From positions 124,001 to 188,000 of the forward strand of contig NC_007955.1 in NCBI RefSeq assembly GCF_000013725.1: a DNA stretch of 64,000 bases. The letters run 5' to 3'. Positions 1 through 64,000 of this stretch are shown one piece after another. The position numbers and the translations under genes were made by a program. The notes under the pieces were generated by a model. That model ran no database searches and had not been told where the DNA came from. It saw nothing but the letters and a program-made list of their open reading frames with translations. Origin of the DNA: Methanococcoides burtonii DSM 6242. GTDB lineage: Archaea; Halobacteriota; Methanosarcinia; Methanosarcinales; Methanosarcinaceae. Positions within the stretch are counted from its first letter, which is position 1. Each line of letters opens with the position of its first letter.

Positions 1-109
1 TTTGAATATCCTTTACGACCTCAGTGACCGTTTTTTCATCGATGCGCCCAGCGCCGACCAGTTTCTTTAAAGCGTCCTGAAGAGAACTGCCGAGTTTATC
101 CATTACCAT
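1..109 (-). CDS. srp54: Signal recognition particle 54 kDa protein, N-terminus only
   Basis: This is the first 36 codons of a gene that runs off the left edge. The peptide begins MVMDKLGSSLQDALKKLVG and continues with an E-K-T-V-x-E-V-V-K-D-I-Q helix, which matches the N domain of archaeal SRP54, the GTPase that binds signal sequences with SRP RNA and delivers ribosomes to the membrane. Start is either ATG at 109 or the in-frame ATG at 103. The GTPase and M domains lie outside the window, so the call rests on the N-terminal helix alone. Confidence 0.82.
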   Translation of the reverse strand, partial: MVMDKLGSSLQDALKKLVGAGRIDEKTVTEVVKDIQ

Positions 110-312
110 ATAATAATCATCCTGTGAAATTTATATAAAATAAAGTATGATATAATGTGTGATTTCCTGAATCAAAGAGGTGAGCTTTATTTAATAACCT
201 TTTGAAAACAATAGTAATTAAAACAGAAAATATTTAAACTTATAGAACCAGAACAAAGATATAAAACCAAATTAATAATAGATAAGATAATAGATAAAAA
301 TAGTAGATTGAA

Positions 313-387
313 TAGCGGGGGATGGATTCGAACCATCGGTCTACGGGTTATGAGCCCGTCGGGATCTCCTGGCTACCCCACCCCGCT
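313..387 (-). tRNA. Initiator tRNA-Met (CAT)
   Basis: The reverse strand folds into a complete cloverleaf of 75 nt including the discriminator A. The acceptor stem AGCGGGG/CCCCGCT has an A1:U72 pair, and the anticodon stem carries three consecutive G:C pairs (GGG/CCC) next to a CTCATAA loop with anticodon CAT. Both traits mark the archaeal initiator rather than elongator tRNA. The T loop GGTTCGAATCC is intact. CCA is not encoded. A TATA-like stretch read on the minus strand lies near 453-460. Confidence 0.95.
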
Positions 388-546
388 AAGAGTGAGTTAT
401 TCATGCACAGTGTGAGTCAATCACGCTTGCAACCCTACTACTGCGCACTGGCATATAAAGTTTGCGTACAACCTGCCTCCTGAAACTACTTTTGCCCTAC
501 GCCAGAGGAGAAGAAGAGGATAATGAACTATCCCATGCCATAAATC

Positions 547-556
547 TTTAAATATA
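547..556 (+). promoter_or_regulatory. TATA-box promoter of the zinc-ribbon gene
   Basis: The stretch TTTAAATATA sits 29-38 bases upstream of the ATG at 585 and is followed by a GGTGA ribosome-binding site at 576-580. The spacing fits an archaeal BoxA with a very short leader. Confidence 0.5.
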
Positions 557-584
557 TCGCAACTAATAGGGAATCGGTGAACAG

Positions 585-998
585 ATGCCACACAAATGTA
601 CCCGATGTGAAAAAATATTCGAAGACGGAGCCGAAGTAATTCTAAGCGGCTGCCCTAACTGTGGCTGGAACAAGTTCCTTTATGTGAAGGACATGGAACC
701 TGAAAAAGAGGTCCAAGTACAGCCAGAGACAGTGGACAGCGTCGATGACGACATCCCGGCAGAACAGTTCATCAGGGAAATAGATGACATCATCGGTATT
801 GAACATAAGGAAAGAGAAACAGTTGAAGAAGAAGGAGAACGTGTTGAGTCCGTAAGAATACTCGGACCTGGGTCCTATGAACTGAACCTGAACTCACTCT
901 TTGAAAGGGAAGAGATAGTCATGGCCATCAAGCAGGATGGAACATACGCAGTCGATCTCTCATCTGCATTCAGGAAGAAAAAGAAAAAACACAATTGA
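585..998 (+). CDS. Zinc-ribbon protein of the OapC/ArvC-like (DUF2072, COG3364) type
   Basis: A 137-residue protein opening with a treble-clef-like zinc ribbon: C-x2-C at residues 5-8 (CTRC) and C-x2-CGW at 23-26. The middle is acidic and probably disordered (about 45-90). A compact beta-rich segment then leads to a very basic C-terminus, RKKKKKHN. The N-terminal ribbon and layout match the archaeal family I recall as DUF2072, now named OapC/ArvC-like zinc-ribbon protein, whose biochemical role in archaea is unsettled. ATG at 585 has a GGTGA site five bases upstream. It lies close to srp54 and an initiator tRNA, so a role around RNA or translation is plausible but only inferred. Confidence 0.7.
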   Translation: MPHKCTRCEKIFEDGAEVILSGCPNCGWNKFLYVKDMEPEKEVQVQPETVDSVDDDIPAEQFIREIDDIIGIEHKERETVEEEGERVESVRILGPGSYELNLNSLFEREEIVMAIKQDGTYAVDLSSAFRKKKKKHN

Positions 999-1073
999 AA
1001 CAGCAATTGCATTAATCAATCATTGATACAACCATTTCATTTCAAGTGGGTATTATTGAAGTCTGGAGAGTGG

Positions 1074-1835
1074 ATGACAAAAACCTATGAAAGAAAATGG
1101 GAGATCGACCTCCTAAGAGGAATAGCCATCACATTGATGGTCTTTTTCCATCTGCTCTATGATCTTTATTATTTCGGTTACTATGACAATGATATACGAA
1201 CAGGTGAGGTTTTTCTAATAGGAAGAGCAGCAGCATTTTTATTTATATTCGTAGCAGGGATCTCACTCACGTTAAGCTTCTCAAAACAACTTGAGATGGA
1301 GCAGACCAAGCCTAAATTTATAAAATATGTAAAAAGAGGATCTAAGATATTTTTATGGGGGATGGCAATAACTGCCGGAAGCTATATTTTTTTGAGAGAA
1401 GGCATTATCATATTCGGAGCGCTCCATTTCATAGGAGTAGCCATAATACTTTCATATCCATTTCTAAAGCAACGGTCTGCAAGTCTGGTAGCAGCTTTTT
1501 TAACAATTATCGCCGGAATACCATTACGAACAATTACAATCGAACAACCGTGGTTGTTATGGATAGGCATCCAGCCAACAGGATTTAGATCATACGATTA
1601 TTTCCCACTAATTCCATGGTTCGGAGTCATGCTAATGGGTATTTTCACAGGAAATGTGCTTTATCCGCAATACAAAAGAAAGTTTATCCTTTCGGACATT
1701 TCAGAACTTACTCACATAAAGGTATTAACATATATGGGAAAACGATCACTGCGAATCTATCTGCTCCACCAACCAATATTGATAGCTATCTTTTATATTA
1801 CAGGATTTGCAGACCTAAGCCAGTTCATTCCATGA
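1074..1835 (+). CDS. DUF1624 / heparan-alpha-glucosaminide N-acetyltransferase-like membrane protein
   Basis: A 253-residue integral membrane protein with about seven hydrophobic helices. The N-terminal motif RKWEIDLLRGIAITLMVFFH matches the DUF1624/HGSNAT acyltransferase fold, in which a conserved RxxxxDxLRG helix and a membrane histidine handle acyl-group transfer to a sugar or lipid; the real substrate here is unknown. I start at the ATG at 1074 because GGAGAG lies five bases before it; a TTG at 1023 would add 17 residues without a site. The gene converges with the polymerase gene on the other strand, ending 13 bases before its stop. Confidence 0.72.
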   Translation: MTKTYERKWEIDLLRGIAITLMVFFHLLYDLYYFGYYDNDIRTGEVFLIGRAAAFLFIFVAGISLTLSFSKQLEMEQTKPKFIKYVKRGSKIFLWGMAITAGSYIFLREGIIIFGALHFIGVAIILSYPFLKQRSASLVAAFLTIIAGIPLRTITIEQPWLLWIGIQPTGFRSYDYFPLIPWFGVMLMGIFTGNVLYPQYKRKFILSDISELTHIKVLTYMGKRSLRIYLLHQPILIAIFYITGFADLSQFIP

Positions 1836-1848
1836 AATATTATGATAA

Positions 1849-2913
1849 TCAGAAGAAATCCGAAAGTCGGGTCTGCCTTTCATCCAGCTTGTCCAATTTT
1901 GTGACACCTACTCCCAACAAGCGTAATTTATTTTTTCCATTGAATTCCTGAAGCAACCCTTTTGCTGTTTTTCTGATAGTGACAAGGTCATCGGAATGTG
2001 CGGCAAGTGTTTTCGCTCTTGTATAGGTTGTGAAATCCTCGAGTCTGACCTTTATTGTAACTGTCTTGAACAAGTATTTCTTCTTTGAGAGGGAAGTATG
2101 CACATGCTCGGAGAGAGTATCCACCACACTTTCCAGATATTCCATATCAGAAGTATCTTTGTCGAAAGTGTCCTCTTTACTGATAGATTTTATTTCCCCA
2201 CTTTCCTGAACTTTCCGACCATCTACACCATTGGCAAGCTGATGCATGACCAGGCCGAACTTACCAAACTTCTCACGCAAATCCTGGACATTATGTATAG
2301 CAAGTTCCCCGATCGTCCTGATCCCCATCTGCCCCAGCATCACACTCGTTTTTTTACCAATACCCGAGATTCGAGAAACGTCCAGAGGATAAAGGAAAGA
2401 CCTGACATTCTCTGGGCTAACTATTGTCAACCCATCGGGCTTTTGGAAATCTGATGCTATTTTCGCAATAGACTTATTAGGACCGATACCGACAGAACAG
2501 GTGATGCCCTCCTTTTGGAAGACATCTTTTTTTATCTGCATAGCCAGTTTTTTAGCTTCATCAAACCCGGAAACAATATAGGAAACATCAAGATAAGCTT
2601 CATCCACACTTACTTGCTGGAACTTTGAAGAATAGTTTCTAAGCAGTTCCATAATGGAGTTGGAGACCTTCTTGTACAAAGGCATGTTAACACGCAGATA
2701 TACAGCTTCAGGACAGAGATGATATGCTTTTGATATGGCCATTGCTGACTTTATTCCAAACTCACGTGCCTCATAGGAACAAGTGCTTACAACACCCCTG
2801 CCAACCCCTTGCAACGGATCAGAGCCAACCACCACAGGCAACCCTTTAAGCTTAGGATCTGCAGCTACTTCCACGGATGAATAAAAGCTGTCCATATCAA
2901 TATGAAAGATCAT
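1849..2913 (-). CDS. dinB: Y-family DNA polymerase IV (Dbh/DinB type)
   Basis: A 354-residue translesion polymerase. The palm begins MIFHIDMDSFYSSVE with the first catalytic aspartates (residues 5-8), and SVDEAYLDVS near residue 105 supplies the D-E pair. A helix-hairpin-helix element reads ISGIGKKTSVML, and the little-finger domain follows. The last eight residues, QTRLSDFF, form a textbook PIP box (Qxx-L-xx-FF) for docking on the PCNA clamp. I choose the ATG at 2913 because GGTGAAG precedes it; an upstream in-frame ATG at 2949 adds 12 residues not typical of the family. The gene should permit error-prone bypass of damaged bases. Confidence 0.95.
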   Translation of the reverse strand: MIFHIDMDSFYSSVEVAADPKLKGLPVVVGSDPLQGVGRGVVSTCSYEAREFGIKSAMAISKAYHLCPEAVYLRVNMPLYKKVSNSIMELLRNYSSKFQQVSVDEAYLDVSYIVSGFDEAKKLAMQIKKDVFQKEGITCSVGIGPNKSIAKIASDFQKPDGLTIVSPENVRSFLYPLDVSRISGIGKKTSVMLGQMGIRTIGELAIHNVQDLREKFGKFGLVMHQLANGVDGRKVQESGEIKSISKEDTFDKDTSDMEYLESVVDTLSEHVHTSLSKKKYLFKTVTIKVRLEDFTTYTRAKTLAAHSDDLVTIRKTAKGLLQEFNGKNKLRLLGVGVTKLDKLDERQTRLSDFF

Positions 2914-3049
2914 TTTAATAGCTTCACCAGCCCCAATCATAAACAACATGATTGAAAATGGTTGTGCACATTAGCAGACATTCAGCAAAGGATTTAATCC
3001 ATAAAGGACATTGAGGATTCATAACGTATCGAGCTATAGGAAATGAACA

Positions 3050-3340
3050 ATGTATAGATACATAGCCATTGCAGCATATTGTGTAGTCCTTTTCCTGACA
3101 CTTCGTGATATCAGGATATTTCGCCGCACAAGATTAGATTCATACAGAAAAGGAGCAATTAAAGGAATTGTTGCATCCACTGTAGTACTACTAGGCACCA
3201 TCGTAGTAGAGATCAACGCTGAGATAGGATTGGTGATAGTGTTCATAGGCCTTTACATAAACCGCAAAGGAGTACGCGAAAATGTATTCAATGAAGCGAA
3301 CACTACCGAACGCCTTCTGGGAAAGAGCGATATAAATTGA
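3050..3340 (+). CDS. Small membrane protein of unknown function
   Basis: A 96-residue protein with a hydrophobic helix at residues 4-19, a short basic stretch RDIRIFRRTRLDSYRKG, and two further hydrophobic segments (about 38-52 and 58-72), ending in a polar tail. It is not a family I recognise. ATG at 3050 follows a weak ATAGGAA site. It sits alone between the divergent polymerase gene and the rps17e promoter, reading in the same direction as the ribosomal operon. Confidence 0.55.
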   Translation: MYRYIAIAAYCVVLFLTLRDIRIFRRTRLDSYRKGAIKGIVASTVVLLGTIVVEINAEIGLVIVFIGLYINRKGVRENVFNEANTTERLLGKSDIN

Positions 3341-3388
3341 GTATGCACCTACAAATAAAGCACTCGAAGATACCTCCAATCCAAAAGA

Positions 3389-3396
3389 TATAAATG
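3389..3396 (+). promoter_or_regulatory. Probable TATA box of the rps17e-dapA-dapB operon
   Basis: GATATAAATGG at about 3388-3398 resembles an archaeal BoxA and lies about 65 bases before the rps17e start, which would give a leader of some 40 bases containing a CTGGAGAT ribosome-binding site. No mapping data support it. Confidence 0.4.
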
Positions 3397-3459
3397 GAAA
3401 GGTTTTCTATAAGGCGATACTCTTAATCATATCTATCTAAATTTACTGGAGATACTTAA

Positions 3460-3654
3460 ATGGGAAATATTAGACAAACACATATCAAGAACATTGCATT
3501 CCGTCTGGTCGAGAACTATGGAGACGTTTTTACAACCGATTTTGACAAGAACAAGCTTCTCGTCTCCCAATACACAACTATCGAGGGCAAAGTAATCAGA
3601 AACCGTGTAGCAGGTTACGTTACCCGCAAGATCAGATATCCAAAATTAATTTAA
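3460..3654 (+). CDS. rps17e: 30S ribosomal protein S17e
   Basis: A 64-residue basic protein beginning [20 protein letters not shown], then [15 protein letters not shown] near the end, as in archaeal S17e. It is an archaeal/eukaryotic small-subunit protein absent from bacteria. CTGGAGATACTTAA gives a good ribosome-binding site before ATG at 3460. It is followed 19 bases later by dapA on the same strand, so the three genes probably form one transcript. Confidence 0.95.
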
Positions 3655-3673
3655 GTCAGGGAAGTGGAACGCT

Positions 3674-4549
3674 ATGTTCGAAGGAGTATTACCGGCGCTT
3701 ATAACTCCGTTCACGAAGGATGACACCATCGACAGGACGGGTCTGATAAAGAATATCGAATTTGCTGAGAATGGCAAAGTGACCGGCGTAGTTGTCTGTG
3801 GTACCACAGGCGAATCTGCCACATTATCCACGGCAGAGCACATGGAGGTCATCGATATCGCAGTAGAATGTGCGAACGTACCGGTAGTTGCCGGCACTGG
3901 CTCGAACAATACGGCTGAAGCAGTGGAACTAACAAAACACGCTGAAGAGGCCGGAGCCTCAGGTGCTCTTGTAATATCTCCTTATTACAACAAACCGAAC
4001 AAAGCGGGACTTATATCCCATTTTAGAACAATAGCAGAAGCAGTGGAAATACCGATTGTGCTCTATAACGTGCCATCACGTACAGGGCAGGACATTTCAC
4101 TGGAAGTTATCACAGAGCTTGCCAAGATCGATAATATCGTAGGGATCAAGGAAGCAAGCGGCAATCTTGACAAAGCATCACAGATAATCGAAAACACAAT
4201 GGATGAGGATTTCAAGGTCACATCAGGAGATGATGGACTTACCTTGCCCATAATGAGTATCGGTGGATGTGGTGTTATATCCGTGGTAGCCAACATTGTG
4301 CCGGACAGGATGAGCAGGCTTGTCAATGCCTTCAACGAAGGTGACACGGCAACCGCCCAGCAATTGCACTATGAAATAGCTCCACTTATACGTGCTCTTT
4401 TCACAGAAACTAACCCAGTGCCAATAAAGCGTGCAATGAATCTTGTCGGCCTCAATGCAGGTCACTTAAGACCACCTCTTGCACCGATCAGTGCTGAAAA
4501 TAATAAGCTTCTTGCAAATTGCCTTAAAGAACTCGGGTGTCTACAATGA
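3674..4549 (+). CDS. dapA: 4-hydroxy-tetrahydrodipicolinate synthase
   Basis: A 291-residue TIM-barrel aldolase joining pyruvate and aspartate semialdehyde in the first committed step of lysine/diaminopimelate synthesis. GTTGES at residues 43-48 binds the pyruvate carboxylate, LYNVPSRTG near 133-141 carries the catalytic tyrosine, and GIKEASGN near 159 holds the Schiff-base lysine. Length is normal for the family. CAGGGA lies 12 bases before the ATG. Its stop codon overlaps the dapB start as ATGA, indicating translational coupling. Confidence 0.96.
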   Translation: MFEGVLPALITPFTKDDTIDRTGLIKNIEFAENGKVTGVVVCGTTGESATLSTAEHMEVIDIAVECANVPVVAGTGSNNTAEAVELTKHAEEAGASGALVISPYYNKPNKAGLISHFRTIAEAVEIPIVLYNVPSRTGQDISLEVITELAKIDNIVGIKEASGNLDKASQIIENTMDEDFKVTSGDDGLTLPIMSIGGCGVISVVANIVPDRMSRLVNAFNEGDTATAQQLHYEIAPLIRALFTETNPVPIKRAMNLVGLNAGHLRPPLAPISAENNKLLANCLKELGCLQ

Positions 4550-5337
4550 TAAACGCAGGAGTTACAGGTGCTTCCGGACGAATGGGGAAGCTCATTATTG
4601 AGAACATCATCAAGATGGAAGGAATTCAGTTATCTTCCGCGTTCGATCTTATGAACATCGGCAAGGATGTGGGAGAAGTTGCACAAACCGGGAAGCTCGA
4701 TGTGAACATCTCTGATGTAGCGGACATGGCAACCGTTCTGAAAGAATCAAAGACCAATGTTGTCATTGATTTCACCATTGCCCCTGCAACCGTTGCGAAC
4801 GCACCAGTAGTAGCTGGAGCCGGAGTTGACCTGATCATAGGAACTACCGGATTCAGCGATGAACAGCGTGCCACTATCGAAGGTGCTATAATCAAAAACG
4901 GCACCTCAGCAGTAATCTCACCAAATTATTCAGTTGGTGTCAATGTCTTTTTCAAGATACTTCAGGAAACCGCAAAGTACCTTTCAGAATATGATATAGA
5001 GATAATCGAAGCCCACCACAACCAGAAGAAAGATGCACCAAGCGGAACTGCTATGAAAGCAGCAGAGGTCATCAGTGAGACTCTGGGTGGTAAGGACTTT
5101 GTTTACGGACGAGAAGGTCTCGCGCCAAGGGATAAAGAGATCGGCATTCATGCAGTTCGCGGAGGAGACATCGTGGGCGATCATACAGTCCTCTTTGCCG
5201 GGGATGGCGAAAGGATAGAGATCAAGCATCAGGCACATTCCAGAAATGCATTCGCATCAGGCGCAGTAAAAGCAGCCATATGGATAAATAATGCAGGACC
5301 AGGCATCCACACAATGGATGATATACTGGGCTCCTAA
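4546..5337 (+). CDS. dapB: 4-hydroxy-tetrahydrodipicolinate reductase
   Basis: A 263-residue NAD(P)H-dependent reductase acting directly after DapA. The Rossmann motif GASGRMG is at residues 8-14; GTTGFS near 96 and the catalytic signature EAHHNQKKDAPSGTA near 152-166 give the His-His-x-x-Lys site and substrate loop. I place the start at the ATG at 4546, overlapping the dapA stop as ATGA; an upstream GTG at 4537 is less likely. The protein ends just before an extended inverted repeat. Confidence 0.96.
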   Translation: MINAGVTGASGRMGKLIIENIIKMEGIQLSSAFDLMNIGKDVGEVAQTGKLDVNISDVADMATVLKESKTNVVIDFTIAPATVANAPVVAGAGVDLIIGTTGFSDEQRATIEGAIIKNGTSAVISPNYSVGVNVFFKILQETAKYLSEYDIEIIEAHHNQKKDAPSGTAMKAAEVISETLGGKDFVYGREGLAPRDKEIGIHAVRGGDIVGDHTVLFAGDGERIEIKHQAHSRNAFASGAVKAAIWINNAGPGIHTMDDILGS

Positions 5338-5378
5338 TCCTTTTCAGTCTGCAGAAATGAGAAGTTAAAAATATTGAT

Positions 5379-5410
5379 ACACACCCTTGACAGATATGTC
5401 AAGATTGTGT
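5379..5410. terminator. Extended inverted repeat downstream of dapB
   Basis: A hairpin with a 7-bp inner stem CTTGACA/TGTCAAG around a GATA loop (5386-5403), flanked by a 2-nt internal loop and a second 5-bp stem ACACA/TGTGT (5379-5383 and 5406-5410). No long T run follows, so it may be a terminator-like end or an operator for the next gene; the sequence does not decide. Confidence 0.4.
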
Positions 5411-5477
5411 TTATGGCATATCTGAGGACTTATACAGAGCCAGACTTATTAAGCCTGCAATTACTTATTCAGTTATA

Positions 5478-6065
5478 ATGATAGATGGGCAGTTCTCAAT
5501 ACCTTATTTAGAGCATTTATCATATGCAGGAATTTTCATTACTCTTGCTGTTCTAGGCCATTTTATACCGCTACCAGAAGAAGTTCTTCTCCTTACTATA
5601 GGGTACTTTGTTAGCCTGGGTTTTGGTAATCTAGGGATTGTTATTGTTGTTAGCTTGATTGCTGGTTGTTCCGGGGACATATTACTATACTGGCTTAGTA
5701 AAAATGGCAGTAAATTGTTTTTGCATCTTAATCGTAATATTAATGAAAAAAAGATTGTCAAGTATGAAAATTTAATGCAAACCCATGATGGAAAAACGGT
5801 TTTTGTATTACGTTTAATCGTGGGTCTTCGTTTTTTTGGCCCTGTTGTTGCAGGATCTGCAAATGTTGCATGGCGAAAATTTCTGTTTTATGATCTACTG
5901 GCTTTGTTGATCTATTATCCATCTCTGATATTTCTTGGGTACCATTTCCACAATAATCTCAGAAATCTGATATCTGAAGTTGGTATCTTTAGTCATATTA
6001 TATTTTTTATTGTAGTAGGACTATTTGGAATAGCTATAAGCATATACTCTAAGAAAAAATTTTAA
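5478..6065 (+). CDS. DedA/VTT-family membrane protein
   Basis: A 195-residue polytopic protein with the DedA hallmarks: a re-entrant segment GHFIPLPEEVLLLTIGYF near residues 27-44, then GCSGDILLYWLSKNG near 62-76, and the second signature VLRLIVGLRFFGPVVAGSANV near 107-127. DedA proteins scramble or transport lipids such as polyprenyl or phospholipid carriers; the archaeal substrate is not known. ATG at 5478 has no strong ribosome-binding site. The gene marks the left edge of the accessory, more AT-rich region. Confidence 0.8.
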   Translation: MIDGQFSIPYLEHLSYAGIFITLAVLGHFIPLPEEVLLLTIGYFVSLGFGNLGIVIVVSLIAGCSGDILLYWLSKNGSKLFLHLNRNINEKKIVKYENLMQTHDGKTVFVLRLIVGLRFFGPVVAGSANVAWRKFLFYDLLALLIYYPSLIFLGYHFHNNLRNLISEVGIFSHIIFFIVVGLFGIAISIYSKKKF

Positions 6066-6140
6066 AATGTGTATGTTATACTAGTATTCTGGGTGAATTA
6101 CTTTTTATAATTAATGCGCATGATTTATTATGGGTTTCTA

Positions 6141-6716
6141 ATGGCTGAAAGTAAATCAATGGGGTTGTGGTCAGCTACTTCTATTGGTGTTGGTGCAATG
6201 GTTGGTGCAGGGATTTTCTCAATATTTGGGGTTGTAACTCAGATATCGGGGGATGCTGTATATATATCCTTCATTATTGCGGGAACGGTAGTCCTTTTAA
6301 GTACTGATTCCTATGCAAAATTAGGAGCAAGATACCCTTCTGCAGGTGGACCTGCAGAGTTTCTTATAAGGGGATTTGGTGATGGAAATTTAAGCGGTGG
6401 ACTAAATATTCTTCTCTGGATTGGATATATATTCGGACTGGCGCTGTATGCAAAGGGATTTTCCCTTTATGCGATGACCTTTCTACCATCCAGATCGCCT
6501 GATATCTGGTCGAATATATTTGCTACAGCGATAATACTTATTTTTACAGCCAGTAACTTCATAGGTGCAAAAGCTTGGGCAGATCAGAGATTTTTATTGT
6601 TTCAATAAAAGTGGGCATACTCATACTATTTGCTCTTGCAGGCCTGTTCTTTATCGATCCGGATAGGCTATCTCTGTCACATTGGCCACAAATTTCATAG
6701 GTAAAAAACATATTAG
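6141..6716 (+). pseudogene. Amino-acid permease (APC superfamily), truncated and frameshifted
   Basis: The first 156 residues, from MAESKSMGLW, contain the APC signature SIGVGAMVGAGIFSIFGV and PSAGGPAEFL, followed by membrane helices. The frame then breaks near 6600 at a TAA; reading resumes in another frame as IKVGILILFALAGLFF and continues to a TAG at 6698-6700, just before an insertion sequence starts. Family members are about 400-450 residues, so at least half is lost. Bases to the right of the element (after 7910) may contain a decayed continuation, but I could not read one with confidence. Confidence 0.8.
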
Positions 6717-7909
6717 AGAGAATTGCGATTAACTGCTGATTTTTTCAAAGCAAATTTTTTCGGCTGATTTTTTGAGTATTTCTCTCTATTTCCAGTACTG
6801 TCCTAATCTTCATATATATACTTTCCAACTTTTTTGAATAGCTACCGCTATTCATCCTAATGATTTTCTTCTTATTGTCCTCAATTGATAGAGATTATAG
6901 CTGAATGCTGTAATCGCCATTTTGACATTTACTCTTGCCAACGTTGTTACTCTTACAAATCCTGACGTAAACACATTTTTGATAACAGCATAAGGTCTTT
7001 CTCCCTTTGCTCTTTTCCTGCTTATTCTTTTGTTTCTCATCTTATCCCTAATACCAATAGGATGACCTCGCACGCCCCTTTGCATAGTTGCATCATATCC
7101 TTTTGAAATTGCACCAAAGTAACCTCTATCTCTGTAAACAACTTCGCCTTCTTCAGAAAGATCCACCTGACTATCATGAACTGAGGCAGTAGTTGTCCTA
7201 TATCTCCTTATCAGATCATATTCGGTATCTTCAATGGTATGTAGTTTATATCCAAAATGTGACTTAGATGCCTTTTTTGTCCATGTACCGTCCTTACATC
7301 TTCTGGTCTTTGCTTCATTTCCACGAGGAGTATCAAGATTTGCATGTCCTGGATCAGCATGTATAAATGTTGCATCCTGAATCATACCTTGTTTGATCCT
7401 CAAACCTTTCTTATCAAGTTGTCTTTGCATTTCATTCCAGATTTCATCTTCTTTTCCTGATTGAGCAATTCGTTCTCTAAATGCCCAAACAGTAGTATGA
7501 TCTGGAATTTTTGCAGGAAATTGTTGCAGATTGATAATCTGCAACTCCTGTTAAATCTCTGATTTAACATGACCCAAGAATTTCCTAAAGGAAATTCTGT
7601 CAGTAGCTTGTCTTTCAAGTTCAGGGTCAGATAGTCCATGCCATTGTTGCAATACTAACATTTTGAGCATGACGATTTCATCAACGTTTGGTCTGCCACC
7701 GAACTCTGTTTTATTGATATACATCTCTGCTATAATTGGACGAAATGGTTTCCAATCGATGAGAGATTCAATTTCAGAGAGCTTGTCACCGAGATTTTCA
7801 AGACGTTTGTACTCTTCTTTAAAAGCAAAGTTTGTTAAGGACATAATACAAAATTATTGTAATATATTATAAATATTGCGTCTGTTTTCGAGGTTTATCG
7901 GAATTCTCT
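6717..7909. mobile_element. IS5-type insertion sequence, about 1.19 kb
   Basis: The element is bounded by imperfect inverted repeats: AGAGAATTGCGATTAAC at 6717-6733 and, on the other strand, AGAGAATTCCGATAAAC at 7909-7893 (15 of 17 identical). It carries one transposase on the minus strand. It has inserted into a permease gene. I could not identify a clean target duplication. The transposase contains an in-frame stop, so the copy may be inactive. Confidence 0.75.
6852..7844 (-). pseudogene. IS5-type DDE transposase interrupted by an in-frame stop
   Basis: The reading frame from ATG 7844 gives an N-terminal domain (WHGLSDPELERQATDRISFR) and stops at TAA 7553-7551. The same frame then continues through PDHTTVWAFRERI, DATFIHADPG, HFGYKLHTI, DRGYFGA and the C-terminal RTIRRKSLG, the catalytic DDE half. 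In related transposases the sequence runs directly from the -F-x-x- helix into IPDHTT; here about 14 codons, starting at the stop and containing a 9-bp inverted repeat TTGCAGATT/AATCTGCAA, appear inserted. The protein is therefore probably non-functional unless the second part is translated separately, for example from a TTG at 7544. Confidence 0.8.
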
Positions 7910-8115
7910 AGAATTAATACCATACAATCAGATAATGATACTACTAGCGACTGATATTCAAAGCCCTTGGTTTCCATTGTAAAGCTGCCCCATCTATTGC
8001 AATCTGATATTAGCTTTGTAAAAACTCAAAAGATAAATGCAGCAGCATTAGCCCTGATCTAACCAATTGCTGCAGCTTGGGTTAATTAAAATGTACACCT
8101 TTGTTGTTATAGAAA
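7910..8115. other. Gap between the IS5 element and gpmA
   Basis: No gene is recognisable. Short open stretches on the plus strand may be decayed permease sequence, but frame breaks and stops prevent a firm reading. Confidence 0.3.
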
Positions 8116-8823
8116 CTATCTGCAAACTCCTGAATTATCCAAATAATAATGTTTTATGGGTTTCAGATTTTCATCAAGCTCATAGACAAGTGGAATGTTA
8201 GTAGAGATATCAAGTTTTACAATCTCCTCATCAGGGATGTCATCAAGGTATTTTATAAGAGCTCTTAAACTGTTTCCATGAGCAACTATGAGTACTTTTT
8301 TGCCTGACTTTATTATTGGGACTATATTATGATGCCAGTATGGCAAAACTCGTTCAACACTGTCTTTTAAGCTTTCACTAACCGGAATCCTTTTTCCATC
8401 CACATCTTTGTACTTTGGATCGTTGCCTGCATATCGCATATCATTTTTTTCGAGTCCAGAGGGTCTTGTATCATAACTTTTTATCCAAATGAGCAATTGA
8501 TTTTCCCCATCTATTTTTAGAGACTCCTCCTTATTTAATCCCTGTAGTGCTCCATAGTGTCGTTCATTTAGATGCCACGATTTTCTAACAGGAATCCACA
8601 TCAAATCCATTTTTTCCAGCACGATCCATAATGTTTTAATTGTCCTCTTTAGAACAGAGGTAAATGCCAGATCAAAAACAAATCCGGATTCCCTGAGAAT
8701 CTTTCCTGCATCTTTGGCTTCGACAATACCTCTGTTGGATAGATCAACATCAGCCCAACCAGTAAAACGATTTTCTTTATTCGAGATACTTTCTCCATGC
8801 CTTAAAAGAACTAATTGAATCAT
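8116..8823 (-). CDS. gpmA: 2,3-bisphosphoglycerate-dependent phosphoglycerate mutase
   Basis: A 235-residue histidine-phosphatase-fold enzyme interconverting 3- and 2-phosphoglycerate in glycolysis/gluconeogenesis. RHGES at residues 8-12 holds the phosphorylated histidine; [15 protein letters not shown] follows, then [13 protein letters not shown] and AHGNSLRA with the second catalytic histidine. Length is slightly short of the bacterial 247. Archaea mostly use unrelated iPGM/aPGM enzymes, so a bacterial origin by transfer is likely. It is flanked by insertion sequences on both sides. The stop codon is TAG, followed two codons later by TAA, which would limit extension if UAG were read through as pyrrolysine. 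Confidence 0.9.
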
Positions 8824-9156
8824 TATAATATCACTTCTCTGTTACCAGTATTTTTTAAAAAAAATATATTTTCAGGACTGAGAAAACTGTTTCAGCAATT
8901 TTAATTTATAGTATATTCGTCGAATCTTTTACTTAACCTTCTCTTTTATCCCCATTATTATACTTAGATTTCTATATATTAAGAGAATTATTGAATCTGC
9001 TTCAGGGATCTTATTAATCAGAAAATGGATATTCTCTGAATCGTATATTGGCTCTGTAGAAAACCTATTTTCCATTTGATTTTCACATAAAATTTTAAAA
9101 AGGATTATCCCCTGAGTATTACTTATCACAGAAAACACAAAGGGGATGATTGTGTT

Positions 9157-9711
9157 TTGTCTAACAAATATTTAAAGTTTGTTGATACCGCACTAGCTGT
9201 ATCAGGTAACTCACACCTTCAGATCTATAGTTGCAAGTATTCCAAAAGAAAATATACTCAACATCAGTTATTGACATTGGTTTTATTGAAAGAATATCTG
9301 AATGAAGATTATAGAGATATTGTTGAACTTGTAGATTTAATGGATGAGGTCAAATCAAGAATAGGAATTTAACAGGTTCCACACTTTACTACGCTTCATA
9401 AATTTGTCACAAGACTCAATTCTGTTTATTTCAGTGAATTGCTACAGCAAACACTTAAGCTCTTTTATTCTCATGGTGAAAAGATTGAGATTACTGCCAT
9501 TGATTCGAGTGGATTTACTAGTGGTCATTGTAGTTACTATTATTCGTGGAGAACAGGAAAGAAACGCAGATCATTCCTGAAAACCAGTATTTCTGTTGAT
9601 ACTGATAAGTTTATTGTCACTGGTTTTAAGATATCAGGTAAACCTGTACACGATTCAAAACATGCGATGACATTGCTAAAGCAATGTCATAAAACTCGTA
9701 GATCAAATTAT
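9157..9711 (+). pseudogene. IS5-superfamily transposase, N-terminal half
   Basis: The frame reads KYLKFVDTALAVSGNSHLQI, continues to a TAA at 9370-9372 in place of a sense codon, and resumes in the same frame with [30 protein letters not shown] with the first catalytic aspartate, and [13 protein letters not shown]. It ends at the inserted IS end at 9712. The nonsense codon and the lost C-terminal half make it inactive. Confidence 0.75.
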
Positions 9712-9759
9712 GGCTCTGTAGAAAACCTCATTTGAACAATAAAAATAACCCTGACATAC

Positions 9760-10056
9760 CTGTCAAGGTTATGCACTAATAATTTGAATTTAATTTCTTT
9801 TAGCTGATTCCAGTACTTTTTTGCCCTAATTTCTTCGCCATATTTTCTTTCCAGGACAGAGAACATCGTTTCTACCAGATTTCTATTATGTTACAGTTCC
9901 TCATCAAATTCCCATCTCATTTTTCTACGGTACTTACCTTTGATCTTCTTTCTTTTCTTCTGTCTCAAAGGAATCATAGCGATTGCTTCTAATTTTTCCC
10001 TTGCAAGAGAATGTATATCTTCAGAATCGTAACCTTTATCCATCACATAATCATTT
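9760..10056 (-). pseudogene. IS5-superfamily transposase, C-terminal half, inverted
   Basis: On the minus strand from 10056 the frame reads DYVMDKGYDSEDIHSLARE, then AMIPLRQKKRKK, RRKMRWEFDEEL, a TAA, and [16 protein letters not shown] with the terminal catalytic glutamate region. It is the missing half of the transposase that starts at 9157. It also carries a nonsense codon. Related C-terminal fragments occur at 15655-15690 and 26690-26865. Confidence 0.7.
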
Positions 10057-10235
10057 GGGCTCTGTAGAAATCCTTAATATTCGGACAATAATCAAATTTA
10101 AAAATATTGTTGGATGTGTTGCACGATATTTGATTATAATCTCAATTCCAGTCTAGAGGTGTTGGTTTTGATAGGTTTTCTACAGAGCTTTACACCCATT
10201 AATTTTTATTAAAACAATGGATTTCTACAGAGCCC
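10057..10235. mobile_element. 179-bp MITE-like element with perfect 17-bp terminal repeats
   Basis: The element starts with GGGCTCTGTAGAAATCC (10057-10073) and ends with its exact reverse complement (10219-10235). It encodes no protein. A further copy of the end motif, AGGTTTTCTACAGAGC, lies inside near 10177-10192. The termini match the ends of the neighbouring broken IS closely, so it could be moved by that transposase. It lies five bases from the stop codon of the coiled-coil gene. Confidence 0.7.
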
Positions 10236-10239
10236 ACTT

Positions 10240-11532
10240 TTAGTATTTGACATCCGTCTTATCACCAAAAAAATGCCTTACATCTAAAAGAAGCACCGAT
10301 CTTATTCTTTCTAGATTTTCTTTGAGATTATTCAGATGCATCCTCTCCGAGTGAATATTGCTATTTGCAGACCTTATCAGGACCTGGTGAGCTTCTATCT
10401 CTTTTTCAATTTTTTCTCGTTCCCGATAAATGCTGAGACCATTTAATTCCGAGGTCAGTTTATCCTTTTCAGAAAGATAGTCTTTTTTTTGTTCAACAAG
10501 TAATGATGTGTTCATTTTGTCATTCAGTACCTGTTTCTGTTTTAGAACTTTATTACAAATCTGATCCTTCAAGCCAAGTTCTCCACTCTCTACCCTGTTG
10601 GTAAGTTCTGAAAGAAATGGACCGAGATCATATTCGATAGCATAAGCTGGATCTTCATTAATTGCCTTAAGAATCTCCCTGTTCTCCAGAGAAAGCACGT
10701 ATATTTCATTTTTATCCTGTTTTTCCATTCTGGAAATGGCTTTTGAGAGAGGTGTGAATAATCTTCGTGCTTCCAATCTAATATCAGCTATTTTTGTATC
10801 CAGGTCTCTGATCTTGTTTTCAAGATCCTTTGTCATCTCGAGCTCCCTACTGTTATCGAGTTCCACCAGCTTCAAATTATAATCGGATAGATCTTTCTTT
10901 GCAGATTCGTATTTTTCATCCAGTTCGAGTAACTTTATTGTGCTTTTCTTCATCTCATTCTGGATATTTTTGACATTTGATACTTCTTCTGCAATCTTCA
11001 TTAAATTCTCTATCCTTTCATTTCCTTCCATAACAGAGGAATATAGTTCGTCAAGTGCATCTTCGAGGTCTGCAAGTCCCTAGTTTATTTTCTGGTGCTC
11101 CTGCGGATAGAGTACTTTTATGTACATCAGGCTTCTGCGAGTATTGTCCAGGCCAATCTTTAGTGTGGATTTTGCATCCATGTAAAACTCAGCAGCCACA
11201 ACAGGGGAACTGTTCCCAGGGATTTTCACTTTATTGTGGATGATCTTCAGGTTATAAACAATATTGTCCCTGTTCGAATCACCAAGTTTTTCCTCTCTTT
11301 TGCCTGCTCCCTCGATCGGATCTGCTTTAAGAAGATCTTTCTTTAACTCATCCAGCTCTTCGAGGGACAGTCTTATTCCTTCGAATTTGTCTTTGATAAC
11401 AGGTCTGAGTATTTCTTCCTGCTTTTTGATTTCAGCCTTGACAGTACTCGAAAGCTCAACTAATTCAAAAACGACATAATGCGATTCTTTCTTTTCCTGC
11501 TTTTTCCCAAAAAGCCTTTCAATAAACTTCAT
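10240..11532 (-). CDS. Coiled-coil protein with an in-frame UAG codon
   Basis: From ATG 11532 the frame encodes 150 residues (MKFIERLFGKKQEKKESHYV) up to TAG at 11082-11080, then continues in the same frame for 279 more residues (GLADLEDALDELYSSVMEGN) to TAA at 10240. Both parts are charged, helix-forming, coiled-coil-like sequence, and the join is seamless. The product would be 430 residues with UAG at position 151. Either a sense codon (CAG is one base away) has become a nonsense codon, or the codon is read as pyrrolysine, as in Methanosarcinaceae that carry pyl genes. Without readthrough the second part could start at ATG 11031. I do not recognise the family. Confidence 0.65.
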
Positions 11533-11937
11533 ATCTGCAATAAAATGATGTAATATTTTAGGGTAGTGATTTATCAGTTGTCAAGAAACTACTCAAAGTT
11601 CTCTGCCAATGTACAATTCGATAAATGCACGAATAATACATAAACTTTCCGATAGTTGGACTGGGTTTTTGAAATATCGGTGGTCCGATGATTCGAATAA
11701 GAACAAATTGCCGCCTCACAATGATGCCAAATAGATATCTTAGAAAATGGGCTCTGCAAAATCCTATTTACAGGCAGGTACATAAAGAAAATCCATGAAT
11801 GATATAATCTCTTTTATATCTGATTTTTATATGTTACTATTGTCACAAGTTCTATTCTATCTAACGAAATACTGGAGAAGAAAATAAGCCCTTTGAGAAA
11901 GTTCCTTGGTTATTTCTGGGGTCCACTTCCCTGTCCA
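11533..11937. other. Intergenic stretch with a solo IS end
   Basis: No gene seen. GGGCTCTGCAAAATCCT at 11749-11765 resembles the 17-bp terminal repeat of the MITE-like element at 10057 and is probably a decayed solo end. The promoter of the coiled-coil gene should lie just above 11532. Confidence 0.4.
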
Positions 11938-13086
11938 TCATGTCCTGAACCGGCGGTCAATGTACTCTATGAGTTTGCGCCCTGATATCTCGATGGTCGC
12001 CGCCGCTGAGCGTATGTAGAATTCCTCCTTATCGCCCTCTTTTAAGAATACGGGGATGTCACTGGGACTGCAGTCCACCCTCAGTACAAACCGACCTTGG
12101 ACGTTCACCAGCTCCGAGTCGATATAGGGCAGGAACTCATTGCCTATACTGCGTCCTATCAGGTTTGTGAAATGCAGATTGAACTTATCGTTGTTCTGGA
12201 AGTTATCCTCCTCGATACCCAGGATGGTCTTGTCATCACAGACACCCACCAGCAGATGACCACCATTGGAATTCAGATATGCTACGATCGTCTTTGTGAC
12301 CGCGTGTTCGATCCGTTTATCGGGTTTTGACGTATGCAGATTCATCCTGAGGGTGGACTTGAACTCCAGTTTTTGTCCCTCTCCCTTATTGATTAATTTC
12401 AGCAGTTTCTCAGAGGGATCTGTTTGTTCATGGTATCGTTTGAAGAACCGAGGATTCATTTCAATGAACCTTATGACCGCCTGATCCAGCAGGTGCTCCC
12501 TGTGGTGCCGTATATACACGAATCCAGCTACCGCCACCGATAATGTTACTGCGAGATTGATACCCAGGTAGATGATCAGATCGAGGGTCGTGGTCCTCAT
12601 GTCGTACCGCTGCACATTAAACTCGAACAGAAATTCCATTGTAAAAATGAAGATCTCCATGATCGTTGCTATGGTAAATGAAAGGCAGAACGAGAACGCG
12701 GCAACAATGGCAGGGGTCAGACCTGTGGTCGTCCGCCTCTCCCTGAACAGTAGATATGCCAGTGAAAACCCTATCGCACCTATCACGAACGCGGACAGGG
12801 CGTGTACAAAGAGATACCACCACCAGTACCTCTGGATCAGGGGACCCATTGTTTCGGGAAATATGGACAGGTAGATGAAGATCAGTATAAGTGTCTCGAA
12901 TAGTGAGGGGAAATCAAACTCCCATTCCTTTTCGATGATCGTTGGCAAAAACGTCAATGTCAGGGCGAACAGGGCCAGCACAAGGTTGAGCCAATCATTC
13001 CTGACCACTGCGATCACCCCTGCGGCGGCCAGCAGTGCTCTGAAGGTTATGGAGAAGTACAACCTGATCCTGTCTGCATTGTCCAT
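11938..13086 (-). CDS. Membrane protein with a C-terminal AlbA_2 (Schlafen-like) domain
   Basis: A 382-residue protein. Residues 1-190 hold five to six hydrophobic helices (ALLAAAGVIAVV, LVLALFALTLTF, TLILIFIYLSIF, FVIGAIGFSLAYLLF, LIIYLGINLAVTLSVAVAGF). Residues about 225-382 form an AlbA_2 domain: GEGQKLEFKSTLR, then YLNSNGGHLLVGVCDDKTI and EEFYIRSAAATIEISG. AlbA_2 domains bind nucleic acid or nucleotides and often occur in regulators and defence proteins; tethering one to the membrane is unusual. The gene is visibly more GC-rich than its neighbours, suggesting transfer. No partner gene is evident apart from the short frame at 13147-13317. Confidence 0.75.
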   Translation of the reverse strand: MDNADRIRLYFSITFRALLAAAGVIAVVRNDWLNLVLALFALTLTFLPTIIEKEWEFDFPSLFETLILIFIYLSIFPETMGPLIQRYWWWYLFVHALSAFVIGAIGFSLAYLLFRERRTTTGLTPAIVAAFSFCLSFTIATIMEIFIFTMEFLFEFNVQRYDMRTTTLDLIIYLGINLAVTLSVAVAGFVYIRHHREHLLDQAVIRFIEMNPRFFKRYHEQTDPSEKLLKLINKGEGQKLEFKSTLRMNLHTSKPDKRIEHAVTKTIVAYLNSNGGHLLVGVCDDKTILGIEEDNFQNNDKFNLHFTNLIGRSIGNEFLPYIDSELVNVQGRFVLRVDCSPSDIPVFLKEGDKEEFYIRSAAATIEISGRKLIEYIDRRFRT

Positions 13087-13146
13087 TGTTCCGTTACCAT
13101 GTAGCCGACAGTTTAAATCAATATTGATATCAGACCGAGACGGTGC

Positions 13147-13317
13147 TCATCCTCTCAACCCACACCTGATCCCGCACAGCAATACTACCACATCGTTCGG
13201 TTCAGCATACCCAACAATGGTGAGCCTGTAGGTGACGCTCAACCGCTCGTCATCCGCCCCTGTGTAGCTGTCAATGATCCCGACAGCCAAGAACCCTGGC
13301 ATCGTTCTCAATGACAT
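13147..13317 (-). CDS. Possible 56-residue protein
   Basis: An open frame from ATG 13317 (MSLRTMPGFLAVGIIDSYTG) to TGA at 13147, with GGAAAGG just before the start. It shares the higher GC content of the downstream AlbA_2 gene and the same direction, so it may be part of the same acquired block. I do not recognise it, and it may be a remnant. Confidence 0.3.
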   Translation of the reverse strand: MSLRTMPGFLAVGIIDSYTGADDERLSVTYRLTIVGYAEPNDVVVLLCGIRCGLRG

Positions 13318-13347
13318 CCTTTCCTTAATCCCTATTTTACTTCCTGC

Positions 13348-13941
13348 TCACCTTTCCAGTCCATTCTTCCAGATTCTCTTTTCGGACCACTCTACTATAT
13401 GCTCACAATATCTTGTTGCAATATAGTAGCTTGTGAAAGCCAGCAGTATTCCTCCTATCATGTCTGTAATCCAGTGGATTCCAAGGTAGAGGATCGTGAA
13501 ATGAATTGCAATAGTAACTACAACTGCAATTGCCTTAAAACTGATATGAGATGTTCGGGATATGATGATCAACATTGTCATAAAGGAAAGTGCTGAATGA
13601 AGGCTTGGGAAGCAATTGTTAAGTGAGGGGGCACATATGTGTATAAAAGATACGATGGATGGATCAAGTGTATAGAGCAATGGTGCCATATTAGGTAACA
13701 CTTTGCTGGTTACATACACAGGGAACCATGTGTAGAATGGGTATGCTATCAGGTAGATGAGTGTAAAGGCAATCGTGAACTCCTGCAGGCTCTTTTCATC
13801 TTTTTTGTATGCGAATAAAAGGAATGTACCAATCAGCAGTCCCGTGAATCCGATAAGGTAGACAAAGGCTGAAAGGTATGTGAGCCATGGCGTTGCAAAC
13901 TCCTGCAGATGAGTTACTGCATTTCCTTCTATCATAACCAT
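13348..13941 (-). CDS. PAP2-family membrane phosphatase
   Basis: A 197-residue protein with about six membrane helices and the PAP2 motifs: NCFPSLHSALSF near residues 109-120 (P-S-x-H) and YLGIHWITDMIGG near 153-165, where the histidine and aspartate complete the active site. The upstream KxxxxxxRP motif is not clear. This subgroup resembles inositol-phosphoceramide-synthase-like PAP2 proteins acting on lipid phosphates at the membrane surface. The substrate cannot be told. It starts 8 bases after a short hydrophobic frame on the same strand. Confidence 0.8.
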   Translation of the reverse strand: MVMIEGNAVTHLQEFATPWLTYLSAFVYLIGFTGLLIGTFLLFAYKKDEKSLQEFTIAFTLIYLIAYPFYTWFPVYVTSKVLPNMAPLLYTLDPSIVSFIHICAPSLNNCFPSLHSALSFMTMLIIISRTSHISFKAIAVVVTIAIHFTILYLGIHWITDMIGGILLAFTSYYIATRYCEHIVEWSEKRIWKNGLER

Positions 13942-13948
13942 GAGTTTA

Positions 13949-14206
13949 TCATATTAATGTTGGACTCAGATTCAACAGATGGTCAATGGTCAATTGTAGC
14001 AGCATCAGTCCAAATACAAGGGTTGCAGCAAATGTATGAAGTCGGAAATGGCGAAAGTTATTTTTGTTAATCGACTTTATCAGTGTCTCTGAAAAAAAAA
14101 TCACTTTGAGCATTTTTGCACCCGTTATATTATTTAAGGATCTCTTCAACATCGTGTGGGTAACTAAATTTATTTGTATCTGCCTTTCAAGCGTCATAGA
14201 ATTCAA
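13949..14206 (-). CDS. Possible small hydrophobic protein upstream of the PAP2 gene
   Basis: An open frame of up to 85 codons ending RLHTFAATLVFGLMLLQLTI and LLNLSPTLI, with one probable membrane helix near the C-terminus. It reads toward the PAP2 gene and ends eight bases before it. It has no recognisable family and no clear ribosome-binding site, so it could be a remnant or chance frame. Confidence 0.25.
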   Translation of the reverse strand: MNSMTLERQIQINLVTHTMLKRSLNNITGAKMLKVIFFSETLIKSINKNNFRHFRLHTFAATLVFGLMLLQLTIDHLLNLSPTLI

Positions 14207-14366
14207 AGAACTAATGCAAATCGCAATCGAATGGATTGAAATACCACATCACGATTAAAAGATTGCACGGGGAGATTATCTATAATTGCGAATGTTTATT
14301 TGCAGGACATTAAAATTACCCACTCGATGTTAATGAGAACCTTATTTAATTAGTATAAATAAAATC

Positions 14367-14384
14367 ATAATACTTAAGTATTAT
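14367..14384. repeat. Perfect 18-bp palindrome
   Basis: ATAATACTTAAGTATTAT is its own reverse complement. It lies just beyond the 3' end of the recombinase remnant and could be a protein-binding site, a small terminator-like hairpin, or a former recombination site. Confidence 0.4.
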
Positions 14385-14405
14385 AATGAACCCTAATGTA
14401 CAGCT

Positions 14406-14785
14406 TCAACCTTCCACACCTCTTACTTTATCCACCCTGCTCCGCTCTTCCCAAATATCCCGATACTTATACAACGTGCTAGCAGGAATGTTCAGCACCC
14501 GTGAAATCTCAGCCCATGTCAACCATTTCTTCCTATATTTCATGACCTCCCTCTTATCAGGCTCTTTGGTAGGTCTACCCCACACTTATCATTCTCTTTT
14601 TTATATCGTTCGATACCGACCTTGATACGTTCCTGCAAAATCCGTTTTTCATTCTCAGTCACCCATCCAAACAATGATGTAAGCAACCTTCTATAATGAG
14701 AATCTTCAATCGTAGACCATGATTCACTTGGGCTCAATGAAACGACCCTGATGCCTTTATCTTCGAAATCCATCACTAGATTCAA
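14406..14785 (-). pseudogene. Serine recombinase/resolvase remnant
   Basis: The fragment opens inside the catalytic domain (FEDKGIRVVSLSPSESWSTI) and continues through RRLLTSLFGWVTENEKRILQ and RIKVGIERYKKEN. A one-base frameshift near 14575 then moves the frame to RPTKEPDKREVMKY and the C-terminal helix-turn-helix (TWAEISRVLNIPASTLYKYR). The N-terminal part with the catalytic serine is missing; an IS end lies just beyond, at 14811. It is the leftover of a mobile element or an inversion system. Confidence 0.75.
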
Positions 14786-14810
14786 TGTTCTCTATACTTA
14801 GTTTGCTTGA

Positions 14811-14827
14811 GGATTTCTACAGAGCCC
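14811..14827. repeat. Solo 17-bp IS end
   Basis: GGATTTCTACAGAGCCC is identical to the right end of the MITE-like element at 10219-10235. No matching partner lies close by, so it is a scar of insertion or deletion, probably the event that removed the 5' end of the recombinase gene. A related, less exact end (GGCTCTGCAGAAA) is at 15318-15330. Confidence 0.6.
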
Positions 14828-14860
14828 AAATTTCCTATATATATTAAGCATATAAAGAAC

Positions 14861-15223
14861 TTATTCACTAATCCAAGCCTTAGCTTCAGATAATTCTTCG
14901 TTATTATATGTCTTTACTTGTCCGGGAATCATATATTTGAACAGTTCCATGGCATGGTTCATCCATTCCACGTCAGATACAACTGCAATCCTGTCAAATG
15001 AAGTGATGTTTTTCACACCAAGCTCCATGTCCTCCAACATCGCCTTCCGGCTAAATTTCTCATAATCTGGACCTAGTTGATAGAGCACACGAATCTTTCC
15101 ATACTCCTTGACCTTGTCCTCAATAACAGGAACCAGTATATTGTCATAGTCCTCTCCTTTTACCACTCCAGTTAAACGAACTGCTACTACTTTATCTGGC
15201 AAACCCTGTATCATCTCAATCAT
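14861..15223 (-). CDS. SpoIIAA-like (STAS/SEC14-type) protein
   Basis: A 120-residue soluble protein beginning MIEMIQGLPDKVVAVRLTGV, with RVLYQLGPDYEKFSRKAMLEDM and SFDRIAVVSDVEWMNHAMEL in the second half. This matches the SpoIIAA-like family (PF11964 as I recall), a STAS-fold group of unknown role that may bind lipids or sense membrane state. ATG at 15223 is preceded by a purine-rich AAGGGGGGAG site. It stands alone between IS scars. Confidence 0.75.
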   Translation of the reverse strand: MIEMIQGLPDKVVAVRLTGVVKGEDYDNILVPVIEDKVKEYGKIRVLYQLGPDYEKFSRKAMLEDMELGVKNITSFDRIAVVSDVEWMNHAMELFKYMIPGQVKTYNNEELSEAKAWISE

Positions 15224-15397
15224 TCTACTCCCCCCTTCTTTGATATGCTTATTTTATTAGTCTAAATTCATTAACATCAAATCTCTTATCTGACTGTATA
15301 TAAAAGTATTCCTCTCAGGCTCTGCAGAAAGCTACCAAAATTAGTATCTTTTGACTCAATTAGATAAATTGTACCAGTGCCTAGAAATATGTAGTGA

Positions 15398-15619
15398 AAA
15401 ATACGTATTGAAAAGGAAAAAATAACATACGCAGGAATTATTCGAGCAATTTTAATAATATCTTTTGGAAAAGATTACTTTGATAAAGCTTGGAAAAACC
15501 ATTGGAACAGAATGCAGGTAAGATCAGTTTCATTTTATAAAAAAATAGGGATTGATATTGAAGTTTTAGCAAGTGAATATGATATTGAAATTTATGATGA
15601 ATCTACGGTAAGTGAATAA
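15398..15619 (+). pseudogene. Unrecognised open remnant without a start codon
   Basis: After a TGA at 15395-15397 there are 73 open codons (KIRIEKEKITYAGIIRAILI then AWKNHWNRMQVRSVSFYKK) to TAA at 15619, with no ATG, GTG or TTG start in a plausible place. It looks like the 3' end of a lost gene. A degenerate IS end at 15318-15330 lies just upstream. I cannot name a family. Confidence 0.25.
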
Positions 15620-15654
15620 CACTTGAATGTTATGATTTTGGTTAGAAATTGGTA

Positions 15655-15690
15655 TAACTTATTCTAAATTCAGTAGTTCTCTAATTTTTG
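15655..15690 (-). repeat. Scrap of an IS transposase 3' end
   Basis: The bases TCTAAATTCAGTAGTTCTCT at 15663-15682 match, with one difference, a stretch at 26693-26712 that codes for the C-terminus (K-N-Y-stop) of the IS transposase fragment there. This is probably a tiny leftover of the same IS family. Confidence 0.5.
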
Positions 15691-15749
15691 CTTAACCCCA
15701 TAAATCCACATCAAACGGCACATTTATATACGGTTAAAAATTCCCCTCC

Positions 15750-16873
15750 ATGTTACGTCGACTAGAACTAACTCCAACCCACTCATCAAAACTGTTTTAC
15801 AGCCTCTTCTCGACAATATACATATTCCAATCAATGGTTCTCTCAATTGCAAAGATCTATTTGCCAGTGTTCTTGGCATGGCAACATGGAATCGTTCAAT
15901 TCATTCAATTCATAAACAGTATCATAAGATTCCTTGTGAAACATCAATGAGATTCCATTTACAAAAAACCGAGTTGGATCAACTCATTGAACACAATACA
16001 AAAATACTCTTACAATCATCACTTGAAACTCTCAAACAAAAGAAAAAGCACGACTTTGCTATTGATTATACGAATGATCAATACTATGGAAGCATAGATG
16101 ATAGCAATAATAGATATGTGATTAGAGGTCAAGCCAAAAAATCAACGAACTCATTCTATTCTTACATCTCGCTTTGCATTATTGACAAAGATGAAAGGGT
16201 AACAATTTCTGTGCTTCCTGTGGAAAAAGGAAACTCTAAGACAGATTATCTCAAATATTTTATAGACCAAATCAAACAGATTAAACTCAAGATCAATGTT
16301 CTTTGTTTGAATAGGGAATTCTATTCAAGAGATGTTTTTTCTTTTTTACAGGAAAATGAAGTTGCACATATTGTTCCTGTTGTTAAAATGGGAAAAAGGT
16401 TAAAAGAAATTATTGATGGAACTAAAAAGCGTTGTGACACATATACGATGAATAGCACAAAAGGAAAAGTGGAGCTTGTCCTTGCTATTGATGTCAAATA
16501 CAGGAAAGGGAAGCGAGGAAAGAATGGATGTGAGAACCTTGGATTTGTTGTTTATGGGATTGATTGGGATCCAAGAAAAGTCAGTGACACTTACAGGAAA
16601 AAGTTTGCTATAGAATCGTCTTATAGGATGCGAAATGTGGTAAATCATAAAACGTGTTCTAAAGACTCTATGTTAAGATATTTTTATGCGCTGATATCGT
16701 TTCTTTTCAAAAATGCATGGGTGTCAATACAGAGAATGCATTTCATAAAAGTGAAAAGAGGACCAAAGACGATTGAATCTGATATGTTTAGGTTTGATAT
16801 GTTTGTTCATTTAATTGTGGAATGGGTGAGAAGAAAGTTGAAAGTTAGGTTAATTGTTAAGTGTTTTAGGTGA
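15750..16873 (+). pseudogene. ISH3-like DDE transposase with an N-terminal frameshift
   Basis: The main frame, from about 15785 to TGA 16873, contains VLQPLLDNIHIPINGSLNCK, HDFAIDYTNDQYYGS with the first aspartate, LPVEKGNSKTDYL, VLCLNREFYSRDVFSFLQ with the second, and KKFAIESSYRMRNVVNHKTC with the glutamate, then a basic C-terminus. The only good start upstream, ATG 15750 (MLRRLELTPTHSSK), is in another frame, so a one-base shift near CATCAAAACTG (about 15785-15795) separates start and body. An internal ATG at 15878 would lose the N-terminal domain. Exact element ends were not found. Confidence 0.65.
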
Positions 16874-16899
16874 ATGTGGAGATATTATATGACGGAGAA

Positions 16900-17035
16900 T
16901 ATATTAGTGAAGTACTGATATTATCAGCATCTCCCTTCCTGAGCACTTCAAGGGTAGCTGGAGTTGGTACAGGCAGAGTCCCATGTGCACATTCTATTGT
17001 TCCACTTTTTACGAGTGAGTGTTGCGTTAAGACAT
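16900..17035 (-). pseudogene. larC: LarC (nickel-pincer cofactor synthesis) fragment
   Basis: On the minus strand a short open stretch reads VKSGTIECAHGTLPVPTPAT followed by LEVLRKGDADNI. The ECAHGTLPVPxPATLExL block is characteristic of LarC, which inserts nickel into the pincer cofactor of lactate racemase-type enzymes. The rest of the gene is gone: an ISH3-like element ends on one side and an IS66 element begins on the other. Confidence 0.65.
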
Positions 17036-17100
17036 GACGTCTATCAGAACCTCCTCAGTTCAATAAAAATTGAGTTCTCCTGATGTCATTAGTAAATATT

Positions 17101-18485
17101 TTGTAACTATTCAGCCTACCTAGAGTCAATCCTGTATTACCAACCTTTACACAAAAAGATTAGAAGCTCAAACAATTGTTGGAATAAATGGCATTCCAGC
17201 AATTGCATTTCGAATTGCATCCATCACAGGAACCTGATTCTTCTTAACAGTAGAAATGTAACTTCTTACCCGCAAGAAAATTAATGCTCCTTGCATACTT
17301 CGGAATGTACCCGATATCTTCTGCTGTACTTTCATCATTCTCACATCCCTTTCTGCAAGATTATTCTCAAATGGAACTTTTAGATCATGCATAAACCTGA
17401 GAATATCATTTTTATAACCAATAAACCGATCCAGCAGATTTTTTGCTGTGGTTTGTTTAGTTCTTCCTCGCTTCTTTGATTTGGCTTGAAGTTGAGGATT
17501 TTCTTCTATCCCAATATGAATTATCTGGCCGTACCAATCTTCAAACTCTTTAATTCTCTCTGGTTTCATACAACCAGACATTTCTCGGATGGTCAACTGA
17601 TTTTTTGACATCAATAATAGAATATTCATAGCTTTTGACCACAATTGATCATCGTTCTCGCTTACACTTGTTAATTCTCGCAATAGATGAGCATTACAGA
17701 TCGAATGATCACAATCATATTTGTAATATGATTTCCAGAAATCATGAACTACTGTACCATTGAAATTTGGTAAGATTCCCATCGCATTCATTGCTTCAGA
17801 GCCTCTTTTTTGATGAGGATAATAACATGTCATTTTGTTTGTAGAAGCAACATGTAACCACTGTCGTTTTCCTTCTATCCTCATACCAGTTTCATCACAA
17901 TTTATCACAGGAGATTCTATTAAGAAGTTCTTGATCTGCTGTTCGAAATCTTCAAGCGATCTCTCACAATTGCTACATTTGTGTACTTTGTGAATTATAA
18001 CTTCGTCAGGAACATCTACCATTCTGAGAGTAGTTCCAGGATGGTCTTTCTGACCACCTGGTTTCTTTCCACTCTTTTTTCGTCTGCTTTTTGTTTTTGG
18101 TTTCTCATTAATAAAAACATCAGTTGAAGGTGGTTTACTGCTGTTTCGGCTGTTTTTTTTGAGTTGCTCTTCCAACTTTTTAACTCGTTCTTCGAGTTCG
18201 GTTATTCTGGCAGCTTGTAGTTCTATGATCCTTTGTTGTTCAGCAATGATGTCGTACAATGTAGTGACAAGAGTGACAACTGCTTCGGGACCTTGTTCAT
18301 AAACTGCTAGGATTTCTTTGCGTTTCGTGTTCATTCACCTCCTGTTTGGCAAAACCAATTGATTTTTTGGGTGTGAACTTAAATAGAATGCTACTACTTG
18401 CTTTTTTCGTAAAAATCCATGTCAGAAGATGAAATAGATTGAGGTGGGGGGATTTTAGCACGCAAAGGTGGCTGAATAGTTACAA
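17101..18485. mobile_element. IS66-family element, internally deleted, about 1.39 kb
   Basis: Perfect 16-bp inverted repeats TTGTAACTATTCAGCC (17101-17116) and its complement (18470-18485) bound the element. The flanks TAAATATT on the left and TAAATATA on the right match at seven of eight bases, the 8-bp target duplication expected for IS66. Removing the element joins a short open frame (ending DESYDEISQFLYS on the right side), which supports this boundary. Confidence 0.8.
17168..18334 (-). CDS. tnpC: IS66 transposase, internally shortened
   Basis: A 388-residue protein. It has the N-terminal leucine-rich coiled coil (AARITELEERVKKLEEQLKK), the NSRNSSKPPSTD motif, a basic stretch GKKPGGQKDHPG, and a zinc-binding start CSNC. 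The sequence then jumps straight to QIKNFLIESPVINCDETGMR, where the first catalytic aspartate lies, followed by GTVVHDFWKSYY and the C-terminal FENNLAERDVRMMKVQQKIS with the glutamate. Full-length relatives are about 480-500 residues, so roughly 100 residues after the zinc motif are missing in frame. ATG 18334 has a GGAGGTGAATG site. Activity is doubtful, and no accessory TnpA/TnpB genes accompany it. Confidence 0.85.
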   Translation of the reverse strand: MNTKRKEILAVYEQGPEAVVTLVTTLYDIIAEQQRIIELQAARITELEERVKKLEEQLKKNSRNSSKPPSTDVFINEKPKTKSRRKKSGKKPGGQKDHPGTTLRMVDVPDEVIIHKVHKCSNCERSLEDFEQQIKNFLIESPVINCDETGMRIEGKRQWLHVASTNKMTCYYPHQKRGSEAMNAMGILPNFNGTVVHDFWKSYYKYDCDHSICNAHLLRELTSVSENDDQLWSKAMNILLLMSKNQLTIREMSGCMKPERIKEFEDWYGQIIHIGIEENPQLQAKSKKRGRTKQTTAKNLLDRFIGYKNDILRFMHDLKVPFENNLAERDVRMMKVQQKISGTFRSMQGALIFLRVRSYISTVKKNQVPVMDAIRNAIAGMPFIPTIV

Positions 18486-18804
18486 TAAATATATTAAATC
18501 TCTAAGAAAAGTGCGAGATGAATCCTATGATGAAATAAGCCAATTTTTGTATTCATAAGGCTCTATTGTACTCTATGGATACAATACAATGTTAGGGTAT
18601 TTTGCAATTGACCTTTATAGTAATGATGGGCAGATAATATATTCTGAAGCAGCAATTAATGAGATCTATGATGTTGTAAAAAATCAGGCAAATGAGTGTG
18701 GGGTGAATAGTATACCTGTGGTGTTTCAAATTCCGGTTTTATTTTTTTCGTGTTCTCAATATATCTTACACATTCACAGATATCATCATTGTTTCTTCTT
18801 CTCC
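18486..18804. other. Stretch with gene scraps
   Basis: Right after the IS66 element lies a short frame ending DESYDEISQFLYS at about 18538. From ATG 18589 another frame reads MLGYFAIDLYSNDGQIIYSE and then degenerates into repeat sequence. Neither is recognisable, and both look like truncated genes. Confidence 0.3.
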
Positions 18805-19115
18805 CTTCCTCCAGCCCGGATCTCCAACAAAAACACCAGGCTTCCTTCCCCACTTCTCCCCTCTCTTATGTTAGTATGTACATACTTCAATAAACAATAT
18901 TAAAAGGTGACAATGTCACCTAAAACTTTCCTTTATTTATTCTCTCCTATCCGTTCTGGTAATGGTGACATTACCGGCAATTTTGGAACTATTATAATTC
19001 ATGGAATATCTCTCTAAAATGATGTCCTATGTCAAAAGCAAATCAAAATCTACTGGAGTACCTGAGAAAGGTTATCGACCGTGAAAAAGTAAAGAATAAA
19101 TTTCCCAAAGCTCTA
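18805..19115. repeat. Long dispersed repeat, copy A
   Basis: This stretch matches copy B at 29980-30285. The core 18943-19040 differs from 30121-30218 at only two of 98 bases. It contains a hairpin GGTAATG-GTGA-CATTACC (18958-18975), a TATA-like TATTATAA near 18990 and several ATG codons. Copy A also has a palindrome AGGTGAC-AAT-GTCACCT at 18905-18921. Frames are not conserved between copies downstream of the core, so it is more likely a structured non-coding or promoter-bearing element than a gene. Confidence 0.65.
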
Positions 19116-19380
19116 ATGGGGCTTGAAATTTGCGTGTTCGCATCAGTGCCAAGTTAGATCGAACGATCTTGGCATCTCTCAATAAGTATATATTAAGTAA
19201 AACACCTTTTTTTAGTGGGGAAATGTAATTCGGGGTGTTCCAGGGCTTCTGGATCAATGCAATATTGACTCTTGCACTATGCTGGCATATTACACCCTAC
19301 AAGCAACCCGAATGAGCAACTTTAATAGAATATTAAAACTGCTTCAATACATTTTGTAAATACACTGGGAGTGACAATCA

Positions 19381-19722
19381 ATGGACAAGATGAAGAAAAT
19401 AGGTATATTGGGAGCAACTGCTTTGATCGGTGCAGGACTGGCAGCACTATCTGAAGAGAGGATCAGGGAGTATGTCAAAGATAAGATTGAAGCAGGAACA
19501 ATGAGCAAAGAAGAAGGCAAAATGCTTGTTGAAGACATCGTGAGTGAAGTAAAAAAGCAGAAGTTTGATCTGGAAAAGAACATCATTGAAAAGGTGCACA
19601 GCACGATCAAGATGGCTGATAAGGAGCTTGTAGAACTTTCAGATAAGATCGATGAAATGAAGATCCAAGAACTTGAGGCTGAGCTTGAGAGAATTAAGAG
19701 CTTGAGGGAGGCTAACAATTAA
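19381..19722 (+). CDS. Phasin-like coiled-coil protein
   Basis: A 113-residue protein with a short hydrophobic N-terminus (IGILGATALIGAGLAAL) followed by REYVKDKIEAGTMSKEEGKM, a layout seen in phasin/PHA-regulator-like small proteins, then an amphipathic coiled coil to the end. GGGAGTGA lies seven bases before ATG 19381. Such proteins may coat granules or membranes; no polyhydroxyalkanoate genes are nearby, so function is open. Confidence 0.6.
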   Translation: MDKMKKIGILGATALIGAGLAALSEERIREYVKDKIEAGTMSKEEGKMLVEDIVSEVKKQKFDLEKNIIEKVHSTIKMADKELVELSDKIDEMKIQELEAELERIKSLREANN

Positions 19723-19843
19723 ATTATCAGGGTACTGACAGTAAAGCCAATTACTCTTTCTTTTTTTAATTGATCTCTATTTCGTATCGATATCGTTAGA
19801 TTTATTTATTTTGAAGAAGGTTGACTGTCAAAGTGGGGCTATC

Positions 19844-20695
19844 ATGCAAGGGAACGACCTTTCAATGGAAGAGATCGAAGATCTGGGCTACTATGATTTC
19901 ATGAGCTATCTTGGAGTGCCATATTTTCATGTGGGTGGCTTGACATCAACGAAAAGATTGGCTGAGCTGTGCCAGATCAACAAAGCCAGCAAGGTGCTGA
20001 TGGTTGGGTGTAGCACGGGGTTCAGTGCATGTTTTGTAGCTGAAAGGTTCGGTTGTTCTGTTGTTGGTGTCGATATTGCAGAGATCTCCATCAGAAAAGC
20101 AAAGGGGAGGGCAAAGAGCTTAGGTCTTGGGGATGGAGTGGAATTCCATATAGGTGATGCCTATGACCTGCCCTTTGAGCCTGGTACTTATGATGTGGTG
20201 ATCACTGAGTTCGTGGCACAGTTCCTTGATATGGATAAAGCGTTCCGGGAATTCGTACGTGTATTGAAGCCCGGAGGCATGGTGGGGATCAATGAGATGT
20301 ACAGGGATGCGGATATCCCTCCAGCCATAGAGGAAGATATCCAGGAGGCTGAACGCATCTTTGGTGAGCTCACACAGTTACCTTTTTCCATCTCTTCTCC
20401 TGAAGAGTGGGAACAGCGACTCGAAAGAGCGGGATTGAGCGAGGTTCATGTATATAGGCATCATCTGTCTGTGAGCCTGAAGGAACTAAAACTGGTGATC
20501 AGGGCAATGGGCGGGCTCGGGAAATTTACTCAGCTGTCCCTGGGTTTGATGAGTGGAATGGCCAGATATGCTTTGTCGAGCAAGAAGATAAGGAACAGGT
20601 TCAAGCAGATCAGCAGGGGTAAAAGGATACTGTTGAATAAGAGATCTACTTCGAAGTATGTGGGGTATGTTCTTGGTGTTGGTAAAAAAGTTTAA
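19844..20695 (+). CDS. Class I SAM-dependent methyltransferase
   Basis: A 283-residue protein with Rossmann motif I ASKVLMVGCSTGFSACFVAE near residue 50, motif II VVGVDIAE, motif III HIGDAYDLPF, and the post-motif VRVLKPGGMVGINE. The profile resembles methyltransferases of the sterol/ubiquinone (Methyltransf_11) class; substrate unknown. I start at ATG 19844 (MQGNDLSMEEIEDL); a TTG at 19811 would add 11 residues. No obvious operon partner. Confidence 0.8.
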   Translation: MQGNDLSMEEIEDLGYYDFMSYLGVPYFHVGGLTSTKRLAELCQINKASKVLMVGCSTGFSACFVAERFGCSVVGVDIAEISIRKAKGRAKSLGLGDGVEFHIGDAYDLPFEPGTYDVVITEFVAQFLDMDKAFREFVRVLKPGGMVGINEMYRDADIPPAIEEDIQEAERIFGELTQLPFSISSPEEWEQRLERAGLSEVHVYRHHLSVSLKELKLVIRAMGGLGKFTQLSLGLMSGMARYALSSKKIRNRFKQISRGKRILLNKRSTSKYVGYVLGVGKKV

Positions 20696-20789
20696 GATTC
20701 TAATATTTCATAACAAATGATGGTCATTAATATGGCTATCTTTCTATGATGATGTTTCGTATGAAGATGCACAAATTGTTGCAAATTAA

Positions 20790-21038
20790 TATTCAACTGC
20801 CACCCAAAATTTTCATCTGTATCCTTATTTACTTGATTTAAAAATTAAGACAAACGAAAGTAACATTTCTCTCATAGCAAGTGAAGACATCGTACGAGGA
20901 GTGGGCTATCCTGACGGTGAGCTTGTTGATGAAACCACTGTACATAGTAAAAAATCTCCCGGTTTGACATTATTCTTTGTTATTTTAATCATAATTTTTG
21001 CTTTTATAATTTTAAAGAAGAGTGAATTAATTGTTTAA
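20790..21038 (+). pseudogene. C-terminal remnant of a membrane-anchored surface protein
   Basis: After a TAA at 20787 the frame is open for 82 codons: NFHLYPYLLDLKIKTNESN, GVGYPDGELVDETTV, then KKSPGLTLFFVILIIIFAFI and a short basic tail before TAA. A polar domain ending in a single helix with lysines behind it looks like the anchor of an archaeal surface protein. There is no start codon and the upstream part is lost. Confidence 0.35.
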
Positions 21039-21425
21039 CACCAGGCTTCCTTCTAACTTCGACACTTTCATTTTTCAGTATGTACACACTTCGATATATA
21101 GTGAAAAAGTACTAATTTAGTCTAAAAGTTTCAATTATATTATAAAATGACAATATAGAGTTACAAAACATCAAAACAAAGGTAATTATCTTCGAAGTCT
21201 CCCTAAAGATCAGTTCCATGTCATCATTCTTATAACAAATGGAATAATCATAACAACTTCTAACAAGGTTGGGCTAAAAATTTTGCTAAAATTACAATTT
21301 AGTCTACTATTTTTACATATTAATTATTACACGAATCGGCAGTAAATCGCATTTCTCTTAAATAATACATCTGGCAAACTATCGGAAAATACAATCATCT
21401 AGATCTTAATTTTGCGTAAAGTATA
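21039..21425. other. Intergenic stretch with a degenerate third repeat copy
   Basis: ACCAGGCTTCCTTC, AGTATGTACACACTTCGATA and, further on, CGAAGTCTCCCTAAAGATCA resemble parts of the repeat at 18805-19115 in the same order, but diverged. Otherwise no gene is visible. The promoter of the ArsR-type gene should lie near 21390-21430. Confidence 0.35.
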
Positions 21426-21455
21426 TTGCTGGTTTATGCACTATTTTCGTATGTT

Positions 21456-21980
21456 ATGAATGATGATACAATAATTTTAGATCAAAAAAAACTTGCTGCG
21501 ATTTCAACAAATACTCGTATCAAGATATTAAAAACTCTAGTGTCCCGGCAAATGACCATTTCGGAATTGTCTCGTTGTATGGATTGTGCAAAGTCAACGT
21601 TACTAAAAAATCTCAAAATTATGGAAGACGCTGGGTTTATTGAAGTTAAAAGAAATGAAAATAAATGGGTCTATTACAAATTAACCCATGATGGAAAAGC
21701 ATTATTACAATCAAATTATCCTGAAAAAACAAACCAATTTAAAATTATGATAGTTCTTGGTTTTTCATCAATAGTATCTTTATCATTTGGAATAATCGCG
21801 TTATTAAATTTAATATTAAAACCAGTTTCTAATTCATCAGATAGTATAGATTCTCTCCCTGCAGCAATTAATCCTACTTTTTATGTTTATTTCTTCTTCT
21901 TTTTTGGATTCGTTTCTCTGCTCATATTCTGGAAATATATTTTTAAAAAAAGAAAGAGCCAGAAGTTGGCTCTTAATTAA
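21456..21980 (+). CDS. ArsR-type winged-helix regulator with two membrane helices
   Basis: A 174-residue protein from ATG 21456 (MNDDTIILDQKK). Residues 10-85 form a winged helix: STNTRIKILKTLVSRQMTIS, the recognition helix CAKSTLLKNLKIMEDAGFIE and the wing RNENKWVYYKL. Two hydrophobic helices follow (about 95-118 and 133-152) with a basic KKRKSQK tail. A DNA-binding head tethered to the membrane suggests direct sensing of an envelope signal. The gene converges tail to tail with the YcdB-like gene, overlapping four bases, and may control that module. Confidence 0.75.
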   Translation: MNDDTIILDQKKLAAISTNTRIKILKTLVSRQMTISELSRCMDCAKSTLLKNLKIMEDAGFIEVKRNENKWVYYKLTHDGKALLQSNYPEKTNQFKIMIVLGFSSIVSLSFGIIALLNLILKPVSNSSDSIDSLPAAINPTFYVYFFFFFGFVSLLIFWKYIFKKRKSQKLALN

Positions 21981-22894
21981 CCAAGTTCATATTGTACGGA
22001 TAGCACTTCTCCAGAATGAACATCAATCCAAGCTATTGGAATTGGTTCCTCATTTCGGATGCTGTCTATAAATTTAACACGCTGGATAAGGTGAATATCG
22101 TGAACTTGGTTTTCACGATAGTTGTAATCTATCCAAAACAGATCCATTGACTGAATTTCCACATCATCGTTTTTGGACAAAGGTGTCCAGGAACTCATAT
22201 GCTTGTTCAATATTTTTCCGATTTCCTCTTCAGATAATGAAGGTTTTGTATCAATCTTCATGACTTGAGATTCTGGCATTTTCCATCTTTTTCTATAGCT
22301 TACAACTTCCCCCGTTTCTGCATCAAGGTTTAGAATTATTCCATCGGATAATGAATTTATTCCGTTAATAACTCGATCATAATGGACTGCATATGTTGCA
22401 GGTAAATTCTCTCCAGTAGATGAATGGAATATTACACTTGAAAATATAGTTCCATCAATGTTGCTTTTCTTCTCGAGATAATCATTTGCAATTTCGTTTG
22501 CCTCTTTTGAAGAAATAGGGGTTGGAGTCTCAATATTTAGTCTGCTCTTTAACTCTTTATAGACATAAATGGTATCTCCATTATAAGGATCGATTCCTGA
22601 AAGAACTGCTCCCCCATCTAAATTTTTTGATGTGAACATCCAAATATATCCAAAAATATCATCTTCTACTAATCCTCCGGTAATTGAGTTTTCTAAAACA
22701 TCGGGATTTTCAGATTTCATTTGTTCTTTTGCTTTTTCCAGAGTGAGAGTCAATGCTTTGTCTGATGCATCAACATATTTTGAGTTTTTTACGTTGTTAT
22801 CTTCATATATTGTACCAAATGATTCGGCGGCAAATGACATTGCTACCGTTAATAAGATGACACTAAGTACTATTAACACATTTGAATATTTCAT
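21977..22894 (-). CDS. Secreted YcdB/YcdC-like (PepSY-related) protein
   Basis: A 305-residue exported protein. Residues 1-22 form a signal peptide (VLIVLSVILLTVAMSFAAES). The mature part has two copies of a PepSY-like pattern: EKAKEQMKSENP with later GIDPYNGDTIYVYKEL, and KEANEIANDYL with LNLDAETGEVVSYRKRW, plus AWIDVHSGEVLSVQYELG at the end. This matches the YcdB/YcdC repeated domain (DUF4901 as I recall). PepSY domains often act as intramolecular or partner inhibitors of secreted peptidases, which fits the caspase-like gene 15 bases upstream on the same strand. Confidence 0.6.
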   Translation of the reverse strand: MKYSNVLIVLSVILLTVAMSFAAESFGTIYEDNNVKNSKYVDASDKALTLTLEKAKEQMKSENPDVLENSITGGLVEDDIFGYIWMFTSKNLDGGAVLSGIDPYNGDTIYVYKELKSRLNIETPTPISSKEANEIANDYLEKKSNIDGTIFSSVIFHSSTGENLPATYAVHYDRVINGINSLSDGIILNLDAETGEVVSYRKRWKMPESQVMKIDTKPSLSEEEIGKILNKHMSSWTPLSKNDDVEIQSMDLFWIDYNYRENQVHDIHLIQRVKFIDSIRNEEPIPIAWIDVHSGEVLSVQYELG

Positions 22895-22909
22895 ATACGA
22901 TCACCTATT

Positions 22910-23608
22910 TTAAGTCCTTAAACAAAGTGTTGAATCACCAATTAATCGATAGTTTGCTACTGATGTATCATCACCATACTCTTCTTTAGTTTCATCGGCA
23001 GCATAACTTGCAGCTGTAGAAACTGGAACGTTTGTAAAGGTTCCTAAATCAAAAAATTCTGAATAAAACAAGGCATTGTGGAGTGTATAAACGGTTTCTT
23101 TATATCCAAAATAAGTGTCAAACCCTTTATTTATAAAAGAATTTCCTAAATCTGTATATTTCGCGGATGAGCATGCTCCTGCAAAAATAAATCCACTATT
23201 TCTTGAATCCATACCACTTGTAACTTCGTTATCGTAAAGTTTGCTATCATCTTTAAATTTAATAAAGCTACTAAGCAAAAATGTATCACCATGTGAATGA
23301 ATAAGAACTACGTTTGTAGTTGTTGTATCATCTAATAAATCAATATTATCAACAAAAGCAGTGTCACTTGATGCTCCTGTTTGATAATCTGTAATCGAAC
23401 TGATGTCTGAGATCAAAAATAAGTCCGATTTGACATCGTTGCATTTCGAATTAATATAACTTATCGTTGATGCACTTATGTCTGGAAATTGTGTTCTACT
23501 TCTATCAATTATTGCATCAGGTGTTGCTGATGCAGATATTGTACAAATAATTAGCAAAAAGCCAATCGTACATATAAACTTTGTTTTGTTTATTTTCTTC
23601 AAGTCCAT
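22910..23608 (-). CDS. Secreted caspase-like (clan CD) peptidase candidate
   Basis: A 232-residue exported protein starting at ATG 23608, chosen because GGAGAATAAGT precedes it. Residues 10-28 form the signal peptide (FICTIGFLLIICTISASA). The mature part has the two elements of a clan CD dyad: a hydrophobic strand ending in H-S-H-G-D (about 104-108) and a second strand ending in FIFAGACSS with cysteine near 146, followed by GFDTYFGYKETVYT. The HG and GAC motifs are typical of caspase, gingipain and CHAT-like peptidases. It is shorter than most characterised members, and overall similarity cannot be tested here. It leads the YcdB-like gene in a two-gene operon. Confidence 0.55.
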   Translation of the reverse strand: MDLKKINKTKFICTIGFLLIICTISASATPDAIIDRSRTQFPDISASTISYINSKCNDVKSDLFLISDISSITDYQTGASSDTAFVDNIDLLDDTTTTNVVLIHSHGDTFLLSSFIKFKDDSKLYDNEVTSGMDSRNSGFIFAGACSSAKYTDLGNSFINKGFDTYFGYKETVYTLHNALFYSEFFDLGTFTNVPVSTAASYAADETKEEYGDDTSVANYRLIGDSTLCLRT

Positions 23609-23930
23609 ACTTATTCTCCATCTAGTATTAATCAAGAAAATAATATGGCAACATTACAAATAAAATAAGTGTTTATATTTACTTTTTGGGAACAAAACCA
23701 AAAATAATTAATAAATTCAATTTATTACTTCTATTTTTTCATTTTTTGGATTGAATGATACTGTGAGATTAAAGAATATCATTATCTCTCTTCTAAAATA
23801 AGAATATCATATCTCGATGATCTCTTGGATACTCCTGATACTTTTAAGCGAGTCTCTATTAGGACATTAATTTAAATAGAATAGAATGTAGATTATTATG
23901 ACTGATATGGAATAATGTGTAGGTGATACA
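23609..23930. promoter_or_regulatory. Divergent promoter region
   Basis: No gene seen. TTTATATTTAC near 23673-23683 may be the minus-strand TATA region for the secreted peptidase operon, and TTAATTTAAATAG near 23868-23880 that of the gene at 23931. The region is very AT-rich. Confidence 0.4.
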
Positions 23931-24665
23931 ATGAGCGAAGAAAAGGGTAAACTTAAGTATGTATTTATGATAGCTTTTCTATTGATCATAGGTGGTGTAT
24001 TTTCTGCTTATGCAAGTTTTTCATTACTCGGGCCTAAAGATCTGGGGGTTGAATATACCCATGAGGATTATCTGAGTGCTTTGGAAAAAACGGGCATGGA
24101 AATCGAATACAAAGGGCTAACTGGCGAAGCATTAGAAGAATATAAAAAGGATGCGCCAAAAGAATCATTTCATGATTATAATTTTGAATTCTCAGAATAT
24201 GAAAGAAAAGAATTTACTTTAACTGCAGAGGAATCAACAGCTCTGCTAAATGAGATCGCACCTGCATTTTGGTGGTTTGATGATCTGCAAGTAAAAGTTT
24301 CACCTGATGGGACTATGGAAGGATCGAGTACGGCTGATATAAAAAGGCTTAAAGCTGATCTATATTCAGATGTTGTAGATGATGTCCCTATTCCGTTACC
24401 AAATACCTTAAATATCTATAGCAAAGGACAGATTAGCATTACAAATAACCAATTGAGTGCACAACCGGAATCATTCAAGCTTGGACCTGCTTCGCTTCCA
24501 ACTAAATACATGTCTGACGAAAGCGTAAGTGTAATGGAAGATTACTTCCCTAGAATTTATACGGTTGTTCCGGGTCTTGAGATCAATAGTTTAACATCGA
24601 ATTCAAATGGTGAATTTGTTTTTGATGGAGTTATTCCTCAGAAAGTCTCTGTAACTGAAAAGTAA
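23931..24665 (+). CDS. Membrane-anchored extracytoplasmic protein, unknown family
   Basis: A 244-residue protein with one N-terminal helix (YVFMIAFLLIIGGVFSAYAS, residues 10-29), no clear cleavage or lipobox, then a hydrophilic domain rich in beta strands (TLAEESTALL-like helix, FWWFDDLQVKVSPDGTMEGS, NTLNIYSKGQISITNNQLSA). GGTGAT lies before ATG 23931. It is the first gene of a three-gene run with a radical SAM enzyme and an alpha/beta hydrolase. I recognise no family. Confidence 0.6.
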   Translation: MSEEKGKLKYVFMIAFLLIIGGVFSAYASFSLLGPKDLGVEYTHEDYLSALEKTGMEIEYKGLTGEALEEYKKDAPKESFHDYNFEFSEYERKEFTLTAEESTALLNEIAPAFWWFDDLQVKVSPDGTMEGSSTADIKRLKADLYSDVVDDVPIPLPNTLNIYSKGQISITNNQLSAQPESFKLGPASLPTKYMSDESVSVMEDYFPRIYTVVPGLEINSLTSNSNGEFVFDGVIPQKVSVTEK

Positions 24666-24676
24666 GGATTGGAGGA

Positions 24677-25963
24677 GTGCAACTGAAACATTTAATGGTA
24701 AATGGAAAAAAGGAAGAAATTCCTCCATTTCCGCATCACAAAGCTTACATCTATAGGTGTAAGCAATTCTTTTTAGCGAAAAGGCTAACGACTCATTTGA
24801 CCATGGGCAATTTCGTTACCTTAAAAGAGCTATATAATGGATTTAAAAATAAAAGTTCTATTCCAAGAGTTCTTCTTGTTGATCCAACCAGTGACTGCAA
24901 TTTGAAGTGTAAGGGTTGCTGGTCCCAAGATTACGAAAGTGGCCATAATATTTCATATAAAAAGTTTGATGATATATTAGATCAAGCTGAAAATTTAGGG
25001 ATAATGGATTGCTTAATGACAGGTGGCGAACCTCTACTAAGGAAAGAAGATATCCTTAAATTATGCAAAAAACATGACAAAATGACATTCGGAGCATTTA
25101 CGAATGCCACTTTGATCGATGAAGAATTTGCCGATGAAATGGCTAAATTAGGGAATTTAAATGTTTTTATAAGTATTGAAGGGACGAAAGAAGAGAATGA
25201 TTTTAGAAGAGGGGCGGGTGTTTATGATAAAGCGATCAGATCTATGGATATTTTGAAGTCCAGAGAGATTGCATTTGCTTTTTCAGCTTGCTATCATTCT
25301 AAAAACTACAAAACCATAGCTAGTGATGAATTTCTTGATTATATGCGCGAAAAAGGTGCCTGGTTTGGGTGGTTATTTCAATATATTCCAGTGGGAAGTA
25401 CTGCGGATACTTCTTTGGTATGTACTGCCGAACAAAGAGCATATGTCCAGGAAAAGATCAGGGATTACTGCGTAAAACACGACTATGTAATTATTGATTT
25501 TTGGAATAATGGTCACTTAGCGTTTGGTTGCCTTGCTGCAGGCATTGGTTTTGTTCACATTAATGCTAAAGGGGACGTTGAACCCTGTGCATTTTGTCAC
25601 TATTCAGATTCAAACATACACGAAGTATCACTTGCTGAAGCTCTCAGGTCTAAATTTTTCACTGCATTCAGGGCTGCACAACCATTTTCACAAAACCCAT
25701 TAAGACCCTGTCCGTTAATAGATAATCCTCAGGCAATTATTGATGTGGTTAATGAAGGGGATGCGAGATCGACCCATTTGTCCAATCCGGAATCACCTGA
25801 GGATCTTGCAAAGAAAAGTTTTGAAAGGGCTGAAGAATGGGGGGAAAAGGCCGATGAACTATTCAAAAAAATGCCAGAGCATAACCAAAAAAACTTCCCT
25901 AAATTTTTGAAGTACCTTGCATTTAAGAAAGGAATAACCGATGGCAGAAGAAAAAAGGTTTGA
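24677..25963 (+). CDS. Radical SAM protein
   Basis: A 428-residue enzyme. The [4Fe-4S] SAM motif CNLKCKGCW (cysteines near 74, 78, 81) follows LLVDPTSD; MTGGEPLLRKEDI gives the SAM-binding GGE. The C-terminal half has extra cysteines (GDVEPCAFCHYSDSN and RPCPLIDNP) that could hold an auxiliary cluster, SPASM-like. Substrate unknown. The start is uncertain: GTG 24677 abuts GGAGG, and ATG 24695 lies 19 bases beyond it. The gene overlaps the next one by 23 bases, so they are co-translated. Confidence 0.8.
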   Translation: MQLKHLMVNGKKEEIPPFPHHKAYIYRCKQFFLAKRLTTHLTMGNFVTLKELYNGFKNKSSIPRVLLVDPTSDCNLKCKGCWSQDYESGHNISYKKFDDILDQAENLGIMDCLMTGGEPLLRKEDILKLCKKHDKMTFGAFTNATLIDEEFADEMAKLGNLNVFISIEGTKEENDFRRGAGVYDKAIRSMDILKSREIAFAFSACYHSKNYKTIASDEFLDYMREKGAWFGWLFQYIPVGSTADTSLVCTAEQRAYVQEKIRDYCVKHDYVIIDFWNNGHLAFGCLAAGIGFVHINAKGDVEPCAFCHYSDSNIHEVSLAEALRSKFFTAFRAAQPFSQNPLRPCPLIDNPQAIIDVVNEGDARSTHLSNPESPEDLAKKSFERAEEWGEKADELFKKMPEHNQKNFPKFLKYLAFKKGITDGRRKKV

Positions 25964-26714
25964 TGCCGAAGTTTACTATACGGGTGATTCTGTTGAGTGG
26001 ATTACTTTTATTCATGGTTTTGGAGGCAGTGCAAGAACCTGGAAGAAACAAATAGAATTCTTTTCAAAACATTATAATCTGCTTGTGCTGGAAATGCACA
26101 AAAATAAAATAAATGAAGAACTTAACCTTGATAATGTATGCATCTTTATAAATAATACATTAGATCACTACAAAATTAAAACATCTCATTTTGTAGGCTT
26201 TTCTTTTAGTTCACTGATATGCCTGCGATTTGCTGTACTCTATCCTGAAAAAATAAATTCATTGATAATGGGTGGGGGTATCATCAAATTCAACATAAGA
26301 ACAAGATTTTTACTTTTTTTAGCAATAAAATTTAAAAAAATTATCAATTATATGATTCTTTACAAATTTTTTGCTTACATAATTATGCCCAAACAAAATC
26401 ATAAACGTTCAAGAGCTATCTTTGTAAATGAGGCAAAAAAATTAGGCTATGACGAATTTTGTAAATGGGTGGATCTTGTTCCCCAAACGAAAAAAAGTTT
26501 AACATGGTTAGATGAATTAAACAAAGATATCCAAGTCCTATATGTTTCAGGAAATGAAGATCATCTTTTTTTGAAAGACACTTTGAGGCATAGTAAGAAA
26601 ATAAGCAATTCTCAAGTCGAAATAATTGAGCATTGTGGACACGTATGCTCAATTGAACAATATGATAAATTTAACAACATCGTATTTAGATACCTAAATT
26701 CAGTAGTTCTTTAA
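25941..26714 (+). CDS. Alpha/beta hydrolase with an IS-derived C-terminus
   Basis: A 257-residue protein. ITFIHGFGGSARTWKKQIEF near residue 18 is the oxyanion-hole HGFGG segment; HFVGFSFSSLICLRFA carries the nucleophile serine (G-F-S-F-S); VLYVSGNEDHLF the acid and IEHCGHVCSIEQ the histidine. The last codons (LNSVVL) and the stop at 26714 lie in sequence shared with an IS transposase remnant on the other strand, so the original 3' end was probably replaced, without losing catalytic residues. It is the third gene of the 23931 operon. Confidence 0.75.
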   Translation: MAEEKRFDAEVYYTGDSVEWITFIHGFGGSARTWKKQIEFFSKHYNLLVLEMHKNKINEELNLDNVCIFINNTLDHYKIKTSHFVGFSFSSLICLRFAVLYPEKINSLIMGGGIIKFNIRTRFLLFLAIKFKKIINYMILYKFFAYIIMPKQNHKRSRAIFVNEAKKLGYDEFCKWVDLVPQTKKSLTWLDELNKDIQVLYVSGNEDHLFLKDTLRHSKKISNSQVEIIEHCGHVCSIEQYDKFNNIVFRYLNSVVL

Positions 26715-26865
26715 TTTGATTTCTTTCACCTGGTTTCTATATTTCCTTGCTCTAAGACATTTACCATATTCTCTTTTCAATACTGAGAACATCGTTTCAA
26801 CCAAATTACGTCTATGATATATTTTATCATTAAAATCGTATCGCATACCTGACCAGAAACAAACC
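26690..26865 (-). pseudogene. IS transposase C-terminal remnant
   Basis: Minus-strand reading gives GMRYDFNDKIYHRRNLVETM, then FSVLKREYGKCLRARKYRNQ and a C-terminal VKEIKLKNY stop. It is closely related to the C-terminal half at 9760-10056. The rest of the element is missing. Its end supplies the stop codon of the hydrolase gene. Confidence 0.7.
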
Positions 26866-26881
26866 TCAAGATATCCCTAAG

Positions 26882-26965
26882 TTAATCTTTTTCAATATTT
26901 GCAACCAACTTATCAGAATCGAAATAATCTAAAATTCGAAGTCCTTTTACTTTGATAGGTTCCAT
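26882..26965 (-). CDS. Possible 27-residue peptide
   Basis: ATG 26965 to TAA, reading MEPIKVKGLRILDYFDSDKL and a short polar end. GGTGA, overlapping the stop of the preceding tiny frame, lies five bases before its ATG, suggesting translational coupling. Its size makes it uncertain. Confidence 0.25.
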   Translation of the reverse strand: MEPIKVKGLRILDYFDSDKLVANIEKD

Positions 26966-26970
26966 TGATC

Positions 26971-27075
26971 TCACCGGAAAAATCTACGAATCAACAAAAG
27001 CAATAGTAATAAGCCGACAATTGCTATTCCGCCCATTCCTAACTTAACAATGAGTAATATATCGTATGGGTTCAT
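26971..27075 (-). CDS. Possible 34-residue single-helix membrane peptide
   Basis: ATG 27075 to TGA: residues 1-9 MNPYDILLI, then a strongly hydrophobic helix GGIAIVGLLLLLLLI and a basic end RRFFR. A TATA-like TTTATAAAAG read on this strand lies near 27106-27116. The strong helix and positive tail look selected rather than random, but there is no homolog I can name. Confidence 0.35.
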   Translation of the reverse strand: MNPYDILLIVKLGMGGIAIVGLLLLLLLIRRFFR

Positions 27076-27119
27076 CATTCACAGGTTTATGTTTTAATAA
27101 AACTTAAACTTTTATAAAC

Positions 27120-27292
27120 AATTCTCCGAAGATCCTGAAACGTCTGAGTCTTCCGGGGGAACAAAAGGATATCACATATCTCCTGTGTGATTCAATGGGA
27201 ATCGAAGTGACCTATGATCCCACAGAGGCCATCGGTCAGTTCATGGGACAGACAATTGAGCTTCTTGGAAAAAGCTGCATATACCGTTGTTA
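27120..27292 (+). pseudogene. Unrecognised 3' gene fragment
   Basis: An open stretch reads NSPKILKRLSLPGEQKDITY, LLCDSMGIEVTYDPTEAIGQ and ends LLGKSCIYRC stop. It has good codon quality but no start codon, so it looks like the end of a truncated gene. I cannot assign a family. Confidence 0.3.
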
Positions 27293-27490
27293 AAGTTGAA
27301 ATGGGCTGATGAAGGTCAGTCCTGTTCTTTTATTTTGCTTTTATTTTTGGTGTATGGCTTCTTTCATTCTTTTTATGCCCGGATTCACTTGATACTTTTA
27401 AGATTATGTCTCGGTTTGGCTAATGTGTTGGTGATTAAGTTTGTAGAAAATTTGATATAGTATCGATTATAACTAATCCAAGACCAAATT

Positions 27491-29074
27491 ATGATTAAAC
27501 AACTACATCTTGAAAATTTCAAAGGGTTGAAAGATTCGAAAAAAATTGATTTGAAGCCTCTTACTTTGCTTTGTGGCTCTAACAGTAGTGGAAAGTCATC
27601 TATAATTCAAAGCTTATTAATGCTCAAACAGACATTTGAAAGTCAATCTCGATATCGTAAAGTAGTTTTAAATGGTCAATTTACCCATCTTGGATCTTTT
27701 ATTAATATAATTCACAACAAGACTTTATCAAATGAGGTAATGCTAAAATTCCAAATTTCTCCTAGTACTCCGGCTATAAATGGAGGGAATAAAAAGTATT
27801 CATTCATTGATTATCATTTAAATGATTTTAATTTTGGTTCTAGTAGCGAAAATAATTCTAATAAATTGTTGGATATAGAACTTGGGTTGAAAGTTTTAAA
27901 AGATTCGAATGCTATGGAACCATATGTGAACACTTTTAATGTTTTGGCAAAATCAAATGACTTACAAGAAAATCATTCTGATGGTACTTCCATTAGTCTA
28001 TCTCGTATTTCTACTGATAAATACAACCTAAAATGGAAAAACATTAAATCGGGTTACTTTCTAAATTTCGTTGAAGATCCAGTTCCAATTCCTAAGAGCA
28101 TAATATCATATGTATGTCCAAAGTGTGGTATAAGCCATCGATCTAATTCTGGAATTGGCAAAAAGCACTATAGTTACCATTTTTATAAACACAATGGTGC
28201 CGAAGTGAAAGCTTCTTTTAGTAACTTAATGCCTATTATTAAGCAACAAGATTATTCTGTTAAGGCTCTTTATCCTATTGTTCATTCAATTAATTCATTG
28301 AAAGAACTTATACATACTGAGTTTTCTAATTTATATTACATTGGACCTTTAAGGGAAGAGCCAGCTCGACGGTATATTCACGAAGCTGAATTTATTGATA
28401 TCGGAATTCGTGGTGAGAATGCGCCTTTCATCCTATCAATTGAAGGAAACAAGAAGATATCTCCCTATCGCTTTTATAATGAACCTTTAAACGAGTGGCA
28501 GTCCATTGATGACGATAATCTGGAAGATGCAGTCAATCGTTGGTTGCGCTATATGGGTATTAGTGAATATGAGCTTGAAGCTAAAGATGATATTATTCGC
28601 TTAAATATGAGTTCAATTCAAGATAAAGATGTAAAAGTTACTTTAGCAGATGTTGGTTTTGGAGTAAGTCAAATATTGCCCATTTTAGTAGAAGGTTTAC
28701 GAATTGGTGATGGTCAAACTTTAATTTTAGAACAGCCTGAAATACATTTGCATCCGAAATTACAAATGCAACTTGCTGATTTCTTTGTTTCAATGGTTCT
28801 ATCTGGCAAAAGAGTTTTGATAGAAACACATAGTGATCATATTGTAAATAGAATTTCACGTAGAATTCTTGAAAGTGATAATAATGAGTTACTTTCAAAA
28901 ACGAATTTGCTTTTTTTTGAAAACATAGATGGTTATCCTGCGTTGAATCCGGTTGAAATAGATTCTAACCGTGGTATTGTAAATTGGCCAAAAGGTTTCT
29001 TTGATCAATCTGCAGATGAAAAACGAATCATTATTCAAAAAGGAATTGAAAAAAGAAAACAAGGGCGGATGTGA
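27491..29074 (+). CDS. DUF3696-type AAA/ABC-like ATPase with a zinc-finger insertion
   Basis: A 527-residue ATPase of the OLD/RecF-like group. Walker A GSNSSGKSS is at 29-37 in the N-terminal lobe (LHLENFKGLKDSKKIDLKPL). An insertion near 205-235 carries C-x2-C plus several histidines (YVCPKCGISHRSN, KKHYSYHFYKH), possibly a zinc finger. The C-terminal lobe has the signature-like LADVGFGVSQILPI, Walker B LILEQPEIHLHP near 411 and the switch histidine in ETHSDHIVN. NWPKGFFDQ near the end resembles the DUF3696 tail. Such ATPases drive several antiphage systems. It ends four bases before its partner begins. Confidence 0.75.
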   Translation: MIKQLHLENFKGLKDSKKIDLKPLTLLCGSNSSGKSSIIQSLLMLKQTFESQSRYRKVVLNGQFTHLGSFINIIHNKTLSNEVMLKFQISPSTPAINGGNKKYSFIDYHLNDFNFGSSSENNSNKLLDIELGLKVLKDSNAMEPYVNTFNVLAKSNDLQENHSDGTSISLSRISTDKYNLKWKNIKSGYFLNFVEDPVPIPKSIISYVCPKCGISHRSNSGIGKKHYSYHFYKHNGAEVKASFSNLMPIIKQQDYSVKALYPIVHSINSLKELIHTEFSNLYYIGPLREEPARRYIHEAEFIDIGIRGENAPFILSIEGNKKISPYRFYNEPLNEWQSIDDDNLEDAVNRWLRYMGISEYELEAKDDIIRLNMSSIQDKDVKVTLADVGFGVSQILPILVEGLRIGDGQTLILEQPEIHLHPKLQMQLADFFVSMVLSGKRVLIETHSDHIVNRISRRILESDNNELLSKTNLLFFENIDGYPALNPVEIDSNRGIVNWPKGFFDQSADEKRIIIQKGIEKRKQGRM

Positions 29075-29078
29075 TATT

Positions 29079-29963
29079 TTGATTTCTGTTTTTCATCCAA
29101 ACCTTTTATTTTGTAATTTGTCTGATTGGGATGATGAAATATTTCAAGATTCTTTTATTTCTGAATTGCTTAGTCATCTGGATAATATCGATTTTCTTGG
29201 ATTTCGTTTTGGTTGGTCTAGTGAACTTTCATGTGCTTTTTGGGAAGAGGCACCTTGGAGGGGCGATAGTTATTATGAAAATCTTTTATTAGATGTCCTC
29301 TATCAGCAGATTGTGGAATTGGAATATTTTTTTGAATCCCCTCCTGATGGTGAATGTCAGGTAAAATCTGATATAAATCTACAATTAGCAGATACCGTTC
29401 ATGCATCTTGGTTAACTCTAATTCATCGTATTTTACATAGTCAATGCAATACATTAATTCCAGTTAAATTTGGTTCGAGTAATAACGAATCAATTACTTG
29501 TTCCTGTGATTGCTCTTCTAAGTGTTATTCTAATGAGTATTTGCTTGTCTCGAATCCTGATGACTGGTATACTAAGGTTGATTTTATGGATCTGTGTCCT
29601 TCTAGTGTTGATAACTGGTATTCTAAGATTAAGGTTGCAATATCGCTATGTCATAAACAGGAATTCTTCTCCAATGAATTTAAAATTTCAATCGATAATA
29701 TAAAGTTCAAAAATAAATTCATATCTGATTTTTTGGATCTAAATGATGCTATTTATAAAAGAACAATCATACGCAAATTGACAAAAGTATTAACTTTAAA
29801 CCATAGTGAAGCTGCTCTAGATGGTGGTCTACAAGAAGAGCTTATTAGGGGAGTTTATAGGCTTAGGATTTCTGGTGGGAGAAGAATGCATTATGTGGAA
29901 GAGTTGGGCATAAAGACTTTTATTAGTTTTAATTCAACTTCAGGACATGATCGTCTCCATTAA
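29079..29963 (+). CDS. Partner of the DUF3696-type ATPase, unknown function
   Basis: A protein of about 294 residues starting at TTG 29079, chosen because GTGAT sits five bases upstream; an in-frame ATG at 29016 would overlap the ATPase by 59 bases. The first 230 residues (ISVFHPNLLFCNLSDWDDEI) are acidic and unrecognised, with cysteines in CSCDCSSKC. The final 60 residues (LQEELIRGVYRLRISGGRRM then FISFNSTSGHDRLH) resemble the RelE/HigB toxin fold, where basic residues before a C-terminal strand act in RNA cleavage; this similarity is weak and visual. Tight coupling to the ATPase suggests an effector. Confidence 0.6.
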   Translation: MISVFHPNLLFCNLSDWDDEIFQDSFISELLSHLDNIDFLGFRFGWSSELSCAFWEEAPWRGDSYYENLLLDVLYQQIVELEYFFESPPDGECQVKSDINLQLADTVHASWLTLIHRILHSQCNTLIPVKFGSSNNESITCSCDCSSKCYSNEYLLVSNPDDWYTKVDFMDLCPSSVDNWYSKIKVAISLCHKQEFFSNEFKISIDNIKFKNKFISDFLDLNDAIYKRTIIRKLTKVLTLNHSEAALDGGLQEELIRGVYRLRISGGRRMHYVEELGIKTFISFNSTSGHDRLH

Positions 29964-29979
29964 TTTTTTTCTTAACTTT

Positions 29980-30285
29980 CCTTAACCCTCCCTCCCCCAG
30001 ATATCCAATAAAAAACAAGGCTTTTTTCCCTCTTCCCCCTTTCTTCTGTTAGTCTGTACATACTTCAATAAACAATATTAAAAGTTAACCATGTTGCCTA
30101 AAATGTCCATTTATTCATTCTCTCCTCTCCGTTCTGGTAATGGCGACATTACCGGCAATTTTGGAACTATTATAATTCATGGAATATCTCTCTAAAATGA
30201 TGTCCTATGTCAAAAGCAGATCAAAATTTAACTGAAGTTGAGAAAGGTAGTATCAATTGTGAAGCAGGGGGCTAAATCCCCCAAG
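29980..30285. repeat. Long dispersed repeat, copy B
   Basis: Matches copy A at 18805-19115. The near-identical core is 30121-30218, with the hairpin GGTAATG-GCGA-CATTACC at 30136-30153; the base that differs from copy A lies in the loop. Beyond the core, AGGGGGCTAAATCCCCC at about 30267-30283 forms an additional hairpin absent from copy A. Confidence 0.65.
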
Positions 30286-30399
30286 CTCAAATATGAACTG
30301 TCCCTCAAAAGAGAGTATGACTTCCAGCATACCGACCAAAGCTACCGCTACAAATCTAAAAGCCCATGACTCATCCTGAAAATGCATGGCGCCAACCGC
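30286..30399. other. Intergenic stretch with a short open remnant
   Basis: A short plus-strand frame reads SPKLKYELSLKREYDFQHTD and ends at TGA near 30370. It is not recognisable and has no start; probably a gene scrap trapped next to the repeat. Confidence 0.25.
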
Positions 30400-32034
30400 T
30401 TAAACAGTACAATACTTGCCTTCCAGTATTGTTGTAAGTTTCATATTCTCTGAATAATCAACTGGAACGTCGATCAACCAGACGCCTCCTTCCTTAAAGG
30501 CGGATTGCAGGGCATCACCAAGTCCGTCAGCGCTGTTTATGCGTATTCCTTTGGCACCAAAACTGTTTGCTAGTCCCACGAAGTCCGGGTTCTTGAAAGA
30601 GGTGCCGAAAGACTCTCCGAATTTAGTATTGCTTTCCCATTCGATAAGACCGTAGGATGCATCGTCAAAAATAATGATCACAAGATCGCAGTTCAGTCTC
30701 ACAGCGGTTTCCAGGTCCTGGATATTCATAAGGATGCCGGCATCTCCTGCAATCGTTACGACTTTCTTTTCAGGATGTATAAGGCAGGCTGCTATGCCGG
30801 CAGGTAGGCCAAATCCCATGGAAGCTAGGCCGTTCGACATCAGTACGGTGTTAGGGGCAAGTGCTAGATACAGTCTTCCTATCCAGAGCTTGTGAGCACC
30901 CACGTCGCTGACCAGTATATCCTCGCGATCCAGTTTCTTTCTGACCTCCCAGAGAATGCGCTGGGGTTTTACCGGGAATGTGGGGTCATCCTTGTAGCGA
31001 AGTAATTCGTCTTCCATGGAAGCCTTGATATTCCTATAATGGTCAGGGAACTCCTGCGGGGTAACTGCAGAGGTCATTGCACGGAGGGTTGTCTTAAGTG
31101 TGCCCAGGAGTGCACATTCCGGGATATAGCTGGTCTCTATTTCAGGATGCCTGTTCTGAACATGAATGATACTCTTTGAATGGTCCATGTTCCAGTGGTC
31201 CGGGCTGTATTCCACGGAATCGAATCCAATGGCAATTACCACGTCTGCAGCGTTCAGACCGCATATGATGTAATCCTTTTCGGACATTCCCATGGAACCT
31301 ATAAAATGATCATTGTCTGCGGGAATTGCACCTTTCCCCATGAAAGTGGTAACAACGCCGATATTGGCTGCATCCACAAACTGTTCCAGCTCAAGGGAAG
31401 CATTCTCGCGAATCACGCCGTTTCCGGCAATGATTAAAGGCTTGGTCGCACCCGAGATAAGTTCGATGGCCTTATGCAATTCCTTCTCATCAAAGCTGCA
31501 CGAATGGGAGTATTCTTTTTTCTCAAGGGGCAGTGCATCGGTCTCCTGAGTGGATACATCCTCAGGCAGTTCAATATGAGCAGCTCCGGGTACATCCGTG
31601 GCGATATCAAAGGCTTTCCCTATCAGTTCCGGGATCTGGTTGGCAGCGGTCACAGTCGCATTCCAGGAAGTTATCCTGCTGAACATTCCTGCAACATCCA
31701 GAAATTGGTGGGATTCCTTATATGCCCTGTCAAGGGAACCCTGGCCGGTAATGGCCACAAGGGGTGCTCTGTCAAGATGGGCATCCGCCACTCCGGTCAT
31801 GAGGTTGGTAGCTCCCGGACCCAGAGTGGGCAGGCATACGCCGGGTCTGCCTGTTAGCCGTCCGCACACATCCGCCATGAATGCTGCGGATTGTTCATGC
31901 CTTACCACAATGAATTCAATGTCCGATCTCGAAAGGGACTCCATGAGATCCAGTGTTTCTTCTCCCGGGATACCAAAAATATATTTCACTCCCTCGTTTT
32001 CCAGGCACTTGACAAACAGTTCGCTTCCTTTCAT
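30400..32034 (-). CDS. Acetolactate synthase-like thiamine-diphosphate enzyme
   Basis: A 544-residue ThDP enzyme. The N-terminal PYR domain has GIPGEETLDLMESL and VVRHEQSAAFMADV with the catalytic glutamate; a central domain follows (KPLIIAGNGVIRENA), and the C-terminal PP domain carries the ThDP motif GDAGILMNIQDLETAVRLN. It lies two bases downstream of an aldehyde dehydrogenase gene on the same strand. The pairing, and the absence of a small regulatory subunit, suggest a catabolic or alpha-keto-acid decarboxylating role rather than standard branched-chain synthesis, but chemistry cannot be read from sequence alone. ATG 32034 is preceded by a GGTG-containing stretch in the end of the upstream gene. 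More GC-rich than the region to its left. Confidence 0.85.
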   Translation of the reverse strand: MKGSELFVKCLENEGVKYIFGIPGEETLDLMESLSRSDIEFIVVRHEQSAAFMADVCGRLTGRPGVCLPTLGPGATNLMTGVADAHLDRAPLVAITGQGSLDRAYKESHQFLDVAGMFSRITSWNATVTAANQIPELIGKAFDIATDVPGAAHIELPEDVSTQETDALPLEKKEYSHSCSFDEKELHKAIELISGATKPLIIAGNGVIRENASLELEQFVDAANIGVVTTFMGKGAIPADNDHFIGSMGMSEKDYIICGLNAADVVIAIGFDSVEYSPDHWNMDHSKSIIHVQNRHPEIETSYIPECALLGTLKTTLRAMTSAVTPQEFPDHYRNIKASMEDELLRYKDDPTFPVKPQRILWEVRKKLDREDILVSDVGAHKLWIGRLYLALAPNTVLMSNGLASMGFGLPAGIAACLIHPEKKVVTIAGDAGILMNIQDLETAVRLNCDLVIIIFDDASYGLIEWESNTKFGESFGTSFKNPDFVGLANSFGAKGIRINSADGLGDALQSAFKEGGVWLIDVPVDYSENMKLTTILEGKYCTV

Positions 32035-32035
32035 A

Positions 32036-33403
32036 TCAATACACCTTTATCGACTTGATGTTCATGAACTCATAAAGTCCATACTTATACAGTTCTCGTC
32101 CTATGCCGCTCTTCTTAACACCGCCAAATGGAAGGCGGGGGTCCGAAGCAACCATTGAGTTCACCGACAATATGCCGGATTCAATATGTTTTTCAATTTC
32201 CATTGCATGTTCCCGATCTTCGGTCCACAGGCTGGCACCAAGCCCGAAATCGCTGTTGCCTGCAACCCGTATGGCCTCCTCTTCATCCTTGACAATGATA
32301 ACAGGTGCAACGGGTCCGAATGTCTCTTCCTTCAACACACGCATGTTCTCGTTGACATTACTGAGGATAACAGGTGCATAAAATGACCCTAGCCTGTCAA
32401 GTCTTCCCCCCTCAAGCAGGAGTTCGGCACCTTTGTCCACAGAATCCTTTACTTGTGCATCAATGATGTCCACCTGTTGCGCATTGACCAAGGGGCCAAC
32501 ATCTGTTTGTGGGTCCATTGGGTCTCCGACCTGTAGCTTTCGTGCGGATCCAATAAAGATACGCAGGAACTCATCGGCCACAGCTTCTGTAACTATGAAA
32601 CGCTTGGCTGCAATGCAACTCTGGCCGCCGTTCTGGAAGCGACTGTTCACTCCTGCCTTTGCGGCCATCTCTACATTGGCATCATCAAGAACGATGAACG
32701 GATCACTGCCTCCAAGCTCAAGCACGGCCTTTTTCATATTCCTGCCTGCAGCTTCCGCCACCTTCCTGCCTGCAGTAAGACTGCCTGTGAAAGTGACTGC
32801 TGCGATCTCATCCCTTGCGATGAGTTCCGAGGCGGTCCTGCCGTCGATAATCAGGGTCTGGAATGCTCCTTCCGGAAGACCTGCATCAGCAAACACCTTT
32901 TCAATTGCAAGAGCACACATGGGCACGGAGCTGGCATGCTTCAGTATGACTGTATTACCTCCTACAAGTGCCGGTGCAGCGAAACGAAGGGCCTGCCAGA
33001 ACGGGAAATTCCAGGGCATTATGCTGAGTATCACTCCCTTTGGCTCAAATGAGACCCCGGATTCCAGGGCATCGGTTTCCACAGCTTCCGGCGCAAGGAA
33101 ATTCTCCGCATTTTCTGCGTAGTATTCGAGAGCCCACGCACACTTCTCCACTTCGGGAACTGACTCCTTGATGGGTTTACCCATCTCGATCGTTATGATA
33201 CGGCCCAGTTCATCCTTGTCTTTTCTTAGTTGCGTTGCCGCCGTTTTTAGATAATGTGCTCTTTCGGAAATGTCAAGGTTCTTCCATTCAAGAAAAGTAG
33301 TTCTTGCCTTTGTTATGGTCCGGTTGATCCTCTCTTCGGAATAAAGTTCAATTTCCTCATTTACTTCCCCTGTTGCCGGATTCATAGAGACTATTTTCTT
33401 CAT
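32036..33403 (-). CDS. NAD(P)-dependent aldehyde dehydrogenase (succinate-semialdehyde type)
   Basis: A 455-residue aldehyde dehydrogenase. The cofactor and active-site motifs are MPWNFPFWQALRFAAPALVG near 129, FTGSLTAGRKVAEAAG near 199, the catalytic glutamate in LELGGSDPF near 224, and the nucleophilic cysteine in NGGQSCIAAKRF near 258; EETFGPVAPVI and LPFGGVKKSGIGRELYKYG complete it. The family profile is closest to GabD-type succinate-semialdehyde dehydrogenases, though the true aldehyde is unknown. First gene of the two-gene operon. Confidence 0.88.
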   Translation of the reverse strand: MKKIVSMNPATGEVNEEIELYSEERINRTITKARTTFLEWKNLDISERAHYLKTAATQLRKDKDELGRIITIEMGKPIKESVPEVEKCAWALEYYAENAENFLAPEAVETDALESGVSFEPKGVILSIMPWNFPFWQALRFAAPALVGGNTVILKHASSVPMCALAIEKVFADAGLPEGAFQTLIIDGRTASELIARDEIAAVTFTGSLTAGRKVAEAAGRNMKKAVLELGGSDPFIVLDDANVEMAAKAGVNSRFQNGGQSCIAAKRFIVTEAVADEFLRIFIGSARKLQVGDPMDPQTDVGPLVNAQQVDIIDAQVKDSVDKGAELLLEGGRLDRLGSFYAPVILSNVNENMRVLKEETFGPVAPVIIVKDEEEAIRVAGNSDFGLGASLWTEDREHAMEIEKHIESGILSVNSMVASDPRLPFGGVKKSGIGRELYKYGLYEFMNIKSIKVY

Positions 33404-33541
33404 GTGATCACTCCCATTGATCGGAGGAATACAAGCTCAAGTCCTACCTTACAGGTTTTTTCAAATCCCCCTCATTTACCCATATCAATGTTGTTTGACA
33501 TGCGATATAAAACAAATTGTGAGACAGTTCAATATGGTCTC

Positions 33542-33772
33542 ATGGACCTTACATGCATGAATCTATATGATCTGAAAGTTCACATCCCAGTCACACTTCC
33601 GGTTGTGTCTTAAAAAGGTCGTATTGATAGCGAACAAGCAGTGAATAAGTTATCCGAGGCTCTAGGCTCAGGTTATGTGTGTCTTTCCATGCTTGTAGCC
33701 GTTGGCTCTGTGTTAACGGAATTTTCAGAAAAGATGCTTAATTGTAATGGTAGAATGTTTATGTATTGTTAA
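33542..33772 (+). pseudogene. Possible decayed small gene
   Basis: ATG 33542 reads MDLTCMNLYDLKVHIPVTLP to a TAA at about 33611, then the same frame continues GRIDSEQAVNKLSEALGSGY and LSMLVAVGSVLTEFSEKM to TAA 33772. One nonsense codon would separate two halves of a small protein. No family recognised. The rest of the 33404-33797 gap shows nothing else beyond the promoter of the dehydrogenase operon. Confidence 0.2.
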
Positions 33773-33797
33773 TAACATTTTAAAAAAGATTGTTTGG

Positions 33798-33872
33798 TGC
33801 TCCGGCCGGGATTCGAACCCGAGTTTTCAGCTCGAAAGGCTGGAATGATTGGCCGGACTACACTACCGGAGC
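33798..33872 (-). tRNA. tRNA-Glu (TTC)
   Basis: The minus strand forms a cloverleaf: acceptor GCTCCGG/CCGGAGC with discriminator A, anticodon loop CTTTCGA giving TTC, and T arm CGGGTTCGAATCCCG. One A-C mismatch is seen at the outer end of the anticodon stem. CCA is not encoded. Confidence 0.92.
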
Positions 33873-33946
33873 ACGCTGTTTTTCGCTCGCATTGGAGCGA
33901 CCCCAATAAGGGGTATTAAGGATATATACCTTTTGGTTGGATTGAT

Positions 33947-34297
33947 TTATTCTTCTTCTGTCTCTACGGGTTCTGCGTTCAGCTGGCTGACCCATGCTGA
34001 CAACAGTTCGCATTCTTCGGGTTGGCAGGCAAGTCTGCAGCCTGCACAAGGGGAGAACATCTCTCCTGCAAGGAGCAGATCGAAAGATTCCTCTTCCGGA
34101 GCAACTATCTTGATAAGATATGTGCTAGCTCCATTATTAACAGATGATTCGCGGGAAATAAGCTCCGCTTTGATCAACTTGTTAAGTATCCTTGAGCACT
34201 TACGGCTATCGATCTCCAGTAGCTTCCAGAGCTCGTTCTGAAAAACGCCGTCCTTGCTATCCTGTATGATCTTTAGAGTCTTCTCTTCTATTTCCAT
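33947..34297 (-). CDS. Winged-helix protein with a C-terminal four-cysteine cluster
   Basis: A 116-residue protein. Residues 1-65 are a winged helix: MEIEEKTLKIIQDSKDGVFQ, then ELWKLLEIDSRKCSRILNKL and a wing ending TYLIKIV. Residues 82-98 have C-x2-C-x3-C-x4-C (SPCAGCRLACQPEECEL), spacing that could bind an iron-sulfur cluster or zinc. This suggests a redox- or metal-sensing regulator of an archaeal MarR/Lrp-like type. Acidic tail. It follows the Lsm gene by 23 bases and likely shares its transcript. Confidence 0.7.
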   Translation of the reverse strand: MEIEEKTLKIIQDSKDGVFQNELWKLLEIDSRKCSRILNKLIKAELISRESSVNNGASTYLIKIVAPEEESFDLLLAGEMFSPCAGCRLACQPEECELLSAWVSQLNAEPVETEEE

Positions 34298-34320
34298 GTT
34301 TCTTTCCGGAAAATAAAAGC

Positions 34321-34545
34321 TTAGTTCTCTACAGGCACGATCAAAATTATGTTGTTTCCTCTTAATACAACGGAACCAAGAGATCGTAGGCGCTGTCCAT
34401 CAGCAATTTCTGTAGTATCCACCAGATGCAGGTTAAGGTAGTCATCAGCACTTTGTAACGTACCTTCAAGGATGTGCTGGTCGCCCTTCATCTCTACCTG
34501 TACTTTAGATCCAATCATTTTCTGAACTTTCTTATTTGGGAACAA
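34321..34545 (-). CDS. Sm-like (Lsm/SmAP) RNA-binding protein
   Basis: A 74-residue Sm-fold protein: MIGSKVQVEMKGDQHILEGT (Sm1 with the conserved G and D), LQSADDYLNLHLVDTTEI (the D-x-x-x-N-L RNA-binding loop), and GSVVLRGNNIILIVPVE (Sm2 with RGNNI). Archaeal Lsm rings bind U-rich RNA and tRNA precursors. ATG 34545. It stands in a minus-strand run with the HTH gene after it and DUF3467 and helicase genes before it. Confidence 0.93.
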   Translation of the reverse strand: MFPNKKVQKMIGSKVQVEMKGDQHILEGTLQSADDYLNLHLVDTTEIADGQRLRSLGSVVLRGNNIILIVPVEN

Positions 34546-34684
34546 GATCGTATCCTCACATCATTATTCATAGATAATAATCAATACTATATATCGGAAA
34601 AAGTAAAGTGTTCTGCCTACTATTTATGGTTACCGATTAGAAGTAAAACATCGTTCCCACAAATTGTAGATAGTAGGTAATCTC

Positions 34685-35056
34685 TTAGATATATCCCTGT
34701 ATTTCGGCTGTATCTTCTGGCTGTTCTACCGGAAGTAGATGGTTCTTCACTTTCGTGATGGGTCCGAACATAGCTTCAAAGTCACGAATGTGCTGCTCAA
34801 GCCACTGGGACAGTTCCAGTGCGGCAAGAGGCGACATTATCACTTCTGTCTCGATGGACCTCTGTATGACCTGTGAATTCGAAGATTTTTCAAACCCCTT
34901 AGGACTATCATTATAGAAACCGATCCTAAAATCGTATGGACTGTGGCCACCTAATGCACCAATAGCATAGGTCTGTTTGAAGTCCTCCGGCTTAATGACC
35001 TCTATCTTCAATTTCTTTGTAACATTCCCTTCAGGAGTGGTCTTTTCTTCTGTCAT
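34685..35056 (-). CDS. DUF3467 family protein
   Basis: A 123-residue protein from ATG 35056 (MTEEKTTPEGN), the in-frame ATG best placed after AAGGATATATTA. The pattern DFRIGFYNDSPKGFE, IETEVIMSPLAALELSQWLE and HIRDFEAMFGPI matches DUF3467, a small archaeal/bacterial family of unknown function. An upstream alternative start would add 17 unusual residues. It follows the large helicase gene on the same strand by about 90 bases. Confidence 0.75.
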   Translation of the reverse strand: MTEEKTTPEGNVTKKLKIEVIKPEDFKQTYAIGALGGHSPYDFRIGFYNDSPKGFEKSSNSQVIQRSIETEVIMSPLAALELSQWLEQHIRDFEAMFGPITKVKNHLLPVEQPEDTAEIQGYI

Positions 35057-35146
35057 ATTAATATATCCTTCAAAAGCATGCCTTATTTGAAAAGTAATTG
35101 TCAACATCGCTTAAAAGGGTTTGTCCCATTCAGAACAAACTTCTTC

Positions 35147-37624
35147 TCAGCCTTCAATGAGCTTTTTCAAATCCCTTGCAGAATATGCGATATCCTTCTT
35201 TGAATATACTGTCGCGATCCTCTCAACAGCATCAAGGTTCCTTATGGTATCATCAAGATAACCGAGCATATCACCAGGATAAGCAGTAATTCCATACTTA
35301 TCCTCAAGCTGCCTGACAATCTGTATAGGATCATAACCATCCATCCTCATGTTGATGATCTTCTCGGAGAACAAATGTTCAGGACATCCGCAAAATGGGC
35401 TGTCCTTGCATCCGCACGTCAGGAAATCCGCAGCAAAGTCCAGTATCTGATCCTGCATCTTGGTTTCAAGTTTCGAAAGGTTCTCACCTTCCATAACAAT
35501 ATCCATTGAAGCTCCCTGAAATACCCTCGAAGGCATATTTATCTTCAGGGCAGTTGATATCTGGGCTGCATACTTGAAATAAACAGCCTCAAAGAACTCG
35601 AGATTTGTGACGATCTCTATGGCTCTATGATCTGAAAGGACTGCATCACGTATCAAGAATGCCTTTGAGATCGAAAGGAAATGTCCGGCTGCAATACTTC
35701 CGAACTTCGTAAGTGCGATGGAATCATCCTTTATCGTAATAAACTTCTTCTTTTTCAATTTAGCAAGCAGTGAACTAAATTCAAAGTCTGCCAGCATGTT
35801 TTTGTGTATGGTCTCCAGATCTCTTTTAGAGTTAGTAACGGCAGCGGTTGCCAGTATTTCCTCTATCTGTTCCTCTTCACCATACTTCACATCCGTATGT
35901 TCCATTTCACCATTCAGGAGCTTGATGGCAACTTCCTCTTCAGTACCGGTCTGTTCACTGGTATAATGTTTCTGAGGGGTGGCAAGCAAGACCACAATAC
36001 CCCGGTCATGGAAATCAGGTCTTCCTGCACGACCAAGCATCTGAAGGAACTCCTGCATGTTCAGCCATTCTATGCCCATGGCCAGGGATTCAAAGATGAC
36101 CTGTGATGCCGGGAAATCCACTCCGGCAGCAAGGGCTGCTGTAGTTACCACGACCGGTATATCTCCCTTCTCAAACCGTCTTTCGACCTTCTTTCTTTCC
36201 TCCATTGAAAGACCTGCATGGTATGGGGATGCAGGTATCGATATTGCCTGTGCTATACTGTGGCAGTTCCGGCGTGAATTTGTGAATATGATCGTCTGTC
36301 CCCGGTGTCCCTTCGAAGAGACCTTGGCATACTCGTCCTTGGCAAGCTTTGTCATCAGTCTTATCTTGCTGCTATCCGGGCAGAAAAGCAGATGTCTTTC
36401 AATGGGTACCGGCCGGTATTCATATTCCACAAGCTCGGTATTGAGTCTTTTTGCGAGCAACTTTGGTTTTGCTACAGTTGCTGAAAGGTAAATGAACTGA
36501 GCACCTGATGCAACGTACTTGAGCCTCCCGATAACTCCATCTAGGCGGTGACCACGCTCAGAGTCTTCTATCATATGCACTTCATCGATGACCACAGTAC
36601 CAATCTGTCCCAGAAGATCGGCATCCCCTGTACGAAGTATAACGTCAAGACCTTCATATGTACCCACTATAATGTCGGCATCAAGTCCCCTTTTCATCTT
36701 CTTTGTCTTCGATGTCCTTATCTTCGAACTTCCTACCCTTATCGAGGTATTGAGTCCTATCCCTGAATAACGTTTGTTGAACTGATCATATTTCTGGTTC
36801 GCCAGTGCCACAAGAGGGACCAGATAGAGCATCTTTCCATGTCCATGCAAGATGTTCTCAATACCTGCGATCTCTCCAATAAGGGTCTTTCCGGTAGCAG
36901 TAACTGATGTAACAAGCTGATTCCTTCTCTCCAGCAATCCCTTTTCGATGGATAGTGATTGTACCGGCAGGAATGTATCGGATTTTTGAAGCAGTATATC
37001 TTTAAGCTTTTTTGAGAGCGGGACATCCTTTATCTTTATCTTATTGGCATGTGTCTGTTGCTCTATCGTATCGAATCGTGTATATTCAAGGTCAAGTTCT
37101 TCCGGGCTGAGCATACCTATGGTGCGGTCAAGATCACGCGTGGTGAGCATGATATGTAGGATGCGATCTGCAGCTTCATCACCAATATAACTATGTGCAT
37201 TACGAAGTGCCATCTCAAGTTCTTCCTTTGCACAATCTTCGCAAATAAGTTCGTGATGATATTTGATCGACTTTTTATTAATGAAATTGAACTGTTTTTT
37301 CAGTAGGCAGAATCTGCACACATGCACATCTTCCGATTCCAGATGGAAATCTGTAATGAGTTCCCTGACAGCAGCTTCGCTACTTTTTTCACTTTCAATG
37401 TCGATAAGAATGCGTTCTGAGATCCTAAGAAGCTCTATGAACTCTTCTGGTGGTCTTAAATCATCTTTCTCATCTTTGACCACGCGGAATTTGTGCGGAC
37501 GTGGGCCTGCAGATGAGGGGCGAAGGATAAGTTCTCCGGTCAGAAGTGGCACTCTTTTACGGTCCTTGATCGCCATTACGATGACCTTTGCCTTCTCAGC
37601 TTTTAGGAATGTCCACAATGTCAT
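35147..37624 (-). CDS. DEAD/DEAH-type superfamily II helicase (DUF5814-type)
   Basis: An 825-residue helicase. The N-terminal region includes a zinc-binding module (VCRFCLLKK near 106 and ICEDCAKEE near 129). RecA lobe 1 has motif I TSVTATGKTLIGE near 240, Ia LVPLVALANQKYDQF, motif II DEVHMIEDSERG near 347 and motif III LSATVAKP. Lobe 2 has IIFTNSRRNC, VVTTAALAAGVDFPA and QMLGRAGRPDFHDRG (motif VI). A second cysteine cluster, CGCKDSPFCGCPEH, lies near 735. The Ski2/Hel308-like core with DUF5814 elements is archaea-specific; a role in RNA or DNA processing is inferred. Confidence 0.88.
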   Translation of the reverse strand: MTLWTFLKAEKAKVIVMAIKDRKRVPLLTGELILRPSSAGPRPHKFRVVKDEKDDLRPPEEFIELLRISERILIDIESEKSSEAAVRELITDFHLESEDVHVCRFCLLKKQFNFINKKSIKYHHELICEDCAKEELEMALRNAHSYIGDEAADRILHIMLTTRDLDRTIGMLSPEELDLEYTRFDTIEQQTHANKIKIKDVPLSKKLKDILLQKSDTFLPVQSLSIEKGLLERRNQLVTSVTATGKTLIGEIAGIENILHGHGKMLYLVPLVALANQKYDQFNKRYSGIGLNTSIRVGSSKIRTSKTKKMKRGLDADIIVGTYEGLDVILRTGDADLLGQIGTVVIDEVHMIEDSERGHRLDGVIGRLKYVASGAQFIYLSATVAKPKLLAKRLNTELVEYEYRPVPIERHLLFCPDSSKIRLMTKLAKDEYAKVSSKGHRGQTIIFTNSRRNCHSIAQAISIPASPYHAGLSMEERKKVERRFEKGDIPVVVTTAALAAGVDFPASQVIFESLAMGIEWLNMQEFLQMLGRAGRPDFHDRGIVVLLATPQKHYTSEQTGTEEEVAIKLLNGEMEHTDVKYGEEEQIEEILATAAVTNSKRDLETIHKNMLADFEFSSLLAKLKKKKFITIKDDSIALTKFGSIAAGHFLSISKAFLIRDAVLSDHRAIEIVTNLEFFEAVYFKYAAQISTALKINMPSRVFQGASMDIVMEGENLSKLETKMQDQILDFAADFLTCGCKDSPFCGCPEHLFSEKIINMRMDGYDPIQIVRQLEDKYGITAYPGDMLGYLDDTIRNLDAVERIATVYSKKDIAYSARDLKKLIEG

Positions 37625-37796
37625 TTTCTGATTTCAAAGAGATTTACTAATATATAAATCATGGTTTTTCGAACGTTTGCACACTCTATGCGCATACATT
37701 GGTAACATATGCTCATGTTCTTTATATGCGTGTACATACATACTTTAATATGGCTATCAAGATCGTATTGAATATGCCGGTATGGAGGAATTGAAC

Positions 37797-38699
37797 ATGT
37801 CAGGTAATCTTTCGATGGGTGTAGAAGTAATAAACACTCCAAGAGTATCTCAACAACAAAAAGTGGCAGTTCAAGAACTCTCCGTCTCGGAAGAGGGGCC
37901 TTACAAGCGGAAACTTGAATTATGTGCTGTCCCAAAGTCGGAAGTTTTCGCTAATAATCAAATACCTGAAATGCAGACTCCGGTCTATACGGCTCCTATC
38001 ATTTCACCAACAGGTATCTATGTTCTGGACCGAAGTCTTGGCGGAGGTTTACCGCTTAGCTCCATGGTCTATTTTTCAGCAGACCCTCGATCAATGTCAG
38101 AGGTTTTCCTTTACGAATTCACTCAATCACGCAAGACATACTATTTTACCACTGGTCGCAGACCTAAATATATTCAGAGGGATATAATAAACCAGAATCT
38201 TGATCCTTCTCGCATCATATTTGTCGATATCTATAGCGAGTATTATTTTACTCCACTTGGTGATATGATCGATAATGTAGGCAATGAGCATATCGACTCT
38301 AAGATAATCGAGTTCACTGAATATAATCTACAAAACATCCAGAACGATGCTGGTGACGAAGACATTAATATCATTTTTGACAATTTTACATTCTTCATGA
38401 ATCTCAATGTGAACCCTGGTCTACTGAAACGGCTAACCAATATAATCTACGAAAACTCTAAGGAGACCAATAGTATGACCTACCTTTATGCATTGAAGGG
38501 AAGTCAGGATGATCTGATCGAAAATGAAGTGTTAAACACTTCTGATGTTATCTTCGATGTAAAAGTTGACCACAATGCTGATCATATAGTAAGCAAGCTA
38601 ACAATTCCTAAGATACGTGGAATGGTGCCTAACTCAGATGTTCTCAAATTCAACATTTCAGAAGGTGTGCAGATCGATACTTCTAAAGATATTGCGTGA
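37797..38699 (+). CDS. RecA/Rad55-like protein with a degenerate Walker A
   Basis: A 300-residue protein. After a variable 70-residue N-terminus the core reads GIYVLDRSLGGGLPLSSMVY, the usual opening of archaeal KaiC/Rad55 ATPases, but the P-loop is replaced by FSADPRSMSEVF with no G-K-T/S. Later strands include TYYFTTGRRPKYIQ, INIIFDNFTFFM (Walker-B-like) and YLYALKGSQDD. It probably cannot hydrolyse ATP and may act as a regulatory paralog. ATG 37797 is used because GGAGG precedes it by eight bases. It is divergent from the helicase gene, with a TATA-like ACTTTAATATGG near 37741-37752. Confidence 0.6.
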   Translation: MSGNLSMGVEVINTPRVSQQQKVAVQELSVSEEGPYKRKLELCAVPKSEVFANNQIPEMQTPVYTAPIISPTGIYVLDRSLGGGLPLSSMVYFSADPRSMSEVFLYEFTQSRKTYYFTTGRRPKYIQRDIINQNLDPSRIIFVDIYSEYYFTPLGDMIDNVGNEHIDSKIIEFTEYNLQNIQNDAGDEDINIIFDNFTFFMNLNVNPGLLKRLTNIIYENSKETNSMTYLYALKGSQDDLIENEVLNTSDVIFDVKVDHNADHIVSKLTIPKIRGMVPNSDVLKFNISEGVQIDTSKDIA

Positions 38700-38975
38700 T
38701 GAGCAAAATAATTCGGCAATATTTCACTTTGTTTTTTTCCTGGTCATATCACTTTTAATGATGAATGGTGGAAATGTTATTGCATAAACGGGGTCTAGAT
38801 GCTGTCATGTTTTAATTTGGAATCCTCCGAGAAGCAAAATATCTTTTATATTCTATAAATTAAACTGGATCTGATATGGCTGCATTTATGCTTCATTGTC
38901 ATAATTCATGCATTTCTTTTTTAGTGATGGAAGGTCACGTTTATACGTCAACAGGTCCAAATATCTAATAATTCC

Positions 38976-39569
38976 ATGAGATCAATTCTTTTATGTGGTT
39001 TGCAGGGGAGTGGGAAAACTACTTCAATAGGCAAGATTGGGATTATCTGGGTGAAAGGGGGAGGAAACTGGCAATTATTATTGCCGGTAAAGGTGATGCT
39101 AGGCTTGACAAGGATGCCTTTCCTATCGAAAGGTATCTATACAAGAGTTATTTGTTGATTGTCTCCCTGTAGCTTGCGGTTCAGTGTTGAAAAGGCATTA
39201 AAGTATATGGCTGATGAATTTATACCTAAATTTGTGTTCCTAGAGCTTGATGGTCCTGTTTTTCCAGCCCGGATAAGAGAAAGTCTTGAACATCTGCCTT
39301 TTTCAGACATGTCCTTCCTACTTGTATAACTTATTGATGCAGGCACTTTTAACAGTGATATAGATAAATTGCCGCAATTCGTCATTAAGCAGATCAATGA
39401 ATCAGAAATCATCGGTATAAACAAGATCGATCCTAATGATATTGAATAAATTATTTTGATAAAAGATGCTCTTGGAATTATCAATCCTTGTGTGAGAATA
39501 TTCGAATTTTCAGCTCTAGATAATGATGAAAGGTTCAGAAAGTTCATTGAAGTTCTAGTAGATCATTGA
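38976..39569 (+). pseudogene. G3E-family (CobW/HypB-like) GTPase pseudogene
   Basis: MRSILLCGLQGSGKTTSIGK holds an intact Walker A. A frameshift follows near 39025; other frames restore KLAIIIAGKGDARLDKDAFP, then KYMADEFIPKFVFLELDGPV, IDAGTFNSDIDKLPQFVIKQ and GINKIDPND with the NKxD specificity motif. At least two frame changes and two TAA codons lie between them. Such GTPases deliver metals or assist metalloenzyme assembly. This copy is clearly dead. Confidence 0.75.
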
Positions 39570-39648
39570 TCAATAGGTCTGTTATTTTAAGGATGTATGG
39601 GGTAGGCATTATGGGTTGCCTACCTTTTAACGTTAAGTCTGTATTGTC

Positions 39649-40413
39649 TTAAAGCCGTGCACCACTGGTCGCATTTTTGCAGTCACAATTTCTTTCCATA
39701 GGAAGATTGTCGATGGCATCGAATAGTATTTCCAGCAGGATATCCTGTGTTGTGGCTAACTTTTCTACAACTTCATCTGCAGTTATCTTGTTATCGGTCA
39801 TTCCACAAGCCTGATTGGTGATGGTACAAATGGATGCATAGCAAAGTTCCAGTTCCCTTGCCAACACAACTTCCGGTAATCCTGTCATCCCCACAACATC
39901 TCCGAAAGTGCTCATCATTGCTATTTCTGCCCGTGTCTCAAAACGTGGCCCTTCGGTACATACATAGGTGCCTCTGGTGTAGTTGAGACCTTTTTTATCA
40001 AGTGAATCCATAAGACATTTACTTATTATGTGACAATATGGCTCCGTCATGTCAACATGAACGGTATTCTTATCGTAGAATGTGGATATGCGACTTTTGT
40101 TTAGGTCGATAAAATCATCAGTTACGACAAAGCTTCCTATTGGATGATCTTTCATGGTGCCTACTGAATTGGTTGCGATTATCCTTTTTACACCAATTTC
40201 ACGGATAGCCCAGATGATCGCACGGTAATTGATCATATGTGGGGGTACATGTTCAGCTGCACCGGAATGTCTTGAGATCATTGCAATGCTCTTTCCATTG
40301 TTCTGGATAATAGATACACCCACATCTCCATAGGGTGTGGCTATGATCTTTGTATCTCCATCTGTAAAAGAAGAGGATCCGACACCACCAAGTATTGCTA
40401 CATCTATGCTCAT
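39649..40413 (-). CDS. MTA phosphorylase-family purine nucleoside phosphorylase
   Basis: A 254-residue phosphorylase: GGVGSSSF near the start, ISRHSGAAEHVPPHMINYRA (phosphate and sugar site), TNSVGTMKDHPIGSFVVTDD, CTEGPRFETRAEI and GMTGLPEVVLARELELCYAS. These motifs define the MTAP/PNP class II family, which salvages methylthioadenosine or, in some methanogens, methylthioinosine. It follows the DUF373 gene by 18 bases. Confidence 0.85.
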   Translation of the reverse strand: MSIDVAILGGVGSSSFTDGDTKIIATPYGDVGVSIIQNNGKSIAMISRHSGAAEHVPPHMINYRAIIWAIREIGVKRIIATNSVGTMKDHPIGSFVVTDDFIDLNKSRISTFYDKNTVHVDMTEPYCHIISKCLMDSLDKKGLNYTRGTYVCTEGPRFETRAEIAMMSTFGDVVGMTGLPEVVLARELELCYASICTITNQACGMTDNKITADEVVEKLATTQDILLEILFDAIDNLPMERNCDCKNATSGARL

Positions 40414-40431
40414 GGGTGGTAATTTGTCGGT

Positions 40432-41568
40432 TTAGTTCTTATTTTTATCCTTTTTACCCTTCGTGATCTTACGTTTTGTGTCATAAATGGATTCATTCTG
40501 GGATATCTTAATGCCTGCAAGAGCAATTATTATTGCTCCTACTACTGAATATATGAAATATTGGATGCTAAAGTTGGGTGAGTCTGTTGCACCAGGGAAT
40601 GCACCGATTGTAAGTATGTAGGTACTTGCACCCCAGAAAAGCAATCCCATTGCTGTAATGAATAGAGATGGAGAAACATCTTTTAATGAAAAATGATCGT
40701 TTCTTTTCAGGTCAACCATTTTTCCGATGTTGGCAAAAAGTATAGCTATCACATACCACCAGACGGTAACATTGATGAATACGGTAAATAACGTGATAAG
40801 TCCATAATACCAGCCACCGCCTGTGGTAAAGTACTTCCACAACGTGATTGCCCCTATCATTGTGGCTATTACTGCAAGGATTATGGCAATTGTATTTGTC
40901 ACAAATGTCATTTGACCTTCGTAGAAGGAGCCCTTCATCCTTTCTCTTAAAAGAGCGAAAGGCTGGTCAAGATTGAATCCGCGGTAAAGCATGTAAGCAC
41001 CTATGGCTGCTGAAATGCCAATTATAGCACCTTCTGGATAGTTTGCCAGAAGGAATATCGCATAAATCAATGCTGTAAGTCCAATTGGTACGAAGAACGT
41101 TTGTGATATCTTCGGGTCATTGAATGCGTTCTTGAGGATGTAGTATGTACTTTCAAGATTTGCACTCTGCTGGACCACTATTCGTTTTACTGAGTCTATC
41201 TTGATGCGTGATTGGACGATGGGTAAAAGGGTTTCATCTTCTGCACCATCTGAAATAAAGATTGCGTTAGTGATATCATTCTCTTCCAGGAATGCATCAA
41301 GCTGGACAACTATCTTCTGATCTGATATTATCCCTACATTCTTGTCCCCTGCAAAGGTCACAATTTCTGCATCGATACCTTTTGAGTGTAGTTCATTGAG
41401 GACATTGACACCTCCGAATATCGTATTTGAGTCGGAGTCTTCAGGGTCAACAGTTGCAAGTTCCACTGCAGCTTTGATATTATCTTCCCGCCCTATGATC
41501 GGGCTGGAGACATTCGCCTTTTCTCCCAGGTCATTATCCCTGTCGATGCAGATCACTAAAGTTCGCAT
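40432..41568 (-). CDS. DUF373 family membrane protein
   Basis: A 378-residue protein. Residues 1-140 form a soluble Rossmann-like domain (MRTLVICIDRDNDLGEKANV, VNVLNELHSKGIDAEIVTFA, AIFISDGAEDETLLPI), followed by about six membrane helices and a lysine-rich tail KKDKNKN. This matches DUF373, an archaeal family of unknown function. The N-terminal aspartates suggest metal or nucleotide handling, but nothing firm can be said. Cotranscribed with the phosphorylase gene downstream. Confidence 0.85.
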   Translation of the reverse strand: MRTLVICIDRDNDLGEKANVSSPIIGREDNIKAAVELATVDPEDSDSNTIFGGVNVLNELHSKGIDAEIVTFAGDKNVGIISDQKIVVQLDAFLEENDITNAIFISDGAEDETLLPIVQSRIKIDSVKRIVVQQSANLESTYYILKNAFNDPKISQTFFVPIGLTALIYAIFLLANYPEGAIIGISAAIGAYMLYRGFNLDQPFALLRERMKGSFYEGQMTFVTNTIAIILAVIATMIGAITLWKYFTTGGGWYYGLITLFTVFINVTVWWYVIAILFANIGKMVDLKRNDHFSLKDVSPSLFITAMGLLFWGASTYILTIGAFPGATDSPNFSIQYFIYSVVGAIIIALAGIKISQNESIYDTKRKITKGKKDKNKN

Positions 41569-41838
41569 AAAACCTCTTTAGAAGTTAACAATGCACGTCA
41601 TTTTATTTATAATGTGACATCGGACTATATTTTTAATGAATATTACAATTAAAACAATATAAAATATACTGTATTATTGTTATTGCTATCAATATTTATG
41701 GGTGACCCATAAAATAATATCAACAAGGGGTCTGTCTGAAAAAGTTGTTTATTTCTTGTGTTAGACTTTAACTAATGCTTCGTATATTCTCCTAAAATAT
41801 TAATTTGATAAAAAAAAGAATAAAAAAGAATGAAATGC
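41569..41838. other. Intergenic region
   Basis: No gene seen. AT-rich; probably contains the promoter of the DUF373 operon just above 41568 and the terminator region of the ileS-mptE operon near 41810-41830, where T-rich sequence appears on the minus strand. Confidence 0.35.
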
Positions 41839-42462
41839 TCACAAGACACCGAGCAACTTCTTCGCCCAGCCAAGCTTCTTATATTTCATCTCAGTTACGT
41901 TCTCATCGTCAAAATCGAAACCTGCCAGGGTTATGCTGGCTGCATTGAACTCGCCTGCGAGAAAAACACATCTGTCACCGTCGGTGAAACCACCGAAGTT
42001 GTATATGTTGCCAAAGGGTGCTGCCTGTGTGGTGCCGATGATGTTTTTGAACCTTGGAGCATACTTCAGGATAAGTTCAATATTATCGCCGTGGGCGTGT
42101 ATGACTGCAATTGAGCCTTCCTTGTTTGCCTGTATCTCTTTTTCCACATCGCCGTCAAGGTCTGTCACGATAACGGCCGGGATGATACCTCTGTCAACAA
42201 GGGTTGCAGTGGCACCATCGGCTGTGATGACAACGTGGTCTTCTATCTTGACCTGATCGAGCTCTTGTGCCAGTGTGGGTGCATTCCCACAAACCAGCAC
42301 ATCCTTTCCAGAAATGAGCTCTTCAAGTACATCGGTACTTGCGGTGTTAGGTCCTATCAGAAGATGGGAAAGAATGGTGGCAGCATTCTGATCATCTTCC
42401 CTTGAGAAACCGAAGTCCTCGAGGATCGCTTCATAGACTGGCTCCCACTTTTTAAAATCCAT
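41839..42462 (-). CDS. mptE: 6-hydroxymethyl-7,8-dihydropterin pyrophosphokinase, archaeal type
   Basis: A 207-residue DUF115-family enzyme making 6-hydroxymethyldihydropterin diphosphate for tetrahydromethanopterin, the C1 carrier of methanogenesis. Signature blocks are KDVLVCGNAPTLAQELDQ, VVITADGATATLVDRGIIPA, VIVTDLDGDVEKEIQANKEG, AVIHAHGDNIELI and NFGGFTDGDRCVFLA. Unrelated to bacterial FolK. It lies 15 bases downstream of ileS on the same strand. Confidence 0.92.
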   Translation of the reverse strand: MDFKKWEPVYEAILEDFGFSREDDQNAATILSHLLIGPNTASTDVLEELISGKDVLVCGNAPTLAQELDQVKIEDHVVITADGATATLVDRGIIPAVIVTDLDGDVEKEIQANKEGSIAVIHAHGDNIELILKYAPRFKNIIGTTQAAPFGNIYNFGGFTDGDRCVFLAGEFNAASITLAGFDFDDENVTEMKYKKLGWAKKLLGVL

Positions 42463-42477
42463 TTTTATACCCTCGTA

Positions 42478-45400
42478 TTATTCTTCCTTTGAGATCGCTA
42501 TGGTCATTGGGATGCCTTCGACATTCCATTCCTTTGCGAGCTCTCCGGTTGTCTCGACATCCAGACCGATCACAAGCACGTTTGCACGTACCTCTTTTGC
42601 AATGTAGTTCTCAAAGTCGAGAACAAGGTCGAGTACTCTTTCATCGCTGATCTGTATGTGACCTCTGATACTGTCATCGACATCAAGGTCCAGTTCCTTA
42701 CGCATGTCCTGTATTCTACGTATGACCTCTCTTGAATATCCTTCTGACTCTATTTCATGGGTGAGCTTTGCATCAACGAAGACAACTCCACAATTGAATT
42801 CAGCACTTCCCACATCTTCCGGAACTGTTTCGCTGAAATTGACCATTTTCTCGGTGATGGTTACGTTCGTACCGTCTGCGAGGCTAATTTCCATCTCTCC
42901 GCCAGCAAGTCCTTTCTTCAGGTCATAAGCATCCATTGCACCGATAGCGGCACTGATATTACCTGCATTTCCCTTGAAGACCGGTCCGATAGCGCCGGGG
43001 TTAGGTGTGGATTCCACTCCAAGCTCGTTCCAGCTTTCGCCGACCTTGGTAGTCTCGATATCCTTGGCATTGGTCTGGTCCATAAGGACAGAGCGCAGTC
43101 CTTCGACAGCTGCAATAGTGTTCTCATCTGTAGGACTGACAACGATACGGGAAACCGGCCATCTGAGTTTACGTCCTACCTTCTGACGAGCGTTGGAAGA
43201 GGCCTCGACGATAGAGCGTGCGACCTTCATCTGTGCTTCAAGACTGGTGTCAACAAGTGCTTCGTTGACAACTGGCCAATCGCAGAGGTGGATGGTCACA
43301 GGTGCATTCTCATCAATGTTCCTCACAAGGTTCTGGTACATTTCTTCTGCAAGGTGTGGCATGAATGGTGCGATCAACTTTGCAGTGGTCACGAACACAT
43401 CGTAGAGCACCCTGTAGACTGCCAGTTTGTCGGGATTGTCTGCTTCGACCCATGTTCTTGGTCTGATAAGCTGGATGTACCATCTTGAAAGGTCCTCGAG
43501 CACGAATTCATTGATGGAACGCATTGCCTTGTGCAGTAATCTCGCATCCATTGCCTTATTGACCTCAGCGATCACTGTCTGCATGCGTGAAAGGATCCAT
43601 TTGTCCTCGCTTCTCAAATAAGCTTCAACGGATTCGTATGAAACCTTCTGAGGGTCGAAATCATCAAGTGCCATGTATGGAAGCGGGAATCTGTATACAT
43701 TCCACAGGATGTTGTTCGTCCTGTGCACTGTTGCCAGCTCATCCCAGTTGAACTTCAGGTCTTCCCATGGTGCACTGGCTGACAGTACATATGATCGAAG
43801 GGTGTCTGCACCGAACTTATCGATGACCTCGGCGGGCTGTATGACATTGCCAATGCTCTTTGACATCTTCTTTCCGCTGCCGTCAAGAGTGAAACCGTGC
43901 ATTAGTACATTCTTGTATGGTGCTTTTCCGAATGCAACCATACTGGCTCCAAGCTGTGAATAGAACCATCCACGTGTCTGGTCATGTCCTTCTGTGATGA
44001 AGTCGGCAGGCCACCATTCATTGAATTTCTCCTTTTGATGTGGGAACCTCAATGTTGCCCAGGAGGCAACAGCAGAATCGAACCAGACATCGAAGACATC
44101 TTCGACACGTTTCATGGTTCCGCCACACTCACATGGTATTGTCACTTTGTCAACATAAGGTCTGTGCAGCTCGATATGGGGGTCTGCTCCGGAGCGTTCT
44201 ATAAGCTCTTTCCGGGTTCCGACAACCGTCAGGCTGTTACAACTTGAACATTTCCATACAGGGATCGGGATACCCCAGTAGCGCTGCCTTGAGATACACC
44301 AGTCGCGTGCACCCTCTATCCAATCCTTGAACCTTGCAGAACCTGCCCATTCTGGTGTCCAGTTCACCTTCTTGATCTCTTCGAGCATATCTTCCTTTAG
44401 CTCGCCTATCTTCAGGAACCACTGTTCGGTTGCAAGGTATATGATAGCTGTTTTACATCTCCAGCAATGACCATACCTGTGGCTGATCATTCTCTCGGCC
44501 ATGAGAAGTCCTCTCTCCAGCAGGTCATCCATAACAACGCGGTTTGCGTCAAGGATGTTCATTCCACAATATTTTCCTGCTTCATGGGTGTAACTACCAT
44601 TAGGGCCTACGGGGCAGAAGATCGGGAATTCGTTCTTTACGCCAACTTCAAAATCGTCAACACCGTGTCCGGGTGCAATGTGGACACAACCTGTGCTATC
44701 TGCTGTAACGTAATCTGCATTGCATATCCTGTGTTCTATCTCTGCCTGTAAAGGCACAAGGTCTGCAAGGGGGTGCTCGTAAACTGTACCCTCTAGGTCT
44801 TTGCCTGACATCGTACTGAGAATTTCATAATCTAAATATCTGCCAATTCTGAGAACGTTCTCAACAAGCTCTGATGCGATTATCAATATCTCAGTTGCAC
44901 TATTTTCACTGATAGCTTTTACTTTTGAATACTCGAATTCTGGATGAACTGCTACAGCTATGTTGGACGGGATGGTCCATGGGGTCGTAGTCCAGATGAC
45001 AACAAAAGTGTTGTCTTCATCCTTTAGTTTGAATTTGATATATGTTGAAGGGTCTTCACGGTCCTCATATTCGACTTCTGCATCAGCGATCGCAGTTTCG
45101 CATCTTGGACACCAGTTGACCACTCTCTTTCCGGTTTCAAGCAGGTTCTTGTCCTGTGCTTGCTTAAGTGTCCACCATGCAGCCTCGATGTACTCATCCT
45201 TAAGTGTCATGTAAGGATCTTCCCAGTCAAGCCAGACACCAAGGGTTTGGAACTGTTCGGTCATATCATCCTTCTGGCGAAGTGCGAACTCCTTACATTT
45301 CTCAATGAAATTACCGACACCATATGTCTCGATGTCTTTCTTTGATTCAAAACCAAGGGCACCTTCTACCTTTACTTCGATAGGTAATCCGTGCATGTCC

Positions 45401-45654
45401 CAGCCTGCCCTGTCAAGAATGTCATGGTCGTTCATTGACATGTAACGCAGGATACTGTCCTTGATTATCTTGTTCCAGGCAGTACCAAGATGGATATGGC
45501 CTGTAGTGTATGGTGGTCCGTCCACAAAATAGAATTTCTTAGCGCCTTTTCGGTGTTCACGTACTGATCTGTAGGCGTTGTTCGCCTCCCAGAATTCATG
45601 AACTTTTGTTTCGATCTCTTTGGCATTGTACTGGTCAGTAACTTCTTTGATCAT
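42478..45654 (-). CDS. ileS: Isoleucine--tRNA ligase
   Basis: A 1058-residue class I synthetase charging tRNA-Ile. The HIGH-type motif is [15 protein letters not shown] near 52-66; editing-domain blocks include [20 protein letters not shown]; zinc-binding cysteines occur in [20 protein letters not shown] and WKCSSCNSL; the KMSKS loop is [12 protein letters not shown] near 595. The length and C-terminal region match the archaeal/eukaryotic type. Its likely promoter lies just above 45654, near TATTATGTTAAAAAG. Confidence 0.97.
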
Positions 45655-45808
45655 GATGGTGCCCTCCTGGGTATGTCCAGTTCTTTGGCTATGTATAGGT
45701 ATTATCCTAATGCGGTAACAGATTTAAATATTATGTTAAAAAGACATATATTTTATAAAAAATGTGATCTGTATAAGGTTAAGGGGGCTAATGAGCCCTG
45801 CCCTGATC

Positions 45809-47134
45809 TCAAATTGTGCTTGTATTTTCAAAGAAGAATTTCTCTTTTCCAAATGCAGGTTCAAGGTCGGTAAGCCATGAGGCTGTTGGAGAATACTTCG
45901 CAAAGAATGGTTTACGCACCCATCTACAATCACGTCCTTGCAGAAATTCAAGCACAAAGACCTTTTCACCGTTTATTTCTTGTGTACCGAGGACATTTAT
46001 CTTCCCTGGGTCAGTGGACATGCTTGGTCCACGTACAGTTCTTGCAAGTCCGCTCACGTTCTGGTATGCTTCCTGGAATATTTCCCATGCTTTTGATATG
46101 GGGGTGTCGAAATAGTGGTTTGCACCTGTGTTCCTTACCATGAACATGTAATAAGGTATGCACCCAAGGCGTACCTGTTCTCTCCACATCTGCTCCCAGA
46201 TGACCGGATCATCATTTATGTGGGCTATCAGGGGCGACTGGGTTCGTATCTGTGCTCCGGTCGCGCGTATGTTCTTTATGGCTTCCTTGACTGTATCTGT
46301 AGTAAGCTCTACCGGGTGGTTGAAATGTCCCATGATTGCCATGTGCTTGTTGTGGTCGGTAACATTGGAGAACAGGGACAGTATGTCTTCGCTATCCTTG
46401 TCAGAAACAAAGCGTTGTGGCCAGTAACTTAATGATTTTGTCCCTATCCTGATGTTCTCGATCGTGCGAATATCTGCTTCCAGGATAGGTTCGATATATC
46501 TTTTCAGGAGATTTGCGCTCATTGTCATAGGGTCTCCTCCTGTGAAAAGCACATCTTTTACCTCGGGATGTTCCTGGAGGTATGATACTAATGTCTCTAT
46601 CTCCCGGCTGGCAAACTTCAGGTCTTTCATGCCGGTGAATTGTGCCCACCTGAAGCAGAAAGTGCAGAATGTATGGCAGGTCTGTCCCTGTGTGGGGAAG
46701 AAAAGGACGGTTTCGTTATACTTGTGTTGCATTCCCTCAAGGACCTTGCCGTTAAGTTCGGGAACGTTCTTATCAAGCTGCCCTGCAGGATGTGGGTTCA
46801 GGGTCAAACGTATCTTATGTATTGCCTGCTGGACCTCTTCTTCCGATGCAGCGGTGTGTAATAGGTGCTTCATCTCCTTGTAGTGAGGGGGCAATAGCAT
46901 GTCCTTGTTAGGAAAAGTAAGTCTGAACATTGGGTCATTGGGTACATTGTCCCAATTAATGAGCTCATCGATGACGTAATTATTAACGCGGAATGGAAAT
47001 ATCCTTGCAGCGATCCCGATATCCTCTTGCTGCTCCTGAGTAAAATTCTGTATCTGTGGGATCTCTTTGTAATTTGAAAGGGTGTATGCGCGGAAACCTC
47101 GTTTTGTAGCACCAGTTATGCTGATACCTCCCAT
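45809..47134 (-). CDS. KamA-family radical SAM protein (lysine 2,3-aminomutase-like)
   Basis: A 441-residue radical SAM enzyme with a CHTFCTFCF cluster motif (cysteines at 153, 157 and 160), DVLFTGGDPMTMSANLLKRY (GGDP), and the C-terminal YMFMVRNTGANHYFDTPISK. The order matches the KamA family, but the motif context is unlike classical AblA, which has MCSMYCRHCTR, and no acetyltransferase ablB gene is adjacent. It may be a distinct aminomutase or another radical enzyme. ATG 47134 has no obvious ribosome-binding site, as in leaderless archaeal genes. Confidence 0.75.
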   Translation of the reverse strand: MGGISITGATKRGFRAYTLSNYKEIPQIQNFTQEQQEDIGIAARIFPFRVNNYVIDELINWDNVPNDPMFRLTFPNKDMLLPPHYKEMKHLLHTAASEEEVQQAIHKIRLTLNPHPAGQLDKNVPELNGKVLEGMQHKYNETVLFFPTQGQTCHTFCTFCFRWAQFTGMKDLKFASREIETLVSYLQEHPEVKDVLFTGGDPMTMSANLLKRYIEPILEADIRTIENIRIGTKSLSYWPQRFVSDKDSEDILSLFSNVTDHNKHMAIMGHFNHPVELTTDTVKEAIKNIRATGAQIRTQSPLIAHINDDPVIWEQMWREQVRLGCIPYYMFMVRNTGANHYFDTPISKAWEIFQEAYQNVSGLARTVRGPSMSTDPGKINVLGTQEINGEKVFVLEFLQGRDCRWVRKPFFAKYSPTASWLTDLEPAFGKEKFFFENTSTI

Positions 47135-47472
47135 TTTTTTAGAAAAGCTACCTTATGCCAGCGGTTTCAATTAGTCCTTGAAATGATTTGTGATTTAGAC
47201 AAATTACACTACAAATAATATATAGTTGTTAAATTCTGAACTCTCCTATTCCGATTCATTATATATTAATTTCCCTTTTTTTACACCACCGGTTCTACTT
47301 TTTATTAGGATCTCCAAAACAATTCTAATGTTTGGCAAGGGGTATTGTTATCTTTCTGTTTATTTTCGAATGTTGCTCCATTCTTTTTTGCAATTTCCTG
47401 TTCGAAATGTTTAAAACAATACGGGGCTATAATGCATGGTTAAAATCATGTTTTATTATCAAAGGTGATAAG
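47135..47472. promoter_or_regulatory. Divergent promoter region of KamA-like and PUA genes
   Basis: No gene seen. The plus strand stays open from 47332 into the PUA gene, but it lacks homology or a ribosome-binding site until GGTGAT at 47464, so it is read as leader. TATA-like stretches include TAATATATAG near 47216-47225 and TTTAAAACAAT near 47410-47420. Confidence 0.35.
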
Positions 47473-47955
47473 TTGAAAGTAAAGTCCAGGGTTCAACTAA
47501 GGAAATCTGCAAAGAACAAATTGTTTAAAAGTCTTCGATCTACTTTCGGGGATGTTATTGATCGTATTTCAGAATACAAGCTTGAAAGTGCTATGGCTGA
47601 TGATTTTAAGATAATCATCGTTGATGGCAAGGTGCTTTTCTTCCAGATGGGTGAGGTATCTTTCCCTACTGTAAGGGGTGTGCTGGAATTAGGACTTGAT
47701 TGCAATGTCGTTACGGTTGATGCGGGTGCTGTGAAGTTTGTTGTGAATGGTGCTGATATAATGTGTCCGGGAATCGTTAAAGTTGATGATGGGCTGAATG
47801 AGGGCGACCTTGTTATCATCGTTGAAGAAACACATGGTAAGCCTCTTGCTATCGGACGTGCTCTTGTGCCGGCGACTGAGATGGTGGGCAGGTCAGGTAA
47901 GGCTATTAAGTCTATACATTATGTCGGGGATGAACTTTGGAACCTTGAGGCATGA
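47473..47955 (+). CDS. PUA-domain RNA-binding protein (MCT-1-like)
   Basis: A 160-residue protein. The N-terminal half (KVKSRVQLRKSAKNKLFKSL, DDFKIIIVDGKVLFFQMGEV) and a C-terminal PUA domain (VTVDAGAVKFVVNGADIMCP, GDLVIIVEETHGKPLAIGRA) match archaeal MCT-1/PUA proteins linked to translation or RNA modification. I choose TTG 47473 because AAAGGTGAT lies four bases upstream. Reading continues in the same direction toward sepF. Confidence 0.85.
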   Translation: MKVKSRVQLRKSAKNKLFKSLRSTFGDVIDRISEYKLESAMADDFKIIIVDGKVLFFQMGEVSFPTVRGVLELGLDCNVVTVDAGAVKFVVNGADIMCPGIVKVDDGLNEGDLVIIVEETHGKPLAIGRALVPATEMVGRSGKAIKSIHYVGDELWNLEA

Positions 47956-48130
47956 CATTTCAGGATAAATTGGAAGCTATCATTAAAATATGATGAACAT
48001 CCATATTAAATCCTATTAACATTGATGCGAAGCCAGAAAATCAAAATAGCTAATGGCTTAAATATTAAAAGAATTATTAAAGATATATTCTAAATCCATT
48101 CAATCGAATCTTAGGACAAAGGTGCTGACT

Positions 48131-48511
48131 ATGGCAAATTTCATGGATAAAATATTTGGAAGTGGAGTAAAGGGTGCGACAGATGCTGATGAATATACTG
48201 AGCTCGACCTTGGTAAATTTGAACAGGAAATGGCAGATGAACCTGCAGAGACCTATATCAGGGTGGCAGAACTTACGAACCTTAACGAACTTCCTGACTT
48301 GAAGAAAGAGATCTATAATGGCAATATCCTTATGATCGATATCTCTAATATCAAGGCTGATAAACTCATGCTTGACAGGGCACTTAAGGATCTGAAAGAT
48401 GTTGTTGTCGATGTTCATGGGGACATTGCAGGTATTAAGGATGATCAGGTACTTGTCACTCCGACAGGTGTCAGGATAGACAGATCCAAGATAGTTGGTG
48501 GAAGGTATTGA
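48131..48511 (+). CDS. sepF: Archaeal cell-division protein SepF
   Basis: A 126-residue protein. The N-terminal amphipathic helix MANFMDKIFG would bind the membrane, followed by a charged linker and the SepF core (YIRVAELTNLNELPDLKKEI, GNILMIDISNIKADKLMLDR, DVHGDIAGIKDDQVLVTPTG). SepF tethers FtsZ to the membrane in archaea. Start at ATG 48131, with AAAGGTG just upstream. A TATA-like GGCTTAAATATT lies near 48055-48066. Its stop overlaps the next start as TTGA. Confidence 0.9.
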   Translation: MANFMDKIFGSGVKGATDADEYTELDLGKFEQEMADEPAETYIRVAELTNLNELPDLKKEIYNGNILMIDISNIKADKLMLDRALKDLKDVVVDVHGDIAGIKDDQVLVTPTGVRIDRSKIVGGRY

Positions 48512-49173
48512 GCGCAGAGGATAGTTCCGGGGCAGAGTCCCCGAGATCATTTGAGACCAGAACTTCCTGTCCTCTCTGCCAGGAAGATCTTATCATTAAG
48601 TGGCAGGGGGATGAAATTCCCTATTTCGGGGAAGTTATGTACATTTCCACTTCCTGTTGTAACTGTGGTTTCAGGTTCACGGATACAATGATACTTGCTC
48701 AGAAAGAGCCTATGCGTTTTGAGCTCAAGGTGGAAGGACTTGAGGATCTCAATGCAAGGGTCATACGTTCGACCTCAGGCACCATAAGGATCCCTGAACT
48801 CGGAATCGATGTTGAGCCCGGTTCTGTTTCGGATTCATATGTTACTAATATTGAGGGCATTCTTCAAAGGGTACAGTCGGTTGTCGTGACCGCTACTGGC
48901 TGGGTTAAAGATGATGACGATGCTTATGCACGTGGACTGGAACTACAGGATCAGATTGAAAAAGCTATAGCTGGGGATTTTCCTCTGACTGTCATTATAG
49001 AAGATCCTCTTGGTAACAGTGCTATAATCTCTGAGAAAGTTGTATCCAGAAAGCTCTCGGCCGAGGAAGCGGGCGATCTTCATAGCGGTATGGTTGTCTT
49101 TGATGTTGATACCTCTCAGATGGAAGTCGATTCTTCTGATAAGATACAGCCGATTGGAAATAGCTATAAATGA
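48508..49173 (+). CDS. ZPR1-like zinc-finger protein
   Basis: A 221-residue protein with a C4 zinc finger: C-x2-C at residues 21-24 (SCPLCQEDL) and CCNCGFRFTD near 50-53, followed by the ZPR1 beta-sandwich (RSTSGTIRIPELGIDVEPGS, YVTNIEGILQRVQSVV) and DFPLTVIIEDPLGNSAI. Archaeal single-copy ZPR1 domains relate to the eukaryotic eEF1A-folding factor, which suggests a chaperone role. TTG 48508 overlaps the sepF stop. Confidence 0.87.
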   Translation: MSAEDSSGAESPRSFETRTSCPLCQEDLIIKWQGDEIPYFGEVMYISTSCCNCGFRFTDTMILAQKEPMRFELKVEGLEDLNARVIRSTSGTIRIPELGIDVEPGSVSDSYVTNIEGILQRVQSVVVTATGWVKDDDDAYARGLELQDQIEKAIAGDFPLTVIIEDPLGNSAIISEKVVSRKLSAEEAGDLHSGMVVFDVDTSQMEVDSSDKIQPIGNSYK

Positions 49174-49230
49174 TGCCTGTATTTAGCTCAAAAATTCGAA
49201 TATAATCGTTTCGATCTTATTGGTGACATT

Positions 49231-50667
49231 ATGGCTGAACAAGAAAAAGAGGCAACGCTTCCTTCAAAAGAGAATTTCAGTGAATGGTATAACGGTATGC
49301 TCCAGATCGCAGAGATCATGGATGTACGTTATCCTGTGAAAGGTTCATATGTTTGGTATCCTTTCGGTTTTTCTATTCGTAGGAATGTTTATGATATCAT
49401 TCGTGGATTGCTTGATAAAGATCATCAGGAAACACTATTCCCTCTTTTGATACCTGAAAATGAGTTCATGAAAGAGGCAGAGCATATCAAAGGGTTTGAA
49501 GAAGAGGTTTATTGGGTACTCAATGGTGGTACTACTCCTCTTGATGTGAAACTTGCGCTTCGTCCAACCAGTGAGACCGCGATTTATCCTATGTATCGTC
49601 TTTGGGTGCGTTCACATGCGGACCTTCCATTGAAGCTTTACCAGATCGTCAATACGTTCAGGTATGAGACAAAGCACACCAGACCGCTTATCCGTCTCCG
49701 GGAGATCACTTCTTTTAAGGAAGCTCATACGGTTCATGCAACCTGGGATGAGGCTGCATCTCAGGTGGAGGAGGCTATAAGACTCTATATCGAGTTCTAC
49801 AAAAGGCTTGCTATTCCTGTGCTTCCTTCAAAGCGTCCTAGCTGGGACAAGTTCCCTGGTGCTGATTATACCATTGCAGTAGATTCATTGATGCCTGATG
49901 GAAAAACGCTTCAGGTGGGTACTGCACATCATTTGGGTGATAATTTCGCAAAGACCTTTGATATCAAGTATGAGGATGTTGATGGTGAACAGGTCTATGC
50001 TCATCAGACCTGTTATGGCGTTTCTGAAAGGTGCATTGCCACTCTACTTTCGACCCATGGTGATGATAAGGGTCTGGTACTTCCTCCTGAGGTCGCTCCG
50101 ACACAGGTTGTTATCATACCTATCATTTTCAAAGAACCGGAAGCTGTGCTCAATGCATGTAATGATGTGAAGGCTGAGCTTGAGGCTGCAGGTGTTCGGG
50201 TCACTATCGATGATAGCGATAAACGTCCGGGTTCCAAGTATTATAAGTGGGAGATGAAGGGCGTTCCTTTGAGGATAGAGATAGGTCCGAGGGACCTGAA
50301 GAACGAGGCTGCAATGCTCGCCAGACGTGATACTGGTGAGAAGGAACAGGTGCCTCTGGCTTCTATCAAGGATGAGGTTCTCTCAAGGTTCAAAATTATT
50401 CAGACATCCCTTTTGGAAAAGGCGACTTCTGAGCTGAACGAGCGTATCTTCGATTGTTCTACTGTGGATGATGTTAAGGAAAAGGTACAGGATGGAATTG
50501 CTCTTGTTCCATGGTGTGGTGAGGAAAAGTGTGGGCTCGATCTGGATGAACAGGTCGGTGCAGGCATACTTGGAATTCCTACTGATATGGATGAGGATGG
50601 TACTTACAAGTGTCCTATCTGTAGCAAGGAAACTCGTACAAGGGTTTACGTGGCAAGGACTTATTGA
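49231..50667 (+). CDS. proS: Proline--tRNA ligase
   Basis: A 478-residue class II synthetase of the archaeal/eukaryotic type. Motif 2 and 3 regions are seen in [40 protein letters not shown] and [18 protein letters not shown]; the anticodon-binding domain begins [17 protein letters not shown]-terminal zinc-binding extension has cysteines in [11 protein letters not shown] and [19 protein letters not shown] precedes ATG 49231. Confidence 0.97.
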
Positions 50668-50689
50668 TGCTGGATGATGGTGATTTGAT

Positions 50690-51733
50690 ATGGTGTCTCT
50701 GATAGCTAATGATAAAAGACCGGAAAAGCCGTTATTCATCTGTGTTTTGGGAAATACGGAAACTGCATATATCGAGAAGTTATCTGCAGCAGGAATGACT
50801 GCTAAGCTTACGGATTACACCCCAACAGGCGATGCGGAGCTTGTAGAGACTGGTAGTATCATCAGTGCTCCTGTGATCCCGATGACACCTCCATATAATA
50901 CACCCACCCCTGGACTTATTACACGTGCATCATTACAGCTTTCAGGTGTCCCTCATTTGTTTGTGAACTCTGGTCTGAAGATTCCTCCGAAAGTTCCTTT
51001 TGAGGATCTGGGTGCAAGGTATGGGGAAGATATCAGGAATGATGTGGCTGTGCATGATGTCGAAGGTATCATCAAGGCTGCACTTTCTGTTGGTGAGAGG
51101 GTTCGTGATGATCATGATATGTTTGTAATAGGGGAAAGTACTCCTGCTGGCACGACCACTGCCATGGGTGTTCTTGATGCTCTTGGTTATGATAGTAATG
51201 TGAGCAGTAGCTCTTCTGAGAATCCTGTGGAGCTTAAGAGGAGGGTCGTGAAAGAAGCAATGGATGCGTCAGGTATTATTTCCGGTGGTCTTAGGGGTGA
51301 TCCAATACGCGCTATCGCCTGTCTTGGTGATCCGATGATGCCAGCTGTAGCTGGTCTTGTTTCAGGGCTTAAAGGTAAGCGTGTTATACTTGCAGGTGGG
51401 ACTCAGATGGCCGCAGTGTATGCTTTCATGAAGCATATGGGTACTGATCTTAGTAATGTGTCCATTGTGACTACAAGTTATGTAGCTAATGATGAGACTG
51501 CAAATTTCAATGAAATCATCGAAGCACTTGAAGCTGATATGTTTGCAATTGATCCTCGTTTTGGTAATTCTTCCCACAAGGGATTGAGGCAGTATGAACT
51601 TGGCTATGTGAAGGAAGGTGTGGGTGCCGGAGGAGCACTTTATCTTGCAGGCCTTCTCGGAGTTTCTGTCGATACTATCCGCGAGGAGATCGAAAAGATC
51701 TGCCTTGAACTTGCTGATCTTATCAATGCATAA
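50690..51733 (+). CDS. CobT-like nicotinate-nucleotide phosphoribosyltransferase (TIGR00303 type)
   Basis: A 347-residue protein with IGESTPAGTTTAMGVLDALG, GGLRGDPIRAIACLGDPMMP, VILAGGTQMAAVYAFMKHMG and YVKEGVGAGGALYLAGLLGV. These match the archaeal TIGR00303/CobT-related family, thought to activate the lower ligand of cobamides used by methyltransferases in methanogens. ATG 50690 with GGTGATTTG upstream. It follows proS closely on the same strand. Confidence 0.87.
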   Translation: MVSLIANDKRPEKPLFICVLGNTETAYIEKLSAAGMTAKLTDYTPTGDAELVETGSIISAPVIPMTPPYNTPTPGLITRASLQLSGVPHLFVNSGLKIPPKVPFEDLGARYGEDIRNDVAVHDVEGIIKAALSVGERVRDDHDMFVIGESTPAGTTTAMGVLDALGYDSNVSSSSSENPVELKRRVVKEAMDASGIISGGLRGDPIRAIACLGDPMMPAVAGLVSGLKGKRVILAGGTQMAAVYAFMKHMGTDLSNVSIVTTSYVANDETANFNEIIEALEADMFAIDPRFGNSSHKGLRQYELGYVKEGVGAGGALYLAGLLGVSVDTIREEIEKICLELADLINA

Positions 51734-51850
51734 TAATGTTTCATGGGCTGAATGATGTATGGCTGTTACATTCTTGTTCAATTCTTATTTTTTAAACCGA
51801 TACCTATATCAGTGATAAGATATATCTTTGGGATGTAATCGCAAGGTTGC

Positions 51851-52046
51851 GGGGCTGTGGCCTAGCCTGGAATGGCGACGGGCTCCAGCGGATAAATGAT
51901 GAACAACGGGTCTACTGAGATCTGCTCGACGGAGTGGGTCGGTGAAGAGCCGTTGGAGCACTGATGTGTGTTCTTAAGAATTGACTGTCGTAAGGCAGTT
52001 GTTCGGAGAGACCCGTCGATCGAGAGTTCGAATCTCTCCAGCCCCA
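51851..52046 (+). tRNA. tRNA-Trp (CCA) with a 122-nt intron
   Basis: Acceptor GGGGCTG (51851-51857) pairs with CAGCCCC (52039-52045), followed by discriminator A. Anticodon CCA is at 51885-51887 and G37 at 51888; the 3' exon resumes at A38 (52011) with CCCGT pairing to ACGGG. The mature loop is CTCCAGA. The intron follows position 37, the canonical archaeal site, and its ends can form a bulge-helix-bulge for splicing endonuclease. A TATA-like AAGATATATC lies near 51818-51827. Confidence 0.95.
51889..52010 (+). ncRNA. Intron-encoded box C/D guide RNA for tRNA-Trp methylation
   Basis: The intron has box C ATGATGA (51896-51902), D' CTGA (51915-51918), a C'-like GGTGAAG (51941-51947) and D CTGA (51961-51964). 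The D' guide ACGGGTCT pairs with AGACCCGT of the tRNA, and the fifth-nucleotide rule points to residue C39. The D guide TGGAGC pairs with GCTCCA and points to C34. Targeting 34 and 39 of tRNA-Trp by its own intron is known in haloarchaea and other euryarchaea. Confidence 0.88.
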
Positions 52047-52460
52047 CATTTTACTTTTAGCTTCTTAGAGGATTTCTTCATTTTATAGATAAATTTAGCT
52101 TTGGGTATCTCTTCAGTTTGAGGTGCACTGGCAATATTTTCTGGAATTGCATTCAATTAAAGTAAATACACGATTCTCATATACATCAATGGATATTAAC
52201 CTCTTTAAAATGTGATTTTGAATTATATATCGTCGGGTTATTTTTACAGATTATTTCTATTGTTACTCTTTGCCAGTGTCTCAATTGCACCAGTCTCAGC
52301 GGAGGCAATGGTGAGCATAGTTCATTTTGATAAATCGTTAGCCCTTGGTTCTGATGTAACTGTGGTGGCATGTTTTCAATGCGATTGGATAATCTGCATT
52401 GTCTTCTTTTTTTTCTACTGATCAACAATATTATTCTTTCAGTCCTGTCAGATAAAAAGG
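52047..52460. other. Gap between tRNA-Trp and the rpl15e promoter
   Basis: No convincing gene. A GTG frame at 52212-52421 reads like a signal peptide (YRLFLLLLFASVSIAPVSAE) followed by a short stretch and an abrupt hydrophobic end, possibly a truncated secreted protein. No ribosome-binding site supports it. Confidence 0.25.
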
Positions 52461-52468
52461 TTTAAATG
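52461..52468 (+). promoter_or_regulatory. TATA box of rpl15e
   Basis: TTTAAATG preceded by AAAAAGG (BRE-like). Transcription would begin near 52487, giving a leader of about 90 bases that contains the two hairpins at 52502-52541. Confidence 0.5.
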
Positions 52469-52501
52469 CCATAGTGTATGTACTAATCGATGTTTCATTG
52501 T

Positions 52502-52541
52502 CGGGATACTATCCCGTGGGAATGTGGCTGAAAACTTCAGC
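52502..52541 (+). promoter_or_regulatory. Two tandem hairpins in the rpl15e leader
   Basis: CGGGATA-C-TATCCCG (52502-52516) is an interrupted palindrome, and GCTGAA-AAC-TTCAGC (52527-52541) is a 6-bp stem with a 3-nt loop. Both would lie in the 5' untranslated RNA, 36 bases before the TTG start. They could serve autoregulation by a ribosomal protein; the first could instead be an operator. Confidence 0.45.
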
Positions 52542-52577
52542 TGAACCGTGAAACTAACATGAAACAAGGTGAATAAA

Positions 52578-53171
52578 TTGTCAAAATCATTTTATGGATA
52601 TATAAGAGATGCATGGAAGAACCCTGATGAGACTTACGTCCGTGACCTTAGATGGGAAAGGCTTCAGGTATGGAGAAAGGAAGGCTCTGTTACAAGAGTA
52701 GAACGCCCAACACGTATCGACCGTGCACGATCACTTGGTTACAAGGCCAAGCAGGGTATCGTTGTTGCTCGTGTAAAAGTACGAAGGGGTAGCATGAGAA
52801 AGTCCCGTTACATTCGTGGAAGGCGTACTCAGCACACCGGTAAGAATAAGATCACTGTCGGTAAGAGCATTCAGAGGATCTCTGAAGAGCGTGCTGCAAG
52901 GAAGTACCCTAACATGGAAGTCCTTAACTCTTACTGGGTAGGCGAAGATGGTAAGCAGAAATGGTACGAGGTAATTCTCGTTGACCCAAGCCACCCTGTC
53001 ATTAAATCTGATAAGAATCTCAACTGGATCTGTGGCAAGGCTCACAGTGGTAGGGTATTCCGTGGTAAGACCAGTGCAGGTCGCAAGGGCCGAGGCATGC
53101 AGACGCGCGGAACCGGTACTGAGAAGACCAGGCCAAGCGTAAGATCAAATCTTAACAGAAGCAAAAAGTGA
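52578..53171 (+). CDS. rpl15e: 50S ribosomal protein L15e
   Basis: A 197-residue basic protein: [60 protein letters not shown] and [21 protein letters not shown]15e is an archaeal/eukaryotic large-subunit protein. I use TTG 52578, because AAGGTGA lies seven bases upstream and related proteins begin at this serine/valine-lysine; GTG 52569 would place the start inside the binding site. Its stop overlaps the next start as GTGA. Confidence 0.95.
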
Positions 53172-53623
53172 TCCACTATATCTCTGTGCGTGTAAGCGCA
53201 CATGCTACTGAGGATGAGTCCAGAGTAAGATCTGCTCTGGATCTCTTTTTATTGAATTCTTTTGACAAAGGCAAGTGTACTGATACTGACAAGTACGTTG
53301 AGTCCCTGGTTGTCGAAGGATACCATGGTAATCCTATTACCATGTTCAGTTCAGCTATCAAGCGCAAGCCTGATACAAAGGCCTTTGCTGCATTCGTCAG
53401 GCCGAAAATGACGCCTGAGGATGTAGAGCTGCTTCGTGAAGAAATGCCTGATCGTCTTGATGATGACCAGATGTTCCATCTAAGGTTCGACAAACAGGCA
53501 GCATTCAATGGGCGGATAAAATTATCTTCATCATCGGATGCGATAATCGTGAAAGTTAAGATCGAAACGTATCCAAAGGATCGGCTGGAAGCCGGCAGGA
53601 TCGTGGAGGAATTATTTGGCTGA
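53168..53623 (+). CDS. RNA-binding protein of the COG1325 type (exosome-associated)
   Basis: A 151-residue protein from GTG 53168: [60 protein letters not shown] and [14 protein letters not shown]. This matches PF01877/COG1325, small archaeal RNA-binding proteins predicted to be linked with the exosome, and the position between rpl15e and RNase P genes is the conserved one. Overlaps both neighbours slightly. Confidence 0.87.
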
Positions 53624-54341
53624 ACGCTCTTTCTATGATCTAAGTATCCACTATGTGCCGGATGGTAAAAATACGGCAGAAGAACTAATCTCAATGGCAA
53701 AACATCTTGGTTTTGCCGGGATCGGTCTGAGCAATCATTCTACTGCAGAAGGGCCGCTAAAATCGGATGGGACCGAAGGTTTTGATATTTTCCGCACGGT
53801 CGAGCTTGTGGCTTCGAATCCCTCTAAACTTCATGGTCTTGTTGGTAAATATCGCAATAAAGTGGATGTTCTGGCTGTACATGGTGGCGATGAGGGCATT
53901 AATCGTGCGGCAGTGGAGAACTCTAACGTTGATATCCTTATACATCCGTTCACTCCAAAGGGCAGTGGCTTAAATCATGTGCTTGCAAAGTCTGCAAGTG
54001 AAAATAATGTCGCGATTGCATTTGATATTGATTCGCTGATCATGTCCCGCGGCGGAAGACGTGTGCACAGTCTATCTCATTTCAGGGATTATCTGGCACT
54101 TTCAAGGAAGTATGATGTTCCAATGTTGCTTACTAGTAATGCTTTATCCATCTTTGGTCTGCGTGCACCTCGTGAGATCATTGCACTTGCAGCTCTTTTT
54201 GGAATGGAGAAGGATGAGGCCATCATGGCATTATCGGAAACACCTTTGAAGATCGTTCAAAAGAAACGACATGATAAGAACTATGTTTGCGAAGGGGTGG
54301 AAATATTTGAACCGTCTCCTTCTGTTCTGGGGGATGAATGA
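53616..54341 (+). CDS. rnp3: Ribonuclease P protein component 3 (p30)
   Basis: A 241-residue TIM-barrel-like protein: FYDLSIHYVPDGKNTAEELI, LAVHGGDEGINRAAVENSNV, DILIHPFTPKGSGLNHVLAK and RRVHSLSHFRDYLALSRKYD. p30 pairs with Pop5 to support the catalytic domain of RNase P RNA in 5' processing of tRNA. TTG 53616 has a strong GGAGG site (in GTGGAGGAATTAT) and overlaps the upstream gene by eight bases. Confidence 0.93.
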   Translation: MAERSFYDLSIHYVPDGKNTAEELISMAKHLGFAGIGLSNHSTAEGPLKSDGTEGFDIFRTVELVASNPSKLHGLVGKYRNKVDVLAVHGGDEGINRAAVENSNVDILIHPFTPKGSGLNHVLAKSASENNVAIAFDIDSLIMSRGGRRVHSLSHFRDYLALSRKYDVPMLLTSNALSIFGLRAPREIIALAALFGMEKDEAIMALSETPLKIVQKKRHDKNYVCEGVEIFEPSPSVLGDE

Positions 54342-54706
54342 AGCTGAAAGTCCTTCCTCCGACCTTACGCCATGATCGCAGATATTTTGCATTTGAACTC
54401 ATAGGTGGCAACATTGTTGACCGAAGTGATCTCCTTCGTGAGATCTTCTTATGTGCTAGCTCGCTTGTTGGCGATAACGGTTTGAGTGAATGTGGGGTAA
54501 GGCTACTTGACTTTGAGGATTCAAAAGGTATTGTACGTTGTCTTCGGGATCGTATGGATATGACCCGTGCTGTTCTTGCTTCGGTTACATCGGTGAATGG
54601 CAAACCAGTGATAATTCACGTCCTGGGTATATCCGGGACAGTGCACGGAGCAACAACAAAGTATTTAGAAGGGTGTACTGTATATAGTCCTGAAGAAAAG
54701 ACATAA
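54338..54706 (+). CDS. rnp2: Ribonuclease P protein component 2 (Pop5)
   Basis: A 122-residue RRM-like protein: MKLKVLPPTLRHDRRYFAFE, GLSECGVRLLDFEDSKGIVR and VNGKPVIIHVLGISGTVHGA. Pop5 forms the p30-Pop5 heterotetramer of archaeal RNase P. ATG overlaps the p30 stop as ATGA, so the two subunits are translationally coupled. Confidence 0.93.
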   Translation: MKLKVLPPTLRHDRRYFAFELIGGNIVDRSDLLREIFLCASSLVGDNGLSECGVRLLDFEDSKGIVRCLRDRMDMTRAVLASVTSVNGKPVIIHVLGISGTVHGATTKYLEGCTVYSPEEKT

Positions 54707-54710
54707 ACAG

Positions 54711-54720
54711 ATATATATTA
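54711..54720 (+). promoter_or_regulatory. TATA-like element before psmA
   Basis: ATATATATTA at 54711-54720 lies about 100 bases upstream of psmA, in the widest gap of this gene run, and could give an extra internal promoter with a leader of about 75 bases. Confidence 0.45.
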
Positions 54721-54817
54721 TAATTTGGAATTACCTTAAGTGAACTAGGTGAATGTACAGAAACTCTATTCATACGTTTTTTAGCATCACAAAATAATTA
54801 GTAGGAGATAAGAGAGC

Positions 54818-55609
54818 ATGCAAATGGCACCACAAATGGGTTATGATAGAGCAATTACCGTTTTTAGTCCCGATGGAAGGCTTTTTCAGGTCGAGTATGC
54901 AAGGGAAGCCGTTAAAAGAGGCACTACCGCTGCTGGAATTAAAGCAAAGGATGGTGTTGTCCTCATTGTTGACAAGAGGATCACAAGTAGGTTGATAGAA
55001 GCGGAATCTATCGAAAAGATATTCCAGATCGATGAGCATATTGGAGTCGCAACATCAGGTCTTGTTGCTGATGCACGTGCTCTCGTGGACAGGGCCAGAG
55101 TGGAAGCTCAGATCAACATGGCTACATACGATGAGCCTATCGGTGTTAAGGTCCTGTCAAAGAAGATCTGTGACCACAAGCAGACATACACACAATATGG
55201 TGGTGTCCGTCCTTATGGTACTGCACTTTTGATAGCAGGCGTCGATGACAACCTCCCAAGGCTGTTCGAAAGTGACCCTAGCGGTGCACTCCTTGAGTAT
55301 AAGGCAACAGCTATTGGCGCAGGCAGAAACGTTTTCATGGAAACTTTCGAGGAAATGCATCGCGATGACATGACCATGGAAGAAGCAGTAATGCTTGGTA
55401 TGGAAGCGCTTTACAGGGCATCTGATGTAAAGATCGATCCTGCAACGCTTGAAGTGGGTATGGTCACTCTTGAGGACCGCCAGTTCAGGAAATGTCCTGT
55501 CGATGAGGTCGAGTCATACGTCGAAACCATTCTTGCCAAACATAAGGAAGAGGATGTTGATGAAACTGTTGAAGAAGCAGATGATGAGGAAAAACAGCAG
55601 GACGAGTAA
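54818..55609 (+). CDS. psmA: Proteasome subunit alpha
   Basis: A 263-residue alpha subunit of the 20S core. The gate-forming N-terminus and [20 protein letters not shown] (the GRLFQVEYA signature) lead into [20 protein letters not shown]. No catalytic threonine is exposed, as expected for alpha. The C-terminal 20 residues ([19 protein letters not shown]) are strongly acidic. GGAG lies about 12 bases before ATG 54818. Confidence 0.97.
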
Positions 55610-55652
55610 TGTGTTTTTGAGCATTATTAGGTAATATAGGAGGGTGTATAGT

Positions 55653-56345
55653 ATGGTATCTCTTGATGAATCATTGGTTGCAAGGCTAAAGAAAGGCAGC
55701 AAACATTATGAAGTGCTTGTGGATCCTGATGGGGCTCTGGAATTCAAGAAAGGAGGCAATGTTAAAATTGAGGATATTCTTGCAGTGGAGTCCATCTTCG
55801 AGGATTCGGGCAGGGGAGACCATGCGGCAGAATCCGATCTTACCAATGCATTCCAGACCGATGATGTTTTTGAAATTGCAGCGTATATTATCAAACACGG
55901 CGAAATTCAGCTTACTAAGGAACAGAGGAAACATATTCTTGAGGAAAAGACCAGACAGGTCATTTCCACCATTGCACGAAATGCGATAAATCCTCAAACG
56001 AGGGCACCTCACCCTCCTGGAAGGATCGAGAAGGCAATGGAAGAGGCAAAGGTCCATATCGATCCTCTGAAGGGTGTGGATGAACAGGTCAATATTGTCA
56101 TGAAGGCGATAAGGCCGATCATTCCTATTCGTTTTGAAGAAGTTGAGATCGCTGTCAAAATCCCTTCTGAATATGCAGGAAAATCCTATGGGGATATTGC
56201 AAAGTTCGGAACCATGCTCAGGGATAACTGGGAGAATGATGGTTCATGGGTTGCTGTGGTCAAGATCCCTGCAGGGATGCAGAATGATTTTTATGGGCTT
56301 GTGAACCATCTGACAAAAGGTGATGCGGAAACAAAACTTTTGTAA
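55653..56345 (+). CDS. sdo1: SBDS-family ribosome maturation protein
   Basis: A 230-residue three-domain protein: MVSLDESLVARLKKGSKHYE, LAVESIFEDSGRGDHAAESD, EIQLTKEQRKHILEEKTRQV, ARNAINPQTRAPHPPGRIEK and RPIIPIRFEEVEIAVKIPSE. SBDS/Sdo1 promotes release of the anti-association factor aIF6 from large subunits. Start at ATG 55653 with GGAGGGTG seven bases upstream rather than GTG 55644. Confidence 0.95.
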   Translation: MVSLDESLVARLKKGSKHYEVLVDPDGALEFKKGGNVKIEDILAVESIFEDSGRGDHAAESDLTNAFQTDDVFEIAAYIIKHGEIQLTKEQRKHILEEKTRQVISTIARNAINPQTRAPHPPGRIEKAMEEAKVHIDPLKGVDEQVNIVMKAIRPIIPIRFEEVEIAVKIPSEYAGKSYGDIAKFGTMLRDNWENDGSWVAVVKIPAGMQNDFYGLVNHLTKGDAETKLL

Positions 56346-56356
56346 GAGGTAAATTG

Positions 56357-57148
56357 ATGGATCGTAAAATCGTAATCCCCGGGCAATTACTTTCTGAGAA
56401 GAAAGAAATGGCCGGGCCAGGTACTTATGTTAAAAATGGAAATATCTATTCTTTACTTTATGGAATTGCAAATTTCAAGGGAAGGGTTTCAGTAGTACCT
56501 TTTTCAGGAAAATATATTCCCTCACGTAAGGATTTCATTATTGTGAATGTCATTGATGTCACTCCTTCCAACTGGATAATGGAAACCGGTTCTCCGTATG
56601 ATGGTCTTCTTCATGTATCCGAATTTCCTAAACGTGTCGATTCTTCTGAAATGAGGAAGTTCATGGATGTCGGGGATTGTGTCATTGTTCGTGTGAAGGA
56701 TGTTAGCAAGGCTATGAAAGTAGAGCTTTCAATGCGTGAGCAGGGCTCAAGAGCATTAAGTAAAGGTCGTATCATTGAAGTTGTGCCTTCAAAGGTACCA
56801 CGTGTCATCGGACATGGTGGGTCAATGGTATCAATTCTTAAGAAAGAGTCGAATTGTGATGTGTTCGTAGGAAAGAACGGCCGTATCTGGATAAATGGTA
56901 AGGATAAAGATATGGACCGTCTTACGACAGCGATCGAAATGATAGAAAGTGAATCTCATATGTCCGGTTTAACGGATAAGGTCGGCATGTTTTTGAGGGG
57001 TGAACCGGAAGGGACCGAGGGTTCCGATGAAGAACAGCTAGTAGATGAAGAAGTTGCTGGTGTGTCCCTTGAAGATGATGACGTTACCGAAGAGACCAGC
57101 CGTAAGGTCGATGTCTTGCTGGACAATGATACCGATGAGACTAATTAA
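56357..57148 (+). CDS. rrp4: Exosome RNA-binding subunit Rrp4
   Basis: A 263-residue cap protein: MDRKIVIPGQLLSEKKEMAG (N-terminal domain), an S1 domain (IVNVIDVTPSNWIMETGSPY to VKDVSKAMKVELSMREQGSR) and a KH domain (SKVPRVIGHGGSMVSILKKE with NGRIWINGKDKD). Rrp4 recruits RNA to the Rrp41-Rrp42 ring. The last 50 residues are a highly acidic tail. GAGGTAAATTG precedes the ATG. Confidence 0.95.
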   Translation: MDRKIVIPGQLLSEKKEMAGPGTYVKNGNIYSLLYGIANFKGRVSVVPFSGKYIPSRKDFIIVNVIDVTPSNWIMETGSPYDGLLHVSEFPKRVDSSEMRKFMDVGDCVIVRVKDVSKAMKVELSMREQGSRALSKGRIIEVVPSKVPRVIGHGGSMVSILKKESNCDVFVGKNGRIWINGKDKDMDRLTTAIEMIESESHMSGLTDKVGMFLRGEPEGTEGSDEEQLVDEEVAGVSLEDDDVTEETSRKVDVLLDNDTDETN

Positions 57149-57198
57149 GACCTTTTGTGTTTGCAGATGGGAGAATGAGATGAAATTGGAGATTAAAT

Positions 57199-58230
57199 AT
57201 GAGTGATAAACCGGTAAAATTTATTGACGAGAATGGACTTCGTCTTGACGGCAGGCGTGTGGATGAGATCCGCCCGATGACCGTGGAAATGGGCGTACTC
57301 TCAAGAGCAGATGGCTCTTGTTATCTTGAATGGGGCAATAATAAGGTCCTTGCAGCTGTATATGGTCCAAGGGAACTTCACCCACGCAGGCTTCAGCGTC
57401 CAAGTGAAGCACTTGTAAGGTATAGGTATAATATGGCAGCTTTCTCTGTGGAGGACCGTATCCGTCCTGGTCCAAGCAGGAGAAGTACTGAGATATCAAA
57501 GGTAAGCGGAGAGGCATTCGAAACCGTTGTTATGAAACAGTTCTATCCTGGTGCTGTAATTGATGTATTTGCAGAGGTCCTTCAGGCAGATGCAGGCACA
57601 AGGACAGCGGCTATCAATGCTGCTACACTTGCACTTGTTGATGCAGGCATTCCTATGAAAGGATTAGTTGCTGCATGTGCTGTTGGAAAGGTGGATGGTC
57701 AGCTTGTAATCGATCTTAATAAACCTGAAGACAATTATGGTGATGCTGACCTGCCTATTGCAATGACCGAGGATGGCGAGATAACTTTACTTCAGATGGA
57801 TGGTAATCTTACTGCAGATGAGATCGCGAAGGGTGTCGAGATGGTCCGAAAGGGCTGTGAGCAGATATTTGCCATTCAGAAGGAAGCTCTTTTATCAAAG
57901 TTTGGTACTACTGACGAAATGGAGATTCTCGAGGAAGCTGAGCTTCAAGCAGAGGTCGAAAAATCCGGAATTGTAGAAGATGTCGAAGCAGTTTCTGACG
58001 CTGAGGATGAAGAGCTCGAAGGCGAAGAAAATGAAGAACTTGAACTTCCGGATGAAGAAGAAGCTTTCACGGATGACGGGGAAGAGGATGCTTCTGATGA
58101 AGCTGAGGACCTGTTCGGTGAAGATGTATCTGAGTTCGAGATAACTGAAAACGCTGAGTCCGAGGATAACAGCTCTTCAGAAACAGAGGGCAATGAGTCC
58201 GATGAGGATGAGGGTGAGAAAAATGAGTGA
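57199..58230 (+). CDS. rrp41: Exosome catalytic subunit Rrp41 with a long acidic tail
   Basis: A 343-residue RNase PH-fold phosphorolytic exonuclease: FIDENGLRLDGRRVDEIRPM, GSCYLEWGNNKVLAAVYGPR, RRSTEISKVSGEAFETVVMK and LQADAGTRTAAINAATLALV with active-site arginines and aspartate. The catalytic core ends near residue 242. About 100 more residues (from LEEAELQAEVEKSGIVEDVE) are almost entirely Glu, Asp and Ser, well beyond the usual family length. ATG 57199 has GGAG upstream. Its 3' end overlaps rrp42. Confidence 0.95.
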   Translation: MSDKPVKFIDENGLRLDGRRVDEIRPMTVEMGVLSRADGSCYLEWGNNKVLAAVYGPRELHPRRLQRPSEALVRYRYNMAAFSVEDRIRPGPSRRSTEISKVSGEAFETVVMKQFYPGAVIDVFAEVLQADAGTRTAAINAATLALVDAGIPMKGLVAACAVGKVDGQLVIDLNKPEDNYGDADLPIAMTEDGEITLLQMDGNLTADEIAKGVEMVRKGCEQIFAIQKEALLSKFGTTDEMEILEEAELQAEVEKSGIVEDVEAVSDAEDEELEGEENEELELPDEEEAFTDDGEEDASDEAEDLFGEDVSEFEITENAESEDNSSSETEGNESDEDEGEKNE

Positions 58231-59002
58231 AGCTATATCAAGACTTAAAAAAGATTATTTGTTTAATCTGGCTCTCAAGGGTCAGCGTGAGGATGGCCGT
58301 GGGTTCGATGAAACACGTGATCTGATAATTGAGACCAATGTTATCGATAAAGCAGAAGGGTCTGCAAAGGTCTTGCTGGGTGATACTCAGGTATTGGTTG
58401 GTGTTAAACTTCAGGTGGGTTCTCCTTTCGCGGATTCCGCTGACAAGGGCGTCATTATCACGAGTATGGAGCTTAATCCTATCGCCTCACCAAACTTCGA
58501 AGCTGGTCCACCTCGAGAGAAAGCTATTGAAATGGCACGTGTGGTAGACCGTGGTATCCGTGAATCAGGCGCAATTGATTTAAACAAGCTGTGTATTACG
58601 GAAGGAGAAGAGGTCTGGATAGTCTTCATAGATGTTCATGTGCTTAACGACAGTGGTAATTTACTGGATGCTGCTTCACTCGGTGCTATTGCAGCACTTA
58701 TGACAGCAACTATTCCGGGAGAACGCGAAGGTCGCGGAGAGGATGTAAAACTGCCTATCCGAGAAATGCCCGTCTCTCTCTCCTTTATTGATATTGGAGG
58801 GGAACTTGTCATTGATGCAACCAATAATGAGGAATCAGTTAGTGATCTGAGACTCACTATAGTGACCAATCAGGATGGTTCGATCTGTGCTATGCAGAAA
58901 AGTGGTCCAGGTACGCTCTCAGAAGAAAACTTCCTGAGATCCGTTGAAAAATCACGTGAGGTCGGAGCGAAAATCAGAGAGGAATACCTCCTCAACATCT
59001 GA
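58223..59002 (+). CDS. rrp42: Exosome subunit Rrp42
   Basis: A 259-residue RNase PH-fold subunit: SEAISRLKKDYLFNLALKGQ, REDGRGFDETRDLIIETNVI, MELNPIASPNFEAGPPREKA and VVDRGIRESGAIDLNKLCIT. Rrp42 is structurally required but lacks the full catalytic set of Rrp41. ATG 58223 has GAGGGTGAG nine bases upstream and overlaps the rrp41 stop region by eight bases. Confidence 0.95.
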   Translation: MSEAISRLKKDYLFNLALKGQREDGRGFDETRDLIIETNVIDKAEGSAKVLLGDTQVLVGVKLQVGSPFADSADKGVIITSMELNPIASPNFEAGPPREKAIEMARVVDRGIRESGAIDLNKLCITEGEEVWIVFIDVHVLNDSGNLLDAASLGAIAALMTATIPGEREGRGEDVKLPIREMPVSLSFIDIGGELVIDATNNEESVSDLRLTIVTNQDGSICAMQKSGPGTLSEENFLRSVEKSREVGAKIREEYLLNI

Positions 59003-59095
59003 ATCGTATCTGATTCAATGAAGGCTCATAACGATTATATTCGATCATTATAAGCTCGATCATAAATAGGAATCTGCTTCAAGGAGATATTTATA

Positions 59096-59383
59096 ATGGC
59101 AAAGAAATATACTAAGAAAGGACGTGTATCTAGGTCCGCAGGAAGATTTGGTACACGCTATGGTAGAAGAGACCGAAAGTTGGTTGCTGATCTTGAAGAG
59201 AAGATGCATGCAGCACACAAATGTGCAAGCTGTGCACGCCTAACTGTAAAGAGAGTTGGGACTGGCATCTGGAAATGTAAAAAATGTGGATATACTTTTG
59301 CAGGTGGTACTTACATCCCAGCTACAACAGTCGGTAAGACTGTGTTGAGGACTGTTAAGAAAGCCACTGAACAGGTTGAGTAA
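59096..59383 (+). CDS. rpl37ae: 50S ribosomal protein L37Ae
   Basis: A 95-residue protein: [20 protein letters not shown] and a C4 zinc ribbon with CASC at residues 42-45 and CKKC at 61-64. ATG 59096 with AAGGAGATATT upstream. The gene precedes rpoP by five bases, as in many euryarchaea. Confidence 0.95.
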
Positions 59384-59388
59384 TCAAT

Positions 59389-59529
59389 ATGGACTATAAG
59401 TGCACCCGATGCAAGCGGCCAGTCGAAATCGACTATGGATATACCGGTATTCGCTGTCCGTACTGCGGACACCGCATACTTGTAAAAGAAAGGCCGCAAT
59501 CATCGATCAAAAAGGTTAAGGTCGAGTAA
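59389..59529 (+). CDS. rpoP: DNA-directed RNA polymerase subunit P (Rpb12-like)
   Basis: A 46-residue zinc-ribbon protein: [20 protein letters not shown], then [19 protein letters not shown] and a basic end. The C-x2-C (residues 5-8) and C-x2-CGxR pattern defines archaeal RpoP, which stabilises the Rpo3/Rpo10/Rpo11 assembly platform. It is too short for usual gene-length cut-offs and easily missed. Confidence 0.93.
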
Positions 59530-59535
59530 GAAGTC

Positions 59536-60003
59536 ATGCTGATTACTTCTTCCCGTAAACCTTCAGCCAATACTCGCACTATGTGCAAGTATTTGGCATC
59601 TTTTTTTAATTGTAAATACATGACCCGTGGTAAAATGGGTCTGATAGACATTGTCTCTCTGTGTGAAAATGGTCTGTTGATGGTCGTAGGTGATTATCAC
59701 GGAAGTCCCGGGAGCATTATGTTCTATGATAGCCATGGCGTTGAATTGTTATCGATCCACCTGAGCGTTTTTTATCCGGACGGCTACAAATATACCCCTC
59801 TTAAAGCGCTGGAGCCTTCAATAAATGGCGATGGTGAGTTATTCAATCTGCTTTCCTATTATTTGGATATTCCTGAAGGGGAATGTTATTATGATTCGAA
59901 ATGTCTGATTGCCAGCGATGATCATCTTGAATTCGTTTATCTTGATAATATGCTTTTCAGGCTGAATATCAAAAATTATCGCAAAATGGTGATGTCGGAA
60001 TGA
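59536..60003 (+). CDS. Brix-domain ribosome biogenesis protein (Imp4-like)
   Basis: A 155-residue protein opening MLITSSRKPSANTRTMCKYL, the start of archaeal Brix-domain proteins, with KYMTRGKMGLIDIVSLC and SPGSIMFYDSHGVELLSIHL. It probably assists rRNA maturation. Starts six bases after the rpoP stop and overlaps pcc1 as ATGA. The low-complexity of strand content makes the C-terminal half less certain. Confidence 0.85.
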   Translation: MLITSSRKPSANTRTMCKYLASFFNCKYMTRGKMGLIDIVSLCENGLLMVVGDYHGSPGSIMFYDSHGVELLSIHLSVFYPDGYKYTPLKALEPSINGDGELFNLLSYYLDIPEGECYYDSKCLIASDDHLEFVYLDNMLFRLNIKNYRKMVMSE

Positions 60004-60254
60004 AAATAGCTTCGGAATCTGTTTTTATAACGGAGGACGCAGAAGCTATATACCGTTGCATCCTGCCGGAACTTGGAACTATGGTCTCTGGGCGTTCTAT
60101 TGTGGATATAAAGGTCAATAATCATTCCCTTGTGATGAATATCACTGCTGATGACATCATATCTATGCGTTCCACTCTCAACACCTGGCTTCGTATGGTA
60201 CAGATCGCACATGACGTATGTGCTGTTGGTAAGAATGCCAGATACGGTGTATGA
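60000..60254 (+). CDS. pcc1: KEOPS complex subunit Pcc1
   Basis: An 84-residue protein: ASESVFITEDAEAIYRCILP, VDIKVNNHSLVMNITADDII and LRMVQIAHDVCAVGKN. Pcc1 dimerises and joins Kae1 for the t6A modification of tRNA. ATG overlaps the Brix stop. Position between Brix and prefoldin genes is conserved in euryarchaea. Confidence 0.88.
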   Translation: MKIASESVFITEDAEAIYRCILPELGTMVSGRSIVDIKVNNHSLVMNITADDIISMRSTLNTWLRMVQIAHDVCAVGKNARYGV

Positions 60255-60338
60255 GATACCCTGCTTTTCATTTTGATATATTCTGGATAGAAACATTAAA
60301 ATCATTTCAGGTTTATTGACTGGTCAGGTGAAACCAAT

Positions 60339-60692
60339 ATGAGTTCAGAAATACCCCCACAAGTGCAGAACCAGCTCGCACAGTTGCAGCAGGTTCAACA
60401 GCAGGCACAAGCTCTTGCTATGCAGAAGAATCAGATGGAGTCAATGAAGAAAGAGTCTGAAATGGCACTTGAAGAGCTTGAAAAGCTTTCTGATGATGCT
60501 ATTGTTTACAGGGCTGTAGGTGACCTTCAGATCCAGTCGAACAAGGATGATACCGTTGCAAAGCTGAAAGAGAGGCTTGAGACACTTTCACTTCGGCTTC
60601 AGTCTATCACACGCCAGGAAGAGCGCATCTCAAAGCGTTTTACCCAGCTTCAGGAACAACTTAAGCAGGCAATGGGTACTCAGGGACAGTGA
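60339..60692 (+). CDS. pfdB: Prefoldin subunit beta
   Basis: A 117-residue coiled-coil chaperone subunit: PPQVQNQLAQLQQVQQQAQA, a beta-hairpin segment DDAIVYRAVGDLQIQSNKDD in the middle, and a second coil ending QEQLKQAMGTQGQ. It forms the hexameric jellyfish-shaped co-chaperone with alpha subunits and passes unfolded proteins to the thermosome. CAGGTGAAACC lies before ATG 60339. Confidence 0.95.
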   Translation: MSSEIPPQVQNQLAQLQQVQQQAQALAMQKNQMESMKKESEMALEELEKLSDDAIVYRAVGDLQIQSNKDDTVAKLKERLETLSLRLQSITRQEERISKRFTQLQEQLKQAMGTQGQ

Positions 60693-60753
60693 TCCTTGTA
60701 ATCCCTCCTTTATCCTTTTCAGACAATTCTTTCTGAGTGGATGAGAGGTAGAA

Positions 60754-61719
60754 ATGCAGGTTGACGAAGCTGGATTCTACAACCGTCTCCTTGATTATCA
60801 CAATATCCTATACCTTTGCCATCGAAATGCCGATCCGGATGCTATAAGCAGTGCGTTTGCATTGTCTGAGGCTGTCGGAGGTAAAGTAGGGCTTGTGGAT
60901 GGGTGCAACAGAGTTGCGACATTACTTGTTGATAAGCTGGAGATAGCTGTAATAAATAATCCTGATCCGAAAGATTATGATCTGGTAGTGGTCGTAGACA
61001 CATCTACCAGCGCACAGCTCAATGATATTAAACTTACCAACTATTGCGTAGTAGATCATCATGCAACTACTGCGCTTACAGAGAACGCATCCTTTTATCT
61101 TCACCGTAATGCCACATCAGTAGCGGAGATCGTTTATGATGTTCTGATATGCATGGGTGCACCTATAATGCATCGCATGGCTCTCGGACTCATGACCGGG
61201 ATCGTGACAGATACAGGACATTTCAAGCATGCTACAAGCAGAACGTTCAAAACATTTTCTGAGATAATCGATTCAAGTGGTGTCGAGTATGCAGAAGTTC
61301 TTGATCTTATGGCATCAACTCCTCAGGATGTTTCTATGAGGATCGCAATGCTTAAAACAGCATCAAGGGCAGATGTTGAACGTGTCGGTGATTGGCTGGT
61401 AGTCACTTCGAACGTAAGTTCTTTTGGTGGCTCTGCTTCTTCAATGCTTATCAATATCGGTGGAGACGTTGCCTTTGTAGGTACTGCACGCTCCGATAAC
61501 ATAAGGGTAAGTGGTCGTGCCAAACGTGATGCCGTAAATGCAGGCGTAAATCTTGGCAAGATCATGGAAGAGATCAGCAGTCACTATGAGGGGACCGGTG
61601 GTGGTCATGCAGGCGCAGCAGGAATTGATGTTGTGGCTGATATGGATACCATTCTCTTTGAATGCGTTGAGTTGGTAAAAGAAATTTTAAGAACTAAGAA
61701 AAACCCGTTGAGCTTATGA
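60754..61719 (+). CDS. DHH-family phosphoesterase
   Basis: A 321-residue protein: LCHRNADPDAISSAFALSEA (first D-x-D metal motif), LVVVVDTSTSAQL, YCVVDHHATTAL (the DHH motif), GIVTDTGHFKHATSRT and a C-terminal DHHA1 domain with YEGTGGGHAGAAGIDV. The set marks a RecJ/NrnA-like manganese-dependent phosphoesterase that may cleave short RNA, DNA or cyclic dinucleotides. GAGAGGT lies six bases before ATG 60754. Confidence 0.9.
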   Translation: MQVDEAGFYNRLLDYHNILYLCHRNADPDAISSAFALSEAVGGKVGLVDGCNRVATLLVDKLEIAVINNPDPKDYDLVVVVDTSTSAQLNDIKLTNYCVVDHHATTALTENASFYLHRNATSVAEIVYDVLICMGAPIMHRMALGLMTGIVTDTGHFKHATSRTFKTFSEIIDSSGVEYAEVLDLMASTPQDVSMRIAMLKTASRADVERVGDWLVVTSNVSSFGGSASSMLINIGGDVAFVGTARSDNIRVSGRAKRDAVNAGVNLGKIMEEISSHYEGTGGGHAGAAGIDVVADMDTILFECVELVKEILRTKKNPLSL

Positions 61720-61772
61720 TTGATTGTAACAAACCACCATCATTATTGGTCAACAATAGCGTGATACATATG

Positions 61773-63074
61773 ATAGAATATTGGAATCCACAGATCGAGA
61801 GAATGCCTGTTGAAGAGCTGAAGAATATACAGGGGGGGAAGTTATGCAACCTCATAATATATGTTTATGAGCATTCTCCCTTTTATAGAAAGCAATTTGA
61901 TGATGCAGGGATAAGGCCAGAGGACATTAAGGGTCTCGATGATGTCACAAAGCTTCCTTTCACGTACAAAAAAGACCTGAGGGATACGTATCCCACAGGT
62001 ATGTTCTGTGTTCCCAATAATAAACTTGTACGTTTTCATGTATCATCCGGTACTACTGGTAAACCAACAGTTGTTGGCTATACTGATAACGACATAAAAT
62101 CATGGACTACTTCCCTTGCTCGTGCTCTGACTTCAATTGGTATCGGTCGCAATGATATCATGCAAATCGGTTATGGCTATGGGCTTTTTACAGGTGGTCT
62201 TGGTATGCACTATGGTGCTGAAGAGACGGGTTGTACTGTACTGCCGACAAGCTCAGGTAATACTGACAGGCAGATCGAACTGATGCAGGATCTTGGAACA
62301 TCTGTTATCGGTTGCACTCCTTCATATTTTCTTTTCATGATCGAGGCTGCAAAGGAAGCAGGAATAAGCTTCCAGGAAGATACGAACCTGCGAATAGGTG
62401 TTTTTGGTGCTGAACCCTGGTCTGAGGAGATGCGCAAGAGGATAGAGGAGTCGTCAGGCATCAAAGCTTATGATATCTTTGGCACCTCCGAACTTAGCGG
62501 CCCTCTCTTCACGGAGTGCCGTGAACAGAATGGCATTCACGTCTGGGCAGACCAGTTCCTTGTAGAGGTCATAGACCCTGAAACTGGTGAACCTGTTGCT
62601 GACGGAGAGCGCGGTGAACTTGTGATAACCACACTTGTAAAGGAAGCATTGCCACTTATCAGGTACAGGATAGGGGACATAACTGTACTGAACTGGGATG
62701 AATGTGAATGTGGAAGGACACATCCACGTATCATGCGTGTTCTTGGTCGTGCAGATGATATGCTTATTGTTCGTGGTATCAATGTGTTCCCTAGTCAGGT
62801 AGAGTCTGTACTTATGAAGATCCCTGAGGTTGGTGAACACTTCATGATCATCGTGGACAGGGTAAATGAACTTGATATCATGAAAGTACAGATCGAGATG
62901 ACCGATCTTGCATTCAGCGACAAGGTCAATGACATCATAAATCTGGAGAAAAAGGTGGCAGCTGCTCTAAAAGGTGTGCTGAACATTGCTGTCAAGGTGG
63001 AACTTGTGGAGCATGGTTCATTGCCACGTTCGATGGGTAAGGCAAAGAAAGTGATCGACAACAGAAAGTTATAA
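61773..63074 (+). CDS. Phenylacetate--CoA ligase-like adenylating enzyme
   Basis: A 433-residue AMP-forming ligase: IEYWNPQIERMPVEELKNIQ, the P-loop-like VSSGTTGKPTVVGYTD near 100, YDIFGTSELSGPLFTE, the C-terminal VITTLVKEALPLIRYRIGDI and DDMLIVRGINVFPSQVES. It matches the PaaK family; in methanogens, aryl-CoA ligases serve aromatic amino-acid synthesis or degradation. I choose ATG 61773 because the family begins near YWNP and GTGAT lies upstream; ATG 61716, overlapping the previous stop as ATGA, is an alternative adding 19 residues. Confidence 0.88.
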   Translation: MEYWNPQIERMPVEELKNIQGGKLCNLIIYVYEHSPFYRKQFDDAGIRPEDIKGLDDVTKLPFTYKKDLRDTYPTGMFCVPNNKLVRFHVSSGTTGKPTVVGYTDNDIKSWTTSLARALTSIGIGRNDIMQIGYGYGLFTGGLGMHYGAEETGCTVLPTSSGNTDRQIELMQDLGTSVIGCTPSYFLFMIEAAKEAGISFQEDTNLRIGVFGAEPWSEEMRKRIEESSGIKAYDIFGTSELSGPLFTECREQNGIHVWADQFLVEVIDPETGEPVADGERGELVITTLVKEALPLIRYRIGDITVLNWDECECGRTHPRIMRVLGRADDMLIVRGINVFPSQVESVLMKIPEVGEHFMIIVDRVNELDIMKVQIEMTDLAFSDKVNDIINLEKKVAAALKGVLNIAVKVELVEHGSLPRSMGKAKKVIDNRKL

Positions 63075-63117
63075 TCTTTAGAAGACATCATTTAAATTAG
63101 TAAATGGGGCTGATCTC

Positions 63118-63555
63118 ATGGAAGAGAAAATGATCAAACAGATTTCATTATTTGCAGAGAACAAGCCGGGGAGGCTTGCAAGTGTTGCTGACAAATTCAA
63201 AAATGCCGGAATTAATATCCGTGCATTCACAATTGCTGAAGCGGGGGATTTCGGTATAATCAGGATGGTAGTAGATAACCCTGGCCTAGCTCACAAGGTG
63301 TTGCATGATGCTGGATTCACAGTTTCGGAGACCAATGTCCTTGGTGTGGAGATGGAAGATGTGCCTGGTCAGCTCGGAATGATCGCAGATGTTCTCGGTG
63401 AAAAGAATATCAACATCGATTATGCTTATGCTTTTGTTACCAGGACTGAGAAAGCTTTCCTTATTGTTCGTGTCAATGATATCAGGGGTGCGGTCAGGAT
63501 CCTTGGTGCTTCGAAGGTGAAACTTCTTGACATGAGTGATGTTCAGAATATCTGA
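63118..63555 (+). CDS. Tandem ACT-domain protein
   Basis: A 145-residue protein with two ACT repeats: KQISLFAENKPGRLASVADK and, after residue 70, VEMEDVPGQLGMIADVLGEK; both have the ligand-binding P-G-x-L turn. ACT domains sense amino acids. The gene follows the PaaK-like ligase, a frequent archaeal pairing, so it may regulate that enzyme through aromatic amino acids. A clear terminator follows. Confidence 0.9.
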   Translation: MEEKMIKQISLFAENKPGRLASVADKFKNAGINIRAFTIAEAGDFGIIRMVVDNPGLAHKVLHDAGFTVSETNVLGVEMEDVPGQLGMIADVLGEKNINIDYAYAFVTRTEKAFLIVRVNDIRGAVRILGASKVKLLDMSDVQNI

Positions 63556-63564
63556 TACTGGAAA

Positions 63565-63599
63565 ATGCACATTTTAGTGCATATTCTGTCTTTTTTTTT
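63565..63599 (+). terminator. Hairpin plus T-run terminator
   Basis: ATGCAC-ATTTTA-GTGCAT (63565-63582) forms a 6-bp stem, followed by TTTTTTTTT at 63591-63599. It sits 10 bases after the ACT-domain gene and would end the PaaK/ACT transcript. Confidence 0.65.
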
Positions 63600-63654
63600 A
63601 ATTTTACTTTATGTAGACCACTAACGTTTTATATCATTCTTCCAAATTTTGTTC

Positions 63655-64000
63655 ATGGATGAGAATACCATCAAAAGTAAGGAAGCATCGTTGAAAGATA
63701 AACTTCATGGAGCACACACAACCGTTATCGGTGAACGTCAGGGTAAAAAGATCCTTGGTACCATCAGTCAGCACGAAAAGGTCAAGGGCATCGTTCCTTC
63801 TGTTATCACTGTTAGGGGAAAGAGTTCTCCTGGTGGTAATCTCGCTGCAAAGGTACTTCCACATCCCGATGAGCATGGCAATCTCCGTCTTCTTTTGACC
63901 CATGGGACATCAGCTCAGGAAATTAGGATCGTTACAACGGTCGCTACCCGTGAAGATGGGGCACTTCTGATGGAAGAGCTTAATGCTATGCTTTTCGACA
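63655..64000 (+). CDS. Unrecognised protein, 5' part only
   Basis: From ATG 63655 the frame is open to the right edge: MDENTIKSKEASLKDKLHGA, VIGERQGKKILGTISQHEKV, VITVRGKSSPGGNLAAKVLP, HGNLRLLLTHGTSAQEIRIV and DGALLMEELNAMLFD. It has the codon quality of a real gene, with a TTTTATATC promoter-like stretch near 63627-63635 and almost no leader. I cannot name the family; 115 codons are visible. Confidence 0.7.
   Translation, partial: MDENTIKSKEASLKDKLHGAHTTVIGERQGKKILGTISQHEKVKGIVPSVITVRGKSSPGGNLAAKVLPHPDEHGNLRLLLTHGTSAQEIRIVTTVATREDGALLMEELNAMLFD

Follow-up and report, generated by a model that had tools for sequence, protein, structure and literature searches.

A two-gene Menshen/ptuXYZ-like pair of an ATPase and a YoeB-type effector in Methanococcoides burtonii

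Introduction

ATPases of the OLD, PtuA, AriA and NsnB types act in defence systems as sensors and scaffolds. The ATPase of PARIS restrains a toxin until infection; this toxin, AriB, is a DUF4435/Toprim-type nuclease and is unlike a YoeB toxin. Cami1 (CARF-RelE) is activated by cyclic oligoadenylate via its CARF domain, and Menshen is said to originate from Millman 2022. According to the relevant part of PMC10952713, Menshen combines an ATPase with a DUF262 gene and one more component; the gene names NsnA, NsnB and NsnC that we use are those of PADLOC. The ptuXYZ system, whose defence role is predicted, comprises the DUF262 protein PtuX, a PtuA-like ATPase and PtuZ, which joins an inactive PIN-like N-terminal domain devoid of catalytic residues to a YoeB-type BECR end, as given in the relevant sections of PMC11980606 (Gerdes, mBio 2025). 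Those sections contain neither a two-gene archaeal form nor toxin swapping, and the word Menshen is absent from the paper.

Here we analyse an ATPase gene and its downstream partner, hereafter the effector, in Methanococcoides burtonii. The window, the whole 64,000-base stretch of DNA that was analysed, covers positions 124001-188000 of the complete 2,575,032-base genome; the features of the pair are collected in Table 1.

Table 1. Features of the ATPase-effector pair (window positions)
Feature	Position	Strand	Basis or remark
ATPase gene	27491..29074	+	527 aa; DUF3696/AAA_15, OLD/PtuA/AriA-like, NsnB-like
Cys/His insertion in ATPase (CPKC...SHR...KKHYSYH)	28115..28183	+	homologue alignment
Effector gene	29079..29963	+	294 aa; homologues in 11 other loci
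Effector N-terminal domain	29079..29675	+	resembles NsnC-like and Ntox17-type effector N-termini (profile comparisons)
YoeB/RelE-type (BECR fold) toxin domain	29676..29960	+	AlphaFold2 and Foldseek, invariant residues, YoeB profile match

Results

The pair encodes an NsnB-type ATPase and an effector without a family match

The first gene product matched AAA_15 (3.3e-32) and DUF3696 (2.7e-8) in Pfam, and in PADLOC NsnB (PDLC03878, 2.7e-71), HEC-03B (6.5e-55), PDC-M55A (3.6e-50) and AriA (4.5e-35). Walker A is intact (GSNSSGKSS, residues 29-37), the Walker B stretch reads LEQPEIHLHP (LILEQPEIHLHP spans residues 411-422), and the switch ETHSDH occupies residues 445-450. The motif positions and Pfam matches confirm the DUF3696-type ATPase named in the preliminary description of this DNA. 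That description had also pointed to an unusual cysteine/histidine insertion near residues 205-235, which is indeed present, running from CPKC (residues 209-212) through SHR and KKHYSYH to about residue 230, and is possibly a zinc ribbon. As a defining mark of the system, however, it was rejected, being found only in the Methanococcoides and Methanohalophilus ATPases and in none of the other aligned homologues.

The most likely start of the effector is TTG 29079, 4 nt past the TGA of the ATPase gene, in a frame that is open back to 29001; with this start, the four-base spacing first reported is borne out. No family match was obtained in Pfam, PADLOC or NCBIfam, in agreement with the initial view of a protein of unknown family and with no sign of a housekeeping family. 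A search against phages found nothing, and comparison of the effector or its C-terminus with the sequences of solved structures yielded only noise.

The effector ends in a YoeB-type toxin domain

An AlphaFold2 model of the effector, built from eleven alignment rows, reached a pLDDT of 87 and a pTM of 0.83. When it was compared with the PDB by Foldseek, Mycobacterium tuberculosis RelJK, Helicobacter pylori HP0894, YoeB of Staphylococcus aureus and Escherichia coli, and YafQ ranked near the top. These toxin matches covered about 90 residues at a probability of 1.00 (among them PDB 3oei, 7v6w and 2a6r) and with target TM-scores of about 0.6-0.76, although their E-values were modest, about 1e-3, despite that probability. 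The C-terminus of the partner thus matches solved toxins of the RelE/YoeB family. The RelE/HigB-type fold originally suspected for the last 60 residues stands as a RelE-type fold, which is best refined to YoeB and extends over the last ~90 residues.

The residue-level comparison points the same way. YoeB has E46 as its general base and H83 as its general acid, and R59 and R65 also belong to its active site (PMC3814384). In an alignment of the effectors that included a YefM-linked YoeB, E55, R64, R70, Y73 and H91 of the toxin domain were invariant in all ten homologues; the R-x5-R-x2-Y spacing aligned with R59, R65 and Y68 of YoeB, and E55 with E46, whereas H91 was equated with H83 from its position near the C-terminus, behind a slightly longer loop, and not by superposition. 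The full-length effector family profile, run against 292 genomes of the phylum of the Nostoc relative, had a single other match, a 92-aa YoeB (E 1.5e-4) lying directly downstream of a YefM-type antitoxin; both names in this matched pair come from sequence inspection. Because the fold and the invariant residues match the YoeB active site, the predicted toxin domain very probably is an active ribonuclease.

The BECR fold also serves the ParE gyrase poisons and is indecisive when taken alone, as stated in the relevant passages of PMC11980606, so that the effector might act on DNA gyrase like ParE, or on tRNA rather than mRNA, or its toxin domain might be an inactive scaffold. We consider this improbable: the YoeB active-site residues are invariant, Foldseek placed YoeB, RelE and YafQ above ParE, and archaea have hardly any gyrase-poison ParE toxins according to the same passages (Gerdes, PMC11980606).

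By analogy with PtuZ, the N-terminal domain may be PIN-like. A separate and confident AlphaFold2 model of this domain had no convincing PIN structure among its Foldseek matches, and its profile reached the lone PIN partners of related ATPases at E 0.12. We also observed that a cysteine at about residue 93 and a C-x-C-H motif at residues 143-148 (window 29355-29522), a possible metal site, are kept in most effectors and are partly lost in the gammaproteobacterial members.

The two genes are conserved together across archaea and bacteria

We found the pair at 12 loci, spread over archaea and seven or more bacterial groups. The ATPase gene comes first throughout, and at these loci the effector frame directly follows or overlaps the end of the ATPase gene. 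Members include Methanohalophilus, Nostoc, Heliobacterium, Shewanella, a Pseudoalteromonas megaplasmid, assemblies of Saprospiraceae, Clostridiales, Chloroflexi and Riflebacteria, and one IMG/VR contig. A further cyanobacterium carries the pair with a broken effector frame, and in the Lokiarchaeota member the same effector has a diverged C-terminal end. Most of these loci were recovered via the ATPase, which biases the set towards adjacency; when the effector was the sole query (393 genomes, plasmids, and 292 + 296 genomes), every full-length effector recovered was next to the ATPase. The co-conservation check proposed at the outset gave a positive answer: homologues were always, and not rarely, neighbours. 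When the genes flanking eleven loci, to at most 8 kb on either side, were compared all against all, no further gene in common was detected. The ATPase is hence the only conserved neighbour of the effector, and a YefM/RelB antitoxin beside it is absent.

Several relatives lie close to defence genes. The Riflebacteria pair stands directly after HsdM-HsdS, with the type I restriction-modification system immediately upstream; the Lokiarchaeota pair follows a type IIG-like restriction-modification enzyme; and SAVED-HNH-like and PDC proteins are found near the pairs of Pseudoalteromonas and Methanohalophilus. No known defence gene was seen beside the pair in the M. burtonii genome. Elsewhere in the window, a membrane protein (11938-13086) has a C-terminal domain that looks AlbA_2/Schlafen-like by eye.

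The M. burtonii pair is patchily distributed and lies in an AT-rich island

All other Methanococcoides genomes that were searched lacked the pair, whose occurrence is rare and patchy; for this reason it may be a recent arrival in M. burtonii. In two sister genomes the genes to the right show 90% identity, and the syntenic place lacks the pair. To the left, only the 3' part of an oxidoreductase gene remains (27160-27373); one sister genome (L101) has this gene intact. The remnant marks the left side of an inserted or replaced segment. The GC content is about 0.33 in the pair versus 0.44-0.51 just to its right. The earlier picture of an IS-rich, AT-rich island was thus right.

This sporadic presence in a region rich in mobile elements, together with the YoeB-type toxin and the tight two-gene layout, would also suit a plain toxin-antitoxin addiction pair, in which the ATPase is only an antitoxin that stabilises the mobile island and does not sense phage. 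We regard this as unlikely, since the antitoxins of YoeB are small and YefM-like, whereas the partner here is a 527-aa ATPase whose family's named profiles are defence components, and since the conserved N-terminal domain of ~200 aa would be needless in a plain toxin.

The pair resembles Menshen and ptuXYZ and has no DUF262 gene

Like Menshen, the pair has an NsnB-type ATPase (2.7e-71), and relatives of this ATPase with other effectors match NsnC profiles. A full NsnA-NsnB-NsnC operon was found on an Acinetobacter piscicola plasmid (L107:1565-4785, annotated DUF262-DUF3696-hypothetical), near brxL of a BREX system, with matches of 8.6e-120, 7.6e-121 and 3.6e-48, respectively. Since this operon has the ptuXYZ layout, the names Menshen and ptuXYZ seem to denote one type of system. 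Like ptuXYZ, the M. burtonii pair places behind a PtuA-like ATPase a two-domain protein whose N-terminal part is not a toxin and whose C-terminal part is a YoeB-type BECR domain. It differs from ptuXYZ, as far as this is set out in the relevant sections of its description, in having no leading PtuX DUF262 gene.

Four differences separate the pair from Menshen. NsnA/DUF262 (PF03235) had no match anywhere in the M. burtonii genome; the effector has no NsnC profile match; the ATPase, at 527 aa, exceeds the canonical 371-aa NsnB of the Acinetobacter operon by ~150 residues; and the effector profile had no detectable similarity to the NsnC, or third protein, of that operon (E 0.09). The pair probably works like ptuYZ/NsnBC, yet on these grounds it is outside Menshen by definition. 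It is a two-gene Menshen/ptuXYZ-like variant and not a new kind of system, so that the pairing, at first described as unfamiliar, is not wholly so.

The missing DUF262 gene and the existence of the canonical operon could alternatively mean that the pair is an inactive Menshen/ptuXYZ operon, degraded or incomplete through the loss of this gene. This is very improbable. A DUF262 gene adjoining the relatives' loci was sought and was found beside no effector of the same type with readable flanks, both frames are intact, and the catalytic residues are kept although overall effector identity drops to 16-41%, which argues for selection on the two-gene form.

Other described systems are further away. 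The PADLOC candidates HEC-03/PDC-M55 have the same ATPase family and two genes with the partner directly downstream, but HEC-03A consists of a single PIN domain (~180 aa) and has no YoeB domain, and its PADLOC profile did not match the effector. PARIS resembles the pair in the ATPase superfamily and in the working model of an ATPase-restrained toxin; the AriB profile of PADLOC did not match the effector. Cami1, with weak profile and structure matches, likewise combines a regulatory domain with a RelE-type mRNase, but its CARF domain was not found in the M. burtonii effector.

Related ATPases are followed by different effector classes

The partners of related ATPases include lone PIN proteins (HEC-03A, 4.8e-42), NsnC-profile proteins, Ntox17-ended proteins (6e-6) and further types. 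The N-terminus of the M. burtonii effector resembles that of the Ntox17 effectors (HMM match to L012, 1.4e-6; profile, 7e-5) and, remotely, that of the NsnC-like class (E about 1e-5, 13% identity), whereas its C-terminus is unmatched with either. In another cyanobacterial effector class, the N-terminus is common with a Lokiarchaeota effector of different end (3.5e-11). On the ATPase tree the effector classes cluster strongly: 10 changes were counted, compared with a mean of 38.8 after shuffling. The agreement has exceptions, and effectors of the YoeB type do not form a single clade. Toxin ends that are exchanged while the ATPase stays conserved would produce such a pattern; the individual profile matches are remote. 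At one locus (L005), a YoeB effector accompanies an ATPase that falls within the NsnC-like class. By itself this case is no clear instance of swapping, since the N-terminus of this effector, compared alone, shows no detectable similarity to those of that class.

Three effectors (L006:5534-6415, L008:5530-6399 and L043:9488-10378) have a terminal motif of the type DVEHGAIE, and the first has a weak PF09000 match (0.14). In the first and third, this motif has the D-x2-H-x3-E spacing found in the active site of the rRNase colicin E3, and these three effectors probably represent an rRNA-cutting version of the same module. As a separate observation, four Bacteroidota loci (L059:6415-7998, L062:6415-7998, L071:6327-7991 and L073:6330-7991) have an extra gene of 528-555 aa that abuts the ATPase upstream; it occurs in two types, each common to two genomes, and is perhaps an additional component.

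Discussion

Adjacent homologues and the RelE/YoeB-family C-terminus support the two-gene, defence-like ATPase/effector module that was initially proposed. Our favoured reading, to which we assign a probability of about 0.65, is that the pair is a two-gene antiviral module of the abortive-infection type, made of an ATPase that senses and restrains and a YoeB-type ribonuclease effector. The OLD/PtuA/AriA-type ATPase would serve as sensor and, by analogy with PARIS, as restraint, and the effector would dock onto it through the N-terminal domain; such a docking role would explain why the N-terminus is kept while the toxin changes. Infection would alter the state of the ATPase and free or activate the effector, whose YoeB-type domain would then cut mRNA, probably on the ribosome, so that translation stops and the cell shuts down. 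Within this model we infer the antiviral role, the binding and restraint by the ATPase, the ribosome dependence and the trigger.

A broader reading, to which we would give even odds, is that NsnB/DUF3696 ATPases head cross-domain polymorphic immune modules in which a conserved ATPase and effector N-terminus are combined with a swappable C-terminal toxin (YoeB, Ntox17, colicin-E3-like or others) and an optional DUF262 component, the archaeal pair being the YoeB version.

One ATPase family joins three separately named sets, Menshen, ptuXYZ and HEC-03/PDC-M55, and the comparison points to a conserved unit that can do without the DUF262 component. The system type is extended to methanogenic and Asgard archaea, and a defence family without an established effector mechanism gains a clear candidate toxin with five conserved active-site residues. 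Taken together, these results suggest that cell-internal immunity makes use of toxin swapping, as secreted polymorphic toxins are known to do.
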